Shown: one piece after another, positions 1 to 64,000 of the stretch
How the letters are laid out: each line of letters starts with the position of its first letter
Numbering within the stretch: position 1 is the stretch's first letter
Assembly (NCBI RefSeq): GCF_000266945.1
Contig: NC_018025.1
Span: 4,840,001-4,904,000 of the forward strand
Length of the DNA: 64,000 bases
Source of the DNA: Desulfomonile tiedjei DSM 6799
GTDB lineage: Bacteria; Desulfobacterota; Desulfomonilia; Desulfomonilales; Desulfomonilaceae
Reading direction: 5' to 3'
Position numbers and translations under genes: made by a program
Notes under the pieces: model-generated
Seen by the model: only the letters and a program-made list of their open reading frames with translations
Database searches by the model: none
Told to the model about the DNA's origin: nothing

Positions 1-113
1 ATTACGGGTGTTAATCCATTTCACCGATGAACCCTTTTTTTGTTGGTTCGCATCAAAAATGGAGTATATAGTAAGTTCTTTTGACGTACGGAGCACGCTG
101 AAAGGAGCACATA

Positions 114-335
114 ATGAGAGAGGAAATTCAGGCAGCACTTGATTTGGTCAGACCGCAGCTTCAGGCTGACGGTGGAGACGCGGAAATAGTTGATGTCACC
201 CCGGAAGGAATCGTGAAATTACGCCTTAAGGGTGCATGCGGCGGTTGCCCCATGAGCCAGATGACCCTCAAAATGGGTATCGAGAGAATCCTCAAAGAAC
301 GCGTTCCCGCCGTGAAGAGTGTTGAAGCCGTCTAG
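114..335 (+). CDS. NifU C-terminal-domain Fe-S scaffold protein
   Basis: A 73-residue protein made only of the NifU C-terminal (NFU) domain. In this family the paired cysteines of a CxxC motif bind a [4Fe-4S] cluster at the interface of a dimer and pass it to apoproteins. The motif is visible as CGGCP near residue 43, preceded by the family signature [11 protein letters not shown]. Start is fixed by AAAGGAG a few bases upstream of the ATG. It stands alone in the window; the next gene on this strand is kilobases away and a strong hairpin terminator follows at 473-508. A cysteine desulfurase is encoded at 19316 but not in the same operon, so a functional link is only inference. Confidence 0.93.
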
Positions 336-472
336 ATGAGCCTACGTTGAGCATTCCTGAATTCTCCATGAATTCTGCTCAATATAATTCGATTGCCTTT
401 CTCAACCGGAATCCCGGACGAGACGGGTGCGACAAGTCTCGAAGTAACAAGAACCGAATCTCAGGCAGCAGG

Positions 473-508
473 AATCGGGGTACCTTCCTGAACAGGTACC
501 CCGATTTT
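473..508 (+). terminator. Rho-independent terminator after the NifU-like gene
   Basis: A perfect 13-bp stem (arms 473-485 and 494-506, loop TCCTGAAC) runs into a short T run. It lies about 140 bases after the NifU-like stop codon with nothing obvious between. Confidence 0.75.
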
Positions 509-547
509 ACTTTCGAACCTGTTCACACGGATTTGCGGTCAAGATGC

Positions 548-663
548 TATAGCAGTTGCCAAAATTAGTGACCGATTGAAGATTAGGAATATTGGTGGGT
601 GCCGTGCCTCCGTGCCGGCACATATTCAATATGATCGATGATATCGATAGAATGGACCGGCAG
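548..663. repeat. MITE family A, copy interrupted by IS110
   Basis: Left part of a roughly 190-bp nonautonomous repeat. It begins TATAGCAGTTGCCAAAA and contains the GC-rich palindromes GTGCCGGCAC and ACCGGCAG..CGCCGGT. The sequence is cut after ACCGGCAG at 663 and resumes with GGACGCCGGT at 1941, giving exactly the sequence seen intact at 50742-50929. The homology continues only to about 1962. Other copies in the window: 28911-29092, 41654-41940, 50742-50929 and more degenerate ones near 7490, 13530, 23690, 29517 and 63297. Confidence 0.85.
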
Positions 664-678
664 CGACTGTGTTTCTTG

Positions 679-1629
679 TCAAGGAAAAACTACCTGGAAA
701 GGCTGTTTTTTCTTGAGCATTGCGTTTAGGATGACGATCATCTTACGCATACAAGCCGTGATGGCAACCTTGAAAGGTTTTCCAGCCTCAATGAGGCGTT
801 GATAGAAAGGCTTGATGACTACATTGGACGTTATGGCCGCGACTGCAGCCATATACAGGGTTGAGCGTACATCCGCCCGTCCACCCGAAATCTCGCGCTT
901 GCCTTTCTTCTTTCCGCTGTCTTTGTTGAGAGGCGCCAGGCCGACGAGGCGACTGATTTCATGACGGCTGACATGTCCCAGTTCGGGCAGTTTTGCCATG
1001 AGCACTCTGGCAGTTATGGGGCCCACGCCTTTGAAGGTTCGGAGGAGTTCCTCTGTTTCACGCCACAGAGGCGATTTCCTGATAAGGTCATCGACATCTT
1101 TATCGATGTCTTCGATTTCCTTATCTAGGGCTGCTATGACCGTTTGAATGCTGCGCTGCACGCGATTGGAACGGGCTCGATGGAGGCGATTCTTTTCTGA
1201 TGCACGCAAATCAACAAGCTGCTTTCGACGTGTTACGAGTTCCTTGATTTGCTTTTCGTCCTCCGTTGGCAGCGGCTTCGGTATGGGCCTAACCGTTTGG
1301 GCAAAGCGTGCCAGCACATAAGCATCGATGGCGTCTGTCTTGGCGAGTTTTCCGATGCCTTTAGCAAAGTCCCGCACCTGACCAGGGTTGACGACAGCGA
1401 TCGGCAGGCCGGCGAGACCTAACTGGGCCGCAACGGTTATCTCGTAGCCTCCGGTGGCTTCCATCACGATTACCATGGGGGTCTCTGCGTGGAGGATCTC
1501 AATCAGCGAGTCGATGCCTTGAGTGTCATTCTTGACGGTGGTGTGCATGCCTTTTGGCAGCACATGCGCATCCAACTGATCTTTAGAGATATCTATGCCA
1601 ACAAAAACTTCTTCATGCATGTGTAACAT
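679..1629 (-). CDS. IS110-family DEDD recombinase (transposase)
   Basis: A 316-residue protein with the two IS110 domains. The N-terminal RuvC-like DEDD domain shows FVGIDISKD near residue 9, VMEATGGYE near 55 and KTDAIDAYVLA near 97, which carry the acidic residues. The C-terminal Transposase_20 domain shows FKGVGPITA and SGGRADVRSTLYMAA, the latter containing the expected catalytic serine. The enzyme performs RNA-guided recombination of element and target DNA together with a bridge RNA. The frame is intact and of normal length, so the element may still be active. Confidence 0.96.
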   Translation of the reverse strand: MLHMHEEVFVGIDISKDQLDAHVLPKGMHTTVKNDTQGIDSLIEILHAETPMVIVMEATGGYEITVAAQLGLAGLPIAVVNPGQVRDFAKGIGKLAKTDAIDAYVLARFAQTVRPIPKPLPTEDEKQIKELVTRRKQLVDLRASEKNRLHRARSNRVQRSIQTVIAALDKEIEDIDKDVDDLIRKSPLWRETEELLRTFKGVGPITARVLMAKLPELGHVSRHEISRLVGLAPLNKDSGKKKGKREISGGRADVRSTLYMAAVAAITSNVVIKPFYQRLIEAGKPFKVAITACMRKMIVILNAMLKKKQPFQVVFP

Positions 1630-1840
1630 CCCACCCTTGTGGATACGGACTTCTCAACGAGTCCAGGCGACTGTTCGGGCTTTTTACACGAAGGCCTCCG
1701 GTGATCCAGCTGCCGGGCAGTCTCAGAGGACCAAGGGACGAACGATCTACCGGTGCCTCTGCCCGACTCCTGCAGAGAGTCTGACAGACGTGCATCCCCC
1801 CTCTATCAGGACTCTTATATCTTGGCAACCAAGAGTCCTA
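1630..1840 (-). ncRNA. Predicted IS110 bridge RNA
   Basis: Noncoding left end upstream of the transposase, read on the minus strand. It would begin with a 9-bp stem-loop (1808-1816 with 1831-1839). Next comes an internal loop enclosed by CCGGTGATC (1698-1706) pairing with 1744-1753. This loop holds 1734-1740, identical to the left target plus core (AGGGACG), and 1710-1716, identical to the right target (CTGCCGG). A second loop with stem GGACT/AGTCC (1647-1651/1660-1664) holds CGACTGT (1668-1674), identical to the element end at 664-670, and CTTGT (1636-1640), identical to the other end plus core. The order (target guides, then donor guides) matches the known bridge RNA plan. RNA ends are inferred. 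Confidence 0.8.
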
Positions 1841-2042
1841 TTTTTTGAAGTACCTCGTATCATTGATCCAGTATCAGCCCCTCCCCTCAGCTCGGTACCG
1901 GTTCCAGAGATTCAGTACTTCATGGACAGAAACATACAAGGGACGCCGGTCCCTACCAATATTTGGGTGCCACGGACCTGCCCTGTAGGTCCGTGTTACC
2001 TCCTCAATGAGAAATATCTTGACTGCAAGTCCGTATCAGTCG

Positions 2043-3641
2043 CTATTCCCGTGGTCCTTCATCTTTTTGCGTTAACGAAGCCAATAGTACCATCATCCCT
2101 AAAACCAGATATGCCAGGGTGAACTGATACGGTATCTGTTGTTCCAGACCGGTAAGCAGCCAAGGGAAATACACGTTTGCCTGTAGAGAGGAGGAATGGA
2201 TGATTCCGAAGAAAGTAAGCACAGCGAGAATGAAGAGGTAGATCGCACAATTCCTCAATCTTCGATCTATCATTTCAGCGAGAAAAGCGCCCCAGAGCAT
2301 ACCCGTCAAAATGAAACCATTCCCCAGAGCAACGGTCACGAGGATTTCCGGCAATCCACTTCCCGCCTTGTTCAACAGATGATGGAGTTGCTGTGTGGAA
2401 ACGATTTCAGGATTTTCATACTGGATCGACAAAAGACGTGCAATCGTCGGCAAGATAGCCAGCACCACTGCGGACGCATGACGGCGGGGGCTGTGGACAA
2501 ACGCCTGAGCCGTTATCTCCAGGCATATGAAAACGAGTATCGGAGCGAGCACAGCACGTGGGATGAGTTCGACAATAAACGAGACATAACCCAACATGCC
2601 CCCAAGTCCTACGAAAATTCCGGTGAGCAGAGTGTACCCCGCTCTCGATCCCATGCGTTTGTATGCAGGGTGACCGATGTACGGGCACGACTGGGCCACA
2701 CCGCCGCAAATACCTGCAATCAGTGTGGCAACCGCTTCGGTGAGCAGGATTTTCCGCGTATCGAATCCATCTCCTGCTACTCGGGCGCTTTCCGTTACAT
2801 TTATGCCCCCGACTATGGTGAGAATCCCAAATGGAACGGCAATGGGTAGATACTTGAGCGCGGGAACAATCCCCTCCAGAAATCCCAAACTCGGAGCGGG
2901 AAGACCCGGATGAAACGCGAGTTTGGGCACGGTGTACGCTTGAGATTCGATTCCGGCGAATCCTCCGAGATAGTACCCATGGTACAGGACTGTTCCCAAA
3001 ATGACGGCAGTCAACACTCCCGGAATTTTCCCAGGCAGCTCGATTCCCGCAATAGCTGAATACAGCACGAGCCCCAGAGCGATCGTGCCCACCACCGGCA
3101 TGCTGAAAATATCCACCAGCGGGAAGAACCCGATGAGAGCCACCCCTACTCCGGCAAGAGATCCCAGGAGCCCTGCCCGCGGCACTACTCTTTGAATCCA
3201 GTTGCCGCAAAAGGAAAGGACTACTTTTACGATACCGATCATGACCATGGTGGCTGTTCCGATGTGCCAGGTCATGATTGCGGCGTCTTGAGGCGAAAAT
3301 CCATTCTGCTTCAATGCAATGAATGCCGGCCCCAGCACAGTAAGAGCAATTCCGATAGTTGAAGGCGTATCCAGACCGAGAGGCATGGCAGTCACATCGG
3401 GATTTCCGGTTTTTCGGGCTAGTCGGAAAGCCATCCAGGTATAGAGAAGATCTCCTACCAGAACTCCGAATGTGGTCCCTGGAAACATGTATCTGTAAAC
3501 TATTTCTGCAGGAAAGTTGAAAACAACGATCAGAGTTCCTGCCAGAAAGGACAGGACGGCGATGTTATCGAACATGAGTCCGAAAAACCCGTTCAGGTCA
3601 CCTATTCCGATCCATTTGTACGTACTCGGTTGATTGTTCAT
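2043..3641 (-). CDS. NCS2-like (xanthine/uracil/AzgA-type) permease
   Basis: A 532-residue integral membrane protein with about 12-14 hydrophobic segments. The pattern resembles the nucleobase-cation symporter-2 superfamily: an early DNLNGFFGL-like re-entrant segment, a MPLGLDTPS stretch near residue 95, and a central GGINVTESARVAGDGFDTR segment in the position of the substrate-binding NCS2 motif. In that family the proteins import purines, pyrimidines or other small anions with a proton or sodium. The substrate cannot be assigned from sequence. It is monocistronic, with no purine genes nearby. The start ATG at 3641 has only a weak ribosome site. Confidence 0.7.
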   Translation of the reverse strand: MNNQPSTYKWIGIGDLNGFFGLMFDNIAVLSFLAGTLIVVFNFPAEIVYRYMFPGTTFGVLVGDLLYTWMAFRLARKTGNPDVTAMPLGLDTPSTIGIALTVLGPAFIALKQNGFSPQDAAIMTWHIGTATMVMIGIVKVVLSFCGNWIQRVVPRAGLLGSLAGVGVALIGFFPLVDIFSMPVVGTIALGLVLYSAIAGIELPGKIPGVLTAVILGTVLYHGYYLGGFAGIESQAYTVPKLAFHPGLPAPSLGFLEGIVPALKYLPIAVPFGILTIVGGINVTESARVAGDGFDTRKILLTEAVATLIAGICGGVAQSCPYIGHPAYKRMGSRAGYTLLTGIFVGLGGMLGYVSFIVELIPRAVLAPILVFICLEITAQAFVHSPRRHASAVVLAILPTIARLLSIQYENPEIVSTQQLHHLLNKAGSGLPEILVTVALGNGFILTGMLWGAFLAEMIDRRLRNCAIYLFILAVLTFFGIIHSSSLQANVYFPWLLTGLEQQIPYQFTLAYLVLGMMVLLASLTQKDEGPRE

Positions 3642-3802
3642 ACCCGAGAAGCCATATTTCCGAACTCTTTGAGGAAGAAAGAAGGATATTTATTGCGACT
3701 GACGATTGCAGGCAAGAATATGCTACGCATTTTTGCACAGCACAAATGCGAAAAATCTGTAAAACACAGATAGCACAGACTTCTCGGATTTCTCCAGAAT
3801 TA

Positions 3803-4519
3803 TTACTGCGCCCCGTGCCTGGTCAACATGGCCACCACCGACTGATGGCCCTTTTCATTTGCGTATGCCAGGGCGTTCTTGCCCTGATTTTCCCTGAGAT
3901 TGGGGTCCGCCCCTTTTCTCAGGAGCAGGTGCACCGTTTCAAAATGACCGTTGTGGCAGGCGGAAATCAGCGCAGTCCGGCCGGAAACGGCTTTCGCATT
4001 GACGTCAGCTCCCCTGTTAATGAGGATTTCGGCGATTTCAGTGTTGCCGGAAAAGCAACTCCACATGAGAGCACTACTGCCGTTTTCAGCCCTTGTGTTC
4101 ACGTTCGCACCGCGTCTGAGGAGCAGATCTACAATCCGTTTGTGCCCTTTTGAAGCAGCCCAGATGATGGGAGTCATGCCCCACTTGCCGCGTGCATTCA
4201 CGTCCGCTCCGTTATTGAGAAGACGTTCCGTCTCCTTCGCGTTTCCGGTCCGCGCTGCATGAATGAGCAGCTCATTGTATTTCTTCTTCTGAGAATCGTC
4301 GAAAGCCGGGAATTGAAGAATGAGCTCTACGGTAGCTTCAAACAGTTGTACCCTGTCATCCAACTCGTCCTGAAAGAGGAGTCCTTTATCAACCAGTTGA
4401 TTGAGTAAATTCATCAACTTATCAGCAGAAAGATGGTATTTCTCCATAAGAGCCGTGTCGTCCATGCCGGCTCGTATGTCTCTCACTACCTCGCTCGCTT
4501 TGATTTTGGTTTTTTCCAT
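3803..4519 (-). CDS. Ankyrin-repeat protein with N-terminal helical domain
   Basis: 238 residues. About residues 1-60 form a charged helical segment (EVVRDIRAGMDDTALMEKY, then a run resembling a small winged-helix or helix-turn-helix unit) that I have not assigned to a family. From about residue 85 onward there are four to five 33-residue ankyrin repeats (for example NELLIHAARTGNAKETERLL, then GADVNARGKWGMTPIIWAAS). Ankyrin repeats bind partner proteins; no signal peptide is visible, so a cytoplasmic role is likely. It is divergent from the sigma-54 activator gene at 4801. A shorter ankyrin protein is encoded at 52613. Confidence 0.85.
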   Translation of the reverse strand: MEKTKIKASEVVRDIRAGMDDTALMEKYHLSADKLMNLLNQLVDKGLLFQDELDDRVQLFEATVELILQFPAFDDSQKKKYNELLIHAARTGNAKETERLLNNGADVNARGKWGMTPIIWAASKGHKRIVDLLLRRGANVNTRAENGSSALMWSCFSGNTEIAEILINRGADVNAKAVSGRTALISACHNGHFETVHLLLRKGADPNLRENQGKNALAYANEKGHQSVVAMLTRHGAQ

Positions 4520-4800
4520 CTATAGCCTCTGAAACCAGACGTAGCCGAATCGAGTTCCCAAACCAAGAATAAAGCTCATTAAGATATACACGACGCAAAT
4601 AAAGTTAGTCCAGAAAATTACTGATGAAAGCGAAACGCCGGGAGAGAATTGTACGGTCAGTAACGGCAGCGGTCTTTGTTTTCGGAAATCTCAGAGCCTT
4701 CGGGAGACCATTCTTCTAACCCATTGCAAAAGAACCTCTGTCCGGTTTAGTCTGTACCATCCTGAAAGAAATGAATAATCGGTGCAGGTCATGACAGGCG

Positions 4801-6642
4801 ATGACGAGGCACGCGAAGGAAAAGAGTCCCGTGAAAGCCAATACGCACGTGAAACAGGCTTCCCCCGAAAACATCACCCCCACTGGAGAGAACACGGATG
4901 CCCAGATCCAACAGGCTCTCATACTCGCGCAAGCCCGACTGAAGGCTCTGTTTGAATATATGCAGAATGGGGTGGTTATTCTCAGACCCGAACAGAACGG
5001 CAGCGATTTCATCATTGTGGATATGAACCGTGCGGCAGAACGGATCGAAAAGATCAAACGCGATAGAGCCATTGGAAAAAGTGTTCTCAAGGTGTTGCCA
5101 GGCCTGGAAGAATTCGGCCTCCTGGATGTCTTTCGGACAGTGTGGCGCACCGGTAAGCCTGTCGATTATCCTGTAACCAGGTACAAGGACGACCGGCTTG
5201 AAGGATGGCGGGATCACTTTGTCTACAGGCTCCCTTCAGGCGAACTCGTCACCGTATACAGTGACGAGACCAGGCGAAAACAAGCCGAAGAAGAGATGCA
5301 TAAAAGCCATGCGCTCTTCCGAGCCGTGGTAGAAAGCGTTCCGGATTGCATTTTCATCCAAGATGCTTCCCTGCGGTTTACGTATGTGAATCCGGCTGTG
5401 GAAAAACTCCTGGGAAGACCGGCTTCCGAAATTCTGGGACAAACAGCGGAGGACATCTACGGGGAAGAAGCAGGAAGAACCATTCGCCAGTGGGACCGCC
5501 GGGTGCTCCAGGGACAATCTCTGGAAGAAGAGCATACCAGGCCGGTGGACGGAGTCTATTTAACCTTTCATGACATCAGGGTGCCTCTGAGAAATCATAC
5601 GAATGAAGTTGTCGGAATCTGTGGAATCGCCCGCAATATTACCGAGCGCAAACGGCTTAGCTGGGACATGCAGGAGTGTGCGGAAGATTATCGCTCCGAA
5701 GCAATGCGTGAAGTAGTGAACAAGGCTTTTTTTGCATCCACCACGGATAGCATCATACTGCTACAGGGCGAGAGCGGAAGCGGAAAAGATTACCTCGCTC
5801 GCTGGATACACGATCACTCCCGACGGGTTGACGGCCCGTTCTTCGCCTTGAACTGCGCTGCGATTTCGCCGGAACTGGCGGAATCCGAGCTTTTCGGACA
5901 CGAGCACGGTGCGTTCACCGGGGCACGAGGCAAGAAAAAAGGGCTCCTGGAATTGGCGGAAGGCGGAACCCTGCTCTTAAACGAAATCGGTGAGCTATCC
6001 CTTGCTATGCAATCCAAACTGCTGACGTTTCTGGATACTCGATCGTACCTGAGGGTTGGCGGCAACAAGAGCATTCGCGTCGATGCCCGTCTCATCGCAG
6101 CCACTCACCGGAATCTTGAAACAGAGGTGCAAACCGGGCGTTTCCTACCTGCGCTTTTCTACCGGTTGAACGTGTTTCCCATAGTCGTTCCGCCTCTCCG
6201 CCAACGGGTTGAGGATATACCGATTATCGCCCGATCTCTTCTGAAAAAATTGACTGTTGAAATGCAACTCCCCGGAATTCGCGAGATTTCTTCAGAAGAC
6301 CTGGAAGCTCTTGCCCGCTATCACTGGCCGGGAAATATCCGTGAACTGCGTAACGTGCTGGAACGGTCACTGATGTTGTCGCAGGACGGGGACTTCCGGG
6401 TGGCCCTCTCAACGGGCGAAGATGCTTCCGGACACGAATGGACGATGCGGATCGGTTTTCCGACCGACGGGACTCTCAAGAAAATGAGCGATCTCGTGAC
6501 GGAATCACTTTGCAGAGAAGCGCTTCGACGCTGCAAGGGAAATCGGAAAGCAGCGGCACGGCTGCTTGGGATTTCTCGTGATTCGATGCATCGGCACATC
6601 CGTCGCTTCGGGATAGTGTCAGACGATCGCACCACCTTGTAG
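4801..6642 (+). CDS. PAS-PAS sigma-54 dependent transcriptional activator
   Basis: 613 residues: two PAS domains (about 40-160 and 168-285), an AAA+ central domain (about 295-525) and a C-terminal Fis-type helix-turn-helix (about 570-610). The AAA+ domain has Walker A GESGSGKD at 323 and the sigma-54-contacting GAFTGA loop at 370. The Walker B strand reads LLLNE with Asn at 394, where most family members carry Asp; the adjacent Glu is kept. No receiver domain is present, so the PAS domains are presumably the input. Just downstream lie GTGTCAGA repeats (6616-6720) and a -24/-12 promoter (6822-6839), making the next gene a likely target. The start has only a weak ribosome site; slightly different starts are possible. 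Confidence 0.92.
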   Translation: MTRHAKEKSPVKANTHVKQASPENITPTGENTDAQIQQALILAQARLKALFEYMQNGVVILRPEQNGSDFIIVDMNRAAERIEKIKRDRAIGKSVLKVLPGLEEFGLLDVFRTVWRTGKPVDYPVTRYKDDRLEGWRDHFVYRLPSGELVTVYSDETRRKQAEEEMHKSHALFRAVVESVPDCIFIQDASLRFTYVNPAVEKLLGRPASEILGQTAEDIYGEEAGRTIRQWDRRVLQGQSLEEEHTRPVDGVYLTFHDIRVPLRNHTNEVVGICGIARNITERKRLSWDMQECAEDYRSEAMREVVNKAFFASTTDSIILLQGESGSGKDYLARWIHDHSRRVDGPFFALNCAAISPELAESELFGHEHGAFTGARGKKKGLLELAEGGTLLLNEIGELSLAMQSKLLTFLDTRSYLRVGGNKSIRVDARLIAATHRNLETEVQTGRFLPALFYRLNVFPIVVPPLRQRVEDIPIIARSLLKKLTVEMQLPGIREISSEDLEALARYHWPGNIRELRNVLERSLMLSQDGDFRVALSTGEDASGHEWTMRIGFPTDGTLKKMSDLVTESLCREALRRCKGNRKAAARLLGISRDSMHRHIRRFGIVSDDRTTL

Positions 6643-6655
6643 ACTATTGTTGCAT

Positions 6656-6720
6656 TTATCTGACACCTTTTGCTCGGTTTTCAGGCAAAAGCTAACCAAG
6701 AGAGAGCTGGTGTCAGATAA
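6656..6720. promoter_or_regulatory. Inverted repeat, candidate activator-binding site
   Basis: A perfect 12-base inverted repeat: TTATCTGACACC at 6656-6667 and GGTGTCAGATAA at 6709-6720. A third GTGTCAGA copy sits at 6616-6623 inside the end of the activator gene. Its centre is about 136 bp upstream of the candidate sigma-54 promoter, the usual distance for an enhancer. It could instead fold as a hairpin; there is no T run after it. Confidence 0.45.
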
Positions 6721-6821
6721 CCGCACACATTCAGCATGGCCCCGAATGTGCGTGTTTTTTGCTAACCTCCTATTACACTGTAATACCTACCCTTTTTCCC
6801 TCTGATCTCCTCATTTCCGGT

Positions 6822-6839
6822 TTGGTATGAGACTTGCTT
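6822..6839 (+). promoter_or_regulatory. Candidate sigma-54 (-24/-12) promoter
   Basis: TTGGTATGAGACTTGCTT matches the consensus TTGGCAC-N5-TTGCT, with exactly 10 bases between the GG (6824-6825) and the GC (6836-6837). It points at the receiver-like gene at 6999, leaving a leader of about 150 nt. Confidence 0.6.
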
Positions 6840-6998
6840 TACCGTAATACAGGTCACTTCACACGAGCTTGGTGCGCCTGAAGCGCGCACCAGGGTGATC
6901 GAGATCCACTGGCATAACAATTCAAGTGCGTGAGGAAGCACTCCGGGACAAGCGATCAGAGCGTTTCCCGGCGGTAGTTCCTCAAACGCGCAGCGGTA

Positions 6999-7460
6999 AT
7001 GGTACGGAATGTGACGACACACATCCTGTTCGTTGGCGTTGAGCAAACACTTACCGCACGGATTCGTAGATCTCTCAAAGAACACGGGGTCTTCGTATCC
7101 ATCGCCGCAACTGCCGATCACGCGGTTTCCATGCTCGATTTGCAGCCTTTCATGGATGCGGTTCTCCTGGACGTGACAAGCTCCGAATCGGCTGTTCTTG
7201 ACGCTCTGCAAAGCATGAAAAGCGCACATCCTTTGATCGAAGTGATCGTAATGGCGACTCGGGAGAAATTCTATGTAGCAATCCAGGCTATGAAACTCGG
7301 TGCGTTCGATCTTCTCGTGCAGCCGTACCGGGTTGATGAACTCCTGAAGAAGCTCAGGGAAGCGAAGGCACACAGATGCGAGCACCAGGAGAAAATCCTG
7401 GCAGCGCAGAAGAAAATGCTTCTCTTGCGCAGAGGGATTTATTCCGAGGAAGGAACGTAG
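6999..7460 (+). CDS. Degenerate response-regulator receiver protein
   Basis: 153 residues forming a single CheY-like fold and a short charged tail. The phosphoacceptor Asp is present in AVLLDVT (about residue 58) and the switch Thr in VIVMAT. The acidic pair that binds magnesium is replaced (ILFVGVEQ instead of VDDE), and the conserved Lys of the K-P motif is Gln (LLVQPY). Normal phosphorylation is therefore doubtful and it may act as a phosphorylation-independent receiver. No output domain is attached. It lies behind the candidate sigma-54 promoter and downstream of the sigma-54 activator gene. Confidence 0.8.
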   Translation: MVRNVTTHILFVGVEQTLTARIRRSLKEHGVFVSIAATADHAVSMLDLQPFMDAVLLDVTSSESAVLDALQSMKSAHPLIEVIVMATREKFYVAIQAMKLGAFDLLVQPYRVDELLKKLREAKAHRCEHQEKILAAQKKMLLLRRGIYSEEGT

Positions 7461-7489
7461 CTGCAACAAAGTTTTTCACAAGGCTGTTG

Positions 7490-7745
7490 TCCGATTGAGG
7501 ATTAGGAGTATTGGTGCGTGCCCGGCCTCCGCGCCGGCACATCTTCAACATAATCAATGGCATCGATAGAATGGACCGGCAGAGAGAACTGTCTCAAAAC
7601 CTCGAATGCACAAGAAATCGTACCACGATTCCCCTTCCGAGTAGGGGCAGACCTGTGTGTCTGCCCTCATTTGGGCGGACTCGCAGGTCAGCCCCTACAC
7701 TCAGACAGGGAAGATGATGAAAAAATTCGTGCCACGATCTAGCGC
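7490..7745. repeat. Composite repeat: MITE A fragment plus truncated IS1182-type MITE
   Basis: 7490-7583 is a family A repeat (GTGCGTGCCCGGCC.., ATGGACCGGCAGA). In its ACCGGC/GCCGGT loop starts GAGAACTGTCTCAAAA, the terminal repeat of the MITE at 11319-11502. The following bases match that MITE in inverse orientation (GAATGCACA, CACGATTC, hairpin GTAGGGGCAG..) and stop at CCACGATCT near 7741, so the far terminal repeat is missing. No gene is seen between 7461 and 7785. Confidence 0.7.
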
Positions 7746-7785
7746 TCTAACGATGCGAATTCGAGTTTAACGAAGTAGAGAAGAA

Positions 7786-8646
7786 TTGAAGGCCAATAAG
7801 AAAATAGTTGTCTTCACAGATCTGGATTCCACGCTTCTGGACACGAATACCTATTCGTGGGCTGCGGCCCGAGCTGCACTCGATGCGCTTAAGCGAGCGC
7901 ACGGTCATCTCGTGCCGGTTTCAAGCAAGACTCTGGTGGAAATGGAACCTTTGCATGAGGCATTAGGATTCACAGATCCGTATGTAGTTGAAAATGGCGG
8001 AGGAATCGTTGTGCCACCGGAAAGCCGTCTAAAGGAGACCATATCCTTCATTGCGGGAAGCGCAGGGTTGGTATCCGAACAGAGAGCTTCCGTATGGGCG
8101 CTCGGGAAATCGTATGAAGAAGTGGTTGCGGGTCTGCGCGAAATTTCCGAAGAGACTGGTGTTCGACTCCTGGGGTTTAGCTCCATGTCAGATGCGGACG
8201 TTACCTGTTTGACAGGACTTTCATTGAATGATGCCCGGAAAGCGCGAGCCAGGCAATTCAGTGAGCCTTTTCTCATTATTGAGGATGTTTTGCCGGAGGC
8301 GGAACCCATGGAAGCAGCCGCAGCGAAAAGAGGCCTCACGGTAGTGAAAGGAGGAAGATTCTGGCACCTCATGGGACACAATGGGAAAGGTGCAGCGGTT
8401 TCATCTCTTATTCGAGCGTACACGCAATTGTTCGGCCAAGTACTCACGATAGGACTCGGCGACAGCCCCAATGATCTTTCATTCTTGGAAATTGTGGATG
8501 TTCCCGTGCTTTTGGGGATGAACAGACGCCTGTTCAGGCATTCGGAATCGTCCGGGAAGCTTCGAAACTACCCGCGGACCGGACCCGAAGCGTGGAATCA
8601 GGCGGTACTTGAAATTCTATCTGAGGAACAGGAGGAGCTTCAATGA
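7786..8646 (+). CDS. Glucosyl/mannosyl-3-phosphoglycerate phosphatase (HAD family)
   Basis: 286 residues of the HAD-IIB type that dephosphorylates mannosyl- or glucosyl-3-phosphoglycerate to give the compatible solute. HAD motif I is FTDLDSTLLD (nucleophile Asp about residue 11) and motif IV is GLGDSPNDLSFLE near residue 225. The phrase VVENGGGI is typical of this subfamily. The start is a TTG, preceded by a purine-rich AGTAGAGAAG. It overlaps the next gene, gpgS, by ATGA, so the two are translationally coupled. The gpgS partner favours the glucosyl substrate, but these phosphatases accept both. Confidence 0.85.
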   Translation: MKANKKIVVFTDLDSTLLDTNTYSWAAARAALDALKRAHGHLVPVSSKTLVEMEPLHEALGFTDPYVVENGGGIVVPPESRLKETISFIAGSAGLVSEQRASVWALGKSYEEVVAGLREISEETGVRLLGFSSMSDADVTCLTGLSLNDARKARARQFSEPFLIIEDVLPEAEPMEAAAAKRGLTVVKGGRFWHLMGHNGKGAAVSSLIRAYTQLFGQVLTIGLGDSPNDLSFLEIVDVPVLLGMNRRLFRHSESSGKLRNYPRTGPEAWNQAVLEILSEEQEELQ

Positions 8647-9947
8647 GTGATTTTCTACAAAGAGGACCGATCAGCACTCTCCATCTTCTGGGGGACACGA
8701 ATATTTATACTCTGGAACGAGAAATTGAAGAAGCGGCCGAGACGCGGCCGATAGCGCTCGTACTTCCCTGCCTGATTTCCGAAATGGACGGTTCCGCTCT
8801 GAAAGTGATCATGAGTGCTCTGGAAAGAGTGAATTATCTTCGAGAAATAATCATTACCCTCGGACCGGCAGACAAGGACGACTTTGCAAGGGCATGCGAC
8901 TATTTCTTGCCGCTGCATAAAAAAGGGCGAAGGGTAAGGCTCATCTGGAATGACGGAGAACGGGTAACCTCGTTATATCAAGAAATCGAAAAGACCGGAC
9001 TTTCACCCGGGCCGCACGGTAAAGGACGCAGTGCCTGGATGGCTTACGGATACATCCTCGCGGAAGGAGAGGCCTACATCATCGCTCTCCACGATTGCGA
9101 CATTCTTTCGTACACCAGCGATCTTCTGGCGAGGCTCGTCTACCCCACGGTAATGCCTGAATTCGATTATGAATTCTGCAAAGGATATTACAGCCGAGTG
9201 ACAGACCGCCTGCACGGGCGAGTGACGCGCTTGTTGTTCACCCCGCTTATCCATGCCTTGAGACGAATTCTCGGACCGCTTCCTTTGCTCCATTATTTCG
9301 CTTCTTTCAGGTATCCGTTGGCTGGAGAGTTCTCCATGGTTTCAGACTTGGCACGCATAAACCGTATACCCGCGGATTGGGGACTCGAGGTGGGCGTGCT
9401 GGCAGAGATCTATCGTAACTGCTCTCTGAACAGAATTTGCCAGGTTGAGCTATGCCAAAACTACGATCACAAACACCAGGATCTCTCTGCTGAAGATCCG
9501 TCGAGAGGTCTCCACAAAATGGCGGTGGACGTGTGCAGCACGGTATTCCGTGTGCTGTGCTCCAGTGGAGTCGTACTGAGCAGCGGCTTTTTCGATACGC
9601 TCCGGGCAACGTTCCTCAAAGAGGCACAAGACCTTATGGTCATGTACAACGGAGACGCCAGAATTAACGGTTTGAAGTACGACCGACATGCCGAAGCGGT
9701 TGCCTTTGAAACCTTTGCCGACGCAATTCGTAGAGCTGGAGACGTTATTCGGACGGATCCATTAGGCATACCTTTGATTCCTAACTGGAACCGTGTGTTT
9801 TCGGCCATTCCCGGATTCGAGGAACGATTGGTTGAAGCTATAGATTGTGACAATCGAGAATTCGCAAATATCGCGAAATTTCCCGGAGGAGAGGACAGAA
9901 GTGAAGTTCAGCAGTGCTTTGAGACCGTATGTGATCAAACGGGTTGA
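8643..9947 (+). CDS. gpgS: Glucosyl-3-phosphoglycerate synthase (GT81-type)
   Basis: 434 residues. GpgS transfers glucose from an NDP-glucose to 3-phosphoglycerate, the first step of glucosylglycerate synthesis. The GT-A fold is seen with an NTP-binding start (IALVLPCLISEM, about residue 36), GKGRSAWMAYGYILA, the metal-binding DxD as HDCDIL (about residue 150), and the GEFSMVSDLA segment. The ribosome site AGGAGGAG sits just before the ATG. It overlaps the phosphatase upstream and the second glycosyltransferase downstream (47 nt), making a three-gene operon. Glucosylglycerate accumulates under salt stress or nitrogen limitation in other bacteria. Confidence 0.85.
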   Translation: MSDFLQRGPISTLHLLGDTNIYTLEREIEEAAETRPIALVLPCLISEMDGSALKVIMSALERVNYLREIIITLGPADKDDFARACDYFLPLHKKGRRVRLIWNDGERVTSLYQEIEKTGLSPGPHGKGRSAWMAYGYILAEGEAYIIALHDCDILSYTSDLLARLVYPTVMPEFDYEFCKGYYSRVTDRLHGRVTRLLFTPLIHALRRILGPLPLLHYFASFRYPLAGEFSMVSDLARINRIPADWGLEVGVLAEIYRNCSLNRICQVELCQNYDHKHQDLSAEDPSRGLHKMAVDVCSTVFRVLCSSGVVLSSGFFDTLRATFLKEAQDLMVMYNGDARINGLKYDRHAEAVAFETFADAIRRAGDVIRTDPLGIPLIPNWNRVFSAIPGFEERLVEAIDCDNREFANIAKFPGGEDRSEVQQCFETVCDQTG

Positions 9948-11178
9948 GGAGTTGGAAAGGGCGGATCTGGTTGTAGGAATTCCCTGCTTCAACAATGAAA
10001 AGACTATAGCTCACGTCGTTCAAATGGTGAGCCACGGCCTGAAGGAATACTATCCGCAACTCCGGGCCGTGATCATCATATCCGACGGTGGTTCTACGGA
10101 CGACACGAGAGATGTTGCAAAAGAGTTTCAGTTAAAGCCGTGGCAAGAGAAGATCGTCGGTATCTACAGAGGTATTCCGGGAAAGGGAACGGCGCTTCGC
10201 ATGGTGCTGCAATCTGCTCACATGTTGAATGCACGTGCATGCATGGTGGTGGATGCAGATCTTCGGAGTATTTCCAACAGATGGATTCAAGCGCTTCTGG
10301 ACCCGGTCCTTTCGCATGACTTCGATTTTGTGGCGCCCATTTACACTCGTTACAAGTACGACGGAACCATAACCAACAATATCGTTTACAACCTCTGTCA
10401 GGCGGTATTCGGCAAAAAGATCAGACAGCCTATAGGCGGCGATTTCGCGTTTAGCAACAGGCTGGTTCAATTCTATGTGCAGCAGGACGTGTGGGAAACG
10501 GATGTCGCACGTTTCGGCATCGATATTTGGCTTACCATCCAGGCCATCATGTATGAATTTCGGATTTGCCAGTCTCACCTGGGGCGAAAAATACATGACG
10601 CAAAGGATCCTTCCGAACATCTCGGCCCCATGTTCCGACAAGTTGTCTCGACACTTTTTGCTCTCATGGAGCAGACAGAAAGAAGCTGGCACAACAAAAC
10701 CGGAGCGGAACAGATTCCCGTATTCGGTGAAATGAGCACAGACGAGCCTGACCCTATTCCGGTCAATCTGGCGAAACTCGTGCACTCGTTCAAGATGGGA
10801 TTAGACCATTTCGGAAGTCTGTGGGAACAGATTTTTTGTGAAGACTGTTTTGCTGCAATCAAGACAGCAGCCAGAATGGACGTTTCGAAGTTTCGGCTTC
10901 CACAAGATACCTGGGTGCGGGTGCTCTACGAGCTTGCAGGAACGTATCACAATTGGCCGAGTAACCGCAGGAGGCTCATAGATTTGATGACTCCTCTGTA
11001 CTACGGTCGTGTCGCGTCTTTTGTGAATGAAACGAAAGACATGACCTCTTTGGAAGCCGAACGTCTCGTGGAAGAGCAGGCAGCCTTTTTTGTGGATGCA
11101 AAGGATTACCTCATCCAGGCCTGGGACAATCCTCGTACCTGCAGCAGGGATTTTCTCGCTGAAGCGGAAGAATTGTAA
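9901..11178 (+). CDS. Second GT-A glycosyltransferase of the glycosylglycerate operon
   Basis: 425 residues from a GTG at 9901, chosen because GGAGGAGAGG (9886-9895) lies immediately before it; an in-frame ATG at 9847 lacks such a site. GT2-like features are LVVGIPCFNNEKTI, VIIISDGGSTDDT, PGKGTALRMVL and the metal-binding DAD in MVVDADLRS. The C-terminal half is helical. The fold and context resemble glucosylglycerate synthase or mannosylglucosyl-phosphoglycerate synthase. It may add a second sugar or act directly on glycerate. The substrate is an inference from the operon only. Confidence 0.72.
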   Translation: MKFSSALRPYVIKRVEELERADLVVGIPCFNNEKTIAHVVQMVSHGLKEYYPQLRAVIIISDGGSTDDTRDVAKEFQLKPWQEKIVGIYRGIPGKGTALRMVLQSAHMLNARACMVVDADLRSISNRWIQALLDPVLSHDFDFVAPIYTRYKYDGTITNNIVYNLCQAVFGKKIRQPIGGDFAFSNRLVQFYVQQDVWETDVARFGIDIWLTIQAIMYEFRICQSHLGRKIHDAKDPSEHLGPMFRQVVSTLFALMEQTERSWHNKTGAEQIPVFGEMSTDEPDPIPVNLAKLVHSFKMGLDHFGSLWEQIFCEDCFAAIKTAARMDVSKFRLPQDTWVRVLYELAGTYHNWPSNRRRLIDLMTPLYYGRVASFVNETKDMTSLEAERLVEEQAAFFVDAKDYLIQAWDNPRTCSRDFLAEAEEL

Positions 11179-11688
11179 TACCGATATGCTTTCAAAGCAG
11201 TAACACCGGGGACCAAAAGGATTATGCCTTTAGCTCAGTTCCTAATGAAAGCACAGGCTCTATTAACTGACATACTGGTCTTGACATTGCGGCACAGCCG
11301 TGTAGGGGCAGGTCTCGTGAGACTGTCTCAAAAGTCGAAATTTATCCCAGATCGTGGCACGAAGTTCTGGTCGTCCTGCTGGGCTGATTGTAGGGGCGGG
11401 CCTCGTGTCCGCCCAAATAGGGGTAGGCACTAGGCCTACCCCTACGAAGATGGCGAATCGTGGCACGATTTGTTGTGCATTCGAGAATTTTGAGACAGTC
11501 TCCACGGGATGCCCCTACCCAAAGGTTCCCGGACTCTAGGTACATCGCGAGCAAAACAATGACAGTTGCGGATCTCATTTCCGGATGATTGATTCATTCG
11601 ATGTTCGTTCAGGTGCACGCATAGTCTCATCGGGGAGCTGCTTATTGCGCTCCCTTTTATAGTGGAATGGATTAAGAGGTGATAAAAA
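11179..11688. repeat. Intergenic repeat stretch with a 184-bp MITE in a hairpin loop
   Basis: A MITE spans 11319-11502, with terminal repeats GAGACTGTCTCAAAA and TTTTGAGACAGTCTC that match the ends of the IS1182 element at 32516-34196. It sits inside a palindrome whose arms are GTAGGGGCAGGTCTCGT (left) and ACGGGATGCCCCTAC (right), the same hairpin type as the uninterrupted GTAGGCATGCG..GGGATGCCTCTAC near 23889. Two smaller hairpins lie within the MITE. 11181-11200 carries a single end of the MITE family found at 17590. No gene is supported here; the next start is at 11689. Confidence 0.75.
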
Positions 11689-13422
11689 ATGAACATTGCC
11701 GGATTGCTCATCGGCGTGATTCTCTCTGTGGTATTCGTTTTTTCCGGTACGGCTTCGGCTAGCGGATCGCCTTCGAACAATGCGATTCTCGTTATTCAAG
11801 GCCAGGTTCTGGATTCTGCGGGCAATCCCGTCAGCGATGCCCATGTTCAGCCATTCCGGGACGGACATCCGGTCAAATTTGAAGGAGACGGATCCGGTCA
11901 CAAGAAAGTCTTCACCGGAAGAAACGGACTCTTCATGCTGGAGATCCCCTCGTCTGCGGAAGCGCTGAAAGAGGCCAAATGGACAGCAAAAGTCACCTGT
12001 CCGAGTTTTCGACCATCCCAAATCATACCTTTGAATCTTCACGAACAGGATATCGAAAACGGCGCTCAACGTTTTCTAGGTTCGTTCACGGTAACGCTCC
12101 AACGTTATCAGGGAGCAGCATTCTGGATCGCGCTGGTGGTATTCACGCTCGTGTACGTACTGATTGCGTTTGAAGTGATGCATCGCACGCTGGCGGCCTT
12201 CCTGGGTGCGACCCTCATCCTGTTGATCACCCATACTCTGGGAACGTTCGACGATGCGTACAAGATTCTGACGTACGAGCAGGCATTGCTAAAGATCGAC
12301 TGGAACGTGGTCTTTCTCTTAATGGGCATGATGATCATAGTCGGAGTCTTGAAGATTTCCGGAGTCTTTCAGTGGCTTGCCTATAAGTCTTTTCAGTTGG
12401 CAGGGGGACGCATTTACCTTCTGTCCGCGATCCTCTGCGTCGTCACGGCTATTGCCAGCGCTTTCCTGGATAATGTGACAACCATGTTGCTGCTTACGCC
12501 TGTGACACTCGAAATAGCGCTGGTCTTGAAGGTGTCGCCTTTTGTCTTCCTCATGCCGGAGATCGTTGCCTCCAATTTCGGAGGAACAGCCACACTCATC
12601 GGCGATCCTCCCAACATCATGGTGGGATCGTACGCAGGACTCACTTTCAACGATTTTGTCGTAAATCTTACCCCAGTCGTGATAGTGATTATGGTCCTGC
12701 AGATCCTCTACAATAAATTCCTGTATGGAAAGGAATACTCTCGGGCCAGGGTAGAAGATGTGCCGAATATGATGGCTTTCCTCAAAGAGAAATATCCCAT
12801 TACGGATAGTCGGGTTTTGGTCGTGGGAGGCACGGTGCTCGCTGGTGTTGTGCTCTTGTTCATCCTGCACGGATTTTTCCATATGGAAGTCAGTGTTGCA
12901 GCGCTGTTCGGTGCAGCTCTAATAGTCCTGCTCAATAAAGCGGATGTCATAGAAGTACTGGAAAAAGAAATTGAATGGCCTTCGCTGGTCTTTTTCATCA
13001 TGTTGTTCATTGTGGTCGGCGGGGCAGAGCAAACCGGAATTTTGCAGGCCGTTGCGGACTGGATCTTGAATGTTTCCCAGGGAAATCTCGTGATAGCTAT
13101 ATTGATTATCCTTTGGGTTGCGGGAATCGCATCCGCGATTGTGGATAATATTCCTTTTACTGCAACGATGCTTCCCATAGCAGCGTTTCTGACCAAGACC
13201 ATCCCCGGCGCGGAAAGTGGGGTTTTGTGGTGGGCGTTGGCTCTCGGTGCGTGTTTTGGAGGCAACGGGACCATCATCGGGGCATCAGCGAACGTGGTTA
13301 CAACGGGAATCGCAGAAAGAGCGGGGCACAAAATCAGTTTCTACGATTATTTCAAGCAGGCAGGGCCTATTACGATTGTCAGTCTGATTCTGTCTTCGGC
13401 GTACCTGCTTCTTTTTTACTAA
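11689..13422 (+). CDS. ArsB/NhaD-type ion permease with secreted carboxypeptidase-regulatory-like domain
   Basis: 577 residues. Residues 1-26 form a signal peptide. Residues about 30-140 look like a CarboxypepD_reg beta-sandwich (ILVIQGQVLDSAGNPVSDA, VFTGRNGLFMLEIP). The rest is an 11-12 segment membrane domain of the ion transporter superfamily that includes ArsB, NhaD and CitM. Key stretches are DNVTTMLLLTPVTLEIA, GGTATLIGDPPNIMVGS and GNGTIIGASANVV, the paired re-entrant substrate motifs. The family moves sodium, arsenite or organic anions; which one is not evident. Ribosome site AGAGGTGA precedes the ATG. The extracytoplasmic domain on a permease is unusual. It is single in its transcription unit. 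Confidence 0.85.
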   Translation: MNIAGLLIGVILSVVFVFSGTASASGSPSNNAILVIQGQVLDSAGNPVSDAHVQPFRDGHPVKFEGDGSGHKKVFTGRNGLFMLEIPSSAEALKEAKWTAKVTCPSFRPSQIIPLNLHEQDIENGAQRFLGSFTVTLQRYQGAAFWIALVVFTLVYVLIAFEVMHRTLAAFLGATLILLITHTLGTFDDAYKILTYEQALLKIDWNVVFLLMGMMIIVGVLKISGVFQWLAYKSFQLAGGRIYLLSAILCVVTAIASAFLDNVTTMLLLTPVTLEIALVLKVSPFVFLMPEIVASNFGGTATLIGDPPNIMVGSYAGLTFNDFVVNLTPVVIVIMVLQILYNKFLYGKEYSRARVEDVPNMMAFLKEKYPITDSRVLVVGGTVLAGVVLLFILHGFFHMEVSVAALFGAALIVLLNKADVIEVLEKEIEWPSLVFFIMLFIVVGGAEQTGILQAVADWILNVSQGNLVIAILIILWVAGIASAIVDNIPFTATMLPIAAFLTKTIPGAESGVLWWALALGACFGGNGTIIGASANVVTTGIAERAGHKISFYDYFKQAGPITIVSLILSSAYLLLFY

Positions 13423-13529
13423 CGCCCGATGATTTGTTTCAGGCCATCTCACACCGATTCGCTTTTCATAATCCGGGAGGCTGGAGGTATCCTTCACTAT
13501 CTTACGTGCATATAACGAATGTCAAATTT

Positions 13530-13670
13530 TTCGTCCGATTGCGAAAAGCGCTTCTCGAAAATCGGTGGGTGCCGTGCCTCCGTGCCGGCACATTTTTCAT
13601 AACGAATCAACCAGTTCGGCCCGGCAGAGACGCCGGGCCCTACCGTTCCTTCTAAAGGGTAGGGTGTTCA
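13530..13670. repeat. MITE family A copy
   Basis: Contains CCGATTGCGAAAAGCGCTTC, GTGCCGGCACAT and CCCGGCAGAGACGCCGGG, like the copies at 23690 and 41654. No coding potential seen. Confidence 0.75.
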
Positions 13671-13737
13671 AAACGTCGACAATTATGTCAACTGTTATAG
13701 CTGCGAAAAGGTGCCAGTTTATCCGGCAATTCTTCGT

Positions 13738-13775
13738 ACACAAGAAGAGCCCCTGAACAGGGGCTCTTCTTGTGT
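13738..13775 (-). terminator. Strong hairpin terminator
   Basis: A perfect 17-bp stem (13738-13754 with 13759-13775) and a GAAC loop, 16 bases past the stop of the Spy-like gene on the minus strand. The distal arm is T-rich on that strand. Confidence 0.7.
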
Positions 13776-13790
13776 CGGGATGCTATATGT

Positions 13791-14288
13791 TTACAGCGTG
13801 GAGGAAAAGCCCGGACCTCCGCAGCCGCGACCGGGGCCACCACCGCAACCGGCTCCGAATCCGCATGCACCTGCTCCTCGTCCGAACCCCATGCCCATGC
13901 CGACAGGTCCGAGTTTCTGTCTCTGTTCAGGGGTGAGGAGAGCTCTGAATTTGGTGCCCATAGCCCTGCGCTCGTCTCTCGCCTGATCCTGGAGCGCCCA
14001 GATCTCCTGTCGCTTCTTTTCGATTGCTGCCTCGTCGGCTTTATCTTTGGAAGCAAGTTCCTGAAGTTCGATGCGTTTCTGCGCCATTTGCGACCGAACA
14101 GCTTCCTGTTTTTTCATGAACTCGGTACGCAATGCAGAAGCCTGCTGTTTTTGTTCGGGACTCAGTTCGTTCCACACGGCCGGTCCTCCACCGCCCGCAC
14201 AGCATGCTCCTCGCTGGGCATAAGCTGCCACGGATAGGGATAGTACGAACAAGGCGGCCAAAACGGCAATCGACATTCTACTTTTCAT
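13791..14288 (-). CDS. Spy/CpxP/zinc-resistance-like periplasmic protein
   Basis: 165 residues from the ATG at 14288, chosen because AAGGAG lies just upstream and a signal peptide starts right there (MKSRMSIAVLAALFVLSL). The mature part has the LTxxQ-type motifs of this family (LSPEQKQQ about residue 45 and LTPEQRQKLG about residue 122) with a helical, charged middle. Both ends are rich in Gly and Cys (RGACCAGGGG; C-terminal GFGAGCGGG and GRGCGG), which could bind metal. In the family such proteins are periplasmic chaperones or metal-stress proteins. It is a single gene ending in the terminator at 13738. Confidence 0.85.
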   Translation of the reverse strand: MKSRMSIAVLAALFVLSLSVAAYAQRGACCAGGGGPAVWNELSPEQKQQASALRTEFMKKQEAVRSQMAQKRIELQELASKDKADEAAIEKKRQEIWALQDQARDERRAMGTKFRALLTPEQRQKLGPVGMGMGFGRGAGACGFGAGCGGGPGRGCGGPGFSSTL

Positions 14289-14592
14289 CTGTCCATTCTC
14301 CTTAGAGGAATTCGTCTTTCTATGTGTCACTACCAGCCTGACAGAAGAATCCCGCGCAGCTACTCGAGAATTTTTCAATTATTTTGGATTTCCAATCGAG
14401 AAACCACTTGGAATCTTGCTGCCCTCAACGTTCGGAGAGAATCTATGACGGGTGACAGAGACTTCCATGCTTCTTCTGTATTGAGATAGCCGCAGCCAGC
14501 AGTTTTACTTTGCAGAATTATTGAGAAATGGTCTTCTCAGCATTTCAGCTCACGCTTCGGCGTCTCGGAATCTCAATTCCGCAAGATAAAAC

Positions 14593-14931
14593 TCAGTCAA
14601 CAATTTGTTCACCTTTATCGCGGAGCCACAGCTTGATGGCGGCATTGAGTATTCGATCGAGATCATTATACTTGACGGACCCTTCAAGCTCTTTGACTAG
14701 TTCATCGGGTACTTTAATATGTTGGAGCCACATGAGATAGTCAGGGGGAACTTCCGCCGGAAAGATAATGTGAACTCGTTGCTTATCAGTAGCCTCTTTT
14801 CGTTGGGCTGATGGCAGTTCCAGGAAATGGAGAATAGACGCCTGAATCGATTTGTCCCGGTCAGAAGGAAGCTTCGCCAGATAGTCTCCTCTTATCAAAG
14901 CAGAATATTTTCCTTTTTCAACACGAGTCAT
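14593..14931 (-). CDS. Hypothetical protein, 112 residues
   Basis: Soluble, mixed-charge protein with no signal peptide or membrane segment. I recognise no family. Composition and length would fit a small regulator or antitoxin, but nothing specific supports that. It is 18 bases downstream of another minus-strand unknown gene (14950), so they may be co-transcribed. The upstream ribosome site is weak (TAAGAATGAAAG). Confidence 0.55.
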   Translation of the reverse strand: MTRVEKGKYSALIRGDYLAKLPSDRDKSIQASILHFLELPSAQRKEATDKQRVHIIFPAEVPPDYLMWLQHIKVPDELVKELEGSVKYNDLDRILNAAIKLWLRDKGEQIVD

Positions 14932-14949
14932 CTTTCATTCTTACTTTCT

Positions 14950-15510
14950 TCAGTTTTGAATGTTTGCGCCTGGATCTGTCGAAAAGCTAGCTGCAGTATC
15001 TCGACTGCACCAGGAACTCGAAATCCCCCTTCTCACCCATTCATCCAGACAAATCTTCAAGATTTCACATTGAGTGATAATGAGATCGACTGATCCAAAA
15101 ATTTTGTTGGCTTCTGCGCTCTCGAGTTCGCCTTGCTCACAGCCGGAAACATCTGGTTGAACTAAATTCTCAAGATTTTCCAAGTCCTTCCTGAGCCGAT
15201 CCGCTAAGTCAGGATACACAAATACCAACTTCTCTCGAATCATCCTGCCTAGATTAGCAACCAACACATTGATTTTGCTAGCTTTTGACAAAACATCCTG
15301 ATCAGTTATATCGATGCTTCTGACGCAATCAATGACGTCACCCAAGTTTGCTTTAGCACTGTCAATTACTCCGTTGTTGGCTTTATAATGTTCCAGCGCT
15401 GACCACGCGGGGACAATTATAATGGCATAAGTCAGATACGTACTGATGAGTACTACAAGCACCTGAAGAGCACTTTTAACTAATTCAAAGATTAAGAGCT
15501 CACAGCTCAT
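14950..15510 (-). CDS. Hypothetical membrane-anchored protein
   Basis: About 186 residues from an ATG at 15510; an upstream in-frame ATG at 15537 is possible. One hydrophobic segment (about residues 10-35, VLVVLISTYLTYAIIIV) is followed by a helical soluble part with a DVIDCVRSIDITDQ region. No family recognised. It lies between two other small minus-strand genes and may form an operon with 14593. Confidence 0.5.
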   Translation of the reverse strand: MSCELLIFELVKSALQVLVVLISTYLTYAIIIVPAWSALEHYKANNGVIDSAKANLGDVIDCVRSIDITDQDVLSKASKINVLVANLGRMIREKLVFVYPDLADRLRKDLENLENLVQPDVSGCEQGELESAEANKIFGSVDLIITQCEILKICLDEWVRRGISSSWCSRDTAASFSTDPGANIQN

Positions 15511-15562
15511 TATAATACCCCGCACCCGAAAAATCATGCACTGCTAGAGCGTTCTGGTATCT

Positions 15563-15790
15563 CTATCTTCTCCTCTGCGAACCTGGGCCCATTAACTCAC
15601 TACTCCGAAGAGAAACAGCAATGCATGCAATTGTCAAGAAAATGCAGCCCCATGCTCTCAGGAGAACGTACCATCCGGAATTATTCCCAGTGTCAGTTGA
15701 ACCAATTGTACCGTACGCGTTCAAGTGATCGTTGGCTCTCTGAACCAAAAAGATTGCTTTCTGGCATTTTTTATACGAAGATGCTGCCAC
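15563..15790 (-). CDS. Small hypothetical membrane protein
   Basis: 75 residues from a GTG at 15790, with a single transmembrane segment (WYVLLRAWGCIFLTIACIAV) and a basic C-terminus. It precedes 14950 on the same strand. No family recognised; the coding call rests mainly on the membrane segment and gene spacing. Confidence 0.38.
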   Translation of the reverse strand: MAASSYKKCQKAIFLVQRANDHLNAYGTIGSTDTGNNSGWYVLLRAWGCIFLTIACIAVSLRSSELMGPGSQRRR

Positions 15791-15856
15791 CGCTTACCTG
15801 ACGCGTTTTCAGGCGTATCGATTCTTTGAGAATGGTTTGCAGAGGTCTGGAAGTTC

Positions 15857-16564
15857 ATGCGTGCAGTAATATTGGCAGGCGGCCAGGGCACTCGCCTAAA
15901 GCCTTATACCGCCGTTTTACCAAAACCGCTTATGCCGGTCGGAGACATGCCCATCGTGGAAATCCTGATCCGGCAACTGCAGTCTAATGGAGTAGATCGG
16001 ATCACCTTTGCCCTGGGACATCTTGCTCATCTCGTCCAGGCTGTGCTGGGGAATGGCAAGCGATACGGAGTGGAAATCGACTATTCCATCGAAGATAAGC
16101 GTCTCGGAACCAGCGGCCCCCTGTCGTTGATTCGCGATCTGAACGAGACGTTCCTCGTTCTGAACGGAGATGTGCTCACGGACCTGGATTTCCTCGACAT
16201 CACCCGTTTTCATGCAGACCAGAAATCCACAATAACCATTGCATGTCACAAGCGGTCAGTGAACATCGATTATGGAGTCATTCATCGAGATGGGTTCCGG
16301 GTCACGGAATACGAAGAAAAACCTGTTATCGAATTATATGTGAGTATGGGCGTCTACGTGTTCGAACCTGCCGTGCTATCCTATGTGGATCCGGAAACGT
16401 ACCTGGATTTTCCCGATCTGGTAAATCGGCTCATTCACAAGAACGAGCAGGTGAAGATTTACCCGTACGATGGCATATGGTTCGACCTCGGACGATTTGA
16501 GGACTTCAACAGGGTTCATGAAATCTGGGACGATTTGAAGCCGAAGATTCTGTCTCATGAGTAG
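15857..16564 (+). CDS. NDP-sugar nucleotidyltransferase
   Basis: 235 residues of the GT-A pyrophosphorylase fold. The signature AVILAGGQGTRLKPYT near residue 3 binds the NTP, LPKPLMPVGD follows, and LVLNGDVLTDLDF supplies the metal-binding Asp. Such enzymes join NTP and a sugar-1-phosphate to make an activated sugar; the sequence looks like the mannose-1-phosphate guanylyltransferase branch without its C-terminal domain. It overlaps the LegB-like gene by 8 bases, so it probably makes that enzyme's substrate. Confidence 0.87.
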   Translation: MRAVILAGGQGTRLKPYTAVLPKPLMPVGDMPIVEILIRQLQSNGVDRITFALGHLAHLVQAVLGNGKRYGVEIDYSIEDKRLGTSGPLSLIRDLNETFLVLNGDVLTDLDFLDITRFHADQKSTITIACHKRSVNIDYGVIHRDGFRVTEYEEKPVIELYVSMGVYVFEPAVLSYVDPETYLDFPDLVNRLIHKNEQVKIYPYDGIWFDLGRFEDFNRVHEIWDDLKPKILSHE

Positions 16565-17588
16565 TTCCGAAATCATCTTGTCAAAGAATTTGTCGGTAGA
16601 AAGCTTCCGCAATAAAAGGGTACTGATCACCGGAGCGGCCGGGTTCATCGGCAGCCATCTTTGCGAGGAGCTGGTACGGCAGGGAGCACGGGTCAAAGCC
16701 CTCGTGCGGTACAATTCCACACAGTTTTACGGTCACCTGGAATCCGTGGAGAAAACGGTCTATGACGCCATCGAGATCGTTTCCGGTGACGTGCGTGATC
16801 CTTACTTCGTTAGTACGGCAGTATCAGGTTCTGACGTTGTCTTTCATCTTGCCGCACTGATAGCTATTCCCTATTCGTATCATGCTCCAAAGAGCTATGT
16901 GGATACGAACGTTTCCGGCACTCTGAACATTTTGCAGAGCTGCCTTACCCATGCAGTTGCACGTGTTGTTCACACGTCTACCAGCGAAGTGTACGGAACC
17001 GCACAATACACGCCCATAGATGAGAAGCATCCGCTGCAAGGACAATCTCCGTACTCGGCTACAAAGATCGCAGCGGATAAGCTTGCAGAAAGCTTTTATC
17101 TTTCTTTCAGGCTCCCGGTGGTCACTATCAGACCGTTCAACTGTTTCGGACCGCGACAGTCCGCACGAGCATTCATTCCTGCAATGGTGTCGCAGGTCTT
17201 CACCGAAGATATAATACGCTGTGGATCGCTCACTCCATTGCGCGACTATACGTACGTGAAAGACACGGTCGCGGGATTCATTGCGTGCGGGTCCGTTCAC
17301 GGTATTGAAGGAATGACCATAAACGTGGGCTCCGGAACCGAGATTTCCATGGGCGATCTTCTCACACGGATCATGGAAAGAACGGGAATCCAAAAAGATA
17401 CCGTTCAGGAATCTCAAAGAATACGACCAGCCAGAAGTGAAGTCATGGAACTGATCTGTGACAATTCCCTTGCAGCGGCGATTTTGCAGTGGAAACCACG
17501 GTATACTCTGGATGAAGGATTGGACGCTGTCATCGAATACGTGAAGGAGAATCTGAGTGCGTACAAAACCAGGGATTACGTGATCTGA
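16557..17588 (+). CDS. legB: LegB-like NDP-sugar 4,6-dehydratase (SDR family)
   Basis: 343 residues, extended SDR. NAD-binding LITGAAGFIGSHL near residue 22; catalytic Ser/Tyr/Lys region STSEVYGTAQYTPIDE, then QSPYSATKIAADK; substrate-side RPFNCFGPRQSARA. These phrases match configuration-retaining GlcNAc-nucleotide 4,6-dehydratases of the legionaminic/bacillosamine type. It is followed, after a repeat, by a DegT aminotransferase, the usual next enzyme. No NeuB-type synthase is seen in the window, so the final sugar is unknown and may simply be a 4-amino-4,6-dideoxy sugar. Confidence 0.8.
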   Translation: MSSSEIILSKNLSVESFRNKRVLITGAAGFIGSHLCEELVRQGARVKALVRYNSTQFYGHLESVEKTVYDAIEIVSGDVRDPYFVSTAVSGSDVVFHLAALIAIPYSYHAPKSYVDTNVSGTLNILQSCLTHAVARVVHTSTSEVYGTAQYTPIDEKHPLQGQSPYSATKIAADKLAESFYLSFRLPVVTIRPFNCFGPRQSARAFIPAMVSQVFTEDIIRCGSLTPLRDYTYVKDTVAGFIACGSVHGIEGMTINVGSGTEISMGDLLTRIMERTGIQKDTVQESQRIRPARSEVMELICDNSLAAAILQWKPRYTLDEGLDAVIEYVKENLSAYKTRDYVI

Positions 17589-17589
17589 T

Positions 17590-17749
17590 GTAATACCAAT
17601 GTGCTTTCATAGAGGACATATTGAGAGATCTGTTTTTTTGGCCGGTCCCGGCATGTCTCCGAAGCGAAGTCAGGCCGTGCCGTTCGTAGCGAAGGAGATT
17701 CGGCGGGACCGGATTTGCCAGATGTCACTTCTTTGAACGCTGGTATAAC
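17590..17749. repeat. MITE family C, copy 1 (core in one orientation)
   Basis: Ends TAATACCAATGTGCTTTCA and TTTGAACGCTGGTATAAC are imperfect terminal repeats. The centre is bounded by CCGGTCCCGGC and GGCGGGACCGG. The roughly 50-bp core (17653-17702) is the reverse complement of the core of the copy at 53917-54076, while the flanks are in the same orientation in both. Confidence 0.8.
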
Positions 17750-17822
17750 AATCGTTCGCAGACGATCCCTACACTCGGTTCAAACGGGCATTATCGGACA
17801 CTGCGTTCCAAGGCGGCCTTTC

Positions 17823-18983
17823 ATGAACTGGCAAGTACCTTTATCAGATCTTGATTTCGGCTTAGAAGAATACGAAGCCGTGCAACGGGTCCTAAAATCC
17901 GGGTGGATTTCCATGGGACCTGAAACGGAGCTTTTCGAGCGCGAATTTGCAGAGTATCTCGGGGTGGATCATGCGATTGCAGTGTCGTCGGGTACAGCGG
18001 CACTCCATCTTTCGCTCGCGGGGCTCGGGATAGGTCCGGGAGACGAGGTTATCGTCCCTTCTCTAACATTTTGCGCCACCGTAAATGCCATCGTTTACAC
18101 CGGAGCGGTCCCCGTATTCGCTGACATCGACGGATTGCATGACTTGAACATATCGACTGCTTCCATCGAGCAACGGTTGACTTCGCGCACACGAGCCATT
18201 CTCGTTGTCCATTACGGTGGCTTCGCCTGCCGAATGGATCAAATTACAAGAATAGCCGACGACAATGGACTGCTGCTTGTGGAAGATGCGGCCCATGCAC
18301 CGGGTTCGGCTTTTCATGGCAGGAAACTGGGAACCTGGGGTGACGCAGGATGTTTCAGTTTCTTTTCCAACAAGAACATGGCTACAGCCGAAGGCGGCAT
18401 GATAGCAACTGCTAACCCGGAATTGGCTGAACGGCTCAAGAGACTGCGCAGTCACGGCATGACCAGTCTCACCTGGCAGAGGCATCGCGGGCACAGCTTT
18501 TCATACGATGTGGTTGAAACAGGATACAATTACAGGATGGATGATATACGGGCCGCACTCGGACGGGTGCAGTTGGCCAAGCTCGAGAAAAACAACGCCC
18601 GCCGAAGGGAAATTTTCGGTCTCCTGCGAGAAGGACTGGCTCAAGAACAAGGCATGGCTGTTCCTTTCAGCGACTGTGACCTGAACGAATCTTCGTGTCA
18701 TCTGTTTCCCGTAATCCTTGCTTCCTCGAACATGCGAGAAGGATTCATGGCGGAAATGAAGAAACAAGGTGTTCAGACCAGTATCCATTATCCTCCTGTC
18801 CACAGATTCACCTATTATTCTCGAATTCCTTCTCACGATATTCCATTGACCGAAGATGCAGCGTCCAGAGAAGTCTCTCTCCCGCTGTTTCCCTCCATGA
18901 CGCGGGACCAGGCCGAACTGACAGTCCAAGCCGCGATTCATTCGCTGAAAACCGCACACTGTAGTAAGGGGGCTGTCGTTTGA
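17823..18983 (+). CDS. DegT/DnrJ/EryC1 sugar aminotransferase
   Basis: 386 residues from the ATG at 17823; upstream in-frame codons fall inside the repeat, so the longer frame is unlikely. PLP-dependent fold: GWISMGPETELFE, AVSSGTAALHLSL, VEDAAHAPG (cofactor Asp) and FSFFSNKNMATAEGGM carrying the aldimine lysine at about residue 188. The C-terminal HYPPVH segment is typical. The family transfers an amino group to a keto-sugar nucleotide. With the LegB-like dehydratase it would make a 4-amino-4,6-dideoxy sugar for surface glycans. It overlaps the next small gene by four bases. Confidence 0.9.
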   Translation: MNWQVPLSDLDFGLEEYEAVQRVLKSGWISMGPETELFEREFAEYLGVDHAIAVSSGTAALHLSLAGLGIGPGDEVIVPSLTFCATVNAIVYTGAVPVFADIDGLHDLNISTASIEQRLTSRTRAILVVHYGGFACRMDQITRIADDNGLLLVEDAAHAPGSAFHGRKLGTWGDAGCFSFFSNKNMATAEGGMIATANPELAERLKRLRSHGMTSLTWQRHRGHSFSYDVVETGYNYRMDDIRAALGRVQLAKLEKNNARRREIFGLLREGLAQEQGMAVPFSDCDLNESSCHLFPVILASSNMREGFMAEMKKQGVQTSIHYPPVHRFTYYSRIPSHDIPLTEDAASREVSLPLFPSMTRDQAELTVQAAIHSLKTAHCSKGAVV

Positions 18984-19213
18984 GCGGATCACTCTGCACC
19001 GGCTGCGGATACTGCTGCTCGACCGTCATATGCAGGACGGGCGCGATGTTTTACGGTCATTATTCCGATCCCTGCCCTGCCCTGGAATGGAACGGTTCAC
19101 GATACGTTTGTTCGCTGTTTCTTAGCGATCCGGACAGGTATGAGCATTTCCTGGATATTGGCGGTGGATGCTGTTTTCCCGAAAATCCCCGGAGAAGGCA
19201 AGCTGAGGGCTGA
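18980..19213 (+). CDS. Small YkgJ-like cysteine-cluster protein
   Basis: 77 residues starting at a TTG that overlaps the aminotransferase stop (TTGA). It has eight or more cysteines: CTGCGYCC near residue 6, then VIC, DPCPAL, YVC and GGCC, the CxxCxxCC pattern of the YkgJ/UPF0153 family thought to chelate Zn or Fe-S. It is shorter than usual family members. It lies between sugar genes and a cysteine desulfurase; its role is unknown. Confidence 0.7.
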   Translation: MSGSLCTGCGYCCSTVICRTGAMFYGHYSDPCPALEWNGSRYVCSLFLSDPDRYEHFLDIGGGCCFPENPRRRQAEG

Positions 19214-19315
19214 AGACTTCTCCGCAATTGAATACTTGCTTCGACCGAAGTGCTTAGAATAAACATGGGAGCAGTATCTTACGACGACTGATACATTCAA
19301 TCGGACGAGGCGACA

Positions 19316-20458
19316 ATGGAAAAACCTGTTTACCTGGACTACAACGGGACCACTCCACACGATCCCGAAGTCATAACCGCCATGAGGCCGTTCCTGGAAG
19401 AGGAGTTCGGGAATGCTTCCAGCTCCCACTGGTTCGGCATAGCTCCGAAGAGAGCACTGTCACTCGCGCGAAAACAAATCGCGGGAATGCTCAATTGCGA
19501 CCCCAAAGAGATACTCTTCACCAGCGGCGGAACGGAATCGAACAATCATGCCATCCTGGGTATTGCCTTTTCCCGCAAGGACAAAGGCAATCATATAATC
19601 ACGAGTAAAATAGAACACCCTGCAGTGCTCGATGTGTGCCGATTCCTCGAAACCCAGGGATTTACAGTCACTTACCTGGATGTGGACGAGTACGGGGTCG
19701 TCTCGGTATCCAGCGTTGAAGCTGCCTTGAGACCGGAGACCGTGCTCATTAGTATCATGCACGCGAATAACGAGGTCGGGACAATTCAGCCGGTGGAGGA
19801 AATAGCAGCCATTGCCAAAGATCGCGACATTGTGATGCACACGGATGCGGCACAATCCTTGGGGAAAATTGCTGCTGACGTAACAGCTTTGAGGGTCGAT
19901 CTGCTATCTGTGGCAGGGCACAAGTTGTATGCTCCCAAGGGGATCGGAGCACTCTACATGCGAGAGGGCCTGAAACTGCCCAAATTCATGTTGGGCGCAG
20001 GCCAGGAGAGCGGGCGCAGAGCAGGAACGGAGAATATTCTCGAGCTCGTGGGACTGGGCAAAGCCTGCGAGATAGCAGCACGGGATCTGACGAAAAACAG
20101 CGAACACATGAAGAAGATGCGAGATAAGCTGCACGCAGGCATCACAGAGCGGATAAAAGAAGTTAAGCTGAACGGTCACCCTGAAAAGCGGCTCCCCAAT
20201 ACGCTCAATCTTTCCTTCAAAGGACTCGAGGCGAATCGCATTCTTGAGGAGATCGGCCTGGATGTGGCCGCTTCTGCAGGAGCGGCATGTCATTCCGATC
20301 AGATTACTATTTCTCATGTGCTCGAGGCTATGCATGTGCCTCTGGAATGGGCCAAAGGAACCCTGAGGTTTACCACAGGCAGAATGACCACAGAATCGGA
20401 AATAGATCGAGCTGTGAAAGCAGTTATTTCGGGGGTTTCACGGCTGGCTCAGAGTTGA
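19316..20458 (+). CDS. Cysteine desulfurase (IscS/NifS family)
   Basis: 380 residues, aminotransferase class V. It takes sulfur from cysteine as an enzyme persulfide for Fe-S clusters and thiolation. Visible: YLDYNGTTP at the N-terminus, GGTESNNHAILG, HANNEVGTIQP, HTDAAQSLGKI, the PLP lysine in SVAGHKLYAPKG (about residue 202) and the active cysteine in SAGAACHSD (about residue 323). The short loop after the active Cys and the full length place it near NifS/IscS rather than SufS. No scaffold gene is adjacent; a NFU-type scaffold is encoded at 114. Confidence 0.9.
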   Translation: MEKPVYLDYNGTTPHDPEVITAMRPFLEEEFGNASSSHWFGIAPKRALSLARKQIAGMLNCDPKEILFTSGGTESNNHAILGIAFSRKDKGNHIITSKIEHPAVLDVCRFLETQGFTVTYLDVDEYGVVSVSSVEAALRPETVLISIMHANNEVGTIQPVEEIAAIAKDRDIVMHTDAAQSLGKIAADVTALRVDLLSVAGHKLYAPKGIGALYMREGLKLPKFMLGAGQESGRRAGTENILELVGLGKACEIAARDLTKNSEHMKKMRDKLHAGITERIKEVKLNGHPEKRLPNTLNLSFKGLEANRILEEIGLDVAASAGAACHSDQITISHVLEAMHVPLEWAKGTLRFTTGRMTTESEIDRAVKAVISGVSRLAQS

Positions 20459-20467
20459 CGAATTGCA

Positions 20468-22783
20468 ATGAATGAGGCTTCGCTGAAGAAAAAGATATCC
20501 ATTCAGTACATTTTACTTGGGGGCTCAGTACTCCTGCTCTTCACGTGCGTGCTCGGTTACATGCTCCTGCCGGATTACCGGAATGCATTGGAAGAGCAAC
20601 GAGAAAAAGCTGGAGTGGTGATTACCGATCGCAACGGACAGATCTTGCGCATTCTGCCTGATGCCAACGACCATTTGACCATCTGGTACTCGATCGATTC
20701 TATTCCGGATATCGTAAAGACCTGTTTCATCGTTTCAGAAGACAAGCGTTTTCGATATCACCCGGGGTTCGATCCCATAGCGATAATCAGAGCAGTGCAA
20801 TCGAATATTGCGAGGGGGAAGACTGTATCCGGCGCCTCCACGATAACACAGCAGGTTGTACGTCTTATTGAGCCGAGACCTCGGACGATTCGCTCCAAGA
20901 TTATCGAATTCATCTGTGCTTTGAAGATGGAAATGCAGCTTTCGAAGGATCGTATCCTGGAACTGCATCTCAATCTCAGTCCAATGGGAAGGAACATTTA
21001 TGGGGTCGGTCTGGCCTCGAGAACCTATTTCGGGAAAGACCTGCAATCGGTCAATGTTGCGGAAGCGGCAGCGCTGGCCGTTCTGCCGCGTTCTCCATCG
21101 CGATTCAATCCCCGATGGCAATCGGGGCAAAGGATGCTTGTAGCGGAAAAAGATCGTCTTCTGACAACCATGACAGAACTGGGGCTGCTATCAAACCAAT
21201 CTCTTGCAGTCATGGTCGGCCCGGTGATCCGTTTCGTGAACCGGCCTTTACCCCTGGAAGCGCCACATCTGGTGGATCTTGTCATGGCGCGAGGCGGAAG
21301 GCAGACTGGAAACGTTCGAACCACCATCGATCTGGATCTGCAAAAATCATCGGAACAGATTGTTCGGTCGCATAAGACTCGTTTGCATCGAATGGGAATT
21401 TCCCAGGTGGGGCTCATGATTGCATCGGTAAATCCCGGTGAAGTCCTGACCTTAATGGGATCTCTGGATTACTCGGAAAAAGACCTCGGTTACAACAACG
21501 CTGTTGTGGCGCTCCGCAGCGCAGGTTCCACGCTGAAGCCTTTTCTCTACGCCCTTTCCCTGGAACGGGGCATGCAGCCGTCTGAAGAAATTCCCGATAC
21601 ATTTCGCAGCTACCGGACGCCTCATGGCGACTATTTGCCATTCAATGCAGATCGTCGGTGGTACGGACCGGTAAGCCTTCGATCTGCTCTGGGCAATTCT
21701 TTGAACATCCCCGCGGTGAAGACCATTCGAGAGCTCGGAATCAAGGATTTCTACGAACTTCTCGGTTCCTTGCAGCTCTGCAACCCAAAGATTGCCGATT
21801 CGGAAGAATACGGACTTGGTCTGGCCATCGGCAATATCGAGGTAAGCCTGTTTCGGCTTGTCCAGGCGTACCGAGTATTTGCCACGCAAGGATTATTTGG
21901 GCAGTTGGCATTCATTGCAGGAGAGACGCAGCCCGGACCTTCTGCATCAAGAGTGTTTTCCAAGGAATCATCGTACCTTGTCACTCACATACTCTCGGAT
22001 CCTGCGGCCCGACTACTGACATTCGGAAATCCGGATTATCTGGATTTCAAGTTCCCTGTTGCTCTCAAGACCGGCACGAGCAGCAAGTACAAGGATTGCT
22101 GGATTGTTGCCTACACTTCCCGGCATGTCATTGGGCTCTGGGGGGGCAACTTCAGCGGCGCGCCCGGTTCCGGCGCTTCCGCTGCAGCGCTGGGACCGAT
22201 ACTCAAGGAGCTGATCGTACATTTATATTCGGCCGAGGAACCGGAGGCTTTTCCGAGACCCGAGGGACTGGAGGAAACGACGATTTGCTGGATGTCGGGA
22301 AAAATTGCACGGCCTGATTGTCCTTACACGACGAAAGAGCTCGTCCGAACATCGGAGACACCAGGTAAATGCGAATTAAACCATGAGAATGACAGGCATG
22401 ACCTCGCCTCGACCTATGCGCACTGGCTGAATCGCCGGGAAACTCAACAGGGCTCAGGTAGATACCGATTAATGCGCTCGATGCATGACCCGACGAATAC
22501 CATAATTGACAAATTCAGTTCAGCCCGAGGCAAAGGGATTGAAATTGTGAGTCCGCACAATCACGATTGTTTTATCTTATCACCTCACAATTCGCGTAAA
22601 GTGTTATTTCGAGCCATTCCACGCCCCGCTGTGGATTACGTTACGTGGTTGTTGAACGGAACAGAAGTGGCCAGAACGCCGGCTCCTTACGAATTCGCGT
22701 GGGAGATGAGTCGAGGCACGTACACGGTTCTGGCAGTGACTCCATACAAGAATGCCGCCCGAATCGTTATTCACGTCGAGTAG
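20468..22783 (+). CDS. pbpC: Penicillin-binding protein 1C (transglycosylase/transpeptidase)
   Basis: 771 residues. A membrane anchor at about 15-37 is followed by the GT51 glycosyltransferase domain (VSEDKRFRYHPGFDP; SGASTITQQVVR) that polymerises lipid II. The transpeptidase domain has the SxxK active site in RSAGSTLKPFLYAL (about residue 353), SxN as GNSLNIPAV and the KTGTS box near residue 535. The last about 90 residues resemble the PBP1C C-terminal domain. It lies 10 bases behind the cysteine desulfurase. The usual neighbour, alpha-2-macroglobulin, is not present. Confidence 0.93.
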   Translation: MNEASLKKKISIQYILLGGSVLLLFTCVLGYMLLPDYRNALEEQREKAGVVITDRNGQILRILPDANDHLTIWYSIDSIPDIVKTCFIVSEDKRFRYHPGFDPIAIIRAVQSNIARGKTVSGASTITQQVVRLIEPRPRTIRSKIIEFICALKMEMQLSKDRILELHLNLSPMGRNIYGVGLASRTYFGKDLQSVNVAEAAALAVLPRSPSRFNPRWQSGQRMLVAEKDRLLTTMTELGLLSNQSLAVMVGPVIRFVNRPLPLEAPHLVDLVMARGGRQTGNVRTTIDLDLQKSSEQIVRSHKTRLHRMGISQVGLMIASVNPGEVLTLMGSLDYSEKDLGYNNAVVALRSAGSTLKPFLYALSLERGMQPSEEIPDTFRSYRTPHGDYLPFNADRRWYGPVSLRSALGNSLNIPAVKTIRELGIKDFYELLGSLQLCNPKIADSEEYGLGLAIGNIEVSLFRLVQAYRVFATQGLFGQLAFIAGETQPGPSASRVFSKESSYLVTHILSDPAARLLTFGNPDYLDFKFPVALKTGTSSKYKDCWIVAYTSRHVIGLWGGNFSGAPGSGASAAALGPILKELIVHLYSAEEPEAFPRPEGLEETTICWMSGKIARPDCPYTTKELVRTSETPGKCELNHENDRHDLASTYAHWLNRRETQQGSGRYRLMRSMHDPTNTIIDKFSSARGKGIEIVSPHNHDCFILSPHNSRKVLFRAIPRPAVDYVTWLLNGTEVARTPAPYEFAWEMSRGTYTVLAVTPYKNAARIVIHVE

Positions 22784-22890
22784 AATATGCATATCAAAAG
22801 AAGTGCAAAAAACCCCAATTCCGGAGTAGGAAGTGGTATTCTGAACGTGAGAATCGGAAAGATCTTGGCGAAAGCAGGTCGACACAAGCT

Positions 22891-23274
22891 TATAGTCATT
22901 GCCAAAATAAATGACCGATACTCAGCACAGATGTTAGTCGAAAAATCTCCCCTACCCTTTTAATAAGGGGGAATTAAGATGTTGGCCCTTACCCCCCTTT
23001 CGTAAAGGGGGGCTGGGGCATAGGCGCTAACTTGGTGTCTTTTTGGCCGTTTGTTCCGGAGGAACAACTGACAATAGGCCGGCGATTCATCGCCGGTTAA
23101 GGAAAAAATACAATGATTTTCAAGTCTCGGAGGGACGGCTGATACTAAAATTCCCGGCAATGAATTACCGGGCTATTTTCTTTAGTCCCTTGCGGGACAA
23201 AGAATTTCAGAAAAGTTAGCGCCAATGGGGGCTGGGGGGATTTAAATCGGACAAAACTTTCGGCAGACACTATA
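22891..23274. repeat. C-rich MITE (family A-type ends) carrying a nested MITE
   Basis: Begins TATAGTCATTGCCAAAATAA and ends GGCAGACACTATA. The interior is a CCCCCTTT/AAAGGGGG palindrome. An uninterrupted copy lies at 36580-36740; here the interior is split at 23018 by the 209-bp element described next. Confidence 0.8.
23019..23227. mobile_element. 209-bp MITE (family B) with 10-bp target duplication
   Basis: Terminal inverted repeats CATAGGCGCTAACTT and AAGTTAGCGCCAATG. GGGGCTGGGG is present on both sides (23009-23018 and 23228-23237). Interior hairpins include CCGGCGATTCATCGCCGG and CCCGGCAATGAATTACCGGG. A second copy of 210 bp is at 38948-39157. No coding capacity. Confidence 0.88.
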
Positions 23275-23346
23275 GTAAGAGAGTAGATCCAATTCTTCTG
23301 TGTCCTATCCTCCAGAAAGGCACCAGACCAGGAAAGGGGAAGCACC

Positions 23347-23664
23347 ATGGCAGTAAGAGTTCTGATCACGAGAAAATTCAAACAGCACCATATGGAGGAA
23401 GCTTATAGGCTTCTCCTGGAGCTTCGGTCCCTTGTAACCCTCCGACAAGGGTACATTTCTGGTGAGACCCTGATTTCAGCCACGGATCCTCAAACGATTC
23501 TCGTGATTAGCACCTGGATAAATGCAAAGAAATGGGATGAATGGGTGCAGACGGAAAAACGGAACGAATACCATAAAAAATTGGAGCCACTCCTGGAAGC
23601 ACCGGAACGAACAGAAGTATACTTCACGGGAGAAAAACAACCAGAGTGGGTGGATATGGCTTAG
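23347..23664 (+). CDS. Antibiotic-biosynthesis-monooxygenase (ABM) domain protein
   Basis: 105 residues, a single dimeric ferredoxin-like ABM fold (VRVLITRKF, LVTLRQGYISGETLI, VISTWINAKKWDEW). Family members are small oxygenases or heme-degrading enzymes, but many are of unknown function; I see no decisive catalytic residues. AGGAAAGGGG provides the ribosome site. It stands alone between repeat stretches. Confidence 0.8.
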   Translation: MAVRVLITRKFKQHHMEEAYRLLLELRSLVTLRQGYISGETLISATDPQTILVISTWINAKKWDEWVQTEKRNEYHKKLEPLLEAPERTEVYFTGEKQPEWVDMA

Positions 23665-23689
23665 AGCGCACTGCGTCACATTTTTGAGC

Positions 23690-23935
23690 ATTTACAGTAC
23701 TATCAGAATTTTTGTTCAACTGCGAAAAGCGCTTCTCGAAAATCGGTGGGTGCCGTGCCTCCGTGCCGGCACATTCTACCGATGTCATTGATCATATTGA
23801 AGATGTGCCGGCATTGAGAAACTGTCTCAGAATGCCGATCCAAAATTACTTGTATTGAGGTTGGCATCATGTTTAGCCGAATATTTGGGTAGGCATGCGT
23901 CCCGCGTTTCACGGGATGCCTCTACCAAGCATCGG
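23690..23935. repeat. Degenerate MITE A copy and hairpin repeats
   Basis: Family A interior (GAAAAGCGCTTC, GTGCCGGCAC) to about 23815, then a lone IS1182-type terminal sequence (GAAACTGTCTCAGAA, 23819-23833), then the palindrome GTAGGCATGCG..GGGATGCCTCTAC near 23889-23926. No gene seen. Confidence 0.6.
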
Positions 23936-23963
23936 AATTGTCCACTCAGCATTGCTTTCATAT

Positions 23964-24056
23964 CCTGTCATTGCGAGGAGCGCAGCGACGTGGCAATCGC
24001 CTGGGACTCAGGCGCTTAATGTCAGGCGATTGCTTCGCTTCGCTCGCAATGACAGG
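23964..24056. repeat. Palindromic ATTGCGAGGAGC repeat
   Basis: CCTGTCATTGCGAGGAGC at the left and GCTCGCAATGACAGG at the right pair to form a long stem. This motif is an abundant intergenic palindrome in many bacterial genomes. Confidence 0.85.
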
Positions 24057-24159
24057 CTTTAGAGATCTCAGTTCCCCTGAGGCCAATGAGTACCGATTTT
24101 CGATGAATTGCTCTGAACAATTCCGTCACTTTTGAGAATCACTATAGTTTAGTATTCTG

Positions 24160-25146
24160 TCATACGTCCGAAACGTAGATCACCTTACTTCCCTGGGGTT
24201 CAAAGGTGAAGGGCATTTCCTGGAGATTGCCGAGAACCTGCTTTACTCTGTCCTGATTCTGCTTTTCCACATAAAAAAGAAGGAATCCTCCCCCTCCCGC
24301 GCCCAGCAATTTCCCACCGATCGCTCCTGCAGACCGAGCTTTTTCGTAGAATTCGTTTATGGAATCATTGCTGATGCTGTCCACAACACTTCTTTTGTTG
24401 AGCCATGCTTCATGAAGGATCTCGCCAAACCTGTTCAGTGAACGGCCGCTCTGGAGAACCTTGAGTGCTTCGTCGCACAAATCTCTCATTCGGGTAAGCA
24501 CATCCATTTTCGACAGCGTGACGGAATTCTGTACTTCCAGTATATCCCCTGCCCTGCGGGTCAAGCCCGTGTAAAACATCAACAGATTCTCTTCAAGCGC
24601 CAACTTCGTCGCTTGAGGACAGATCACGGGATCGACAAAGACCGACTCATCCGTGTTGAACCGAATATGGCATATTCCTCCATAAGCCGCGATGTACTGG
24701 TCCTGCTTTCCAATGGGATCGCCGAGACGTTTGATTTCGATTTCACAGGCTTCGGCTGCCAACTGAGCTGCTGAAACGTATTCTCCTTTGTACGTATGGA
24801 GTGCATGCAGCAGCCCTACAGCATATGAGCTGGAAGACCCCAACCCCGTACCGGCGGGAATATCCGCCATAGAGGTAATTTCCACTCGATCCACCACTCC
24901 GGTGATCTTCATGGCTTCCCGAATAATGGGATGACGGATCTCATCCACAGAATCCACAAGCTCCGTACGTGAGTACTTGATGAGTATTCGGTTCTGGAAA
25001 TACGGGGTAAGTGGGTTGATAGTTATGTACACATACTTATTTATGCTGGTACTGACAACCGCTCCCTGCCGGTGCAGATAATACGAAGGAAGATCCGTTC
25101 CGCCCCCGCAGAAACTGACCCGTAACGGCGTCCTGGTTATGATCAT
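24160..25146 (-). CDS. hddA: D-glycero-D-manno-heptose 7-phosphate kinase-like GHMP kinase
   Basis: 328 residues. GHMP kinase motifs: RTPLRVSFCGGGTDLPSY at the N-terminus, the ATP loop PAGTGLGSSSSYAVG (about residue 97) and KLLGAGGGGFLLFY near the C-terminus. The combination GGGTDLP plus GKQDQYIAAYGG is typical of HddA/fucose-kinase-like enzymes that phosphorylate heptose-7-phosphate at O1 on the way to GDP-heptose for surface polysaccharide. No other heptose gene is adjacent. The start ATG at 25146 overlaps a run of ATGATC, so a start one or two codons away is possible. Confidence 0.85.
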   Translation of the reverse strand: MIITRTPLRVSFCGGGTDLPSYYLHRQGAVVSTSINKYVYITINPLTPYFQNRILIKYSRTELVDSVDEIRHPIIREAMKITGVVDRVEITSMADIPAGTGLGSSSSYAVGLLHALHTYKGEYVSAAQLAAEACEIEIKRLGDPIGKQDQYIAAYGGICHIRFNTDESVFVDPVICPQATKLALEENLLMFYTGLTRRAGDILEVQNSVTLSKMDVLTRMRDLCDEALKVLQSGRSLNRFGEILHEAWLNKRSVVDSISNDSINEFYEKARSAGAIGGKLLGAGGGGFLLFYVEKQNQDRVKQVLGNLQEMPFTFEPQGSKVIYVSDV

Positions 25147-25225
25147 GATGCACCTGTATCAAAAAGGGATCGGTCGAAGAAAAGGCATGAAATAACCGAA
25201 GATCGATAACGGATCGAGATGATGT

Positions 25226-25276
25226 ATGCCCCGTCCAGGAAGGCCGCCCACCGGAAAGTTCTTCCGGGACGGGGTA
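25226..25276. other. Hairpin in the 389-bp gap upstream of hddA
   Basis: TATGCCCCGTCC (25226-25236 region) pairs with GGACGGGGTAT (25267-25277), and CCGGAA/TTCCGG nests inside. There is no T run. It sits in the leader of hddA (minus strand), so it could be a regulatory hairpin or a repeat remnant. Nothing else was recognised between 25147 and 25535. Confidence 0.4.
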
Positions 25277-25535
25277 TCACTCAACCCTCCATTCACGCAA
25301 ACAAAAAACCGATAAAAAAAATCCGGAGTGCGGTACGGGCGAGGATATGCGAGAGCTAACCCATCCGTCAAGGTTTTTTTCTGGGCAACCGCTGTGGCGG
25401 CCGAATCGAGCCTCCTGATGAAAGCAAAACTTCAACAAAATCAAAGTGTTTTCGAGGAAACGGATGATATTCGGCTTGGGGAGGGATTGCGCATTTACGT
25501 GCCGGAATAGAGCAACATCTGTTCAAAAAAGCCAA

Positions 25536-26222
25536 TTACGTGGTCTTATGGCCCCCATCCTTTTCCAGTTGCCTGATGTACTCTTCGTATTCGGTGCCAA
25601 GCCGTTCCGCGGCTTTCCTGCAGCGTTCCTTTTGAATTTTGTACGTCACGACGTATCCCAGAGTCCCGAAGATTACGGCCAAAATCACTGCTGCTATCAA
25701 CCACCGTAATAGAACATCCTTGCCCAATGCAGCAAAAGCACACGCCACCTCCCAACAATACGACTGGGTCATCATCGGTTCCAAAAGTTTTTCAAATACA
25801 TCGAACTGAATCGTCGCAGGTTTTCCGATGATAAGAGACCCAAGATAGTAATAGCCATAGTACATGGGAGCCGCATTCAACGGATTCGACACCAGAGTAA
25901 ATGCGAACGCTATCGGGACATGAAATCTGAAAACAAGTCTGAGTGCTGCTACAGTTACGATCTGAAGGCCCACGGGAATGAGAAATCCCACAATCAGCCC
26001 CAGAGAGACTCCTCGAGCATCGAACCAGGGAGGATTTCGAGATAAAACCAGCGGGTCGAGGAAGTTTTGCACGAAGAATTTGCGGAGTCGTGCAATGAAG
26101 TTGAACCGTGAACCTGTCTGTGATCGCAATGTTGTTCTCTTTCCATTCCGGTCGCGCGCGACCGGTGATCCTGACCTGTCTGCATCGATCGCTTTTTGGA
26201 TTAGTGTAATCGAGCTTTTCAA
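25536..26222 (-). CDS. DUF2062 membrane protein
   Basis: 228 residues. The DUF2062 core (ARGVSLGLIVGFLIPVGLQI, then FTLVSNPLNAAPMYYGYYYLG) has three to four transmembrane segments; the N-terminal 45 residues are basic and the C-terminal 35 charged. The family is often found near polysaccharide or lipid genes, function unknown. It is co-directional with hddA, 389 bp away. Confidence 0.85.
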   Translation of the reverse strand: MKSSITLIQKAIDADRSGSPVARDRNGKRTTLRSQTGSRFNFIARLRKFFVQNFLDPLVLSRNPPWFDARGVSLGLIVGFLIPVGLQIVTVAALRLVFRFHVPIAFAFTLVSNPLNAAPMYYGYYYLGSLIIGKPATIQFDVFEKLLEPMMTQSYCWEVACAFAALGKDVLLRWLIAAVILAVIFGTLGYVVTYKIQKERCRKAAERLGTEYEEYIRQLEKDGGHKTT

Positions 26223-26447
26223 CCAAAACCCGACAAAGCTCCAAGCATGTCGACAAAATCCAGAGTGTAAGGTAAACTAGCGGGCCACGAGCCACGCTCA
26301 AGACATTTCATATCACAATTTCGAATGTCTCTCAAATTCAGCCTTGATTTGCAGTGCCTCTCGCATTAGCTTTTGCTTGTAGCATTGCCGGACAGTTACA
26401 AGAATGTTAAGAACCCCGTTGAATAGCTCCCAGGAGTGCACATAACG

Positions 26448-27854
26448 ATGTCAAAACATAATAGTCCCAGCTATAGCCTGACGATCAGGCTGCGTTTCGA
26501 TCGAAAACCCGGAGCCCTGGCTCGCGTTGCAACCACTATCGGGTTCCAGGAAGCCCTTGTAGGCTCGATTCCGATAATCAAGATCGAAAAAGACAAGGTC
26601 ACACGAGAATTCGACATCTATGCGCGGGATGAAGAGCATGAAAGACGAATTATAGCAGCATTAGAAGCTCTACCTGGGGTTGAAATCCTGGGGGTGACGG
26701 ACCGAACCTTTGCCTATCACGAGGGAGGCAAAATAGAGGTAGTGGCACGCAAACATTTGGGCGGACGAGAAGACCTCTCCATGGCGTACACTCCCGGCGT
26801 GGGGAGAATCAGTCTTGCTGTGTCCGATGACCCCAATTTAGCTTACCAGTACACCATGAAAGGCAACGCGGTGGCAGTAGTCACCGACGGAACCGCAGTC
26901 TTGGGACTCGGCAATATCGGCCCGTACGGCGCTCTTCCGGTCATGGAAGGCAAGGCGATGATTTTCAAGGAATTTGCTGGTATCAACGCATTTCCGATAT
27001 GTTTGAACGTCAAGGACGTTGACAGCATTGTCTCCGTTGTCAAAGCAATGAGCCCGGCATTCGCCGGAATAAATCTGGAAGACATCTCTGCGCCCCGTTG
27101 TTTTGAAATCGAAAAACGGCTGACAGAGGAACTCGACATACCGGTATTCCACGATGACCAGCACGGCACGGCGATTGCCGTTCTGGCAGCTTTGCAGAAT
27201 GCTTTGCTCAGAGTGGAAAAAGAACTCTCCTCGGTCCGCATCGTAATTGTCGGCATTGGAGCTGCCGGTGTAGCGTGCATCAAGACTCTTATCGAAGCGG
27301 GAGCCACCGATATCATTGCATGCGACCGCGTTGGTAGTATTTTCCAGGGCAGATCCGAGGGGATGAATCCGGCAAAAGAAGAAATTGCGCAGTTGACGAA
27401 TCGCGAGAACCTGGCTTGTTCGCTCCCGGACATGTTAAAGGATGCTGACGTCTTCATCGGGTTGTCATCGGGAAATCTGCTGCAACCCCATGATTTGAAA
27501 TTGATGGCCAAAGATCCGATCGTTTTCGCTCTTGCCAATCCTATTCCGGAAGTAGACCCCTGGGACGCATTGGATTACGCCAAAGTCGTTGCAACCGGCC
27601 GGAGCGATTTCCCCAATCAGATCAACAATGCACTCGTGTTTCCAGGAGTATTCAGAGGAGCTTTGGATTCCCGAGCAACCAAAATTACTTTGGAAATGCG
27701 CATTGCTGCGGCAAAGGCCATCGCAGGACTTGTCAAAGAAGACGAGCTTGCGGATCAGTACATTATTCCGGGCATCTTCAACCGGGATGTTTGCCCAACG
27801 GTAGCCGCAGCGGTAGCGCAGGCGGCAAAGGAAAGCGGAGCGGTCCGACTCTAG
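26448..27854 (+). CDS. NAD-dependent malic enzyme with N-terminal ACT domain
   Basis: 468 residues from the ATG at 26448; AGGAG at 26432-26436 is placed correctly for it and overlaps the alternative GTG at 26436. Residues about 8-85 are an ACT domain (SLTIRLRFDRKPGALARVAT), a small-molecule regulatory fold. The rest is a bacterial-type malic enzyme: MAYTPGVGRISLAV, GNAVAVVTDGTAVLGLG, the metal-binding HDDQHGTAIAVLA, and the dinucleotide-binding GIGAAGVAC. It converts malate to pyruvate and CO2. An amino acid or similar ligand may control it through ACT. Confidence 0.92.
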   Translation: MSKHNSPSYSLTIRLRFDRKPGALARVATTIGFQEALVGSIPIIKIEKDKVTREFDIYARDEEHERRIIAALEALPGVEILGVTDRTFAYHEGGKIEVVARKHLGGREDLSMAYTPGVGRISLAVSDDPNLAYQYTMKGNAVAVVTDGTAVLGLGNIGPYGALPVMEGKAMIFKEFAGINAFPICLNVKDVDSIVSVVKAMSPAFAGINLEDISAPRCFEIEKRLTEELDIPVFHDDQHGTAIAVLAALQNALLRVEKELSSVRIVIVGIGAAGVACIKTLIEAGATDIIACDRVGSIFQGRSEGMNPAKEEIAQLTNRENLACSLPDMLKDADVFIGLSSGNLLQPHDLKLMAKDPIVFALANPIPEVDPWDALDYAKVVATGRSDFPNQINNALVFPGVFRGALDSRATKITLEMRIAAAKAIAGLVKEDELADQYIIPGIFNRDVCPTVAAAVAQAAKESGAVRL

Positions 27855-27913
27855 CTCTCTGCCGAGAATTGATCTATTGTGAAACATGAAATTCATTTTG
27901 GAGAAGAATAAGA

Positions 27914-28699
27914 GTGCCAGAGGAATCGATTTTGACCGAAGAAGAAGCTAGAATGACATTTCTCGAACATCTCGACGAGCTGCGAAAGCGGCTTATTCGG
28001 GCTGTCACTGCAATATGTATTATCGCTGTAATATGTTTCATCTTCAGTGAAAGACTTTTCAGCATTCTTTCTGCGCCTGTCGTCAAGCTTTTGCCAAAGG
28101 ATGCTTCACTCGTCTTCACGTCCTTACCCGACCCTTTCTTCATTTATCTCAAAGTCTCCATAATTGCGGGCCTCTTCGTCGCTCTACCGTACGTGTTGTT
28201 CGAGCTGTGGAGATTCATCTACCCTGGTCTGCACAAACATGAGCGGCGTATGGCAGTCCCTTTCATCATCGTTGCCACGCTACTGTTTTATGCAGGGGCC
28301 GCTTTCGCGTATTTCCTGGTGTTTCCTGCTGCATTCAAATTTTTCCTGAGTTACCAGACCGCAGATCTGAAGCCAATGATTGCAATTCGGGAGTACGTCT
28401 CGCTTATCATGCTGTTGGCCCTTGCCTTCGGAGCTATTTTTGAAACACCGGTCATCATCGTTTTCCTGGGCCTCCTTGGCGTGTTTGACAGCTCATTTTT
28501 GAAACGCGGTCGCCGATATTTCATAGTGCTCGCGTTCGTCATTGCAGCCATGCTCACCCCTACGCCCGATGTCATTAACCAGACACTTATGGCCGTGCCT
28601 CTACTTCTTTTCTATGAGGTGGGAATCTGGGTCCTTGTTCTGTTCGAGAGAAAACGAGAGAAGGAATTGGCTGCAGAGACTGCTGAAGATGTTGAATAG
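27914..28699 (+). CDS. tatC: Twin-arginine translocase subunit TatC
   Basis: 261 residues, six transmembrane segments, GTG start behind GGAGAAG. Signatures: FLEHLDELRKRLIRA (first cytoplasmic region, signal-peptide recognition), LPYVLFELWRFIYPGL with the conserved E, and FGAIFETPVIIVFL. TatC binds the twin-arginine signal of folded export substrates in the inner membrane. No tatA or tatB gene is adjacent. Confidence 0.96.
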   Translation: MPEESILTEEEARMTFLEHLDELRKRLIRAVTAICIIAVICFIFSERLFSILSAPVVKLLPKDASLVFTSLPDPFFIYLKVSIIAGLFVALPYVLFELWRFIYPGLHKHERRMAVPFIIVATLLFYAGAAFAYFLVFPAAFKFFLSYQTADLKPMIAIREYVSLIMLLALAFGAIFETPVIIVFLGLLGVFDSSFLKRGRRYFIVLAFVIAAMLTPTPDVINQTLMAVPLLLFYEVGIWVLVLFERKREKELAAETAEDVE

Positions 28700-28910
28700 G
28701 TGATTCTGCACCGTGTGGTAAATCGCTCAACCTCGGGGGGAATGCCAATGAGAATTCTGGCACTAGTTCTCTTTCCGGGCTTCATTCATCCTTGCCGGAG
28801 ACCCGAATTAATATTTGTAAATTTTACTCTCTCCCGCAATTCTGTGCGGGATTCACGACAACCGAATCCCCAAACATTGAAGTCTGGAAATACTGGACAA
28901 GGAAATTTTG

Positions 28911-29092
28911 TAAGTGCCAAAATTAGTGTCTGATCGAAGATTAGGAATATTGGTGGGTGCCGTGCCTCCGTGCCGGCACATCTTCAATATGATCAATGAT
29001 ATCGATAGAATGGACCGGCAGAGACGCCGGTCTCTACCAATAGCCTGTAATTCACACGCAGGATAAACGACAAATTTTTGGCACTGACTATA
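28911..29092. repeat. MITE family A, near-complete copy
   Basis: About 180 bp, almost identical to 50742-50929, ending TTTGGCACTGACTATA. It contains the palindromes GTGCCGGCAC and GACCGGCAGAGACGCCGGTC, the target loop used by the IS110 element. The rest of 28700-28910 shows no gene. Confidence 0.85.
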
Positions 29093-29178
29093 ACTCTCAC
29101 AAGTCGGAGTCCTGCGCGCGACACAACAAACGCGTTGCGTGAGTAACGCAGCCCCGGAAGCGAGCTTGGAACACGAGA

Positions 29179-29388
29179 TCAACAACTTTCGCAGTCACAC
29201 GCACAGTCGGAGGGACCTGTCAGAAAGAACTCGGTTGCAGATTGAGGCTCCTCACACGAACACCTGTCATCCTCAAATAATACAGAACACCCCTGTTCAT
29301 TCATTTCCGTTTGTCGATCGCGAACCCACCCCAACTCTTCTTCCGACTCAGAACCCTTTTGCATGATTGCGTCGTCCTGCATATTCAT
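29179..29388 (-). CDS. Small acidic cysteine-rich protein
   Basis: 69 residues from the ATG at 29388, where AGGGAG (29395-29400) has ideal spacing. The N-terminal half is acidic (SESEEELG). The C-terminal third holds seven cysteines in a tight pattern (C..CSC..CACDCESC), suggesting metal binding or a modified peptide. No signal peptide. It is divergently oriented to the ferrosome-like ATPase gene at 29877 and has no recognised family. Confidence 0.55.
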   Translation of the reverse strand: MNMQDDAIMQKGSESEEELGWVRDRQTEMNEQGCSVLFEDDRCSCEEPQSATEFFLTGPSDCACDCESC

Positions 29389-29516
29389 GGTCATCTCCCT
29401 TGCAAAGAATTTCTTACAATCCATGATGCTTGAAGGTCGGATTAGGATTCACGTTGCGTGAGTGGAGAGTGAATTTAGAGTAATTCTCGAAAGTAATCGC
29501 GGATTGTGAACAGCGG

Positions 29517-29640
29517 TTCCTCGAAATTGGTAGCCACCGGCCTCCGTGTCGGTGGACAATATATAACAAAATCAATTAGTTTTGCCCGGCAGGGACGCCG
29601 GACGCTACCAATACTTTTCTTTTACAGTTGCCGGTTTACC
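29517..29640. repeat. Degenerate MITE A copy
   Basis: TCGAAATTGGTAGCCACCGG, then CCCGGCAGGGACGCCGG and CTACCAATA; the same plan as other family A copies but with the first hairpin altered. Confidence 0.6.
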
Positions 29641-29684
29641 TCAGAATTTTTGAGAAACACTAATAGAGCGTAGAAATTTGCATA

Positions 29685-29740
29685 TTGACATTTCACTTTG
29701 AGTCGTCTACAAATGACAGGCAAGTCTATCTATAATAGAC
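29685..29740 (+). promoter_or_regulatory. Promoter region of the ferrosome-like locus
   Basis: TTGACA (29685-29690), a 17-base spacer and TACAAA (29708-29713) form a plausible sigma-70 promoter. Downstream, GTCTATCTATAATAGAC (29724-29740) is a perfect 6-bp-arm palindrome overlapping where a transcript would start, so a repressor site is possible. No Fur-like GATAATGATAATC motif was seen. Confidence 0.45.
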
Positions 29741-29876
29741 AGTCCAAATACTGGGCTGCTTGGAAATGTTCACACAATTGCACACTTATGCCGTGAAATT
29801 ATCCATTCTGTCGGCTTTAGGTCGTGGAAACATCGATTCTGAATAACTGAGCAAACGAGGATGAGGAGGGACAAGA

Positions 29877-32315
29877 ATGCATATGAAAGCCGAGTTCCTG
29901 AGTACCGCGGAAAAGGTGCGAATATCCCAATCGAATGGATATTTCATGGAAGATATCCTGATCCGCCACGCTATTCCCGGGAGAATGCGAGTCAAGGTCT
30001 CGGCTATCCGTTTTCTCCAGGCTCGAGCCCACTATCTCCAGGTGTGGCTTTCTGAACGTAGGGAAATCGCATTTGTAGAAGTCCGCTCAGGCACCGGAAG
30101 TGTCATTTTGGAGTACGATCCTCAGAAAATAGGATGCTCCGCGATGGTGGACCTGGTCCTTGCAGGAGTGCGGGCGGCTCTGTCAGCTCCTGAGACGAGT
30201 TCTTCAGTTCAGGGAGCGGTATGTGGGTCGGATTGTCCGGTATGCCGGCCATCAGAGCGGCAGATAGAACAATCCTTTACCGGACGTATTGTGGAAGTCG
30301 TCGCTCTCTCGTGTTTCATGCTCTATGCTCTCGTTCGGCAGATCTTCTTCAAAACTCCGCTTGCCCAGGGTCCTCTCAGTATAGTTGCCCTTGTGGCAAC
30401 TGCCGCTGCTATTCCGCTGCTCCGACACGCGTTGCACGACATGAAACAGGGCAGGTTCACCAGTCTTTTTCCATTCCTGGCTGCTACTACCCTGCTGGCC
30501 ATTTTCACCGGAGAAGCTCTCACTGCTCTGGAAGTCATCTGGATACTTCGCGTGGGTCTGCTTCTCGAGGATTACGTGGCTGACAAGTCCCGTAAGGCGA
30601 TCCGAGAAATTCTGCTGCTGGCAGAGAAGAACACCTTCATCTGGGTTGATGGAGTTGAAGTGGAGACTCCCGTGGACCAGTTGCAGATCGGAGACACCGT
30701 TGTAGTGCATACCGGTGAGAAGATTCCGGTAGACGGAAGTGTCATAAGAGGTGAAGCGTTGGTCGATGAGTCTCACATTACCGGTCGATCGCACCCGGAA
30801 GTCCGGGGGAAAGGCACCCCTGTATTCGCAGGCACCATCGTGCAGAGAGGGGTCATCTTCATCAAAGCGGAGAAGGTTGGCGATAATACGTATCTTTGTC
30901 GAATACTCCACATGGTGGAAGACTCACTCGCAAACCGTGCGCCTGTCGAGAAGCATGCGGATATTCTTGCAGGTAGACTGATGTATCTGGGGACAGCGGC
31001 TACGGCCGGAACCCTCCTCTTTACCGGGAGTCTCGTGCGTTCCTTTACCGTGATGCTGGTGATGGCCTGCCCTTGTGCGACGGTGCTCGCTTCATCCACC
31101 GCCATAACGGCAGCTATAGCCAATGCGGCGCGTAACCACACACTCATTAAAGGGGGCCTCTACCTTGAGATGGTGGGCAAGGCGGACTGCTTCTGCTTTG
31201 ACAAAACCGGTACCCTGACAACGGATGTGTCGGAAGTGGTTGAAGTTGTCCCACGCTCACCCAAACTGAAACCTCGGGACGTCCTGGCACTTGCGGCAGC
31301 GGCGGAGATCCATAATGAGCACCCCATGGCCAAGTCAATTGTGGAAGCAGCGAACAGTCAGGGCATAGTTCCCGAACCCCATGCTGTATGCGACTTCGTG
31401 CTGGGAAGAGGTGTCAGGGCCGAGCTTCGCGGTGACACCATTCTCGTGGGAAATCTCAAGTTCATGGAAGAACAGGACGTGAATACTTCCTTCTTCAAGG
31501 CACGGGCAGCTAAGGTTATTGCTGACGGGAATACTGCTCTTTATGTGGCAAAGAACGGCAGAGTGCAGGGCATGATTGCGGTCGCCAATAGCGTTCGTCC
31601 TCGAGCCGAATCCGTATTGCAGTGGCTCAGAGGCGACGGCGTAAAGACTCTTCATATGGTTACAGGGGATACCGAAGGCATGGCCAAAGCAATGGCGGAA
31701 AGCTTTGGTTTTGACGAGTACCGTGCAAGCCTGCTTCCGGAAGATAAAGGTCGCTATGTGGCAGACCTGCAAACCAACGGCAGACGACTGGCAATGGTGG
31801 GAGACGGAGTGAATGACGCTCTGGCTCTTTCTAAAGCTCATGTGGGCATAGCAATGGGAGCAGGCGGTGCTGAGGTTGCCATTGAATCCGCGGATATCGC
31901 TCTCGTGGACAGCGACCTGGAAAGACTGGTCTCGCTACGTCAGCTCAGTCATCAGACGCTCAGGATTGTGGAGCAAAATCACTGGCTGGCCATCTCTACC
32001 AACGTCCTCGGAGCCTTCTTTGGGGCTGCCGGATTGCTGTCGCCCGTCATGGGAGGCCTTCTCCACATTGTTCATACTCTGGGAATACTTTTGAACTCGA
32101 AAAGACTGGAAACCTGGGAAGCACCGGGGCTTTTGGATGAAAAGACAAGTCCCGGCCGTTACACTGGCGTGAAGCGAACGAGCGGAGCATTGTTGCCCCA
32201 CAGAGAACTGGGGCGTTCACAAAGCCCACGAACCTCCGCAGAATCATGCGTCGCAGCGAAGGGTGCGGAGCATGGTTCGCGAAATGTGAAGGAGCAACCA
32301 TTCAGTTACGCATGA
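29877..32315 (+). CDS. P1B-type metal ATPase with HMA_2-type N-terminus (first of two)
   Basis: 812 residues; GAGGAGGG sets the start. Residues about 25-85 are an HMA_2-like domain without CxxC (RHAIPGRMRVKVSAIRF; GTGSVILEYDP), then a CPVC pair near 121. Membrane segments follow, with the metal-site CPC at 398-400, phosphorylation site DKTGTLTTD (Asp442), nucleotide-binding HP in NEHPMAKS, and GDGVNDA. The C-terminal helices read SPVMGG..HIVHTLGILLNSKRL. ATPases of this layout (FezB in known ferrosome clusters) load iron into a lipid-bound organelle. The last roughly 60 residues (after WEAPGLLDE) are unlike the second ATPase and may come from inserted DNA. Metal identity is inferred. Confidence 0.88.
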   Translation: MHMKAEFLSTAEKVRISQSNGYFMEDILIRHAIPGRMRVKVSAIRFLQARAHYLQVWLSERREIAFVEVRSGTGSVILEYDPQKIGCSAMVDLVLAGVRAALSAPETSSSVQGAVCGSDCPVCRPSERQIEQSFTGRIVEVVALSCFMLYALVRQIFFKTPLAQGPLSIVALVATAAAIPLLRHALHDMKQGRFTSLFPFLAATTLLAIFTGEALTALEVIWILRVGLLLEDYVADKSRKAIREILLLAEKNTFIWVDGVEVETPVDQLQIGDTVVVHTGEKIPVDGSVIRGEALVDESHITGRSHPEVRGKGTPVFAGTIVQRGVIFIKAEKVGDNTYLCRILHMVEDSLANRAPVEKHADILAGRLMYLGTAATAGTLLFTGSLVRSFTVMLVMACPCATVLASSTAITAAIANAARNHTLIKGGLYLEMVGKADCFCFDKTGTLTTDVSEVVEVVPRSPKLKPRDVLALAAAAEIHNEHPMAKSIVEAANSQGIVPEPHAVCDFVLGRGVRAELRGDTILVGNLKFMEEQDVNTSFFKARAAKVIADGNTALYVAKNGRVQGMIAVANSVRPRAESVLQWLRGDGVKTLHMVTGDTEGMAKAMAESFGFDEYRASLLPEDKGRYVADLQTNGRRLAMVGDGVNDALALSKAHVGIAMGAGGAEVAIESADIALVDSDLERLVSLRQLSHQTLRIVEQNHWLAISTNVLGAFFGAAGLLSPVMGGLLHIVHTLGILLNSKRLETWEAPGLLDEKTSPGRYTGVKRTSGALLPHRELGRSQSPRTSAESCVAAKGAEHGSRNVKEQPFSYA

Positions 32316-32327
32316 GAGAGGTTTCTT

Positions 32328-32515
32328 CAGCCCCGAAGGGGCTTCCCAACAGTAGCCGTGGGTGCAAACCCACGGAAGCGATACGGCAAATCCTTTGTCT
32401 TCAGGACCCTGAAAGGGTCCACCAATGACATTTGGGAATCTTGCCTGTTGGTCGACCCTTTCAGGGTCGTTGAACCATGCTTATGGACATGGCGCTGTCC
32501 AGTCCACGGGTTGAC
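32328..32515. repeat. Palindromic repeat cluster at the left flank of IS1182
   Basis: Holds GCCCCGAAGGGGC, CCGTGGGTGCAAACCCACGG and ACCCTGAAAGGGT palindromes. The same set, in altered order, surrounds the MITE at 38948. The last palindrome arm CCACGGGT is separated from its partner ACCCGTGG (34202-34209) by the IS element. Confidence 0.75.
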
Positions 32516-34196
32516 GAAACTGTCTCAAAACTCCATTTTGGGCTCGCGATTTGCCAAGAGATGTACTAGAAAGGAGAGGAATTCAACAACCACGAGGCTG
32601 TCATGGGCAAACAGATCCGGGCCGATTACGAACAGATCTTGATGTTTCCGCCGTCAGTGGAAGACTGGGTGGCTAAGGATCACCCGGCGCGCTTTATCCG
32701 AGATTTCGTGGATTCCTTGGATCTGTCCGAGTTGGGAATCGAGGTTCCCGACAGCGATACAGGACGTCCTCCGTATGCGCCAGATCTTCTGTTGAAGGTG
32801 TGGCTTTTCGGATACTTCAATCGGATCAGGAGTACCCGTAAGCTTGAAAAGGGTTGCCTTGAGAATATGGGGCTGATTTGGCTGACGGGGATGAATGCTC
32901 CGGATCATAATTCCTTATGGCGATTCTTCAAGGCGAACAAGAAATCATTGAGGCATCTGTTCAGACAGTCGATTCGTGTTGCTCTGAAGGCCGATCTGAT
33001 CGGTCTAGCTCTTCATGCCGTGGACGGGACCAAGATCCAAGCCGTCTCATCCAACGACAAGGCTCGGGGTCGTGAGCACCTGGAGAGGTTTCTGGAAAGT
33101 GTTTCGGAGAGATTGGACCGCACGATTGCCGATGCGATGACTGAGATAGAGAGAGCCGAGCGGGAAGAGACCGGTGAGTATCGCCTTCCGCAGTCCATGC
33201 AAGACGGATTGAAACGGAAACAGCGGATACAAGAGGCTCTGAAGGAGTTGGATGAATCGGACAAGAAGTCAGTTCACCCTTCGGAACCGGAAGCTCGCTT
33301 TATGAAGAATCGCCGGACCAAAGACTTGTCGTACAACGCTCAGGCGGTTGCCGACCAAAAGAGCGGCCTTATCGTGGCCGCAGATGTGGTCACGGATGGG
33401 GCCGACAACGGGCAATTGGTCCCCATGCTCGACAAGGTGAAAGAGAATCTGGGCGCTGTGGCAGAGGAAAATGTGGCGGACGGGGGATATTTTTCCTCAG
33501 GGCAGATAGGTCTGGCCCATGAGCGAGAATACGGCATTCTTATCGGGAAATCGTCAGGGGAAATTGTTTCCGAGAGAGGTGCGGATGAGGATCTCTATCA
33601 CCGATCCCGGTTCGTCTTTGATCAGGAGCGTGATTGCTTCATATGCCCTGAAGGGCGCTTGTTGCCTTTTCATCAGCGGAAAATTAACGGCAAGAACCAC
33701 AATGAGGTTCGCAGGTATCACTGCAAGGATTTTCTAACGTGTCCCAATCGCTGGAAATGCTCCAAGAGCAAGAACGGACGCCTCATAGACCTCAGCGTTT
33801 ACGAGGCGGCCCTAGAACGACACCGCAGCAAGAGGGAAAAACCAGAGAACAAAGAGCGCCTGAAGACTCGAAAGAAGATTATCGAGCCACCGTTTGCCTG
33901 GATCAAGAGCGCATTAAGCTTTCGGCGATGGACCGTGGCCGGAATCGACAACGTAAAGGCCCAGTGGGACCTTATTTGCACGACCATAAATCTCAGGAAG
34001 CTCTACCACCATTGGGTATCCGGCGAGGTGGCATTCACGTAAGCAGCCGGAGGGAGACCATGACCTTATAACGGACAGTACACTCGGATCGAACCTCGCC
34101 TGATCTTCACTTGACGGGACTGCTTTTTTCCCAGAAGCAGGTCCTCCCGTCCGGCTTGCGTGATTCGCCGCAGTGCGCAGGTTTTGAGACGCTTTC
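32516..34196 (+). mobile_element. IS1182-family insertion sequence
   Basis: About 1681 bp with terminal repeats GAAACTGTCTCAAAAC (left) and GTTTTGAGACGCTTTC (right), and TGAC on both sides (32512-32515, 34197-34200). Removing the IS restores CCACGGGTTGACACCCGTGG, a perfect hairpin, so it inserted in a hairpin loop. It separates the two ATPase genes of the ferrosome-like locus and may interrupt their co-transcription. Confidence 0.88.
32603..34042 (+). CDS. IS1182-family DDE transposase
   Basis: 479 residues, full length. It starts MGKQIRADYEQILMFPPS, has the N-terminal DUF772-like region (PPYAPDLLLKVWLFGYFNRI), the first DDE aspartate in LHAVDGTKIQAV, the second in VAENVADGGYFS-like sequence (ENVADGGYFSS), a cysteine zinc-like cluster (CFICPEG..CKDFLTCPNRWKC) and a terminal EPPFAWIKSALSFRRW with the Glu. 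The frame is intact, so the element may be active. Confidence 0.94.
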   Translation: MGKQIRADYEQILMFPPSVEDWVAKDHPARFIRDFVDSLDLSELGIEVPDSDTGRPPYAPDLLLKVWLFGYFNRIRSTRKLEKGCLENMGLIWLTGMNAPDHNSLWRFFKANKKSLRHLFRQSIRVALKADLIGLALHAVDGTKIQAVSSNDKARGREHLERFLESVSERLDRTIADAMTEIERAEREETGEYRLPQSMQDGLKRKQRIQEALKELDESDKKSVHPSEPEARFMKNRRTKDLSYNAQAVADQKSGLIVAADVVTDGADNGQLVPMLDKVKENLGAVAEENVADGGYFSSGQIGLAHEREYGILIGKSSGEIVSERGADEDLYHRSRFVFDQERDCFICPEGRLLPFHQRKINGKNHNEVRRYHCKDFLTCPNRWKCSKSKNGRLIDLSVYEAALERHRSKREKPENKERLKTRKKIIEPPFAWIKSALSFRRWTVAGIDNVKAQWDLICTTINLRKLYHHWVSGEVAFT

Positions 34197-34286
34197 TGAC
34201 ACCCGTGGCTACTATTGGGCCGCCCTTCCAGGGCGCAGAATCCCCAATGCCCGCTCGTAACTGAACGGTTACGTGAAGGAGCAAGA

Positions 34287-36554
34287 ATGAGCTTCAAAAT
34301 CGCACATACTCTGGATTGGCGGACAAGAATCAAAGTTCCCTATCTGGTGAATCGCAGGGAAGCTGCGCAACGGGTCGCCGATGCTTTAAACAACATCCCT
34401 GCGATCAGCACGGTTGAAGTTCATTTGGGAACGGGTTCTGTCATCTTGTTTCATCCGGATGCCTCTCCGGACTTCCATACCGTACGGGAAGTACTGGCCT
34501 CTGAGGTTCCTTCTGTGAGGAGAGGGCAATGTGACGATAGTGCTGTGTGTTCATCGTGCTCTCCTTCCCTCGCAGCGATTGAGCGCTCCCATGTTTCCGG
34601 AGCAGTGCTTGTAATCACAGGGCTTTACATTCTCTTTGAATGGATACGGCGTCTTTTCTCTGGAGGCAGCGGAACTCCCGGCGGTTCGTGGTTGATCCCC
34701 CGCATATTCAATCTCCCTGCGCTTGTAGCTGCGGGCCTGAGCATCCCAATCATGAAGGAAGCAGTGCGGAGCCTGTTTACCCGAGGGGTCAGCATGGACC
34801 TTCTTGTGACCTGTGCGGCCGTTCTGTCAATTCTCATGGGTGAGGCTATGGCTGCGCTGGTTGTCATGTGGCTGGTGAATTTCTCTGAATGGCTCGAGAC
34901 CCAGACGGTTGAGAGGACGAGGAAAGCCATTCGAGACATGCTCAAGCAGGAGATCAGAGAAACATGGGTGATCAGAGATGGAGTTGAAGTGCAGGTTGCC
35001 GTCTCCAATCTCGTGAAGGGCGATATTGTCAGCATACGAGAAGGCGATGCTGTCCCAGCAGACGGAAAGGTAGTTTACGGCGAGGCTTTGATAAACGAAT
35101 CGGCCATGACGGGCGAATCCCGGCCGGTATTTAAAGTAGTGGGAGACGTCGTGCTCGCGGGTACCACCGTGGATATGGGAAAAATACATATTGAAGTGGA
35201 ATCCACCGGCGAAGAGACGCGACTCGGCCAGATCGTTCGTCTCATTGAAGAGGGCCAAGAACACAAAGCCGAGATCGTCCTCTCATCCCAGCGATTCAGT
35301 GATGCAGTTGTCCCCTTTTCTCTGGGATTATCACTGCTCACTTACATCCTCACCGGTAATGTGCAACGTGCCATGGCTATGCTGATCATCGCTTGTCCCT
35401 GCGGTGTGAGCCTTTCAACGCCCACGGCTCTCAGCGCTGCCATGGGAAATGCCGCGCGCCAGGGTAGTCTTGTCAAGGGCGGGCGGTACCTCGAAGGAGC
35501 CGGACAGATAAAGCATCTTACCTTCGACAAGACCGGTACGCTGACGTCCGGTGTTCCCAGGGTTTCCCGGGTAATCTCTCTTGACGACCGATATCAGCCG
35601 ATACAGATCCTTCAATTGGCAGCAAGTTCTCAGATGCATTACAAGCACCCGATGACCTTGGCGGTTCTCAACAAGGTACGAGAGTCCGAAATCGAAATTC
35701 CTCGCCATGAAAAAACCGAGCTCATTATCGGTCATGGGGTAAAGGCAAAAATCAATGGCGACGAAATCCTCGTAGGCAGTCACCACTTTATGGAGGATTA
35801 CCGGGTCGATCATGACGCGGGCCATGATGAGGAGGAAAGAATGCTTGCCAGAGGAGAAAGCGTTCTTTTCGTGGCATGCAACCGTCGGCTCATCGGGCTC
35901 ATGGGAGTGGAAGATCGCATGAAGGAGTCCGCGAGAGAAGCTCTCCTTGCTCTGAAAGCTCTCGGCGTAGAACACATTGCCATGTTGACGGGCGACCGCG
36001 AGGAACATGCGAGAGCCCTCGCTCAGCATCTGCCCATTGACACGATCAGGTGGGAACAATCGCCCGAGGACAAAGCCTCATGGATCATGCAATGCAAGAC
36101 ACTCTATCCCGACTCGACCGTGGCCATGATAGGAGACGGGATCAACGACGCGCCTGCGTTTTCCCATGCAGATATCAGCTTTGCCATGGGTGACACAGGG
36201 GCTGACGTGGCCATCGAAAATGCAGACGTAGTGCTCCGTAATGGAGACCTGGCGCTCGTTGCCCAGACGGTAGCCCTGGGACAGAAAACTCTGAAAATAA
36301 TACGGCAGAATTACGGCATTTCTGTGGTGTTGAATTTGGCAGGGATGCTCTTTGCTGCACTCGGATGGGTTTCCCCACTGGCGGGTGCGGTTTTTCATAA
36401 CCTTATAACTGTGGGCGTGGTGAGCAATTCGACCAAGCTCCTTTTTTACAGGGAGGATTTGGCTGCCCTGGCGGAGAACGCTCGAGAAGATGAAACGGCT
36501 GAAGGAAACGGCCAAAGACATGCGGAAGGGGGCGAACCGCAGAACGCCCAATAA
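34287..36554 (+). CDS. P1B-type metal ATPase with HMA_2-type N-terminus (second of two)
   Basis: 755 residues from the ATG at 34287, fixed by AAGGAG at 34276. Same plan as the first ATPase: an HMA_2-type start (LDWRTRIKVPYLVN; GTGSVILFHPD), a CSSC pair near 94, about eight membrane segments, CPC at 370-372, DKTGTLTSG (Asp414), YKHPMTLAV, and GDGINDAPAFS. The C-terminal helices read SPLAGAVFHNLITVGVVSNS. The RIKVPY motif and gene context make this the better FezB-like candidate. It is followed by the three glycine-zipper membrane protein genes. The C-terminal 30 residues are charged and His/Glu rich. Confidence 0.9.
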   Translation: MSFKIAHTLDWRTRIKVPYLVNRREAAQRVADALNNIPAISTVEVHLGTGSVILFHPDASPDFHTVREVLASEVPSVRRGQCDDSAVCSSCSPSLAAIERSHVSGAVLVITGLYILFEWIRRLFSGGSGTPGGSWLIPRIFNLPALVAAGLSIPIMKEAVRSLFTRGVSMDLLVTCAAVLSILMGEAMAALVVMWLVNFSEWLETQTVERTRKAIRDMLKQEIRETWVIRDGVEVQVAVSNLVKGDIVSIREGDAVPADGKVVYGEALINESAMTGESRPVFKVVGDVVLAGTTVDMGKIHIEVESTGEETRLGQIVRLIEEGQEHKAEIVLSSQRFSDAVVPFSLGLSLLTYILTGNVQRAMAMLIIACPCGVSLSTPTALSAAMGNAARQGSLVKGGRYLEGAGQIKHLTFDKTGTLTSGVPRVSRVISLDDRYQPIQILQLAASSQMHYKHPMTLAVLNKVRESEIEIPRHEKTELIIGHGVKAKINGDEILVGSHHFMEDYRVDHDAGHDEEERMLARGESVLFVACNRRLIGLMGVEDRMKESAREALLALKALGVEHIAMLTGDREEHARALAQHLPIDTIRWEQSPEDKASWIMQCKTLYPDSTVAMIGDGINDAPAFSHADISFAMGDTGADVAIENADVVLRNGDLALVAQTVALGQKTLKIIRQNYGISVVLNLAGMLFAALGWVSPLAGAVFHNLITVGVVSNSTKLLFYREDLAALAENAREDETAEGNGQRHAEGGEPQNAQ

Positions 36555-36579
36555 CAAGAGCGAAAGTGAAGATAGGTTT

Positions 36580-36740
36580 TGTAGTTATTGCCAAAATAAA
36601 CGACCGAGACTCAGTGTAGATGTTAGTCGAAAAATCCCCCCTACCCCCCTTTAATAAGGGGGGAATTAAGATGTTGCATTCTTACCCCCCTTTCGTAAAG
36701 GGGGGCTGGGGGGATTTTAGATCGGACAGGCAAACACTAT
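36580..36740. repeat. C-rich MITE, uninterrupted copy
   Basis: TGTAGTTATTGCCAAAATAA at the left, GGCAAACACTAT at the right, CCCCCCTTT/AAAGGGGGG hairpins inside. It matches 22891-23274 minus the nested element there. Confidence 0.8.
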
Positions 36741-36825
36741 GATCCTGACAAAGAAAGGATCTTCTCGGAGAGTCAAGTAGTCACAATTCAGAAGAATGTC
36801 GATGCACCAGCTTGAGGAGGTACAC

Positions 36826-37659
36826 ATGATAGAAACGCCGATCGCGCAGGAACAATATGGGAACCAGGGTGAAGCTGTTTCCATGCCGGAATCGGCAGGA
36901 GTTCAGTGGAAATCAGAGGAAAATGTCGCAGGCAAGATTCAGGAAAGTGTTTGTGAATCCGGGTACGGAAGTCATGGGACTGCCACGGCAGGAGATCCGG
37001 GGCAGACGTGCTCTGAGAGCCGAGGGGGCTCGGGTCAATCAGGATCGGGAATCCCGGACTCAGGAGTCGGATGCAGTGAGCAAAGCGGGGCGTCACCGCA
37101 CACACAGGGAGCTTGGAATCCGGGCGTGGGTCCGCAACAGACGGGCGCTATGCCCGGTCAGGCAGCTCAGTATGGACCGTACATGTACAATCCCGGTTAC
37201 TACGAGAATCCTACCTTCGGACATCCTATGGGCGGTTCCCCGCAATACGTGCATCCGGGTATGGGACACCACCCGGGATGCTTTGCACATCACACGGGAA
37301 TGCACTGGCATCCGCAGCAGGGTCCCCATTTCGGAGCCAATCCCGGACCCGGTTTCGGCTATGCAGAGTCTGGCCGTCATGCAGGACAAGGGGAACAGAA
37401 TTACGGCCAGTTTGCAGATATGGTCGGAAAGGCCTTGCAGGGACAAGCAAATCCACAGGATCTGCTCAGCGGACTTTTGAATCTGAATTTCAGCGGCGAT
37501 CAGTTCTGGAAAGGGGTCATTGTCGGGAGTGTTGCTGCGCTCCTGGTGAGTAGCGACTCTGTCCGACAGGCTGTGACAGGCGCTTTGGGGGGAATCTTCG
37601 GTAAAGCCCAGGCAACAACAGCACAATCTGAAGATAAAACAGGCGAAAATGCCTCGTAG
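36826..37659 (+). CDS. Gly/Pro/His-rich protein with C-terminal FWKG membrane segment
   Basis: 277 residues from the ATG at 36826, set by GAGGAGG. About 200 residues are low complexity, rich in Gly, Pro, Ser, Gln and Tyr, with a His-rich patch (MGHHPGCFAHHTGMHWHPQQ) that could bind metal. Residues about 215-250 read LLNLNFSGDQFWKGVIVGS then VAALLVSSDSV, a single hydrophobic segment of small residues. The same motif occurs in the protein at 38203. No signal peptide. I infer a membrane-anchored, disordered organelle-shell or iron-nucleating protein of the ferrosome-like locus; the family is not recognised. Confidence 0.8.
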   Translation: MIETPIAQEQYGNQGEAVSMPESAGVQWKSEENVAGKIQESVCESGYGSHGTATAGDPGQTCSESRGGSGQSGSGIPDSGVGCSEQSGASPHTQGAWNPGVGPQQTGAMPGQAAQYGPYMYNPGYYENPTFGHPMGGSPQYVHPGMGHHPGCFAHHTGMHWHPQQGPHFGANPGPGFGYAESGRHAGQGEQNYGQFADMVGKALQGQANPQDLLSGLLNLNFSGDQFWKGVIVGSVAALLVSSDSVRQAVTGALGGIFGKAQATTAQSEDKTGENAS

Positions 37660-37774
37660 GGCGCACAAAGAACCTGCCGTCGATCTGCGTGCAGGACATG
37701 AACTTGCATGACATTCACCAGCGGTAAAAATGTAAACAGCCGGAATTTTCATTTAAATAAGAAAGGAGACAAAC

Positions 37775-38167
37775 ATGAACGGTTATCCCTATTACTCCTA
37801 TCAAGGTCATTATCCCACTTATTATGGGACCAGGGCCGGGGTTGGTCCTGTAGACCCTGCACGAGTACTCGCAGCAGGCGGATTCGGATTCGTAGTGGGC
37901 GGCTCGGCAGCCCTGGGAGTCAATCTCCACAAAATGCGGGCCAATCAGATGACGCTGAACGAAGCGCTTATTGACTCTCTTGCCAAAGGTGCTGGTGCCG
38001 GTGTGGCAACAGCCGCTGCAACTGCGGCCGCTTCTGCTGTGGGCGGTTCGGGCATCGTCTCCTTTGCTGTCATGGCCGCTACTGCTACGGGAGTCATCTA
38101 TTTGCTGAACTCCATCGGCAAGCATGCAGCGGAAGAGGTAGTGGTCCCCTCGAAAAGGGCCAAGTAG
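37775..38167 (+). CDS. MamC-like glycine/alanine-zipper membrane protein
   Basis: 130 residues, ribosome site AAAGGAGA. A Tyr-rich N-terminus (YPYYSYQGHY) is followed by two small-residue membrane helices, about 34-52 (AAGGFGFVVGGSAALGV) and about 72-105 (AGAGVATAAATAAASAVGG..), separated by a charged loop (NLHKMRANQMTLNEA). This plan resembles the magnetosome protein MamC and small proteins found beside P1B ATPases in ferrosome-type clusters. A scaffold or pore role in an iron-containing vesicle membrane is inferred. Confidence 0.78.
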   Translation: MNGYPYYSYQGHYPTYYGTRAGVGPVDPARVLAAGGFGFVVGGSAALGVNLHKMRANQMTLNEALIDSLAKGAGAGVATAAATAAASAVGGSGIVSFAVMAATATGVIYLLNSIGKHAAEEVVVPSKRAK

Positions 38168-38202
38168 AGCAGTCGACCATTCATAGATCAGGAGGAATTC
38201 AC

Positions 38203-38814
38203 ATGGACTATACGCAATATGGTAATCCGGGAACTCAGGCAACCGGCCCGGCTGCGGGACAATCCGGGTGCGGTTGTTCCACCTCAACAGGTCCCACCCC
38301 TTCTCCATTCCCACCATCTCCTATGATGCCCGGCCCATCCATGGAATCCGGCGGATTCGGCGGCGCACCCGGCGCATCGGCCTCAATGGGACCGATGCAG
38401 GGAGGACCGCACCAGGCTCCGTCAGGTCATACGGGTTGCAGCGGAGGTTCACCTCAACCAGGAGCCGGTCCAGGCGGCCATGCTCATCCCGGCACCTCTC
38501 AGGGCGCATACATGCATCATCCGCCTTTGCATGAGGCTTACCACTACGGGTATTATCCACATGGTGCAGTTCCGCAGTACGCTGCGCCGACTTCAGAAGG
38601 GTATTCATTCCTCGGCTTGAATTTTAGCGACGGCAATTTCTGGAAGGGTGCGCTCGTCGGGGCTGCTATTACTCTCCTCATCACCAACGAAACAGTTCAA
38701 AGGACCATTATGATGGGTGTCGCCAAGGCCTACTCGGCTGCCCAAGAGGGCATGGGCGAGATGAAGGAGATGTTTGAGGACGCCCAGGCGGAATTGAGAA
38801 AATCAAAGGAATAG
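38203..38814 (+). CDS. Paralogous Gly/Pro/His-rich protein with FWKG membrane segment
   Basis: 203 residues, AGGAGGAATTC ribosome site, 35 bases after the MamC-like gene. Residues 1-130 are low complexity (Gly, Pro, Ser, His, Met; CGCSTS near residue 23; HHPPLHEAYHYGYYPHG). Then LGLNFSDGNFWKGALVGAA at about 143, one membrane segment, and an amphipathic charged helix (GEMKEMFEDAQAELRKSKE). The membrane motif is shared with the protein at 36826 (LNFS..FWKG..VG..LL), so the two are paralogues. Predicted part of the same organelle system. Confidence 0.8.
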   Translation: MDYTQYGNPGTQATGPAAGQSGCGCSTSTGPTPSPFPPSPMMPGPSMESGGFGGAPGASASMGPMQGGPHQAPSGHTGCSGGSPQPGAGPGGHAHPGTSQGAYMHHPPLHEAYHYGYYPHGAVPQYAAPTSEGYSFLGLNFSDGNFWKGALVGAAITLLITNETVQRTIMMGVAKAYSAAQEGMGEMKEMFEDAQAELRKSKE

Positions 38815-38859
38815 CTCGAATACAGGTAAGCGTTCAGTTATTCGGAAAAAAATGGACTT

Positions 38860-39235
38860 TTGAGCTCCAGAGGAGCGAACCAACAGTGGCCACGAGTGAA
38901 CCCCGTGGAACAGAGCGTCCATTATCTCTGATAAGACCCTGCCAGGGCATAGGTGTTACCTTAGCGTGTTCTTGGTTGTTTGTTCCAGAGGAACATCGGG
39001 AAATAGACCGGCGATTCATCGCCGGTTACGGTAAAAATGTAATGATTTTCGAGTCCTGAAGGGACGACTGATTCACTAATCCCCGGCAATGAATTACCGG
39101 GCTATTTTCTCTAGTCCCTTCGGGACAAAGAATTATATAACAAAGTTAACGCCTATGACCCGCCAGGGTCCGCAAGAACAAGGATTTCGACATATGGGTT
39201 GCCCCTCCGGGGCATTCATCGAATGCCGCACGTAA
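38860..39235. repeat. Palindromic repeats split by a family B MITE
   Basis: Palindromes like those at 32328 flank the element: GAGCTCCAGAGGAGC-type and CCACGAGTGAACCCCGTGG at left, GCCCCTCCGGGGC at right. The intervening MITE is at 38948-39157; ACCCTGCCAGGG and ACCCGCCAGGG next to it look like a diverged target duplication. Confidence 0.7.
38948..39157. mobile_element. 210-bp MITE (family B), second copy
   Basis: Ends CATAGGTGTTACCTT and AAAGTTAACGCCTATG; the interior matches 23019-23227, including CCGGCGATTCATCGCCGG and GAATTACCGGG. Noncoding. Confidence 0.85.
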
Positions 39236-39335
39236 GTGAATGCTTACCAATACAGACTGATCCGGGTCACGTTACGTCTGCAAAAGCAGTTCCGCACCGC
39301 CCCGGACATCTTCTCTACCAAAGGTTTGAATAGCA

Positions 39336-39548
39336 ATGGAACCAAGTACTATCAGAACACTGACCAAAATAGGGATGGTCGGCTCTTTAGCCGTTCTCAT
39401 TCTTCCCCAATTTCACGAGGGAAGTAGCGGAAACCGTCACGGTCAAACGCAGAGCCTGGATCTTCACACCTGGGCGGGAATTGCTCTGGTGGGTTTCACG
39501 GTCTGGCATTATAACTGCTATCAGCCACCCGTATGGGTCCAGAAGTAA
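39336..39548 (+). CDS. Small two-helix membrane protein with cytochrome-b-like histidines
   Basis: 70 residues with two hydrophobic stretches: IGMVGSLAVLILPQFHEG and LHTWAGIALVGFTVWHYN. The second has His residues spaced about 14 apart with an intervening Gly, the pattern of heme-coordinating helices in cytochrome b-type/DUF4405 proteins. It might bind heme with a partner or dimer. It lies about 520 bp downstream of the ferrosome-like genes, after a MITE, so membership in the locus is uncertain. The ribosome site is weak. Confidence 0.55.
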   Translation: MEPSTIRTLTKIGMVGSLAVLILPQFHEGSSGNRHGQTQSLDLHTWAGIALVGFTVWHYNCYQPPVWVQK

Positions 39549-39817
39549 TCCACGATAGGGCTAAGCTTCAATGAACAGGGTGGTCAATGGTTTTCCATAT
39601 CGACTGAATAGTTGTACTGATTCTCTAAAAAGCTTGGATTCTTGCTAATCCTGTTTTATAGTAACTCGTTTGCGCGCGGGCCGAATCCAGGCAGAATCCT
39701 TTTCTCGGGTTAAGCTGACGGAACTCGCCTTTCGTTTCCTCTATGTGCTCCTTTCCTCATTTTTTCAAGAAGATAGCACAAAGGAATCTTGAAGCCACTG
39801 CTTGGCTTTGAAAATTC

Positions 39818-39846
39818 TTGACAGCGTTAATAAGTCCCGCTAACAT
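39818..39846 (+). promoter_or_regulatory. Sigma-70-type promoter
   Basis: TTGACA, 17-base spacer, TAACAT, about 120 bases before the glutamate synthase domain gene at 39964. The rest of the 39549-39963 gap shows nothing recognisable. Confidence 0.5.
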
Positions 39847-39963
39847 CATGCCGATTTCTAGTAAGTAATTCTAATGTTTCCGGCCGGCTGTTTCTGCAAA
39901 GCGGACCGGGTTGTCCGCTTAATCAGCGGAAAAAACATTCAATCCCACCACATGGAGGAGCAT

Positions 39964-41571
39964 ATGTCGTTCAGTAAACCCAACAGAAGCTCAGCGACGA
40001 AAACAAAAACCAGAGTAGAGCCGGCGCCCATTTCCGGTATTTGCGTGACCTGTCTCGACGGATGTCCCGGCCCGTGTGAAATCGGCCGATCTGCCATTAA
40101 AGGACGAGAGACAATTTATCCTCAGCCGTACGGAAAAATAACGGCAGGCGCAGATAAGGATTACCCGGTCGATTTTTCCCATTTCAATATTCAGGGAACC
40201 TGTGTAGGTGCTGTCGGAGTTGCAGCGGATTCGGACGTCGCGACGTTCCCGTCCGTAGATTGCTCCACTCGGCTGGGAAAAGACGCAAGCATAGCATTGG
40301 ATTTTCCCGTATTCACCGGAGCCGTGGGATCGACTTTCATTGCACGGGTAAATTGGGAAGAAATAGCAATCGGTGCCGCAATCTCAGGCATTATGGTTAT
40401 TGCAGGCGAAAATATTTGCGGCATGGACAAGAACGCGGAATTCACGAATGGCAAGATTTCGCGATCTCCGGAAATGGAGCGCCGGGTCAATGCGTATCGC
40501 CGGTGGTATCAAGGCAAAGGCGGGATCATTGTCCAGGCCAACGTCGAGGATACCAAGCTGGGAGTTCCCGAGTATGTCATTGAAAAACTCGGTATCGAAA
40601 TATTCGAGTTGAAATGGGGCCAGGGAGCGAAAGATATTGGTGGTGAAGTCCAACTCACTACACTTGAACGTGCAATGCAGCTCAAGGAACGCGGATACAT
40701 CGTGCTTCCGGACCCCACAAATCCGGCTGCGAGAAGAGCCTTTGAAAGCGGAGGCATATCTGAATTCGAGAGACATTCCAGACTCGGTATGGTCACTGAA
40801 GAAGGTTTTTACCGCGAAGTGGAGCGACTGAGGAAACTCGGCGCCAAATACGTGACGCTCAAAACAGGAGCTTACAGGCCTGCAGATCTGGCAAGAGCAA
40901 TCAAATTCTCTTCCAATGCGGGAATAGATCTTCTGACCATAGACGGTGCGGGCGGCGGTACCGGCATGAGCCCCTGGCGTATGATGAATGAATGGGGAAT
41001 CCCCACTGTACATCTCGAGTGTATGACGTACCAAATGTGTGAAACATTGAAGGCTCAGGGTGCGTATATTCCTCCCATCGCCATCGCAGGAGGACTTTCT
41101 CTGGAGGATCACATCTTTAAAGCAATCGCCCTGGGGGCTCCTTATGTAAAAGCCATCTGTCTCGGCAGAGCCCTCATGACGGCTGCTATGGTCGGCAAAA
41201 CCAATGGAAAGCTGACTGCAGACAAAATGGAACTTGAAGGCAAAAAACCCGAGGAAGGATATATGGGACTCTTCGCAGTCGCGTCACAGCTCAAAGAGCG
41301 ATTCGGCGACGACTTCGGCAATCTTCCCGCCGGGGCAATCGGTCTGTACTCGTACGTAGACAGGCTGAAACAGGGGCTGCAGCAACTCATGGCAGGAGCT
41401 CGCAAATTCAGGCTCGAATACATCGATCGAAACGACATCGTGAGCTTGACCCGTGAAGCGACCGACATTTCCGGTATCCCGTATATAATGGACTGCGACA
41501 AGGCTGAAATCGAAGCCATTCTGTCCGGCAATGGTGAAGCCTTCGGTTTGCATGCAGTGGACAAGAAATAG
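39964..41571 (+). CDS. Archaeal-type glutamate synthase FMN-binding domain protein
   Basis: 535 residues from the ATG at 39964, where GGAGGAG decides the start over an in-frame upstream ATG. A short N-terminal Cys segment (CVTCLDGCPGPCEIG, about residue 21) precedes the Glu_synthase TIM barrel: GGIIVQANVEDTKLG, FELKWGQGAKDIGGEV, TIDGAGGGTGMSPW and PIAIAGGLS. This is the FMN and 2-oxoglutarate/iminoglutarate part of glutamate synthase without the amidotransferase domain. It would need an ammonia source and electron donor from elsewhere; the exact role of such stand-alone proteins is not certain. Ends in a strong terminator. Confidence 0.88.
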   Translation: MSFSKPNRSSATKTKTRVEPAPISGICVTCLDGCPGPCEIGRSAIKGRETIYPQPYGKITAGADKDYPVDFSHFNIQGTCVGAVGVAADSDVATFPSVDCSTRLGKDASIALDFPVFTGAVGSTFIARVNWEEIAIGAAISGIMVIAGENICGMDKNAEFTNGKISRSPEMERRVNAYRRWYQGKGGIIVQANVEDTKLGVPEYVIEKLGIEIFELKWGQGAKDIGGEVQLTTLERAMQLKERGYIVLPDPTNPAARRAFESGGISEFERHSRLGMVTEEGFYREVERLRKLGAKYVTLKTGAYRPADLARAIKFSSNAGIDLLTIDGAGGGTGMSPWRMMNEWGIPTVHLECMTYQMCETLKAQGAYIPPIAIAGGLSLEDHIFKAIALGAPYVKAICLGRALMTAAMVGKTNGKLTADKMELEGKKPEEGYMGLFAVASQLKERFGDDFGNLPAGAIGLYSYVDRLKQGLQQLMAGARKFRLEYIDRNDIVSLTREATDISGIPYIMDCDKAEIEAILSGNGEAFGLHAVDKK

Positions 41572-41600
41572 ATGATAGTCTTACGGATATGCTTTGAAAG

Positions 41601-41628
41601 GAGGTGCCAATATGGCGCCTCTTTTTTT
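41601..41628 (+). terminator. Rho-independent terminator
   Basis: GAGGTGCCA pairs with TGGCGCCTC (one G-U type pair), followed by seven Ts, 30 bases after the glutamate synthase domain gene. Confidence 0.85.
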
Positions 41629-41653
41629 CTCATTCTCAAAAGAATCTGACGAT

Positions 41654-41940
41654 TATAGCGATTGCCAAGAGAATTGTCCGATCGCGCGCAAACAGTAATT
41701 GGTAGCTGCCGGCCTCCGTGCGCGCAGACCGTATTATAACCACCTGACGATTTTATGGCAGTTGACGTAATTTCTGACCTTTTTAACACTCTACCCTTTG
41801 TAAGGAACGGTAGGGGCCGGCGTCCCTGCCGGACCGACCTGGTTGATTTGTTTTGAAGAATGTGCCGGCACGGAGGCCGGCACCCACCAATTCTTAAGAA
41901 GCGCTTTTCGCAATCGGACAAAAATTCTGTCTTTGCTATA
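41654..41940. repeat. MITE family A, longest copy
   Basis: 287 bp with clear terminal repeats: TATAGCGATTGCCAAGAG at the left, CAATCGGACAAAAATTCTG..GCTATA at the right. Inside are GCCGGCGTCCCTGCCGG and GTGCCGGCACGGAGGCCGGC, in the opposite order to the copy at 28911. The gap to 42092 holds no gene. Confidence 0.85.
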
Positions 41941-42092
41941 ATGAGGTGGGTCGGCACCTACCAACACTCCTATCCTCAATCGGGCATTAATTCCGGCAAT
42001 TACTGTAAATTCGTAGCTTCAGAGGTTGTCGTGAACAGCGCTGAATAGAACAGGAGCCGATGGAGGAACGTCGCAAAAGATCGTTGAGGTAT

Positions 42093-42905
42093 TTATTTGC
42101 GGCCAGAGGCAGCTTTTCTGCAAAAAACCGCCAGGAACACGAGAACACAGAAGCCCGAGAATGTTCCGAGCAATGGTAGCTCTGAATAATAAGAAGGGTA
42201 CAGAGATACCACATACAAACCAGCCGCAATTTCCCCGAACAAGGCTATTCGAAAAAGAGTGCTGGAAAGAACCGGTTTTTCCGGTATTCGATATTCCAAT
42301 GCGGGCCAGAGAAGAGCGTCCAAACCAATGAACGCGACCGTGGCGCACATTGCGCCTCCCAACACATCCATAGGGAAATGGGCCCCAACGAACACCCTTG
42401 AGAGTGAAACCAAAATTCCCCAGAGTATGGCGACAACCGCCACCCAGCGAGACGAAGTGAACCTGACCAGCGTAAGACTTGCAGCCATTGCCGCTGCAGC
42501 ATGCCCTGAAGGGAACGAGCCGCTCCTCAGGATCGGTCCCAGGAGATGCACTGAATCCATGAGAATGATCGGTCTTGCCAGGGGAATGAGATACTTGAGC
42601 GCGTGCGCCAGGCCGCTGGAACACGCGAGAAGCAGTAAGCCGAAGACCGCAATACGCGGATTTATTATGAGAAACACACCGAGCATGACCGTCAGCAGAA
42701 AGCCGTCGCCCAATGTGGTGAACCCAAGCCAGATTGTATCCGTGAACGGTGTGTGCAGGCCGTTCATGAAGGCGAACAAGGGACGATTGTACACGGCCAC
42801 GGGAATAAACAGGAATCCCATGCATATGAGTGCGGCCACAGCGGACACGTTGATTTTGGGTTCTTTAGATATCGAAGACAATGTGCGCCAGGTATCCGGA
42901 TTCAT
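42093..42905 (-). CDS. PAP2-family membrane phosphatase
   Basis: 270 residues from the ATG at 42905 (AGGA upstream), overlapping the archease end by about 40 bases. Six to seven membrane segments and the three PAP2 motifs: KYLIPLARP, then PSGHA, then SRVFVGAHFPMDVLGG with the nucleophile His. Family members remove phosphate from lipid pyrophosphates such as undecaprenyl-PP or from phosphatidate. The substrate is unknown. Last gene of the gyrA-archease-PAP2 operon. Confidence 0.88.
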   Translation of the reverse strand: MNPDTWRTLSSISKEPKINVSAVAALICMGFLFIPVAVYNRPLFAFMNGLHTPFTDTIWLGFTTLGDGFLLTVMLGVFLIINPRIAVFGLLLLACSSGLAHALKYLIPLARPIILMDSVHLLGPILRSGSFPSGHAAAAMAASLTLVRFTSSRWVAVVAILWGILVSLSRVFVGAHFPMDVLGGAMCATVAFIGLDALLWPALEYRIPEKPVLSSTLFRIALFGEIAAGLYVVSLYPSYYSELPLLGTFSGFCVLVFLAVFCRKAASGRK

Positions 42906-43296
42906 GTTCCTGCACACTTAAACCGTGATATGTTACACCCTTGATCTCGGCTTCAGGCAGGCAGTTTTCTGGAGGGCTTCCCCATACAAGATTTCCCGTT
43001 ACTTTGTTTTGGGAAATTTCCAGGACATTCAGGTCGGCCAGGGCAAGACCTTCTGTTTGATATCTGTACAAAATCTCACGTAACCAGGTTACCAGGAGTT
43101 CTTCAACAGTGAGTTCCTCGATTTCCAGAAGGATGTTTTTTTCCCGTGCAATCGGGCACCCGGAAAAAAGTGTATCCATCAGACCGAGAGCGGCATTTTG
43201 AAACAGCTCCGCCAGATTACCGCCGCGGATCTCCATACGTATATCCGCGGTATGTTCGAGGAATGACCATCCTCGATCAGTGTCCTTGGTCATCAT
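42865..43296 (-). CDS. Archease, RtcB-ligase activating protein
   Basis: 143 residues. Archease fold with FLEHTADIRMEIRG at the N-terminus (metal-binding His/Asp) and YHGLSVQEHESGYLAHIVFDI at the C-terminus. Archease speeds guanylylation of the RNA ligase RtcB, encoded at 49026 on the same strand about 6 kb away. The gene overlaps the gyrA stop by about 20 bases, so it depends on gyrA transcription. AGGA-type ribosome sites are inside gyrA. Confidence 0.92.
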   Translation of the reverse strand: MMTKDTDRGWSFLEHTADIRMEIRGGNLAELFQNAALGLMDTLFSGCPIAREKNILLEIEELTVEELLVTWLREILYRYQTEGLALADLNVLEISQNKVTGNLVWGSPPENCLPEAEIKGVTYHGLSVQEHESGYLAHIVFDI

Positions 43297-45856
43297 CTTC
43301 GTCGGGTGCTTCTTCCGATTCCGGTTCTTCTTCCGATTCCTCTTCGGACTCTTCTTCGGATTCTTCGTCTTCTGTCATTTCTTCCGGCATACCTTCAGGA
43401 ATCTGTCCTTGCTCTTCTTCCGCTTCGTCCGCTTCCTCATAAGGTTCAGCCCGAGCAACATCCACAACGTATTCCCCCTGATCCATTCTGACCAGGGTTC
43501 TGCCCATGGTGTTTCGTCCGATAACGGAAATTTCTTCCATACGGAGTCTGATAATTTTGCCTCCGGACGTGAGAATGAGCAAATGATCGGTATCGCCGAC
43601 CACTTTGACTGCAACTACTTCGCCCAGCTTTGCGGTATTTTTTATGGTAATGACGCCCTGGCCGCCACGATTCTTGGACGGATACTCTTCAAGTGATGTT
43701 CTCTTGCCGAATCCGCTCCTTGTGATCGTCAGGAGCGTGCCGTCATCAGACACCACTTCCATGCCGATGACAGAATCGCCTTTCTTGAGCCTGATTCCGG
43801 TTACTCCACGGGCCTGTCGTCCCATAGGTCGTACCTGGCTCTCGTGAAATCTCATAGCGAGACCTCTGGCAGTCGCGAGCAGGATGTGATTTTCCCCTGT
43901 TGTGAAGTTCACATCTATAAGTTCGTCATCAGGGTCTATGGTAAGTGCAATCAACCCCGAAAGTCTGGGTCTCGAAAATTCCTCGATAGCAGTCTTCTTG
44001 ATTTTGCCCTGCCTGGATGTCATGACCACAAACCCTTCGGTGCGTAGTTCCTGAACAGGCAGGATTTTGCGTATCTTCTCACCCGGATCGAGGCGCAACA
44101 AATTTATAATGGCTTTCCCACGGGCGTACGGCGATTCTTCCGGTAATTGAAACACGCGAAGCCAGTGGACTCTCCCGCGGTTGGAGAAACACAGAAGCAC
44201 ATCGTGTGAGGACGCATACAGTATCTGGTTCACAACATCGTCTTCTGTCACCTTGGTTCCGATTCTTCCCTTGCCTCCGGGTCTTTGGGATTTGTACAAA
44301 TTGGCGGGAACTCTCTTAACGTAACCCCTGCTGGAAAAGGTTACGACCATGTCCCCTCTCGGGATAAGGTCCTCATCGAGCATCTCGCCTTTGTCTTCGA
44401 GAATTTCTGTACGCCTCGGATCGCCGAACTGATCTTTGGTTTGCTGCAACTCCGTAACGATTATGTCCAGAATTTTCTGTTCGGACGCGAGTATTCCCTC
44501 CAGCTCGGCGATTTTTGCCAGGACCTCTGCGAGCTCCTGCAGGATCTTCTCCCGTTCCAAACCGGTAAGCCGTTGCAGACGCATGTCAAGAATCGCTTGA
44601 GCCTGCACAGGACTGAGCCCGAATTCTTCCATGAGGGCCTGTTTGGCTGCATTCGGGTTTTCGGATGCTCTGATCACCTGGATAACCCTGTCCAGATTAT
44701 CCAAGGCTATCTTGAGACCTTCCAGGATGTGGGCCCTCTCACGAGCACGTGCGAGTTCATATCGGGTTCTTCGGATCACGACTTCTTTGCGGAAGTCTAT
44801 GAATCCCTGAAGAATCTCCTTCAGATTCATCTGCTTTGGGCGGCCTTGATCGACGCTCAAAAGCTGAATGCCGAAATTCGTCTGAAGCTGTGTGAACCTG
44901 AAGAGCTGATTGAGAATTACATCGGGGTTTTCGTCCTTTTTTAGCTCAAAAACGACCCGAATGCCCTGACGGTTGGATTCATCCCGGATATCTCGAATAC
45001 CTGCAATTCTCTTGTCTTTGACCAGGTCGGCAACGTTTTCCACCATACGCGCCTTATTCACGAGATATGGTATTTCCGTCACGACTATTCTCTGGTAACC
45101 CTTTCCCGCGTCTTCTATTTCGGTCTTGGCTCGCATAGTAACCGAGCCCCTGCCGGTGGTATACGCATCGATTGCCCCTCGTCTGCCAAGGAGAAAGCCT
45201 CCGGTAGGAAAATCCGGCGCGGGAAGATGCTCGATCAGCTCACCCACCGATGCCGAAGGATTCTTGATCAGATGTATCGTGGCATCGATAGTTTCACCAA
45301 GATTATGCGGAGGAATGTTTGTCGCCATACCGACCGCTATGCCCTGAGAGCCGATGACCAGGAGCACAGGAAATCGTGCAGGCAAAACCAGGGGTTCTTG
45401 AAGAGAGTTGTCGTAATTGGGGACGAAATCGACCGTCTCTTTGTCCAGATCCTCAAGGAGTGCCTGGCAAATGCGATCCATGCGAACTTCCGTGTATCGC
45501 ATTGCCGCAGCAGAGTCTCCATCCACACTACCGAAGTTGCCCTGCCCATCAATGAACGTGTACCGCATAGAAAAGGGCTGGGCCATGCGGACAATGGAAT
45601 CGTAAACGGCTGCATCTCCGTGGGGATGATATTGGCCGATGACATCACCGACCGCTCTCGCAGCCTTTCGGTATGCGCGATTCCACAGATTACCCGCTCT
45701 GAACATTGCGTAAAGGATTCTCCGGTGAACCGGTTTCAGTCCGTCTCTGAGGTCGGGGAGAGCTCGACCCACAATTACGCTCATAGCGTAATCCAGGTAA
45801 GACTTCTGGATCTCCTCTTCTATTCCTACCGTTACCTTGTCACGAAGCACTGCCAA
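43277..45856 (-). CDS. gyrA: DNA gyrase subunit A
   Basis: 859 residues, full length. The N-terminal breakage-reunion domain has RDGLKPVHRRILYAM, and the active Tyr at 121 in AAAMRYTEVR. The position that is Ser83 in E. coli is Ala82 (HPHGDAAVYD). The C-terminal beta-pinwheel has the GyrA box as QRPGGKG, where the usual form is QRRGGKG. The last about 50 residues are almost all Glu, Asp and Ser (EEESEEESEEEPESEEAP), an acidic tail known to modulate DNA wrapping in some gyrases. It heads an operon with archease and a PAP2 phosphatase; gyrB is not in the window. Confidence 0.96.
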   Translation of the reverse strand: MAVLRDKVTVGIEEEIQKSYLDYAMSVIVGRALPDLRDGLKPVHRRILYAMFRAGNLWNRAYRKAARAVGDVIGQYHPHGDAAVYDSIVRMAQPFSMRYTFIDGQGNFGSVDGDSAAAMRYTEVRMDRICQALLEDLDKETVDFVPNYDNSLQEPLVLPARFPVLLVIGSQGIAVGMATNIPPHNLGETIDATIHLIKNPSASVGELIEHLPAPDFPTGGFLLGRRGAIDAYTTGRGSVTMRAKTEIEDAGKGYQRIVVTEIPYLVNKARMVENVADLVKDKRIAGIRDIRDESNRQGIRVVFELKKDENPDVILNQLFRFTQLQTNFGIQLLSVDQGRPKQMNLKEILQGFIDFRKEVVIRRTRYELARARERAHILEGLKIALDNLDRVIQVIRASENPNAAKQALMEEFGLSPVQAQAILDMRLQRLTGLEREKILQELAEVLAKIAELEGILASEQKILDIIVTELQQTKDQFGDPRRTEILEDKGEMLDEDLIPRGDMVVTFSSRGYVKRVPANLYKSQRPGGKGRIGTKVTEDDVVNQILYASSHDVLLCFSNRGRVHWLRVFQLPEESPYARGKAIINLLRLDPGEKIRKILPVQELRTEGFVVMTSRQGKIKKTAIEEFSRPRLSGLIALTIDPDDELIDVNFTTGENHILLATARGLAMRFHESQVRPMGRQARGVTGIRLKKGDSVIGMEVVSDDGTLLTITRSGFGKRTSLEEYPSKNRGGQGVITIKNTAKLGEVVAVKVVGDTDHLLILTSGGKIIRLRMEEISVIGRNTMGRTLVRMDQGEYVVDVARAEPYEEADEAEEEQGQIPEGMPEEMTEDEESEEESEEESEEEPESEEAPDEDDDQGH

Positions 45857-46592
45857 ATGCGTTCCCCTTTGCCTCGATATATTCGAGCAGGCCGATTCTT
45901 ACCAATTTCGATACCCCCAAGGGATCGGCCGAAGAAGTCTGTAAACGATCATTTCTAGCATTTTCCAGAGTGCTGTTCAAGACTCCGCGTCGGAACGGTT
46001 TGTCCGCTGACTTACCGGGGGAAGAAGGCCGGTAAACAGTGTTTCCGCCCCATGGAGTTCCGAAAAATGCGGATGTTTCCGTTCGTCGGAATGAGTAGGT
46101 ACATTCCTTTCGCGAACAGTTGAGAACTCACGTACGTTATACAACTGCAGACTCGTGATTTCCCGGAAAGCCGTGTAACAAAAAAAGCGTGACCAGAGGC
46201 TTACTGCATAATAGAATCGCTCTGTTTCGGATTCCGCTCATGATGGCGAAATCCAATTTGATGCTATGCGGTTTGGTTACGAGGGGGATACTTCCATCTT
46301 CCTGACGGCACTGCGCATTAAATCAGGCTTCAGGATTCGATGCACGTAATAAGAAAGGAGGAAATGTATATAGATTGTTAGTTGGGTTTCTTCTCGGCTC
46401 GGTGTATGTTCGAAGCATAATATCGACTTCCAATACGGTTGCTCCATCTTCCGAGTCCTCAATCCGCGCCTAAACGATCCCCGCTTAACCAAAGAGAATC
46501 GAGCCCATACCGCACGACCCTGACTTCCTTCCAAACTATTGCTGTTCAGAAGTCGATTCAATGAAGTAACAGAGTATTAAGGAGAATTATCG
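45857..46592. other. 736-bp gap between divergent gyrA and hybrid kinase genes
   Basis: No repeat family seen elsewhere in the window occurs here and no convincing gene. It contains an isolated AAAGGAGG followed by a five-codon frame (ATG at about 46364), which is too short to call, and divergent promoters are presumably here. Confidence 0.5.
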
Positions 46593-48527
46593 ATGACAAC
46601 ACACTGCATGGATTGTGATCATTTAGATGAAAGACTGAGGGAGCGCCAAGAAATTCTGCGAAAAGTGTTTACACAAGGTCCGCTGGGGCTTGCCATAGTG
46701 GGACTGGATTATCGATGGATTACCGTTAATCCGGCTCTTTGCGAAATGCTAGGGTATACCGAACATGAGCTGAACAACCTGACGTGCGTTGAACTCACCC
46801 ATCCGGAGGACCTCCAGGTAAATTTGCAGTATTCCGAACAATTGGTAAAGGGTGAGATCTCGTCGTACAGCGTTGAAAAACGTTTCATGAGAAAATGCGG
46901 CGAACCTCTGTGGGTTCATAATATCGGCTCTATCATCAGTGATGATAATGGAAAACCGCTCTATTTCCTGTACATGGTCGAGGATATCGAAACACAAAAA
47001 AGATCCCAACTTGCCTTGAGAGAATCAGAACAACGCTTACGTCTCATAATCGATTCGTCGCCCGTAGGTATCGGAATAATTCAGAACGGTCGATTCGTCG
47101 ATGTGAATCCCGCGTTCGCCGCAATGTTTCGTTTCGACTCTCGTGGGGAACTGGTGGGTCTTCCTGCCGAGATGTTATTTGCACCTTCCAATCAGGATCT
47201 GGTTCGACTGAGATGGGCGGAGAGACGGACGGGAAGGCCAATCAGTTCTCATTACGAAGCCGCTTGCATGACCAGGACAGGAAGAATCTTCGAGGTTGGG
47301 GTGTGGGACACGGAGATCGATTACCTCGGGAAACGCTCTCTGGTTGTATTTGTAGTGGATGTGAGCGAATCGAAAAGACTCAGATCCCAACTTCTTCAGG
47401 CGCAAAAGATGGAGGCTGTAGGCGCACTGGCAGGCGGTATTGCCCATGACTTCAACAATCTCTTGACAGTCGTGCTGGGCTATTCGGAACTCATTATCTC
47501 CCAGAAGCATGAAAAAGATCCGGACTATGAAGATCTCACAAAAATAATATATTCAGCGAGAACCGCCGCTGAGCTGGTACGAAGGATCCTTGCTTTCAGC
47601 CGAAAAACGGAGGCAAAATTAGGACCGGTTGACCTTAACGAGCAAGTAGAACTCCTGCAGAAAATACTCTCCAGGATAATCTCCAAGAATATAAAAATTC
47701 GTCTGAATCTCGACCCGTATCTCCCGACGATTCACGTCGATGCCTCACAGATCGACCAGGTTTTGATGAATCTTTCCCTGAATGCCAGAGACGCAATGGC
47801 CGAAGGTGGAACTCTGACAATACAGACCGGGACGATATTCTTGGACGAAAGCTATTGCCAATCTCATATCGAAGCCAAAGAAGGACTTCACGTTCTTCTC
47901 ACGGTGAGAGATACCGGTGCGGGAATTGATGAGAACTCACTTGAACATATATTTGAGCCGTTTTTTTCCACAAAAAAACCCGGCGAAGGGACCGGATTGG
48001 GTTTGGCTATGGTTTACGGCATTGTAAAGAGACACGGTGGGCACATAGTTTGCGACAGTAAGCCGGGTTACGGCACACTTTTCAGCATCTATCTCCCGGT
48101 GAATAAGGTTATTTCCGATGTGAAAGTGGAAGAATCGCAGAAATCTTCCACTGTTGCTTCGGGGACTATTCTTTGGGTGGATGATGAGGAATTGGTACGA
48201 TTGCTGGGCCGAAGGGTTTTGGAAAAGGAAGGGTACACGGTGATTACAGCCGAAAACGGCCTGGAAGCGATCGACATCTTTCGCGAAAGAAAAGACGAAA
48301 TCTCGGTTGTCGTCTTGGATCTCATAATGCCTGTAATGGATGGCAAGAAATGTCTGAACGAAATCCTTCAAATTGACAGCACGGCAAAAGTGCTGATAGG
48401 TACCGGCTTTTCACCTGATGAAGTTACCAAAGAGACTCTGGAAGCCGGAGCAACTGGATTCGTCCAGAAGCCGTACGATTTCAGGAAACTTCTCCATGTA
48501 TTGCAGGATGTGTTAGGCCACAAATGA
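46593..48527 (+). CDS. PAS-PAS hybrid histidine kinase with receiver
   Basis: 644 residues, soluble. PAS 1 (about 22-138) and PAS 2 (about 145-262), then a HisKA domain with the phosphoacceptor His285 in [12 protein letters not shown], HATPase with [11 protein letters not shown] and [16 protein letters not shown], and a C-terminal receiver (about 520-640) with VDDEELV, Asp in [12 protein letters not shown] and Lys in VQKPYD. CMDCDH at the N-terminus could bind a metal. AAGGAG is ideally placed. No separate regulator is adjacent, so the receiver may pass the signal on to an unlinked partner. Confidence 0.93.
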
Positions 48528-48559
48528 CAAGCAATAATAGGTAAGGTTTATCTGAATTG

Positions 48560-48583
48560 CCTGACGTCTCAGAAGACGTCAGG
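48560..48583. terminator. Hairpin between convergent genes
   Basis: CCTGACGTCT and AGACGTCAGG form a perfect 10-bp stem between the hybrid kinase and the convergent small gene. An A/T run sits on the minus-gene side only, so termination is likely but not certain. Confidence 0.5.
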
Positions 48584-48610
48584 TTCCGGAAAAAACGATT
48601 TCAACCGAGT

Positions 48611-48946
48611 TCAATCGGGCATACCCGCATCTATCCACGTTGCTATCTCCTCTATTTCTTCTCTGGTAAGATAAGGTCCTCCGGAAGGCATTCTACGATA
48701 GCCTCCTATGGGCCCTCGCAGAATTCTTATAAGATTGGTCTCCGCCGAACGTCCGTTTCCCACCTTGTCGGGATCTATCAGCACCTTATCGTACGGGCTG
48801 CTCGTAGCCAGGTCTTCCTTTGTGTTCCAACTTATACGTCCTTCGTGCGCCCCTCGCATTTTTGCATCCCGACCGTGCTCGGTTTTCCATCGTTCCATAG
48901 CTCCGTCCAATATCTGTTTAACTCGAGGCCATTGTATACCCGACAT
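48611..48946 (-). CDS. Hypothetical protein resembling a cytochrome c domain without CxxCH
   Basis: 111 residues from the ATG at 48946, behind GAGGTG. The C-terminal MPSGGPYLTREEIEEIATW then IDAGMPD is the usual end of class I cytochrome c-like domains, including the axial Met region, but there is no CxxCH heme motif and no signal peptide. It may be a degenerate or non-heme relative. It lies just downstream of rtcB on the same strand. Confidence 0.65.
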   Translation of the reverse strand: MSGIQWPRVKQILDGAMERWKTEHGRDAKMRGAHEGRISWNTKEDLATSSPYDKVLIDPDKVGNGRSAETNLIRILRGPIGGYRRMPSGGPYLTREEIEEIATWIDAGMPD

Positions 48947-49025
48947 CCTATTCACCTCATTATCAGCATACGTTTCAGCACAAATTAACCGGCCGATTTC
49001 CATTCACCTGAAGGACTCGAGGGAA

Positions 49026-50474
49026 TTATCCCTTTACAACTCCCATGGGCCGTATTCTGGCGACTTTTCTCGCGAGGCCTGCCCTTTGTACAACGTCCAC
49101 AACAATCGATACGTCCTTATAAGCATGGGGAAATTCTTCCCGAAGCGTTTTTCTTCCTACCCAACGGGGGTACACGTTCTGATCCTGGAGTTCTCTCTCT
49201 ATCGACCTGCCCTTCGTTTGTCGGAGCGCTTCATGCCTTGAGAGTATTCTACCCGCTCCATGACATGCGGAGCCGAAGGTCTCGTTCATGGCGCCTTCTT
49301 GACCCGCCAGAATGTAGGACGCACGTCCCATATCACCGGGAATGAGCACCGGTTGACCGGTACTTCGATAAACTTCCGACAGCTCCGGATGGTTCTTGGG
49401 AAATGCTCGTGTAGCACCTTTTCTGTGAACCATGACTCGTCTCTTCTGGCCGTTGAGAGTATGCATCTCGAATTTCGCCACGTTATGACAGACGTCGTAC
49501 AGCAAACGGAATTGCAGTTCTCTGGGAGATATGCCAAGAGACTTTTCCCAGGTGGTCCTGGCCAGGTGCATGAGAATTTGGCGATTCGCAAAAGCAAAGT
49601 TGGCAGCAGCAGCCATTGCTCCGAGGTACTCCCGTGCGAGCGGAGTATGCAATCTGGTACAGGCGAGTTGTCTGTCCGGAAGTTCAATACCTTCGGCAGC
49701 CACCGATTTCACCATGCGAGCCAGAAAATCGTCGCATACTTGATATCCGAGGCCGCGCGATCCGCTGTGGACCATAACCGTGACCTGATCCTGAACAATG
49801 CCCCACTGTGCAGCCGTGTCCTCATCGAATATTTTCTCAATGAATCCGATCTCCAGAAAATGATTTCCGGATCCCAGTGTTCCGAGCTGATCTTTTCCAC
49901 GCTCGAATGCCCGATCGCTCACAACTGACGGGTCTGCCCCTTGTAATGCTCCGCCTGCTTCGATGCGGTCCAGGTCAGACTCTTCTCCCATTCCCTGACT
50001 CACAGCCCAGGCGGCTCCTGCCTTGAGCACTTTTGACAATTCGCTCTTGTTAAGCCGTATTCCACCCCTGGACCCCACCCCGCTGGGGACTTTTGCAAAG
50101 AAACTGTCAATTAGCGGGCGAATCCTGGGATAGAGCGATTCCTTGTTCAAACCGGTCAAAGCGATGCGAACTCCGCAGTTGATGTCGTAACCCACGCCGC
50201 CGGGAGACACCACACCTTCATGCTCGTCGAAAGCAGCAACTCCCCCGATGGGAAAGCCGTACCCCCAGTGTACGTCCGGCATTGCAAGGGATCGACCTAC
50301 GATTCCGGGTAGTTGTGCCACGTTGTACACTTGATCCGCACTCTCGTCTTTTTCAATATCAGGCAAAGTTCTCGCATCAGTGTAGATAAGCCCGGGAACG
50401 CGCATTTTGCCGGTTCTCGGAATTTCCCATCGAACCTCATCGATTTGTACCAATTTGTACGGTTTCTGGGTCAT
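49026..50474 (-). CDS. rtcB: RNA-splicing ligase RtcB
   Basis: 482 residues from the ATG at 50474, chosen because CAGGAGGTCAAT lies directly before it and the length fits the family; an in-frame ATG at 50564 would add 30 residues. RtcB joins 2',3'-cyclic phosphate (or 3'-phosphate) and 5'-OH RNA ends using GTP and Mn. Seen: GIVGRSLAMPDVHWGYGFPIGG, the metal-binding DINCGVR, GSGNHFLE, HSGSRGLG and the guanylylated His in SACHGAGRILSR. Its partner archease is at 42865. Confidence 0.96.
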   Translation of the reverse strand: MTQKPYKLVQIDEVRWEIPRTGKMRVPGLIYTDARTLPDIEKDESADQVYNVAQLPGIVGRSLAMPDVHWGYGFPIGGVAAFDEHEGVVSPGGVGYDINCGVRIALTGLNKESLYPRIRPLIDSFFAKVPSGVGSRGGIRLNKSELSKVLKAGAAWAVSQGMGEESDLDRIEAGGALQGADPSVVSDRAFERGKDQLGTLGSGNHFLEIGFIEKIFDEDTAAQWGIVQDQVTVMVHSGSRGLGYQVCDDFLARMVKSVAAEGIELPDRQLACTRLHTPLAREYLGAMAAAANFAFANRQILMHLARTTWEKSLGISPRELQFRLLYDVCHNVAKFEMHTLNGQKRRVMVHRKGATRAFPKNHPELSEVYRSTGQPVLIPGDMGRASYILAGQEGAMNETFGSACHGAGRILSRHEALRQTKGRSIERELQDQNVYPRWVGRKTLREEFPHAYKDVSIVVDVVQRAGLARKVARIRPMGVVKG

Positions 50475-50741
50475 ATTGACCTCCTGCAGCCTCAACCTCG
50501 CTTGCTCACGCATTTCATTCCAGTCCGGCCCGGTCATCCGGATTTCTTTATCCGGGGTATTCATGCCAGAGATTCACTTCTCCCTCAGGTGAAGATCTAT
50601 CTCAATACTAAAAATATAGCATTCATTCGTTCGTGTGCGGTCGAGGGCCGTTAATACGGATTCGCTTTCAAGAATACCGGATGAGATTTCTTTTCCGCAC
50701 TGACCTACGTTTCGCAGGTCTGTGCTTCATTTTTTCAATGT

Positions 50742-50929
50742 TATAGCAGTTGCCAAAATTAGTGACCGATTGAAGATTGGGAATATTGGTGGGTGCCGTG
50801 CCTCCGTGCCGGCACATCTTAAATATGATCAATGACATCAATAGAATGGACCGGCAGGGACGCCGGTCCCTACCAATATCCTGTAATTCACACGAGGGAT
50901 AAACGACAGAATTTTTGGCACTGACTATA
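50742..50929. repeat. MITE family A, intact reference copy
   Basis: 188 bp from TATAGCAGTTGCCAAAA to TTTTTGGCACTGACTATA. Contains GACCGGCAGGGACGCCGGTC uninterrupted, which shows what the IS110 target at 663/1941 looked like before insertion. The rest of 50565-51050 holds no gene. Confidence 0.88.
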
Positions 50930-51050
50930 CACGCCCGAAAACGAAATGGTATAAGAAGCGTCCGGAACAATAAGAGGATGTGTGAACAGAGATCGGGATG
51001 TGAATCAACGTGCTGAGGCGCCTACACAAAATTTACCATGCGAGGAGCAA

Positions 51051-52361
51051 TTACCGTATCTTGATCCAGAGAAGCTTTGCTGTTCCGGGACCGGGATTGG
51101 ACCATTGTGTCGGCATTTCGGAAGCCAAATATACCACATCGCCGGATCGAAGCTTGTGCACCGCTTTTTCCACGGTCATCTGCAATTTTCCCGACAACAC
51201 GTACCCGATTTCCTCTCCCTTGTGGATGAAAAAATGAGACGGCAATTTCGCTTCCGGTGCTATTTCTATGAGATAAGGCTCGGCCTTCGCGTCGAAATCG
51301 ACCGGCGTCAGCAACTTTGCAATTATGGTCTCTTCGGGCATATCGGAAAGCTTGACCACGGAAGCCTCGGTTGCAGGGAACACGAGACGCTTTCCCATTT
51401 CGGTTTTTGCCTGAAAGAAAGAGCTCACTTCAACGGACAATACTTCCGCCATTTTGACGAGAGCCGGCAATGAAGGATATATCAAGTTGCTTTCCACCTG
51501 AGAAATCGTGCTGGGCGTTACGCCCACGAGCTTTGCCAATTCTGTCTGGGAAAGTCCTCGCTTCGATCTCACTTCCTTCAAACGGAGACCGAGCTCAATT
51601 TTTCCGGAGGACCTCTTTTCGTCCTCGAAAACAATGGTCAAATCCTTGGTCCAGTAATTGAACGGCTTATGAAGATTATCGAGACTGCGGCGTTCGGCTT
51701 TCAGAATTGTGAGAGAGGTTGTACCTCGCTTAATCGATAGTTCGATGGACACCTGGGCTATCTGGTTGATATGCGCTCGAAGCCTGGAAGAATGTGCGTT
51801 TTTCTCGAGAATCCAATATGCGATCGTGTTCAGCTCATAGAGTCTTGGACAGGAATGAGTGTAAAAATTCAAAACGTGATCTTCGCCACCCCATAAATCC
51901 TGCATACCCGTAAGGCTCTCGAAAACGAATCGGACGTCCCCTGCCATGGAGGCATGAATCCCGTATAACGCATCCATAACCTGGTCGACCTGGCGCGGTT
52001 CTTCCACCCTCACGATGCGGCAAGGCCATTCGGCTTCGACATCCTTGTAGAATCTCAGGAATACATCCGAACCCGATCCTTTTCCCCAGGTGAAACAATC
52101 CAGAATGGTCAGGCCGGGGTAATCCGCCAAAGGCCCGAGCCTTTCCAGTAGATTTCTCGGAGAACGATCGAATGTAACGTAAATGATAGGTTTATTCTGG
52201 GACTGCGAAGCTTGAATAAAATTCAGACAAAACACGGACGCAAGACTCCCCGCATCATCGTGCCATACCACGTTGTCCCCGATAAAAAGGCCTCCGAGCA
52301 ATCGGTCCAATTGGCTGACGCCCGATGCGACTCGCTGTTTTCCTGGTTTTGCTGCGGACAT
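51051..52361 (-). CDS. KaiC/RadA-like domain - XRE helix-turn-helix - cupin regulator
   Basis: 436 residues from the ATG at 52361 (GGGAGGGACC upstream). Residues about 1-235 follow a RecA/KaiC fold (VASGVSQLDRLLGGLFIGDN; KPIIYVTFDRSPRNLLERL; VRFVFESLTGM), but where a Walker A GxxGxGKT should be it has HDDAGSLAS, so ATP binding is probably lost. Residues about 258-315 are an XRE DNA-binding domain (LRLKEVRSKRGLSQTELAKL). Residues about 345-436 are a cupin (HKGEEIGYVLSGKLQMTVE). It is probably a ligand-sensing transcription regulator; target genes are unknown. Confidence 0.88.
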   Translation of the reverse strand: MSAAKPGKQRVASGVSQLDRLLGGLFIGDNVVWHDDAGSLASVFCLNFIQASQSQNKPIIYVTFDRSPRNLLERLGPLADYPGLTILDCFTWGKGSGSDVFLRFYKDVEAEWPCRIVRVEEPRQVDQVMDALYGIHASMAGDVRFVFESLTGMQDLWGGEDHVLNFYTHSCPRLYELNTIAYWILEKNAHSSRLRAHINQIAQVSIELSIKRGTTSLTILKAERRSLDNLHKPFNYWTKDLTIVFEDEKRSSGKIELGLRLKEVRSKRGLSQTELAKLVGVTPSTISQVESNLIYPSLPALVKMAEVLSVEVSSFFQAKTEMGKRLVFPATEASVVKLSDMPEETIIAKLLTPVDFDAKAEPYLIEIAPEAKLPSHFFIHKGEEIGYVLSGKLQMTVEKAVHKLRSGDVVYLASEMPTQWSNPGPGTAKLLWIKIR

Positions 52362-52481
52362 ATCACGGTCCCTCCCGGGAGGCGTTCGGCAATCAGAGAT
52401 TAACAAAACCCCGGAACCTGTTCAATATGCATTGGGACGGCAAGGGGCAATCGGATAGGACGATATTCGTACAAAAAAAAA

Positions 52482-52509
52482 ACGACCGGATTCGGTCGCT
52501 TAGAATTGG
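52482..52509 (-). terminator. Rho-independent terminator of the ankyrin gene
   Basis: On the minus strand GCGACCG..CGGTCG is followed by ten Ts (the A run 52482-52492 on the plus strand). It lies about 100 bases after the stop at 52613. Confidence 0.85.
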
Positions 52510-52612
52510 AGAAGTACTCAGGCTGTCACATGTAGCAATTACATCCAGCGCCATTCCTTCTTATCAATTCGCCGCAGTCAAACGTGGTAACAATTTCTTC
52601 CATATCATTCTT

Positions 52613-53119
52613 CTATGCGGCAGCATTACTAAAGGCGCCCCTCTTCTGTAATAATTGAGCAACTTCCACCTCATTCCAAAAATTGGCTTCAATCAATGCC
52701 GTTCTGCCAGCGATATCTCTGACGTTTATGTCGGCCCCTCGGTCCAGAAGGATCCCAACAATCCCTACGTGTCCCCCAAGGGAAGCTTCGATGAGAGCTG
52801 TCCTTCCATCAACGTCTTTGGCATTGATATCCGCGCCCCATTGCAAAAGTAAATCGACTATCTCTGCTTGTCCGGTGAGTGCAGCCATATTCAGTGCAGT
52901 GGATCCGAAGATGTTCTCCTTGGAATTGATGTTTGCACCCATTTCCAGCAACAATTCCACAACTGAATGATGTCCTCTAAATGCAGCCTCTATAAGAGGC
53001 GTGGCTCCATATTTGTTACGGTAATTAACGTCTGCTCCTCGAGCCAATAGCTCTTTGACCCTGTAGAATCTTCCAGCTTTAGCCGCGGCATGAAGCTCTT
53101 CGCCCAGTCTCACCGACAT
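52613..53119 (-). CDS. Ankyrin-repeat protein
   Basis: 168 residues from the ATG at 53119 (ATGGAGG upstream). Four to five ankyrin repeats fill the protein (LHAAAKAGRFYRVKELLARG, then GATPLIEAAFRGHHSVVELL and so on). No signal peptide or extra domain. It is probably a cytoplasmic protein-binding module; its relation to the regulator next to it or to the ankyrin protein at 3803 is unclear. Confidence 0.88.
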   Translation of the reverse strand: MSVRLGEELHAAAKAGRFYRVKELLARGADVNYRNKYGATPLIEAAFRGHHSVVELLLEMGANINSKENIFGSTALNMAALTGQAEIVDLLLQWGADINAKDVDGRTALIEASLGGHVGIVGILLDRGADINVRDIAGRTALIEANFWNEVEVAQLLQKRGAFSNAAA

Positions 53120-53916
53120 GTTTCGAAACCTCCATCTCCCTGGGCTCACAACGCGCACCATGAACGACTCCGCTTGGAACAGTGAAGAATGTAATTAATA
53201 GTGCGTTTCAGCACACTGTTCTTCAGTCTATATAATTGATCTGGGAACGGGCTTGAACACTCGCCCGAAGGATTGATTGGGACTTCTCTCATACTTTTCA
53301 TCCCAGATCCTAGTGTCTCTATGGTTACCGCGCTATGGACCCTCCGTCCGTTCGGTATTTATTAATCCGTTACGAGTTTGACTCCCCCCTCGTAATTCCT
53401 TCCACCTCTCTTCCGGCCGAAAACGTACCCGCAATTCTGATGTGTACGCATCCGCTTACCGGAACCCCAGTTCACCCACCAAACTTCTCTCAAGCATTGG
53501 CATGTAGATTTTGTCTGCGGCAATCTTCTGAGCAAGGAATGTGCCAAATCAGGCCAGGGCCGCGCGGTACTCGGTAAAACGTCTTGGTACAAGGGTTGGA
53601 GAATTCATGGCGTCCATGTACTTTGCGGTCGTTCAGACAAATTTGACTCGCCGGTTCAATGGTTAAAAACTACCCAACGCGAAGGCTTGCGAATGAAATT
53701 GTGGAGTTATAATTTTTGCGCCGGGTAATTTTCACCCTGTATCCGTGGATTCGAGCAGATGTTACCCCTTGATGCAAAAGCTTCCTCCGTAGGCCCTTTA
53801 TCTATTGGATGATTTCTTCTCGAAATTACTCTCTTTGTACCTTTAAGTATTTAGGAGGAGCGGAACGGTTCTTTCGCGACAATCTGGTTTGATGCGCGCC
53901 TCACGGAGTGCGGACC
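53120..53916. other. Noncoding stretch upstream of the MITE
   Basis: About 800 bases without a supported gene. Short frames here have no ribosome site and no recognisable product. The 16-base sequence GATGCGCGCCTCACGG at 53891-53906 recurs as a direct repeat at 54089-54104, bracketing the MITE at 53917. Confidence 0.5.
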
Positions 53917-54076
53917 AATACCAATGTGCTTTCATAAAGGGAATATTAAGAAACCTGTTATTTGCCGGTCCCGGCAAATCTCCTTCGCTACGAACGGCAC
54001 CGCCTGACTTCGCTTCGGAGATATGCCGGGACCGGATTGCCAGATGTTACTTCTTTGAACGCACATTGCGTATAAC
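53917..54076. repeat. MITE family C, copy 2 (core inverted)
   Basis: Ends ATACCAATGTGCTTTCATAA and TTTGAACGCACATTGCGTAT. Between CCGGTCCCGGC (53965-53975) and GCCGGGACCGG (54025-54035) lies a roughly 49-bp core that is the reverse complement of the core at 17653-17702 (about 45 of 49 positions). Confidence 0.8.
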
Positions 54077-54235
54077 CTGGGCGATGCCGATGCGCGCCTC
54101 ACGGTCGGATCTACAGGAATTACGGTCCTTACTTGACAAATTTCTAGATAGTATTTTCTGGACAAATATTATAAAGATTACGTTTTTACTAGGCCGACAG
54201 ACTTTAATATCCTATCAATCTCCTATGAAATAGGC

Positions 54236-54332
54236 TTGACTTAGTAACTTCTCCAGAATATCCTGTGGGAAATTTCCTTGTGGAGTCTCTGAATTCTTGA
54301 GGAAACCAATTAAAAGGCTCGACCTAGGTCGG
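54236..54332 (+). promoter_or_regulatory. Promoter and palindromic operator candidate for tmcCB
   Basis: TTGACT (54236), 17-base spacer and TATCCT (54259) form a plausible promoter. The perfect 12-bp palindrome CGACCTAGGTCG lies at 54321-54332, in the leader about 60 bases before the tmcC start. The regulator is unknown. Confidence 0.4.
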
Positions 54333-54391
54333 CAAACTCTCAGTGCGAGACAAAGAATAACCACAGATTAAGGAAGGGAGACAAAGGGGCA

Positions 54392-55084
54392 ATGGAGAAC
54401 AGCATCAGTCATGCTCTGTACATTCTCGAGGAACCGGTCCAGTACGTGTGTTTGACCTTCATGGCTACTATGTATGCGATAAAGATTTACCAGCTTTTGA
54501 AAAAACCGTTTCCGCCCGAAAAAGCTGAATTAAAAGGGGATCGAGTCGCAGGATCGCTTCATTCACTTACTAACGTACTCAGACCTTGGGATATGGAAAG
54601 TACCAGTAAGAATCTTTTTTTCTACACGGAATTCCTCGTGTTCCACATTGCAGTGGCATTGACGATTGGCGCCACTTTCATTATTCCGCTTGCTCCGAAG
54701 GTCATGACGCCCGCTGTCACTACGGTCTTCATGGTCTTTATGGGTCTCGCCTTCCTCATTGGAATTCGACGTATTTATCGAAGGTTCACTGTACCCGAGA
54801 TCCGAATCATAAGCAGTCCTGACGATTTCTTCGCCATTTTCCTGATGACGATCTTTTTCGGCGTCGGTTTCGTGGCAATGGAACTCTGGAGACAAGGTCG
54901 TCCCGAAACTGGGTGGATGTGGATCTTCTTTCTCATGACCACGTTCTTTTTGCTTTACGTTCCTTTCAGCAAGATCTCCCATTACGTGCTGTATCCCTTC
55001 GGCCGGATCAATTTCGGCATGGTATTCGGAGGCAGGGGACTTTTGAACAGAAAAGTCAGCAATCCGACGTGGGACCCCAAATAA
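54392..55084 (+). CDS. tmcC: TmcC/NarI-like membrane cytochrome b subunit
   Basis: 230 residues with about five membrane segments and several His residues near their ends (FLVFHIAVAL; FSKISHYVLYPF), the pattern of NarI/DsrM-type cytochrome b subunits that carry two hemes and exchange electrons with menaquinone. AGGGAGACAAAG gives the start. It is followed after 36 bases by an HdrD-like Fe-S gene, together resembling TmcC and TmcB of sulfate reducers. The periplasmic cytochrome TmcA is not seen in the window. The complex would link periplasmic or membrane electrons to cytoplasmic sulfate-reduction or heterodisulfide-type chemistry. Confidence 0.82.
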   Translation: MENSISHALYILEEPVQYVCLTFMATMYAIKIYQLLKKPFPPEKAELKGDRVAGSLHSLTNVLRPWDMESTSKNLFFYTEFLVFHIAVALTIGATFIIPLAPKVMTPAVTTVFMVFMGLAFLIGIRRIYRRFTVPEIRIISSPDDFFAIFLMTIFFGVGFVAMELWRQGRPETGWMWIFFLMTTFFLLYVPFSKISHYVLYPFGRINFGMVFGGRGLLNRKVSNPTWDPK

Positions 55085-55120
55085 GGAAATATTTACCTAA
55101 TGACATACGGAGGAAAATCA

Positions 55121-56512
55121 ATGTCCAAGACTCAGGAAATTGGCGTCCCTGCCGAATCTGATAATCAAAAACCGGAGAAATTAGGAGCGCCTGAAGAGAG
55201 AGCATGGCCTACAAAGCCTTCATTTACACCCGATATGCTGGCAGAGATGGAACGCCAATTGCCTTCGAAGCTCAATCGCGTTGTTGCAGCCTCACTTGCG
55301 GGATGCATTCATTGCGGTATGTGCAGCGACGCTTGTCATTACAGTGTTTCCATACCTGAGGATAAAACCCTTGTACCGGCTTACAAGGCCGACCGGTTCC
55401 GCAAATGGTACAAGAGCCGCTATGATTGGATGGCCAAAGTCTTCCCCAAATTCGTCGGTGCCGAGCCTCTTACGGAAAAACTCGCAGAAGAAATGTACGA
55501 CAAGCTTTACGGCGGATGCACCATGTGCAGGCGCTGCACATATAATTGTCCCATGGGCGTCGATTACGGCATGATGGTCAGAGCGGCCAGAAGTCTGATG
55601 CAGTCGGTGGGTAGGGTTCCCCAGCATCTGCAGGATACGGTAGACACGCATTACAATGCCGGCAACAATATGGCTGTTCCCCAGGATGAGTTCATCGAAA
55701 CCATTGAGTGGATCGAAGAGGAACTCCAGGATGAAGACGGCTGCGCGGATTTCAAAATCCCCGTCGATAAGAAAGGCGCACAGTACTTTCTCACGCTAAA
55801 TCCCCGCGAACCCAAGTACTACCCTCTGACCATTCAGGCGAGTGCCAAAGTGCTCAACGCTGCTGGTGTCGATTTCACTATTTCATCCAGATATTGGGAT
55901 TTGACTAATTACGCTCTGTTTAACGGCAACGACCCGGACGCCAAGCTTTTTGCGATGTGGCAAGCCGAAGACGTGAAACGACTCGGTTGCGAATATCTTC
56001 TCGCAGGTGAATGCGGCCATGGCTATCGTGCGCTTCGATGGGAGCTCCCCAACTGGGTAGGCGGGGTGCCTTTCAAGATCACCAGCATGATGGAACTCAT
56101 GGCGAAATTGATCCTGGAAAAGCGAATCAAGCTGGATAAATCGGTATGGGCGGGAACGCGGTTCACCTATCACGACTCCTGCAACATTGCTCGATCCGGC
56201 GGAGTTCTCGAAGAGCCAAGAATCGTGATCAGAGCTGCGGCAGATGATTTCGTTGAAATGGAGCATAATAGGGACAAGAGCTTTTGCTGCGGCGGAGGCG
56301 GTGGTGCTCTGGCCATGCCGGAATTCACGAAACGCAGAATTGCCGCAGGCAAAATCAAAGCGGACGAGATCCGGGCAACCGGCGCAAACGTGGTGCTTCA
56401 ATCCTGCCACAATTGCACTGACCAATTGAAGGAAATCATCGAGCATTACGGAATTGAGGCAAAAGTCATGAACTTGGCTGAATTGCTGTCTCCGGCTTTA
56501 GTACTCGATTGA
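55121..56512 (+). CDS. tmcB: TmcB/HdrD-like Fe-S oxidoreductase
   Basis: 463 residues from the ATG at 55121, set by CGGAGGAAAA. Two [4Fe-4S] motifs: CIHCGMCSDAC (about residue 59) and CTMCRRCTYNCP (about residue 133). A cysteine-rich (CCG) domain follows with FCCGGGGGALAMP and LQSCHNCTDQ, the ligands of the noncubane or substrate cluster in heterodisulfide reductase HdrD/DsrK proteins; the first CCG unit (HDSCNIARSGG) has lost part of its cysteines. Together with the membrane subunit upstream it forms a two-subunit redox module. A hairpin terminator follows. Confidence 0.88.
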   Translation: MSKTQEIGVPAESDNQKPEKLGAPEERAWPTKPSFTPDMLAEMERQLPSKLNRVVAASLAGCIHCGMCSDACHYSVSIPEDKTLVPAYKADRFRKWYKSRYDWMAKVFPKFVGAEPLTEKLAEEMYDKLYGGCTMCRRCTYNCPMGVDYGMMVRAARSLMQSVGRVPQHLQDTVDTHYNAGNNMAVPQDEFIETIEWIEEELQDEDGCADFKIPVDKKGAQYFLTLNPREPKYYPLTIQASAKVLNAAGVDFTISSRYWDLTNYALFNGNDPDAKLFAMWQAEDVKRLGCEYLLAGECGHGYRALRWELPNWVGGVPFKITSMMELMAKLILEKRIKLDKSVWAGTRFTYHDSCNIARSGGVLEEPRIVIRAAADDFVEMEHNRDKSFCCGGGGGALAMPEFTKRRIAAGKIKADEIRATGANVVLQSCHNCTDQLKEIIEHYGIEAKVMNLAELLSPALVLD

Positions 56513-56531
56513 TGGCGATGCTCAAAAGGTG

Positions 56532-56587
56532 TTTTGAACATGGGGGCGGGCCGTCTTTTTGAACGCCCGCGTACCCCATGTGCAAAA
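56532..56587 (+). terminator. Large hairpin after tmcB
   Basis: ACATGGGG pairs with CCCCATGT, an outer TTTTG with CAAAA, and an inner CGGGC with GCCCG, about 20 bases past the stop codon. It is probably a terminator. Confidence 0.6.
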
Positions 56588-56614
56588 TCAAATTGCCGAA
56601 AGGGAAGGCGCTCA

Positions 56615-56715
56615 CTAGTACCAATTTGCTTTCAAAGCTAGACCCAAATCCCCTCTAGCCCCCCTTTATTAAAGAGGGGAATGGGGGGATTTTGAATGCA
56701 AATGGGTATAGTACG
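56615..56715. repeat. Short MITE with family C ends and C-rich centre
   Basis: AGTACCAATTTGCTTTCAAA at the left, TTTTGAATGCAAATGGGTAT at the right, CCCCCCTTTATTAAAGAGGGG between. A hybrid of the C-type ends and the C-rich core. Confidence 0.7.
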
Positions 56716-56780
56716 GTAAGACCGGCGAATGGTTGGACGCGTTTTTCCTGCGGTCGTGCAATAGAGTTGGCTGGATACCC

Positions 56781-59030
56781 ATGGAGCGTCTTCTGCGTAG
56801 GCTGTTCGGGAGCCTGAGGTTCAAACTAAGTTTTTATGTGGGTCTGTTCGTGTTCGTCGCTGTTGTGGCGTTTGCGATCCACAGCATTGACGTACAGGAA
56901 AAAAACCTCGTAAACGCCAGGGTCAATGCTGCGCTCACCTACTCCGAAGTCATCAAATCAGCAATTTGGAATGGAATGATGACCAAGGACAGGGACGTTA
57001 TCCGGCAGATCATCAAGACCATTGCCCAGCATGAAAATCTGCAGGCCATCAATATCTACGATCGGGACGGATTCCTTCGGTATACGACTGAAAGAGGGTT
57101 CATCGCCAACCCTACTCAGAAGGCGGACGATGTCGGCAACAGTCTTCTGAGGGGTCTCGATTCCAATCCTTCTGTGAGGCATCGGTTCCTCGAAAACCGC
57201 CGGTACCTCAATGTCGTAAATCCACTGGTGAATTCTCCAAGTTGCTCCACTTCGGCATGTCACTCGCATCCGGAATCGCATGAGGTTCTCGGGGCTTTGG
57301 AAGTCACGTTTCCGCTCAAGGGGTTGAGAACCCAGATTTACAACAGTGCCCGTAACACATACATCTTCGCATTTTCGCTGTTTATTTTGATATCGACAGT
57401 AAGTGGCTTGGGCGTTATTTGGCTGGTAAGCAAGCCCCTGAAGAAGCTCCAGGAAAAAGCCAGGAAAATGGCATCGGGCAGATACAAGCCGGAAGCCTTT
57501 CGGTCCGAGGCTTATGATTCCGTTGCCATGCTCTCTCAGACGTTCGATGAAATGAGCAGGCAGATTAATGAGAGGACTCGACAACTCGATGAGAGTCGCA
57601 AGATGTACAAGGAGCTCTTCGAGAAGGTCCCCTGTTACATAACGGTTATCGACAAGGACTATAAAATAGTGCGGGCCAACGAAGCATTCACGAATGAGTT
57701 CGGAGATCAGGTGGGAAAATACTGCTTCACCGGTCGTAAAGGACTCGATTCAAAATGCGAAAATTGCCCCGTCGAAAAGACCTTTGCCTCCGGGGTCTCC
57801 AAGCGTTCCGAAGAAATTTGGAACCCATGCAGCGACGACAGGAAAGCGTACGTGATCGTCCATACTTCCCCTATTCTCGACGAATTGGGAGAAGTCGTCG
57901 AAGTCATGGAAATGTCTCTTGACGTAACCCGGATGGTGCGGCTGCAACTCGAGCTCGAGCGCAAGGAAGAACAGTACAAAAGCCTGATTGAGAGTGTTCC
58001 TTGCTATCTGACCGTGGTGGATCGCGATTTCAGGATTTCTTACCAGAATACCGTCTTTACGCGGGATTTCGGTCACAAAATAGGCGAGCTGTGTTTCAAG
58101 GCTTACAAGGGGCTGAATTCAAGGTGTATCAACTGCCCTGTGGAGAGAACGTTTCAGGATGCGAACAACCATACTTCCGAAGAGATCTGGTCTCGGAATG
58201 GATCCGACGCGTACATCGTTACGTATACGTCGCCAATCCACGATGAAGCCGGGGATGTCACATCGGTTATGGAAATGTGCACGAACGTGACTGAGTTGAA
58301 ACTCCTCCAGAACGAACTTGCTGTGCTTGGAGAGACTATAGCGGGAATGTCACATACGGTGAAAAACATTCTTTCCGGTCTGGCAGGCGGAGTTTACATG
58401 GTTGATTCCGGCTTGACTCAGGGGAAAGACGATCGAGTCCGCGTCGGCTGGGACATGGTGAAGAAGAATGTGGACAAGGTATCGCACCTTGTAAGAGACA
58501 TTCTTTATGCATCGAAAGAACGGGAGCCCGAATATGAGTACTGCGACTTTACTTCCGTGCTGGATGATGTCTGCAGTTTGTATGAAGGCAAAGCCCGGAA
58601 ACATGGGATCGATCTGGTGAGGGATTACGAAGCTATACCGCGGATGTCGGTTATAGACCCCAATGGGATGCACAACGTTCTGTCGAACCTTATTTCCAAT
58701 GCAATCGAAGCATGCCGCAACGACACAGGTAAGGAAGCATATCGCATTGCGGTCGGTTGTGAGACTCAAGGCGTCGATCTGATTTTGAAAGTCACTGATA
58801 ACGGCTCGGGGATACCTGAGGAAGTCAGAAAAAACCTTTTCAGAAAATTCTTTTCCACCAAAGGGGCGCGAGGTACCGGTTTAGGGCTGGTCGTGACCCA
58901 AAAAATAATTGCGGAGCACGGCGGAACTATATGTGCGGAATCGATCGAGGGAGAGGGGACCACATTCATTGTCCGAATATCTTCCAAAGAACCGGATCGC
59001 CAGAGTGCTTCGTTGGCGGTTTCATCATGA
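56781..59030 (+). CDS. Membrane sensor histidine kinase with periplasmic CX4CH motif and two PAS domains
   Basis: 749 residues from the ATG at 56781. A membrane segment (about 16-36) is followed by a periplasmic domain that contains CSTSACH at 155-161, a CX4CH form that can bind heme c. A second membrane segment and HAMP (about 195-270) come next. Two PAS domains follow, each holding an equivalent Cys pair (SKCENCPVEKTF and SRCINCPVERTF), so a redox or metal function is likely. The kinase part has AGMSHTVKNILSGL (His) and HATPase DNGSGIPEEV, GTGLGLVVTQKI. It overlaps or abuts the universal stress gene. Heme binding is inferred from motif only. Confidence 0.88.
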   Translation: MERLLRRLFGSLRFKLSFYVGLFVFVAVVAFAIHSIDVQEKNLVNARVNAALTYSEVIKSAIWNGMMTKDRDVIRQIIKTIAQHENLQAINIYDRDGFLRYTTERGFIANPTQKADDVGNSLLRGLDSNPSVRHRFLENRRYLNVVNPLVNSPSCSTSACHSHPESHEVLGALEVTFPLKGLRTQIYNSARNTYIFAFSLFILISTVSGLGVIWLVSKPLKKLQEKARKMASGRYKPEAFRSEAYDSVAMLSQTFDEMSRQINERTRQLDESRKMYKELFEKVPCYITVIDKDYKIVRANEAFTNEFGDQVGKYCFTGRKGLDSKCENCPVEKTFASGVSKRSEEIWNPCSDDRKAYVIVHTSPILDELGEVVEVMEMSLDVTRMVRLQLELERKEEQYKSLIESVPCYLTVVDRDFRISYQNTVFTRDFGHKIGELCFKAYKGLNSRCINCPVERTFQDANNHTSEEIWSRNGSDAYIVTYTSPIHDEAGDVTSVMEMCTNVTELKLLQNELAVLGETIAGMSHTVKNILSGLAGGVYMVDSGLTQGKDDRVRVGWDMVKKNVDKVSHLVRDILYASKEREPEYEYCDFTSVLDDVCSLYEGKARKHGIDLVRDYEAIPRMSVIDPNGMHNVLSNLISNAIEACRNDTGKEAYRIAVGCETQGVDLILKVTDNGSGIPEEVRKNLFRKFFSTKGARGTGLGLVVTQKIIAEHGGTICAESIEGEGTTFIVRISSKEPDRQSASLAVSS

Positions 59031-59092
59031 CTCGTGAGAAAAAAAACGTTTTAAAATTTTCCGATTACCAAAAAAGGAAAGCAGGAGGAATC

Positions 59093-59623
59093 ATGAATGG
59101 CATAGGGCTATGCGCAGTTTTTTCCCGTCAAGGCGATTGGGCTTTTGACTATGCTTTGAGTCTTGCCAGACACCACAAGACGAAACTCAACATTTTCCAT
59201 TTTCTCGAATCTCCTTACATGCTGAGAAGAGATGTAGTCTTTGTTGACGCTGAGAAAAAAGAAACCACCATCGTGAATCCCGATTTCATAGCCAAGAAGG
59301 ACAAGGAAATGCGGGAAAAATACGACGATCGGCTGGGAGACTACGTTGAGGTTGGATTCCGCCTTTGTGAAGGCAACGATGAACTCGAGTTGAGAAAATG
59401 CTTCAAGAAAGGCGATTACGAGATTCTGGTCATCGGATATAACGAAAAGGGAGCGTCTTTCGGCGGAACCACCACAATAGAAGAGTTCTGCAAGAAATTC
59501 AAAGGTCCGGTCATTCTCGTCGGCCCTGAAAGTCCTGATTCCTTCTATGTCAATGATGCCGCTGCAAAACGTTTGGGTGACCTGCTCCTCGAAAATGGCG
59601 GATGGAAGCGCATCGAAAACTGA
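59093..59623 (+). CDS. Universal stress protein (UspA family)
   Basis: 176 residues from the ATG at 59093, preceded by an ideal AGGAGG; an earlier ATG at 59027 overlaps the kinase stop and is possible. The fold starts NGIGLCAVFSRQGDWAFDYALSLAR and ends ILVIGYNEKGASF..FKGPVILVGPES. A GxxG-9x-G(S/T) nucleotide motif is weak, so ATP binding is uncertain. Co-directional with the sensor kinase and probably co-transcribed; likely part of the stress or redox response it controls. Confidence 0.82.
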   Translation: MNGIGLCAVFSRQGDWAFDYALSLARHHKTKLNIFHFLESPYMLRRDVVFVDAEKKETTIVNPDFIAKKDKEMREKYDDRLGDYVEVGFRLCEGNDELELRKCFKKGDYEILVIGYNEKGASFGGTTTIEEFCKKFKGPVILVGPESPDSFYVNDAAAKRLGDLLLENGGWKRIEN

Positions 59624-59734
59624 CCGATTGCAATCGAAGCAGTAAGATTGGGGAACCTTTTCTGTAAATGGGTTATGTCCTTGTGCTCAGGTCCGAATTG
59701 AGCTGACAAATATGATCTTAGTATTTCGCGCACA

Positions 59735-59830
59735 GTCAGTGTAGGGGCAGGTCTCGTGCCTGCCCTTCCTGGAATGACCGGCGCGGAGGCCGGTCACCAC
59801 CGGGCACCCACAAGGGGCGCCCCTACCAAT
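59735..59830. repeat. Hairpin repeat fragment
   Basis: TGTAGGGGCAGGTCTCGTGCC, GCGCGGAGGCCGG and GGGGCGCCCCTACC: mixed fragments of the hairpin repeat families. The rest of 59624-60002 has no gene. Confidence 0.6.
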
Positions 59831-60002
59831 CCGCATTGACCGTGATCCCGCGAGACAGGAACATCTTACAGCCCCCTCGACTGAACTAAGGAGATAATCC
59901 ATTTGTAAAAAGGTTCTCCAAATCTTACTGCGTTGAAAGGGCACCCACTTCGCAGTTATTTGAAAACGGAGCGACCCTGATCAGTCCAGAGAGGAAGACC
60001 CC

Positions 60003-60488
60003 ATGCTTGTTACGACAGCAGGCAGATATGCGCTTCGTGCACTGTTTGATCTTGCAATTCACAGCAATGGTAAACCCGTTCGAATAAAAGATATATCCAC
60101 TCGCCAAAAGATATCGAATCGCTATCTGGAACAGATCTTCAGCAAATTATTCAGAGCCGGTCTGATCAGAGGCCGTCGCGGACCTTCGGGAGGCTATGTG
60201 TTGGCCAAAGAGGCGCAAGACATAACGGTCGCTGACGTGGTCACGGCAGCGGAAGGATCTTTGCAGCCGGCTGCCCTCACCTGCATTACTCCGGATGGAG
60301 ACCCTTCAAATGGGTGCGAGTTGTTCGAAGAATGCATGTGCAGACATGTTTGGAACGAAACCCGAAAAGTATTGTTCGATTATCTTAATAGCGTTACTCT
60401 GGCGGATCTCTGTAACCGGGCAAGTAAAAAAGGGAATTTCTCTCGTGAGGCATGTCCCGGCGGTCAACAAATGTTCAGAGATTCCTGA
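60003..60488 (+). CDS. Rrf2-family transcriptional regulator
   Basis: 161 residues. Winged helix of the Rrf2/IscR family: TTAGRYALRALFDLA, ISNRYLEQIFSKLFRAGLI, RGRRGPSGGYVLA. The C-terminal half has several Cys (CITPDGDPSNGCELFEECMC) in the place where IscR-type proteins bind a [2Fe-2S] cluster, so it may sense iron, oxygen or NO. AGAGAGGAAGA precedes the ATG. It is not linked to an Fe-S operon in the window; its target is unknown. Confidence 0.9.
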   Translation: MLVTTAGRYALRALFDLAIHSNGKPVRIKDISTRQKISNRYLEQIFSKLFRAGLIRGRRGPSGGYVLAKEAQDITVADVVTAAEGSLQPAALTCITPDGDPSNGCELFEECMCRHVWNETRKVLFDYLNSVTLADLCNRASKKGNFSREACPGGQQMFRDS

Positions 60489-60602
60489 TCCCACAGCAAA
60501 GGCTTACGGAGAGCCTCCTCCCCTGAATGTTCCTTGACTCCCCACGCTGAAGACTGTACATTTTCTTACAATCTGTGATTCACGTTAGCGGGTAATCGGC
60601 TT

Positions 60603-62681
60603 GTGAGCACTTATTCACCCCATGACAGTGAGGCGTTCGAGTTTTCTTCTCCCCGGCACTCACTGACCGGTCACGTTCGAACCATTTTCAGAAAGAAGTG
60701 GCTTTTCCTGGGGATCGTCGCACTGGCACTGGCCGGGGGCGTTGTTGTCGGCCTGGTAAGATCTCCTGTTTACAAATCCTCTGCAATATTACGTGTGGAG
60801 TTAGGCGGACCTTCACAGCGGGGCCTTCAAGGGGCGCTCGAGTTCTTCGCCGAATTCAGCATTTTTTACGAAACTCAAGTTCAATCTCTCAAAGAAATGG
60901 CTCAAAGCGGGAGTCTCAGCACACCGGACCGGAGAGGTCTGGAAGATGCAGCGAAAGCTCTCCCAAGATGGTCCGACATCCGGATAACCGAAAACCGTGG
61001 TTCTCAGCTCATCAACGTGGAAGCATCTGCAAACGATCCCTTTGCGGCAAGAGAAAAGCTCCGCGACTATCTGGAACAGTATATCCGTGCTGACAGGGAA
61101 CGACTGGAAACACTCGCGAACAGCTTGCTCGCCAAACTGCAGAACGAGTTAAGACAGGCTGAAGAGCGCATGCGCAAGTCGCAAGAGGAACTGGTGAATT
61201 TCGCCAGAGAGCATGGAATGGTACTGCTGGACGATGAGCCCGAGTTGGAATCCTCGCTTCTGGAGACGGCAGGCAAGACGTTTCTGGATATCAGGAACGA
61301 GCGGTTGAACCTCGAGACCTTGACCCTTCATAAGCAGATGATACTGCCAAAATATATCGATAACGAGTTTCTTAGTACGTTGAAGAAGAATTCTGCCGCA
61401 CTGAAAGCAGATTACGTATCGGCTGCCTCGGTTCTTGGCTCCGGACATTTTCAGCATTCGTTGGCCCAAGGCAAACTGTATGCAATGGAAAAAGCCATCA
61501 GCGAAGTGGAACAGTCCGAAATCGCATCCAGCCTGGAAGCTGCAAAGAAGAGAGAATCCGCGGCTCTCCAGGCGTACGAGCTGGCAAAGGAAGCTGCCAT
61601 TAGAGCAGGGTCGAATGCGACGCGGCTTTCTATTCTGAAAAGGGCTGCTGCAGCGGACGCACAGGTCTATTTGACTCTGACTCAGAAGATCAAGCAAATG
61701 GCACTTTTCAGTAGACTTGCTCCCCACACCCTCGGGATTGAGGGTCCTCCGACTTTGCCGACAAAACCGGTTTTTCCGGATTGGAGGAGAATAATTGCTG
61801 CCAGTCTTTTTGTAGGCTTATTCGGCGCAATTGTTGTGATTCTAGGGCCTGGAATGCTGTCTACAGGCGTAAAGACCTCGGGGGACATCAAAGAATTGGG
61901 ATTACCGGTTCTCGGTGTAATTCCGGATGCAAAATCGATCATGCGCGGCAATTTCGGCGGTGTGTCCGGATTCAGCTACGAGTTATCGCCTCATTATTTT
62001 CCCCTATCGCTGCTCACGGACGCACTTCACGTGGTGCGGGAAAATATAGCCTCCGCCCTGAAGAAGGACGAAGGTGCTGCAATTTGTGTAACGAGTTCGC
62101 TTCCTTCGGAGGGCAAAACGTTTGTAGCCACTTCCCTCGCGGCTACAATTGCATCCGAACGGAACCGCGTAATAGTAATCGATGGGGATTTGAGAAACCC
62201 TCGTGTCAGTGAGGTGTTCAAATCCTCTCGACAGGAAAAAGGGCTTGCGGAGTTCCTGTCGGGCAATACAGTCTCGGCTGAGGAGATAATCAGGCAATCA
62301 ACCATTCCCGGACTTTTTTACGTACTTGCAGGCAATCGCCCGGACAATCCGGTGGCTCTTCTCAAGAGTCCCCGATTTGGCGCTTTCCTGCAGCATTGCA
62401 TACAGACTTTCGATCTCGTCATCGTCGACGCCCCGCCTGTTCTTGGATTTGCGGATGCGGCAATTCTGGCTAAGAGCTGCACCGGAGCATTAATGGTAGT
62501 CAGGCAGGGATTTGAAAAAATGGAATTGATAAAAGATGCCCGCGACACATTCAGGCGGCTTAAAATCAGGATCCTTGGCGCAATGCTCAATTTTGCAGAA
62601 ACGGATCTTCCTGAACTGGGATTCATTCACGATGATGTTTATTCCGGATATGCAAAATTCCTGGACAAACCTACCCAATGA
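60603..62681 (+). CDS. Wzz/BY-kinase polysaccharide co-polymerase
   Basis: 692 residues from a GTG. Residues 1-60 lead to a membrane segment, then a Wzz-type periplasmic part (about 60-390, with a long coiled-coil, LQNELRQAEERMRKSQEELV), a second membrane segment (ASLFVGLFGAIVVILG, about 397), then a cytoplasmic bacterial tyrosine kinase domain. Walker A is SSLPSEGKTF near 500, Walker A' is VIDGDLRNPR, Walker B is LVIVDAPP. The C-terminus has only a few Tyr (DDVYSGY), fewer than the usual cluster. It controls chain length or export of surface polysaccharide. Polymerase genes are not in view. Confidence 0.88.
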   Translation: MSTYSPHDSEAFEFSSPRHSLTGHVRTIFRKKWLFLGIVALALAGGVVVGLVRSPVYKSSAILRVELGGPSQRGLQGALEFFAEFSIFYETQVQSLKEMAQSGSLSTPDRRGLEDAAKALPRWSDIRITENRGSQLINVEASANDPFAAREKLRDYLEQYIRADRERLETLANSLLAKLQNELRQAEERMRKSQEELVNFAREHGMVLLDDEPELESSLLETAGKTFLDIRNERLNLETLTLHKQMILPKYIDNEFLSTLKKNSAALKADYVSAASVLGSGHFQHSLAQGKLYAMEKAISEVEQSEIASSLEAAKKRESAALQAYELAKEAAIRAGSNATRLSILKRAAAADAQVYLTLTQKIKQMALFSRLAPHTLGIEGPPTLPTKPVFPDWRRIIAASLFVGLFGAIVVILGPGMLSTGVKTSGDIKELGLPVLGVIPDAKSIMRGNFGGVSGFSYELSPHYFPLSLLTDALHVVRENIASALKKDEGAAICVTSSLPSEGKTFVATSLAATIASERNRVIVIDGDLRNPRVSEVFKSSRQEKGLAEFLSGNTVSAEEIIRQSTIPGLFYVLAGNRPDNPVALLKSPRFGAFLQHCIQTFDLVIVDAPPVLGFADAAILAKSCTGALMVVRQGFEKMELIKDARDTFRRLKIRILGAMLNFAETDLPELGFIHDDVYSGYAKFLDKPTQ

Positions 62682-62757
62682 GAGATTTCTCTCTCTCTTT
62701 CATGCGAAACCATTTGGCTACGCATAGATCTTTATCTGTCCGATCGATCATGTGTGA

Positions 62758-62785
62758 AGGGGACCCCATGGAAAAAGGTCCCCCT
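62758..62785 (+). terminator. Hairpin downstream of the BY-kinase gene
   Basis: AGGGGACC pairs with GGTCCCCCT across a loop; there is no T run, so termination is a guess. Confidence 0.35.
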
Positions 62786-62838
62786 AAGAAATATTCGTAA
62801 TTGAGAACATGCATTCCATATGGAGTCATTTAGAGCGA

Positions 62839-63027
62839 TTAAGGGACCGGAGGTTCGTGAGTGCTGCAAAATGGGGCCTTCCCTAATACCGGGGCATTAC
62901 ACACACGACACAGACTCCTGCGCACGGGGTCCTTTATTGAAGCGCATTCATCTTCCGGTACTTTTATATCCGAAGCGCCGGTTACGGTAGACTCCACATC
63001 TCTTTCTCTCGTTTCAGTATCTGACAT
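62839..63027 (-). CDS. Small zinc-ribbon-like protein
   Basis: 62 residues, ATG at 63027 behind GAGGAGG. The N-terminal half is acidic and disordered; the C-terminal CRVCNAPVLGKAPFCSTHEP resembles half of a zinc ribbon, with three Cys and a His as candidate ligands. No family recognised. Confidence 0.6.
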   Translation of the reverse strand: MSDTETRERDVESTVTGASDIKVPEDECASIKDPVRRSLCRVCNAPVLGKAPFCSTHEPPVP

Positions 63028-63296
63028 CGTTTGTTCCTCCTCAGGTGCGACATCTGATAATGTAGACGCAGATGAACGCCGAGGGATTCAGGAATCAGGA
63101 AAAAAGTCGCTTGTGGTTGTGATACCATTTCGCAATTTTATGCATATAAGATGGCGCAGGCTGAGGTGTTCTGAGCGGAGTGATTAGACGGCCTTGCGTC
63201 GTCTGGAGCGAAGGATACCTCCAGCCTGCCAGACTATAAAAAGAAAAGCGAATCGGTATGAGTACATTATTGGCCGGTTTTCACCAGTGATTGGGT

Positions 63297-63456
63297 GTAT
63301 TAGAGCGATTGCCAAGAATTCTGACGTTCGTCCCACGCTCCAATACAAGATATTGGTGGAGACCGGCGTCCCTGCCGGTCCATTCTATCGATATCATTCA
63401 TCATATTGAAGATGTGCCGGCACGGAGGCCGGCACCCACCAATATTCTTATCTATA
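63297..63456. repeat. MITE family A copy (opposite orientation, truncated)
   Basis: TTAGAGCGATTGCCAAGAATTC, GACCGGCGTCCCTGCCGGTC and GTGCCGGCACGGAGGCCGGC, ending ATCTATAG. The stop codon of the transposase fragment lies in its last bases. Between 63028 and 63297 nothing else is recognised. Confidence 0.75.
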
Positions 63457-64000
63457 GTTTCGCGATTCTTGCATGGTCGAGTCCGCGCGTGGAGCGCGGG
63501 CCGTTGAGTTTTTCGAACTTATTGATTCGGCTGGCTTTCGAATAAATTCTCAGCGAGAAATGACTCCTTCGAGCTGCTGCCAGCATGTCTGAAAAGGTGA
63601 ACGACTTTTTCCGGCAGTACCAGGGAGCCGGGTCGGCAACGAGGTTCTTTGCAGTGACGAATTGCCCAACGAACCAAAGCACTACAAAGCAGTAGGCCCA
63701 GTAAGCAAACATAGGGGCACGGGTTACCGAGGTCTCTTTCCGACACTGAGGTTCAGCCGCACCCAGGAGGTTCTTGGTCTCTCGATTGGTCATCTCAATG
63801 CTAAAGCGTGCAGCGTAGCGCTCGATAATCTGCTGTGGTGCAGCCTGAGGGTCCGTATCGAAAAACACCATATTGGCATGGTGGCCGGCCCAATGCTGTT
63901 GAATTAAGGAAAGGGTTCTTGATTTTTCACGTTTAACCTCCGAGAATTCAGAAGGAATTGTGTTGACATGCGGGTAGTTACGCGCGATAAATTCTTTCAA
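63452..64000 (-). CDS. Transposase, C-terminal part (IS4/IS701-like), cut by window end
   Basis: About 182 residues visible; the frame stays open to the edge, so the N-terminus lies outside. It shows the end of a DDE transposase: HWAGHHANMVFFDTDP (aspartate region), then IIERYAARFSIEMTNRETKN, the Y(x)R(x)xxE region with the third acidic residue, then a hydrophobic tail. The last codons run into a family A MITE, so its true end may have been lost. Confidence 0.75.
   Translation of the reverse strand: MKEFIARNYPHVNTIPSEFSEVKREKSRTLSLIQQHWAGHHANMVFFDTDPQAAPQQIIERYAARFSIEMTNRETKNLLGAAEPQCRKETSVTRAPMFAYWAYCFVVLWFVGQFVTAKNLVADPAPWYCRKKSFTFSDMLAAARRSHFSLRIYSKASRINKFEKLNGPRSTRGLDHARIAKL

Follow-up and report, generated by a model that had tools for sequence, protein, structure and literature searches.

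A predicted bridge RNA in an IS110-family element agrees with the element's own ends and with its REP-like target

The element, its ends and its transposase

The window, by which we mean the whole stretch of 64,000 nucleotides of the Desulfomonile tiedjei genome analysed here, carries on its minus strand an insertion sequence of 1275 bp (1277 bp with one CT core), whose span with both cores is 662-1940 (Table 1). The noncoding ends are unequal: a long left end of 309 bp lies ahead of the first ATG of the transposase gene, and a short right end of 15 bp follows its stop codon. Comparison of filled and empty sites gives a dinucleotide core and no target duplication beyond that core. In the transposase, an N-terminal DEDD domain (PF01548) is followed by a C-terminal Transposase_20 domain (PF02371), and the conserved serine could be aligned. 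The NCBIfam model NF033542, "IS110 family RNA-guided transposase", matches the ORF with 240.5 bits, above its cut-off, and two solved transposase structures are matched over nearly the full length, namely those of IS621 (8wt6, E 1.5e-38) and ISCro4 (9t56, E 1.2e-42). The catalytic residues named for IS621, D, E, D and D together with S, are all present in the aligned protein. By its sequence, the element is assigned to the IS110 family and, within it, to the IS110 group; the IS1111 group was considered and rejected because the RNA region lies upstream of the gene, not downstream of it, and the target matches follow the IS110 order. Rfam at gathering thresholds gave no RNA family match within the window, and a plasmid search for the element returned weak partial matches only, mostly to IS110 transposase genes. 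In a partial literature search, we found no paper on this particular element or on its presence in its likely host.

Table 1. Window positions of the element and of the features predicted in it.
Feature	Position	Strand	Remarks
IS110-family element between its two cores	664..1938	minus	left end 1938, right end 664; from 14 copies against 176 uninterrupted targets and from the blind guide scan
CT core, left junction	1939..1940	minus	CGTCC-CT-TGTATG
CT core, right junction	662..663	minus	ACAGTCG-CT-GCCGG
DEDD transposase/recombinase ORF	679..1629	minus	316 aa from first ATG; Pfam PF01548 and PF02371
-10 half of predicted circle-junction promoter	1931..1936	minus	TATGTT; 17-bp spacer once ends join
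-35 half of predicted circle-junction promoter	677..682	minus	TTGACA; overlaps transposase stop codon
Predicted bridge RNA body	1621..1839	minus	about 220 nt, 5' stem-loop to end of donor-loop stem; constrained fold and covariation in relatives
5' stem-loop	1808..1839	minus	AGGACTCTT/AAGAGTCCT
Target-binding loop	1698..1754	minus	stem ACCGGT-A-GAT/ATC-ACCGG, bulged A 1748; encloses LTG, hairpin GGTC/GACT and RTG
Left target guide (LTG)	1734..1742	minus	UUCGUCCCU; seven 3' bases (1734-1740) match CGTCC+CT
Right target guide (RTG)	1710..1716	minus	CCGGCAG; full 7 bp with CT+GCCGG
Target-loop handshake bases	1708..1709	minus	CU; C pairs donor position 7 (G)
Donor-binding loop	1621..1689	minus	outer stem GUGUAA (1684-1689)/UUACAC (1621-1626), inner CCC (1677-1679)/GGG (1630-1632)
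Left donor guide (LDG)	1667..1674	minus	ACAGUCGC; 8/8 with right end and core C
Donor-loop hairpin	1646..1665	minus	GGACU...AGUCC, between the two donor guides
Right donor guide (RDG)	1636..1644	minus	AUCCACAAG; ACAAG and AU pair CTTGTAT, CC unpaired
Donor-loop handshake bases	1634..1635	minus	GG; pair target positions 7 and 6 (C, C)

A promoter is predicted where the right end (RE) and the left end (LE) would meet in a circular form of the element. The joined ends read TTGACA-17-TATGTT, which agrees with the consensus at 10 of 12 positions, a level equalled by 1% of shuffles, and the same geometry occurs in most relatives, with the -35 element ending 13 bases ahead of the core. The 3' stem of the predicted RNA reaches 1621, spanning the first ATG of the ORF (1629), and an in-frame ATG follows directly at 1620. 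Since the donor stem covers the first codons of the ORF and the next ATG adjoins it, translation may begin at 1620, which may be the real start of the transposase.

Guides and fold of the left-end RNA

The first-pass annotation had read four guides in the noncoding left end, and our study bears out the positions of all of them on the minus strand: 1734-1740 (CGTCCCT), 1710-1716 (CCGGCAG), 1668-1674 (ACAGTCG) and 1636-1640 (ACAAG, which pairs with CTTGT). Both donor guides proved longer than first read. The LDG reaches 1667 and ends on the first core base, C, while the second core base is without a match in it, as is also the case in IS621; the RDG reaches 1644 and takes a discontiguous form, in which nine nucleotides pair with seven bases and two stay unpaired. 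The LTG pairs at 7 of its 9 positions, and positions 1 and 2 mismatch the target. In a blind scan, every CT/CT pair around the gene was scored by a script as a possible pair of ends, using the pairing rules of the IS621 structure paper and guide sizes of 9 nt (LTG), 7 nt (RTG), 8 nt (LDG) and 9 nt with two skipped bases (RDG). The true ends ranked first among all CT/CT pairs, with 29 of 31 base pairs formed and the two misses falling at LTG positions 1 and 2; the best scores from 60 shuffles averaged 25.1 (sd 0.65) and reached a maximum of 27.4. When the ends were held fixed, all three long guides appeared together in none of 20,000 shuffled left ends, and two guides were found in eight.

The helices proposed at first pass were likewise recovered: a 9-bp stem-loop ahead of both loops, a 9-bp stem closing the target loop (CCGGT-A-GATC with GATC-ACCGG) and, on the minus strand, the GGACT/AGTCC stem of the donor loop. 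It is important to note that the unconstrained minimum-free-energy fold lacks the two-loop structure and has a stability like that of shuffled sequences (z = -0.7 and -0.9), with competing helices prevailing. Once the guides are held unpaired, the window RNA takes on the two-loop fold, as do the RNAs of most relatives. These relatives come from one scan of a genome collection, which provided 80 loci from many phyla with transposases about 40-51% identical. The earlier proposal that the fold be checked in homologous elements is answered by them, as the two-loop fold is kept with compensatory changes. Because the variable linkers put the target stem's 3' arm out of register in the MAFFT alignments A1 and A2, the pairs were counted by an anchored script and not by a covariance model. 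Standard pairs were counted in 25 distinct RNAs and compared with counts after shuffling of the 3' arms between sequences. They number 148 of 150 in the 6-bp part of the target stem (shuffled 87, at most 109), 92 of 100 in the donor hairpin (shuffled 69, at most 81), 90 of 100 in the target hairpin (shuffled 69, at most 80) and 75 of 75 in the donor stem (shuffled 72, at most 74). These counts are supportive and are not probabilities, because the register of the target stem and hairpin was chosen for maximal pairing and the sequences are related. Compensatory changes occur in all four of these helices, with several pair types at many positions, and allowing the bulged A gives the full nine pairs of the target stem in most sequences. 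The left end in the window is longer than those of the relatives and has an extra leader: its LTG lies 198 nt from the core, as against about 33-125 nt in relatives with a CTTGTA left end. This leader, about 85 nt at 1840-1925, separates the 5' stem-loop from the expected start of the transcript and can itself fold.

The ends of the relatives were set from the donor side only (left end CTTGTA, LDG and RDG), blind to the target, and their flanks were then compared with the target guides. The RTG matches its flank at six or more of seven positions in 40 of 43 loci, whereas 500 permutations of the flanks gave a mean of 14 such loci and a maximum of 21; its mean score is 6.71, against 5.53 for permuted flanks (maximum 5.86). 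The agreement of the LTG with its flank is weaker, at least seven of nine positions in 16 of the 43 loci (permutations: mean 4, maximum 10) and a mean score of 6.44 against 5.66 (maximum 6.00). Representative RTG/flank pairs are GGGTTAG/CTAACCC (L053), CTCCCAG/CTGGGAG (L062), CCCTGAG/CTCAGGG (L110) and AAGCTAG/CTAGCTT (L052), and a relative in the host's own taxonomic family (L131) pairs GGGTGAG with CTCACCC. In addition, the target-loop handshake base is complementary in 24 of 25 distinct RNAs, a count that no permutation reached, and the first donor-loop handshake base in 24 of 26. For the multi-copy Planctomycetes TBK1r loci (L086-L091, L095, L097, L099), the guide scan with a CT core gave no score clearly above the shuffled null; these relatives may use another core or another guide spacing.

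The relatives also bear on the nature of the RNA. The left end could instead encode a short seekRNA of about 70-80 nt that reads the target only, with the donor matches being incidental; we regard this as very unlikely, for conservation is greatest in the donor loop, whose stem shows compensatory changes; the donor ends are conserved as well, and most relatives share the 8/8 LDG and the discontiguous RDG. Cellular processing of a two-loop RNA could still yield a short form.

Copies in the genome and the REP-like target

Our study identified 14 copies of the element in the genome, 13 of which have a long open transposase frame, two of these being altered near the 3' end, while the remaining copy is split in two frames (L014 and L015, which are one place). 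Thirteen left ends are identical and the other is one base shorter; the left-end sequence was found exactly 14 times in the genome, and no solo left end without a transposase was present there. The genome also holds a second IS110-type element of about 1.63 kb with a 443-codon open frame, in five copies (L016-L020). Their right ends differ from one another, unlike those of the element in the window, and reading their ends and flanks revealed no shared target sequence.

The insertion site had been said to agree with the target loop, and it was suggested that related copies be examined for sites matching their own loops. Both points hold throughout the genome: placed side by side, all 14 copies show the layout ...CGG CGTCC-CT-(element)...ACAGTCG-CT-GCCGG..., in one orientation, in exactly the site CGTCC-CT-GCCGG and with different outer flanks. 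The genome contains 176 uninterrupted copies of the 12-mer CGTCCCTGCCGG, four of them as intact empty targets within the window (29586, 41821, 50851 and 63367), and a single occurrence of the reversed pattern. As seen at sites L021-L050, the target belongs to a REP-like repeat, in which it makes up the loop and stem of the hairpin CCGGC-GTCCCT-GCCGG, and in most of these sites a second, differently looped hairpin with GGCACGGAGGC follows some 40-50 bases later. A Y1-type (RAYT-like) transposase ORF of 151 aa (L050:2189-2644, minus strand, near genome position 934,300-934,750) lies amid three copies of the target REP (933602, 933972 and 934810), and this REP family may originate from it; six Y1_Tnp matches in the genome are above the cut-off.

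The palindromic nature of the target, and the known preference of several transposases of other families for REP palindromes (PMC1525189), would suit a recombinase protein that recognizes the REP hairpin by itself, through DNA structure or sequence, so that the matches in the left end would be coincidental or relics. We consider this highly improbable for three reasons. First, the companion hairpin arm is also palindromic and its 12-mer motif CGGCACGGAGGC has 465 exact matches in the genome, but none of the 14 insertions lies there. Second, about 188 one-mismatch versions of the target exist in the genome (about 28 expected from the reversed-pattern control), yet all 14 copies occupy perfect 12-mers; with equal use of the two kinds of site, the chance of this would be about 1e-4 by a simple estimate made post hoc. 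Third, the RNA loops of the relatives follow their flanks. The element may even be specialized on one arm of one REP family and ignore the companion arm, a reading to which we give somewhat less than even weight; under it, the natural 7-bp RTG and the 7-bp LTG would together demand a perfect match over the full 12 bp, and the element would thus colonize one REP hairpin arm. If true, the element would have by nature what was engineered into IS621 as an improvement, an extended right guide. Finally, spread of the 14 copies by homologous recombination or segmental duplication between REPs, which the repetition of the REPs and the near identity of the copies might suggest, is scarcely plausible in place of 14 targeted insertions, given that the outer flanks differ, that different REP subfamilies are involved and that each junction is base-exact, either side having one CT core.

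Proposed mechanism and comparison with known systems

The locus very probably holds an insertion sequence of the IS110 group that is mobilized through recombination guided by a bridge RNA. The IS621-type plan put forward at first pass stands in its guides, in the two-loop fold kept by relatives, in sites that match the loop and in the IS110 transposase. The ends, the core, the target and the catalytic residues can be read directly from the DNA, as can the complementarity of the guides, their covariation with the flanks and the conservation of the fold; transcription, the ends of the RNA, circle formation, binding of the RNA by the protein and current activity are what we infer from them. In the proposed mechanism, the element would excise and its ends would join, so that TTGACA of RE and TATGTT of LE would form a promoter driving the left-end RNA. 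The donor loop would read the joined ends of the circle through its LDG and RDG, and the target loop would read CGTCC-CT-GCCGG, using the LTG (CGUCCCU) for the bottom strand and the RTG (CCGGCAG) for the top strand. The DEDD/serine recombinase would then swap strands at the shared CT core, and the circle would be inserted with no target duplication beyond the core. Because the target palindrome is abundant and, in the case of the window copy, lies between convergent genes, the element could multiply with little harm.

These results amount to an in-genome test of the bridge-RNA rule, in which one RNA is set against 14 independent insertions, 176 perfect sites that are unused and about 188 sites with one mismatch. 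Within the known IS110 bridge RNA family, the element stands out as an unusually clean natural case. Its recombinase, which is divergent, multi-copy and probably recently active, comes with a natural 7-bp right guide and is of use in searching for programmable recombinases of higher specificity. The element and its relatives also lend comparative support to two proposals drawn from IS621, the discontiguous RDG and the handshake bases.

The bridge RNAs of IS110 elements were reported in 2024 (PMC11208160, PMC11208158), with the seekRNA as a parallel account of the IS110 guide RNA (PMC11187229), and that such elements can target REPs was known by 2006 at the latest (PMC1525189). The closest comparison is with IS621 of E. 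coli, also of the IS110 group, whose bridge RNA is 177 nt long (PMC11208160, PMC11208158). The two share the order of 5' stem-loop, target loop and donor loop, the CT core, the 8-nt LDG, the 9-nt RDG with discontiguous pairing to seven bases, the right-donor bases given in the IS621 structure paper (C8 T9 T10 G11 T12 A13 T14), the bulged A of the target stem, the handshake bases, the circle-junction promoter and REP targets; such a promoter has been reported for IS621 (PMC11208158) and ISEc21 (PMC11187229). They differ in the REP sequence, in the longer left end of the window element (about 310 nt, with its extra leader), in its LTG, which pairs at 7 of 9 positions, and in its RTG of 7 bp against 4 bp; the RTG of IS621 is naturally 4 bp and a 7-bp version was engineered (PMC11208160, PMC11208158), and longer RTGs have been reported in some IS110 orthologues (PMC11208160). 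Every sequence-level feature of an IS621-type bridge RNA that we tested is present in the sequence of the window element, and the differences are of degree. ISPpu9, ISPpu10, ISPa11 and ISRm19 resemble it in their IS110-type transposase and in having every copy in a REP, but differ from it in host and in REP sequence; the bridge RNAs of two of them, ISPpu10 and ISPa11, belong to a set of six already drawn, three each from the IS110 and IS1111 groups (PMC11208160). The IS110-type seekRNA system of ISEc21 shares the upstream noncoding RNA, the matching of both target strands and the IS110 order, whereas its target is linear and non-palindromic and its RNA is described as short and target-only. 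The ISCro4 transposase is the closest solved structure by sequence, a likeness that comes from the protein alone.

Follow-up and report, generated by a model that had tools for sequence, protein, structure and literature searches.

The region at positions 29877-39548 of the analysed DNA holds six genes on the forward strand, coding for two P1B ATPases, two proteins with a common FWKG membrane motif, a MamC-like protein and a FezC-like protein. It is best explained as a multi-gene iron-storage cluster of the fez (ferrosome) type which lacks FezB and was probably acquired horizontally; a probability of about 60% is assigned to this reading. Gene sets of this type serve other bacteria in making iron-storing membrane vesicles. 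FezB is regarded as the pump at the centre of ferrosomes, and the oddity of the cluster is a subtraction, the canonical FezB being absent and two related pumps being found in its place. A literature search found no electron microscopy study of iron granules in the sulfate-reducing bacterium Desulfomonile tiedjei, and as long as granules have not been observed the cluster is better called fez-like.

The window, i.e. the whole stretch of 64,000 nucleotides analysed, corresponds to positions 4840001-4904000 of the chromosome contig (6,500,104 bases), within a two-contig genome of 6,527,027 bases. The features of the cluster are the following:

29877..32315, + strand: ATP-I, a P1B ATPase of 812 aa, with an HMA_2 N-terminus, ACPCAT in transmembrane segment (TM) 4 and LHIVHTLGI in TM6
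32504..34208, + strand: IS1182-family element, with a transposase at 32603-34042 and 28-nt terminal inverted repeats at 32504-32531 and 34181-34208
34284..36554, + strand: ATP-III, a P1B-6-like ATPase of 756 aa, with an HMA_2-like N-terminus, ACPCG in TM4 and FHN in TM6
36826..37659, + strand: long FWKG protein, 277 aa, Gly/Gln/Ser/Pro/His-rich, with a C-terminal FWKG membrane motif
37775..38167, + strand: MamC-family protein, 130 aa, Gly/Ala-zipper helices connected by a charged stretch (E63, D67)
38203..38814, + strand: short FWKG protein, 203 aa, Gly/Pro/His-rich, carrying the FWKG membrane motif and, at the C-terminus, a coil rich in Glu and Lys
39336..39548, + strand: FezC-like small membrane protein, 70 aa, with two family-conserved His residues (HTWAG ... 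WH)

All reading frames of the cluster are intact, and clear ribosome-binding sites were found for five of the six genes. The long FWKG gene is taken to start at the ATG at 36826, with a strong Shine-Dalgarno sequence (GAGGAGGT), the longest ORF beginning at an upstream ATG at 36796. An earlier note on this DNA had described two ATPases of the HMA_2 type, a MamC-like zipper protein and two His/Gly/Pro-rich proteins with a common membrane motif. All of them were recovered by similarity searches: both ATPases match E1-E2_ATPase, Hydrolase and, at the N-terminus, HMA_2; the 130-aa product matches the NCBIfam MamC model (NF038051) at 2e-11; the two FWKG proteins share the C-terminal motif, with 36% identity over 45 aa. 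The IS1182 element and the 70-aa FezC-like gene lie in the same region and are not mentioned there.

The HMA_2 match of ATP-I (E 1e-7) is above the curated cut-off, and that of ATP-III (E 8.5e-7) is just under it. According to their TM motifs, the ATPases of such clusters are of three kinds: the FezB type, with D[YF]SC in TM4 and HN in TM6; type I, with ACPCAT and, in TM6, LHIVHTLGI; and type III, with CPC and HN. In the tree each kind forms one side of a branch with 100/100 support, where FezB of D. magneticus is placed in the FezB type, ATP-I in type I and ATP-III in type III, and both window ATPases lie outside the 100/100 FezB clade. A FezB-clade ATPase was not found in the complete genome by searching with a FezB profile, the top scorer being ATP-III, with 565 bits versus the 930-1078 bits of the cluster FezB of two other genomes.

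When the reference set was enlarged, all three kinds formed a superclade (100/100) together with HMA_2-associated and DUF1490-linked pumps. This HMA_2/P1B-6-like superclade excludes CopA/SilP and ZntA/CadA, and the grouping with copper or zinc exporters, which the earlier note had set against a ferrosome, is thus absent. Plain Cu (P1B-1) or Zn/Cd (P1B-2) exporters are ruled out by the same superclade. Branching within it is not resolved by the trees: ATP-III as a sister of FezB is supported by only 83/26 and, in the enlarged tree, by 80/74, while a single clade of ATP-I and ATP-III is not rejected (p-AU 0.33). The clade of ATP-I is found beside such clusters. A CPC motif, typical of Cu/Zn pumps, is kept by both window ATPases.

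A link to a proven ferrosome system is provided by the 70-aa protein. It weakly matches DUF4405, and a profile of its family finds FezC of D. magneticus with an E value of 6.5e-9, the match covering the C-terminal half of FezC. The latter belongs to an operon of three genes (L080) arranged like fezABC, and because of this arrangement the genome, which we take to be the Desulfovibrio magneticus RS-1 chromosome, was used as a reference for the proven system. The operon resembles the window cluster in having HMA_2-bearing P1B ATPase(s), a small protein with a TM segment and a coil, and a FezC-like cytochrome; unlike the window, D. magneticus has FezB and shows neither an FWKG-family nor a MamC match, and its FezC is a fused HMA_2-FezC protein of 146 aa, against the 70 aa of the window protein. 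Both His residues are invariant across the FezC-like family, and for a 62-aa relative a fold of two helices is predicted with moderate confidence. FezC and DUF4405 proteins have been shown to bind haem b, and FezC has been modelled as a homodimer (PMC10979944); from its sequence, the 70-aa protein is likewise predicted to bind haem.

The idea of a ferrosome-type locus, put forward in the earlier note, is supported by the small proteins, which have homologues in fez-like clusters, among them the FezC encoded by the D. magneticus operon. The comparison with the Fez families suggested there gave a divided answer, positive for FezC, negative for FezB and equivocal for FezA.

A profile made from the short-FWKG family alone recovers the long protein in most other clusters. 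The FWKG proteins resemble FezA in architecture, with a TM segment and a coil, but their profile gives no match in D. magneticus, and they are only candidate counterparts of FezA. The short protein also has a YtxH/PacL-like architecture, but its matches to YtxH and DUF6110 are weak.

MamC gives magnetite crystals their shape in magnetic bacteria. The match between the MamC model and the 130-aa protein is ungapped over 77 residues and reaches 44 bits, versus an equivalog cut-off of 100 bits. The likeness includes the Gly/Ala-zipper helices and the charged loop, the window protein differing by an N-terminal extension. The model matches 11 of 11 tested family members, with a best E value of 9.5e-15, and MamC-like proteins of Vibrio and Arcobacter at 9e-9 and 9e-7; as scores stay below the equivalog cut-off, these proteins are a family homologous to MamC, and not MamC proper. 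A chance match due to Gly/Ala content is ruled out by reversed and shuffled controls, which give no match, and none of 14 control genomes was matched by the model. E63 and D67 of the window protein have the i, i+4 spacing (E-x3-D) of the loop residues Glu66 and Asp70 reported for MamC (PMC7604359), and the pair is kept in some relatives and missing from others. The predicted fold is of low confidence (pLDDT 63), without PDB matches with E below 2, and a PDB sequence search with the family profile gave chance-level matches only.

The distribution of these families was analyzed in 395 sampled Desulfobacterota genomes. The profile of the FWKG motif (A1) matched 13 genomes, and in 12 of them the motif occurs twice, at a distance of less than about 1.2 kb, the thirteenth match lying near a contig end. 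The MamC-like profile matched the same 13 genomes and one weak extra, and the FezC-like profile 12 of the 13 and three others. As some of these clusters had served as seeds for the profiles, the overlap is a measure of specificity and not an independent discovery; the co-occurrence of the families, always in the same 12-13 genomes out of 395, is far from chance. A scan of named genomes produced 20 loci, including those of Solidesulfovibrio aerotolerans, Desulfobotulus alkaliphilus, Desulfocarbo indianensis and Desulfobulbus rhabdoformis, all of them deltaproteobacterial, which reflects the peptide pattern used and not absence elsewhere.

The usual gene order is ATP-I, long FWKG, MamC-like, short FWKG, FezC-like, FezB-type ATPase. 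Clusters of Desulfocarbo, Solidesulfovibrio and Desulfobotulus (L003, L041-L043) contain the same six families, with the small proteins in the same order as in the window, and end in a FezB-clade ATPase, whereas the window has ATP-III upstream and the IS1182 insertion. Where the contig is long enough, a Desulfobacterota cluster usually includes the same pair of proteins along with two or three ATPases. Two ATPases are thus ruled out as an oddity, and the "elaborated form" seen by the earlier note in two ATPases plus paired disordered proteins finds no support in that sense. In Desulfobulbus-type clusters, the type III ATPase follows the short FWKG gene, the usual place of FezB, and FezB is found upstream. 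In four such loci (L047, L052, L053, L056), a single cluster is surrounded by one ATPase of the FezB type and one of the ATP-I type; L047 and L052 have an ATP-III as well, which brings the number of ATPases to three.

The exact gene order of the window, lacking the IS and having no FezB in the cluster, was found in one metagenome-assembled genome (G246, 85% complete; locus L029), so that the FezB-less arrangement appears to be maintained. None of the other sampled members of the family to which the window belongs has MamC-like or FWKG genes, which suggests that the cluster was probably gained horizontally.

Similar associations are found on plasmids and secondary replicons of Azospirillum, Arcobacter and Vibrio, where FezB-clade pumps adjoin a short-FWKG/YtxH protein (E 1e-14 to 1e-18); a MamC-like protein is found beside the pump in Arcobacter and Vibrio, and a FezC-like protein in Arcobacter. 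The Azospirillum operon (L097) has six genes, the same number as the R. palustris fez operon, RPA2333-2338 (PMC12016538), and is a likely proxy for the six-gene fez operons of R. palustris and S. putrefaciens. Like the window cluster, it combines a short-FWKG/YtxH protein, a FezC-like protein (a weak match) and a P1B ATPase in one operon. It has one FezB-clade pump versus two non-FezB pumps in the window, and no long FWKG protein, and the gene that occupies the MamC position has diverged too far to be assigned. No relatives of the MamC-like or short FWKG proteins were found on plasmids by single-sequence search, nor were relatives of the FezC-like or MamC-like proteins confirmed on viral contigs.

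A few other loci emerged from these searches. Outside the standard cluster, L083 also codes, at 12139-14901, for a second FezB-type ATPase; the other strand carries an additional MamC-like gene (NCBIfam MamC, E 1.5e-14), which overlaps with a YtxH-like one. Two Deinococcus plasmids (L099:7185-9815 and L101:7206-9833) code for a DUF6110 protein and a FezB-clade pump, a minimal FezA-FezB-like pair; in the tree these pumps are placed as the sister group of D. magneticus FezB. On a Priestia plasmid (L104:2150-5662), three HMA2-domain proteins surround a P1B-6-like ATPase with DFICG in TM4, which is placed near the FezB clade but outside it.

The IS1182 element, about 1.7 kb long, is inserted between the two ATPase genes and separates ATP-I from the rest of the cluster. 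It is an intruder and not part of the system; as 19 near-identical full-length copies are present in the genome, the insertion is probably recent. Many further sites match only the ends of the element; they occur in pairs, spaced by about 200 nt, and may be shortened forms of it. Repeat-like runs (CCCCCTTT...GGGGG and palindromic motifs) are located between cluster genes at 36600-36730 and 38850-39300; the repeat-like sequence between the short FWKG and the FezC-like genes amounts to about 520 nt. A perfect palindrome, GTCTATctataATAGAC, is found at 29724-29740, 140 nt upstream of ATP-I, overlapping a TATAAT-like hexamer. It is the sole match in the window at up to 2 mismatches, with a chance expectation of 1.24, and is a weak operator candidate only. 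No Fur-type box was found in the window within 3 mismatches of the Fur consensus, promoter and terminator scans gave no more matches than in shuffles, and no iron gene was seen among the neighbours of the cluster.

If the cluster is of the ferrosome type, its MamC-like protein and both FWKG proteins would form a membrane scaffold that clusters the ATPases; Gly-rich transmembrane segments combined with a charged coil are an architecture also seen in FezA and PacL proteins. The scaffold would shape or line a vesicle, into which the ATPases would pump Fe(II); the FezC-like cytochrome may adjust the redox state of the iron, and the mineral may be bound or seeded by the loop of the MamC-like protein and by the disordered tails rich in His, Gly and Pro. 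As FezB is absent, the pumping would have to be done by ATP-III, which occupies the FezB slot in several relatives, and/or by ATP-I. Gene content, homology, the conserved gene order, the IS insertion and the failure to find a FezB-clade ATPase are direct observations; iron as the substrate, the vesicles, haem binding and each step of this mechanism are predictions. Iron storage is suggested by the FezC family link, the FWKG and MamC-like proteins beside FezB-clade pumps elsewhere, the synteny and the superclade placement. The position of both ATPases outside the FezB clade, their CPC motifs, the likeness of ATP-III to PacL-linked pumps and the failure to find a Fur-type box, neighbouring iron genes or published microscopy of granules count against it. 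The more specific proposal of a FezB-independent ferrosome, in which the CtpC-like CPC pumps ATP-III and/or ATP-I took over iron loading, is advanced tentatively.

The main rival is a metal-efflux platform (effluxosome) of the PacL type, in which the FWKG proteins would scaffold CtpC-like pumps in plasma-membrane foci and zinc or cadmium would be expelled, without any vesicle. The zinc exporter CtpC belongs to a kind of pump found inside the same superclade as FezB and the window ATPases, and its described signature, CPC and HN (PMC9374683), is present in ATP-III, in TM4 and TM6. Moreover, the best plasmid matches of ATP-III are actinobacterial PacL/CtpC-type pumps, encoded directly after DUF1490 (PacL) genes, and the TM segment with a charged coil is shared with PacL and the PacL-like DUF6110 proteins. 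However, the window pumps do not form one clade with the DUF1490 pumps in the tree, none of the small proteins of the window cluster matches DUF1490, the described platforms have neither a FezC-like cytochrome nor a MamC-like protein, and the same set of small proteins accompanies FezB-clade pumps in other phyla. An efflux platform is accordingly regarded as unlikely, while deserving serious attention.

Less probable still is that a former ferrosome cluster is decaying after the loss of FezB and the IS1182 insertion, and that the remaining genes build nothing. This would fit the failure to find FezB in the genome, the IS between the ATPase genes and the repeat-like sequence that cuts the FezC-like gene off from the rest, but is at odds with the intact reading frames, most of them with clear ribosome-binding sites, and with the same FezB-less order in G246. 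A magnetosome-related locus, producing a crystalline iron mineral instead of amorphous storage granules, is hinted at by the MamC homology and the spacing of E63 and D67, but appears very improbable: no other cluster protein matched a magnetosome family, no magnetosome genes surround the MamC-like gene, the acid pair is not kept in all relatives, and D. magneticus makes magnetosomes in spite of having no MamC match.

Should the FezB-independent ferrosome be confirmed, the organelle would be defined by its scaffold proteins (FWKG, MamC-like and FezC) and not by FezB, and magnetosome MamC would share ancestry with a ferrosome component. A cluster that retains scaffold and cytochrome while changing its pumps would set vesicle building apart from transport, and would expose loci missed by FezB searches. 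That these clusters share a MamC-family protein suggests that ferrosomes and magnetosomes have parts in common. As the complete genome appears to be from a cultured organism, the cluster would be open to experiment there.
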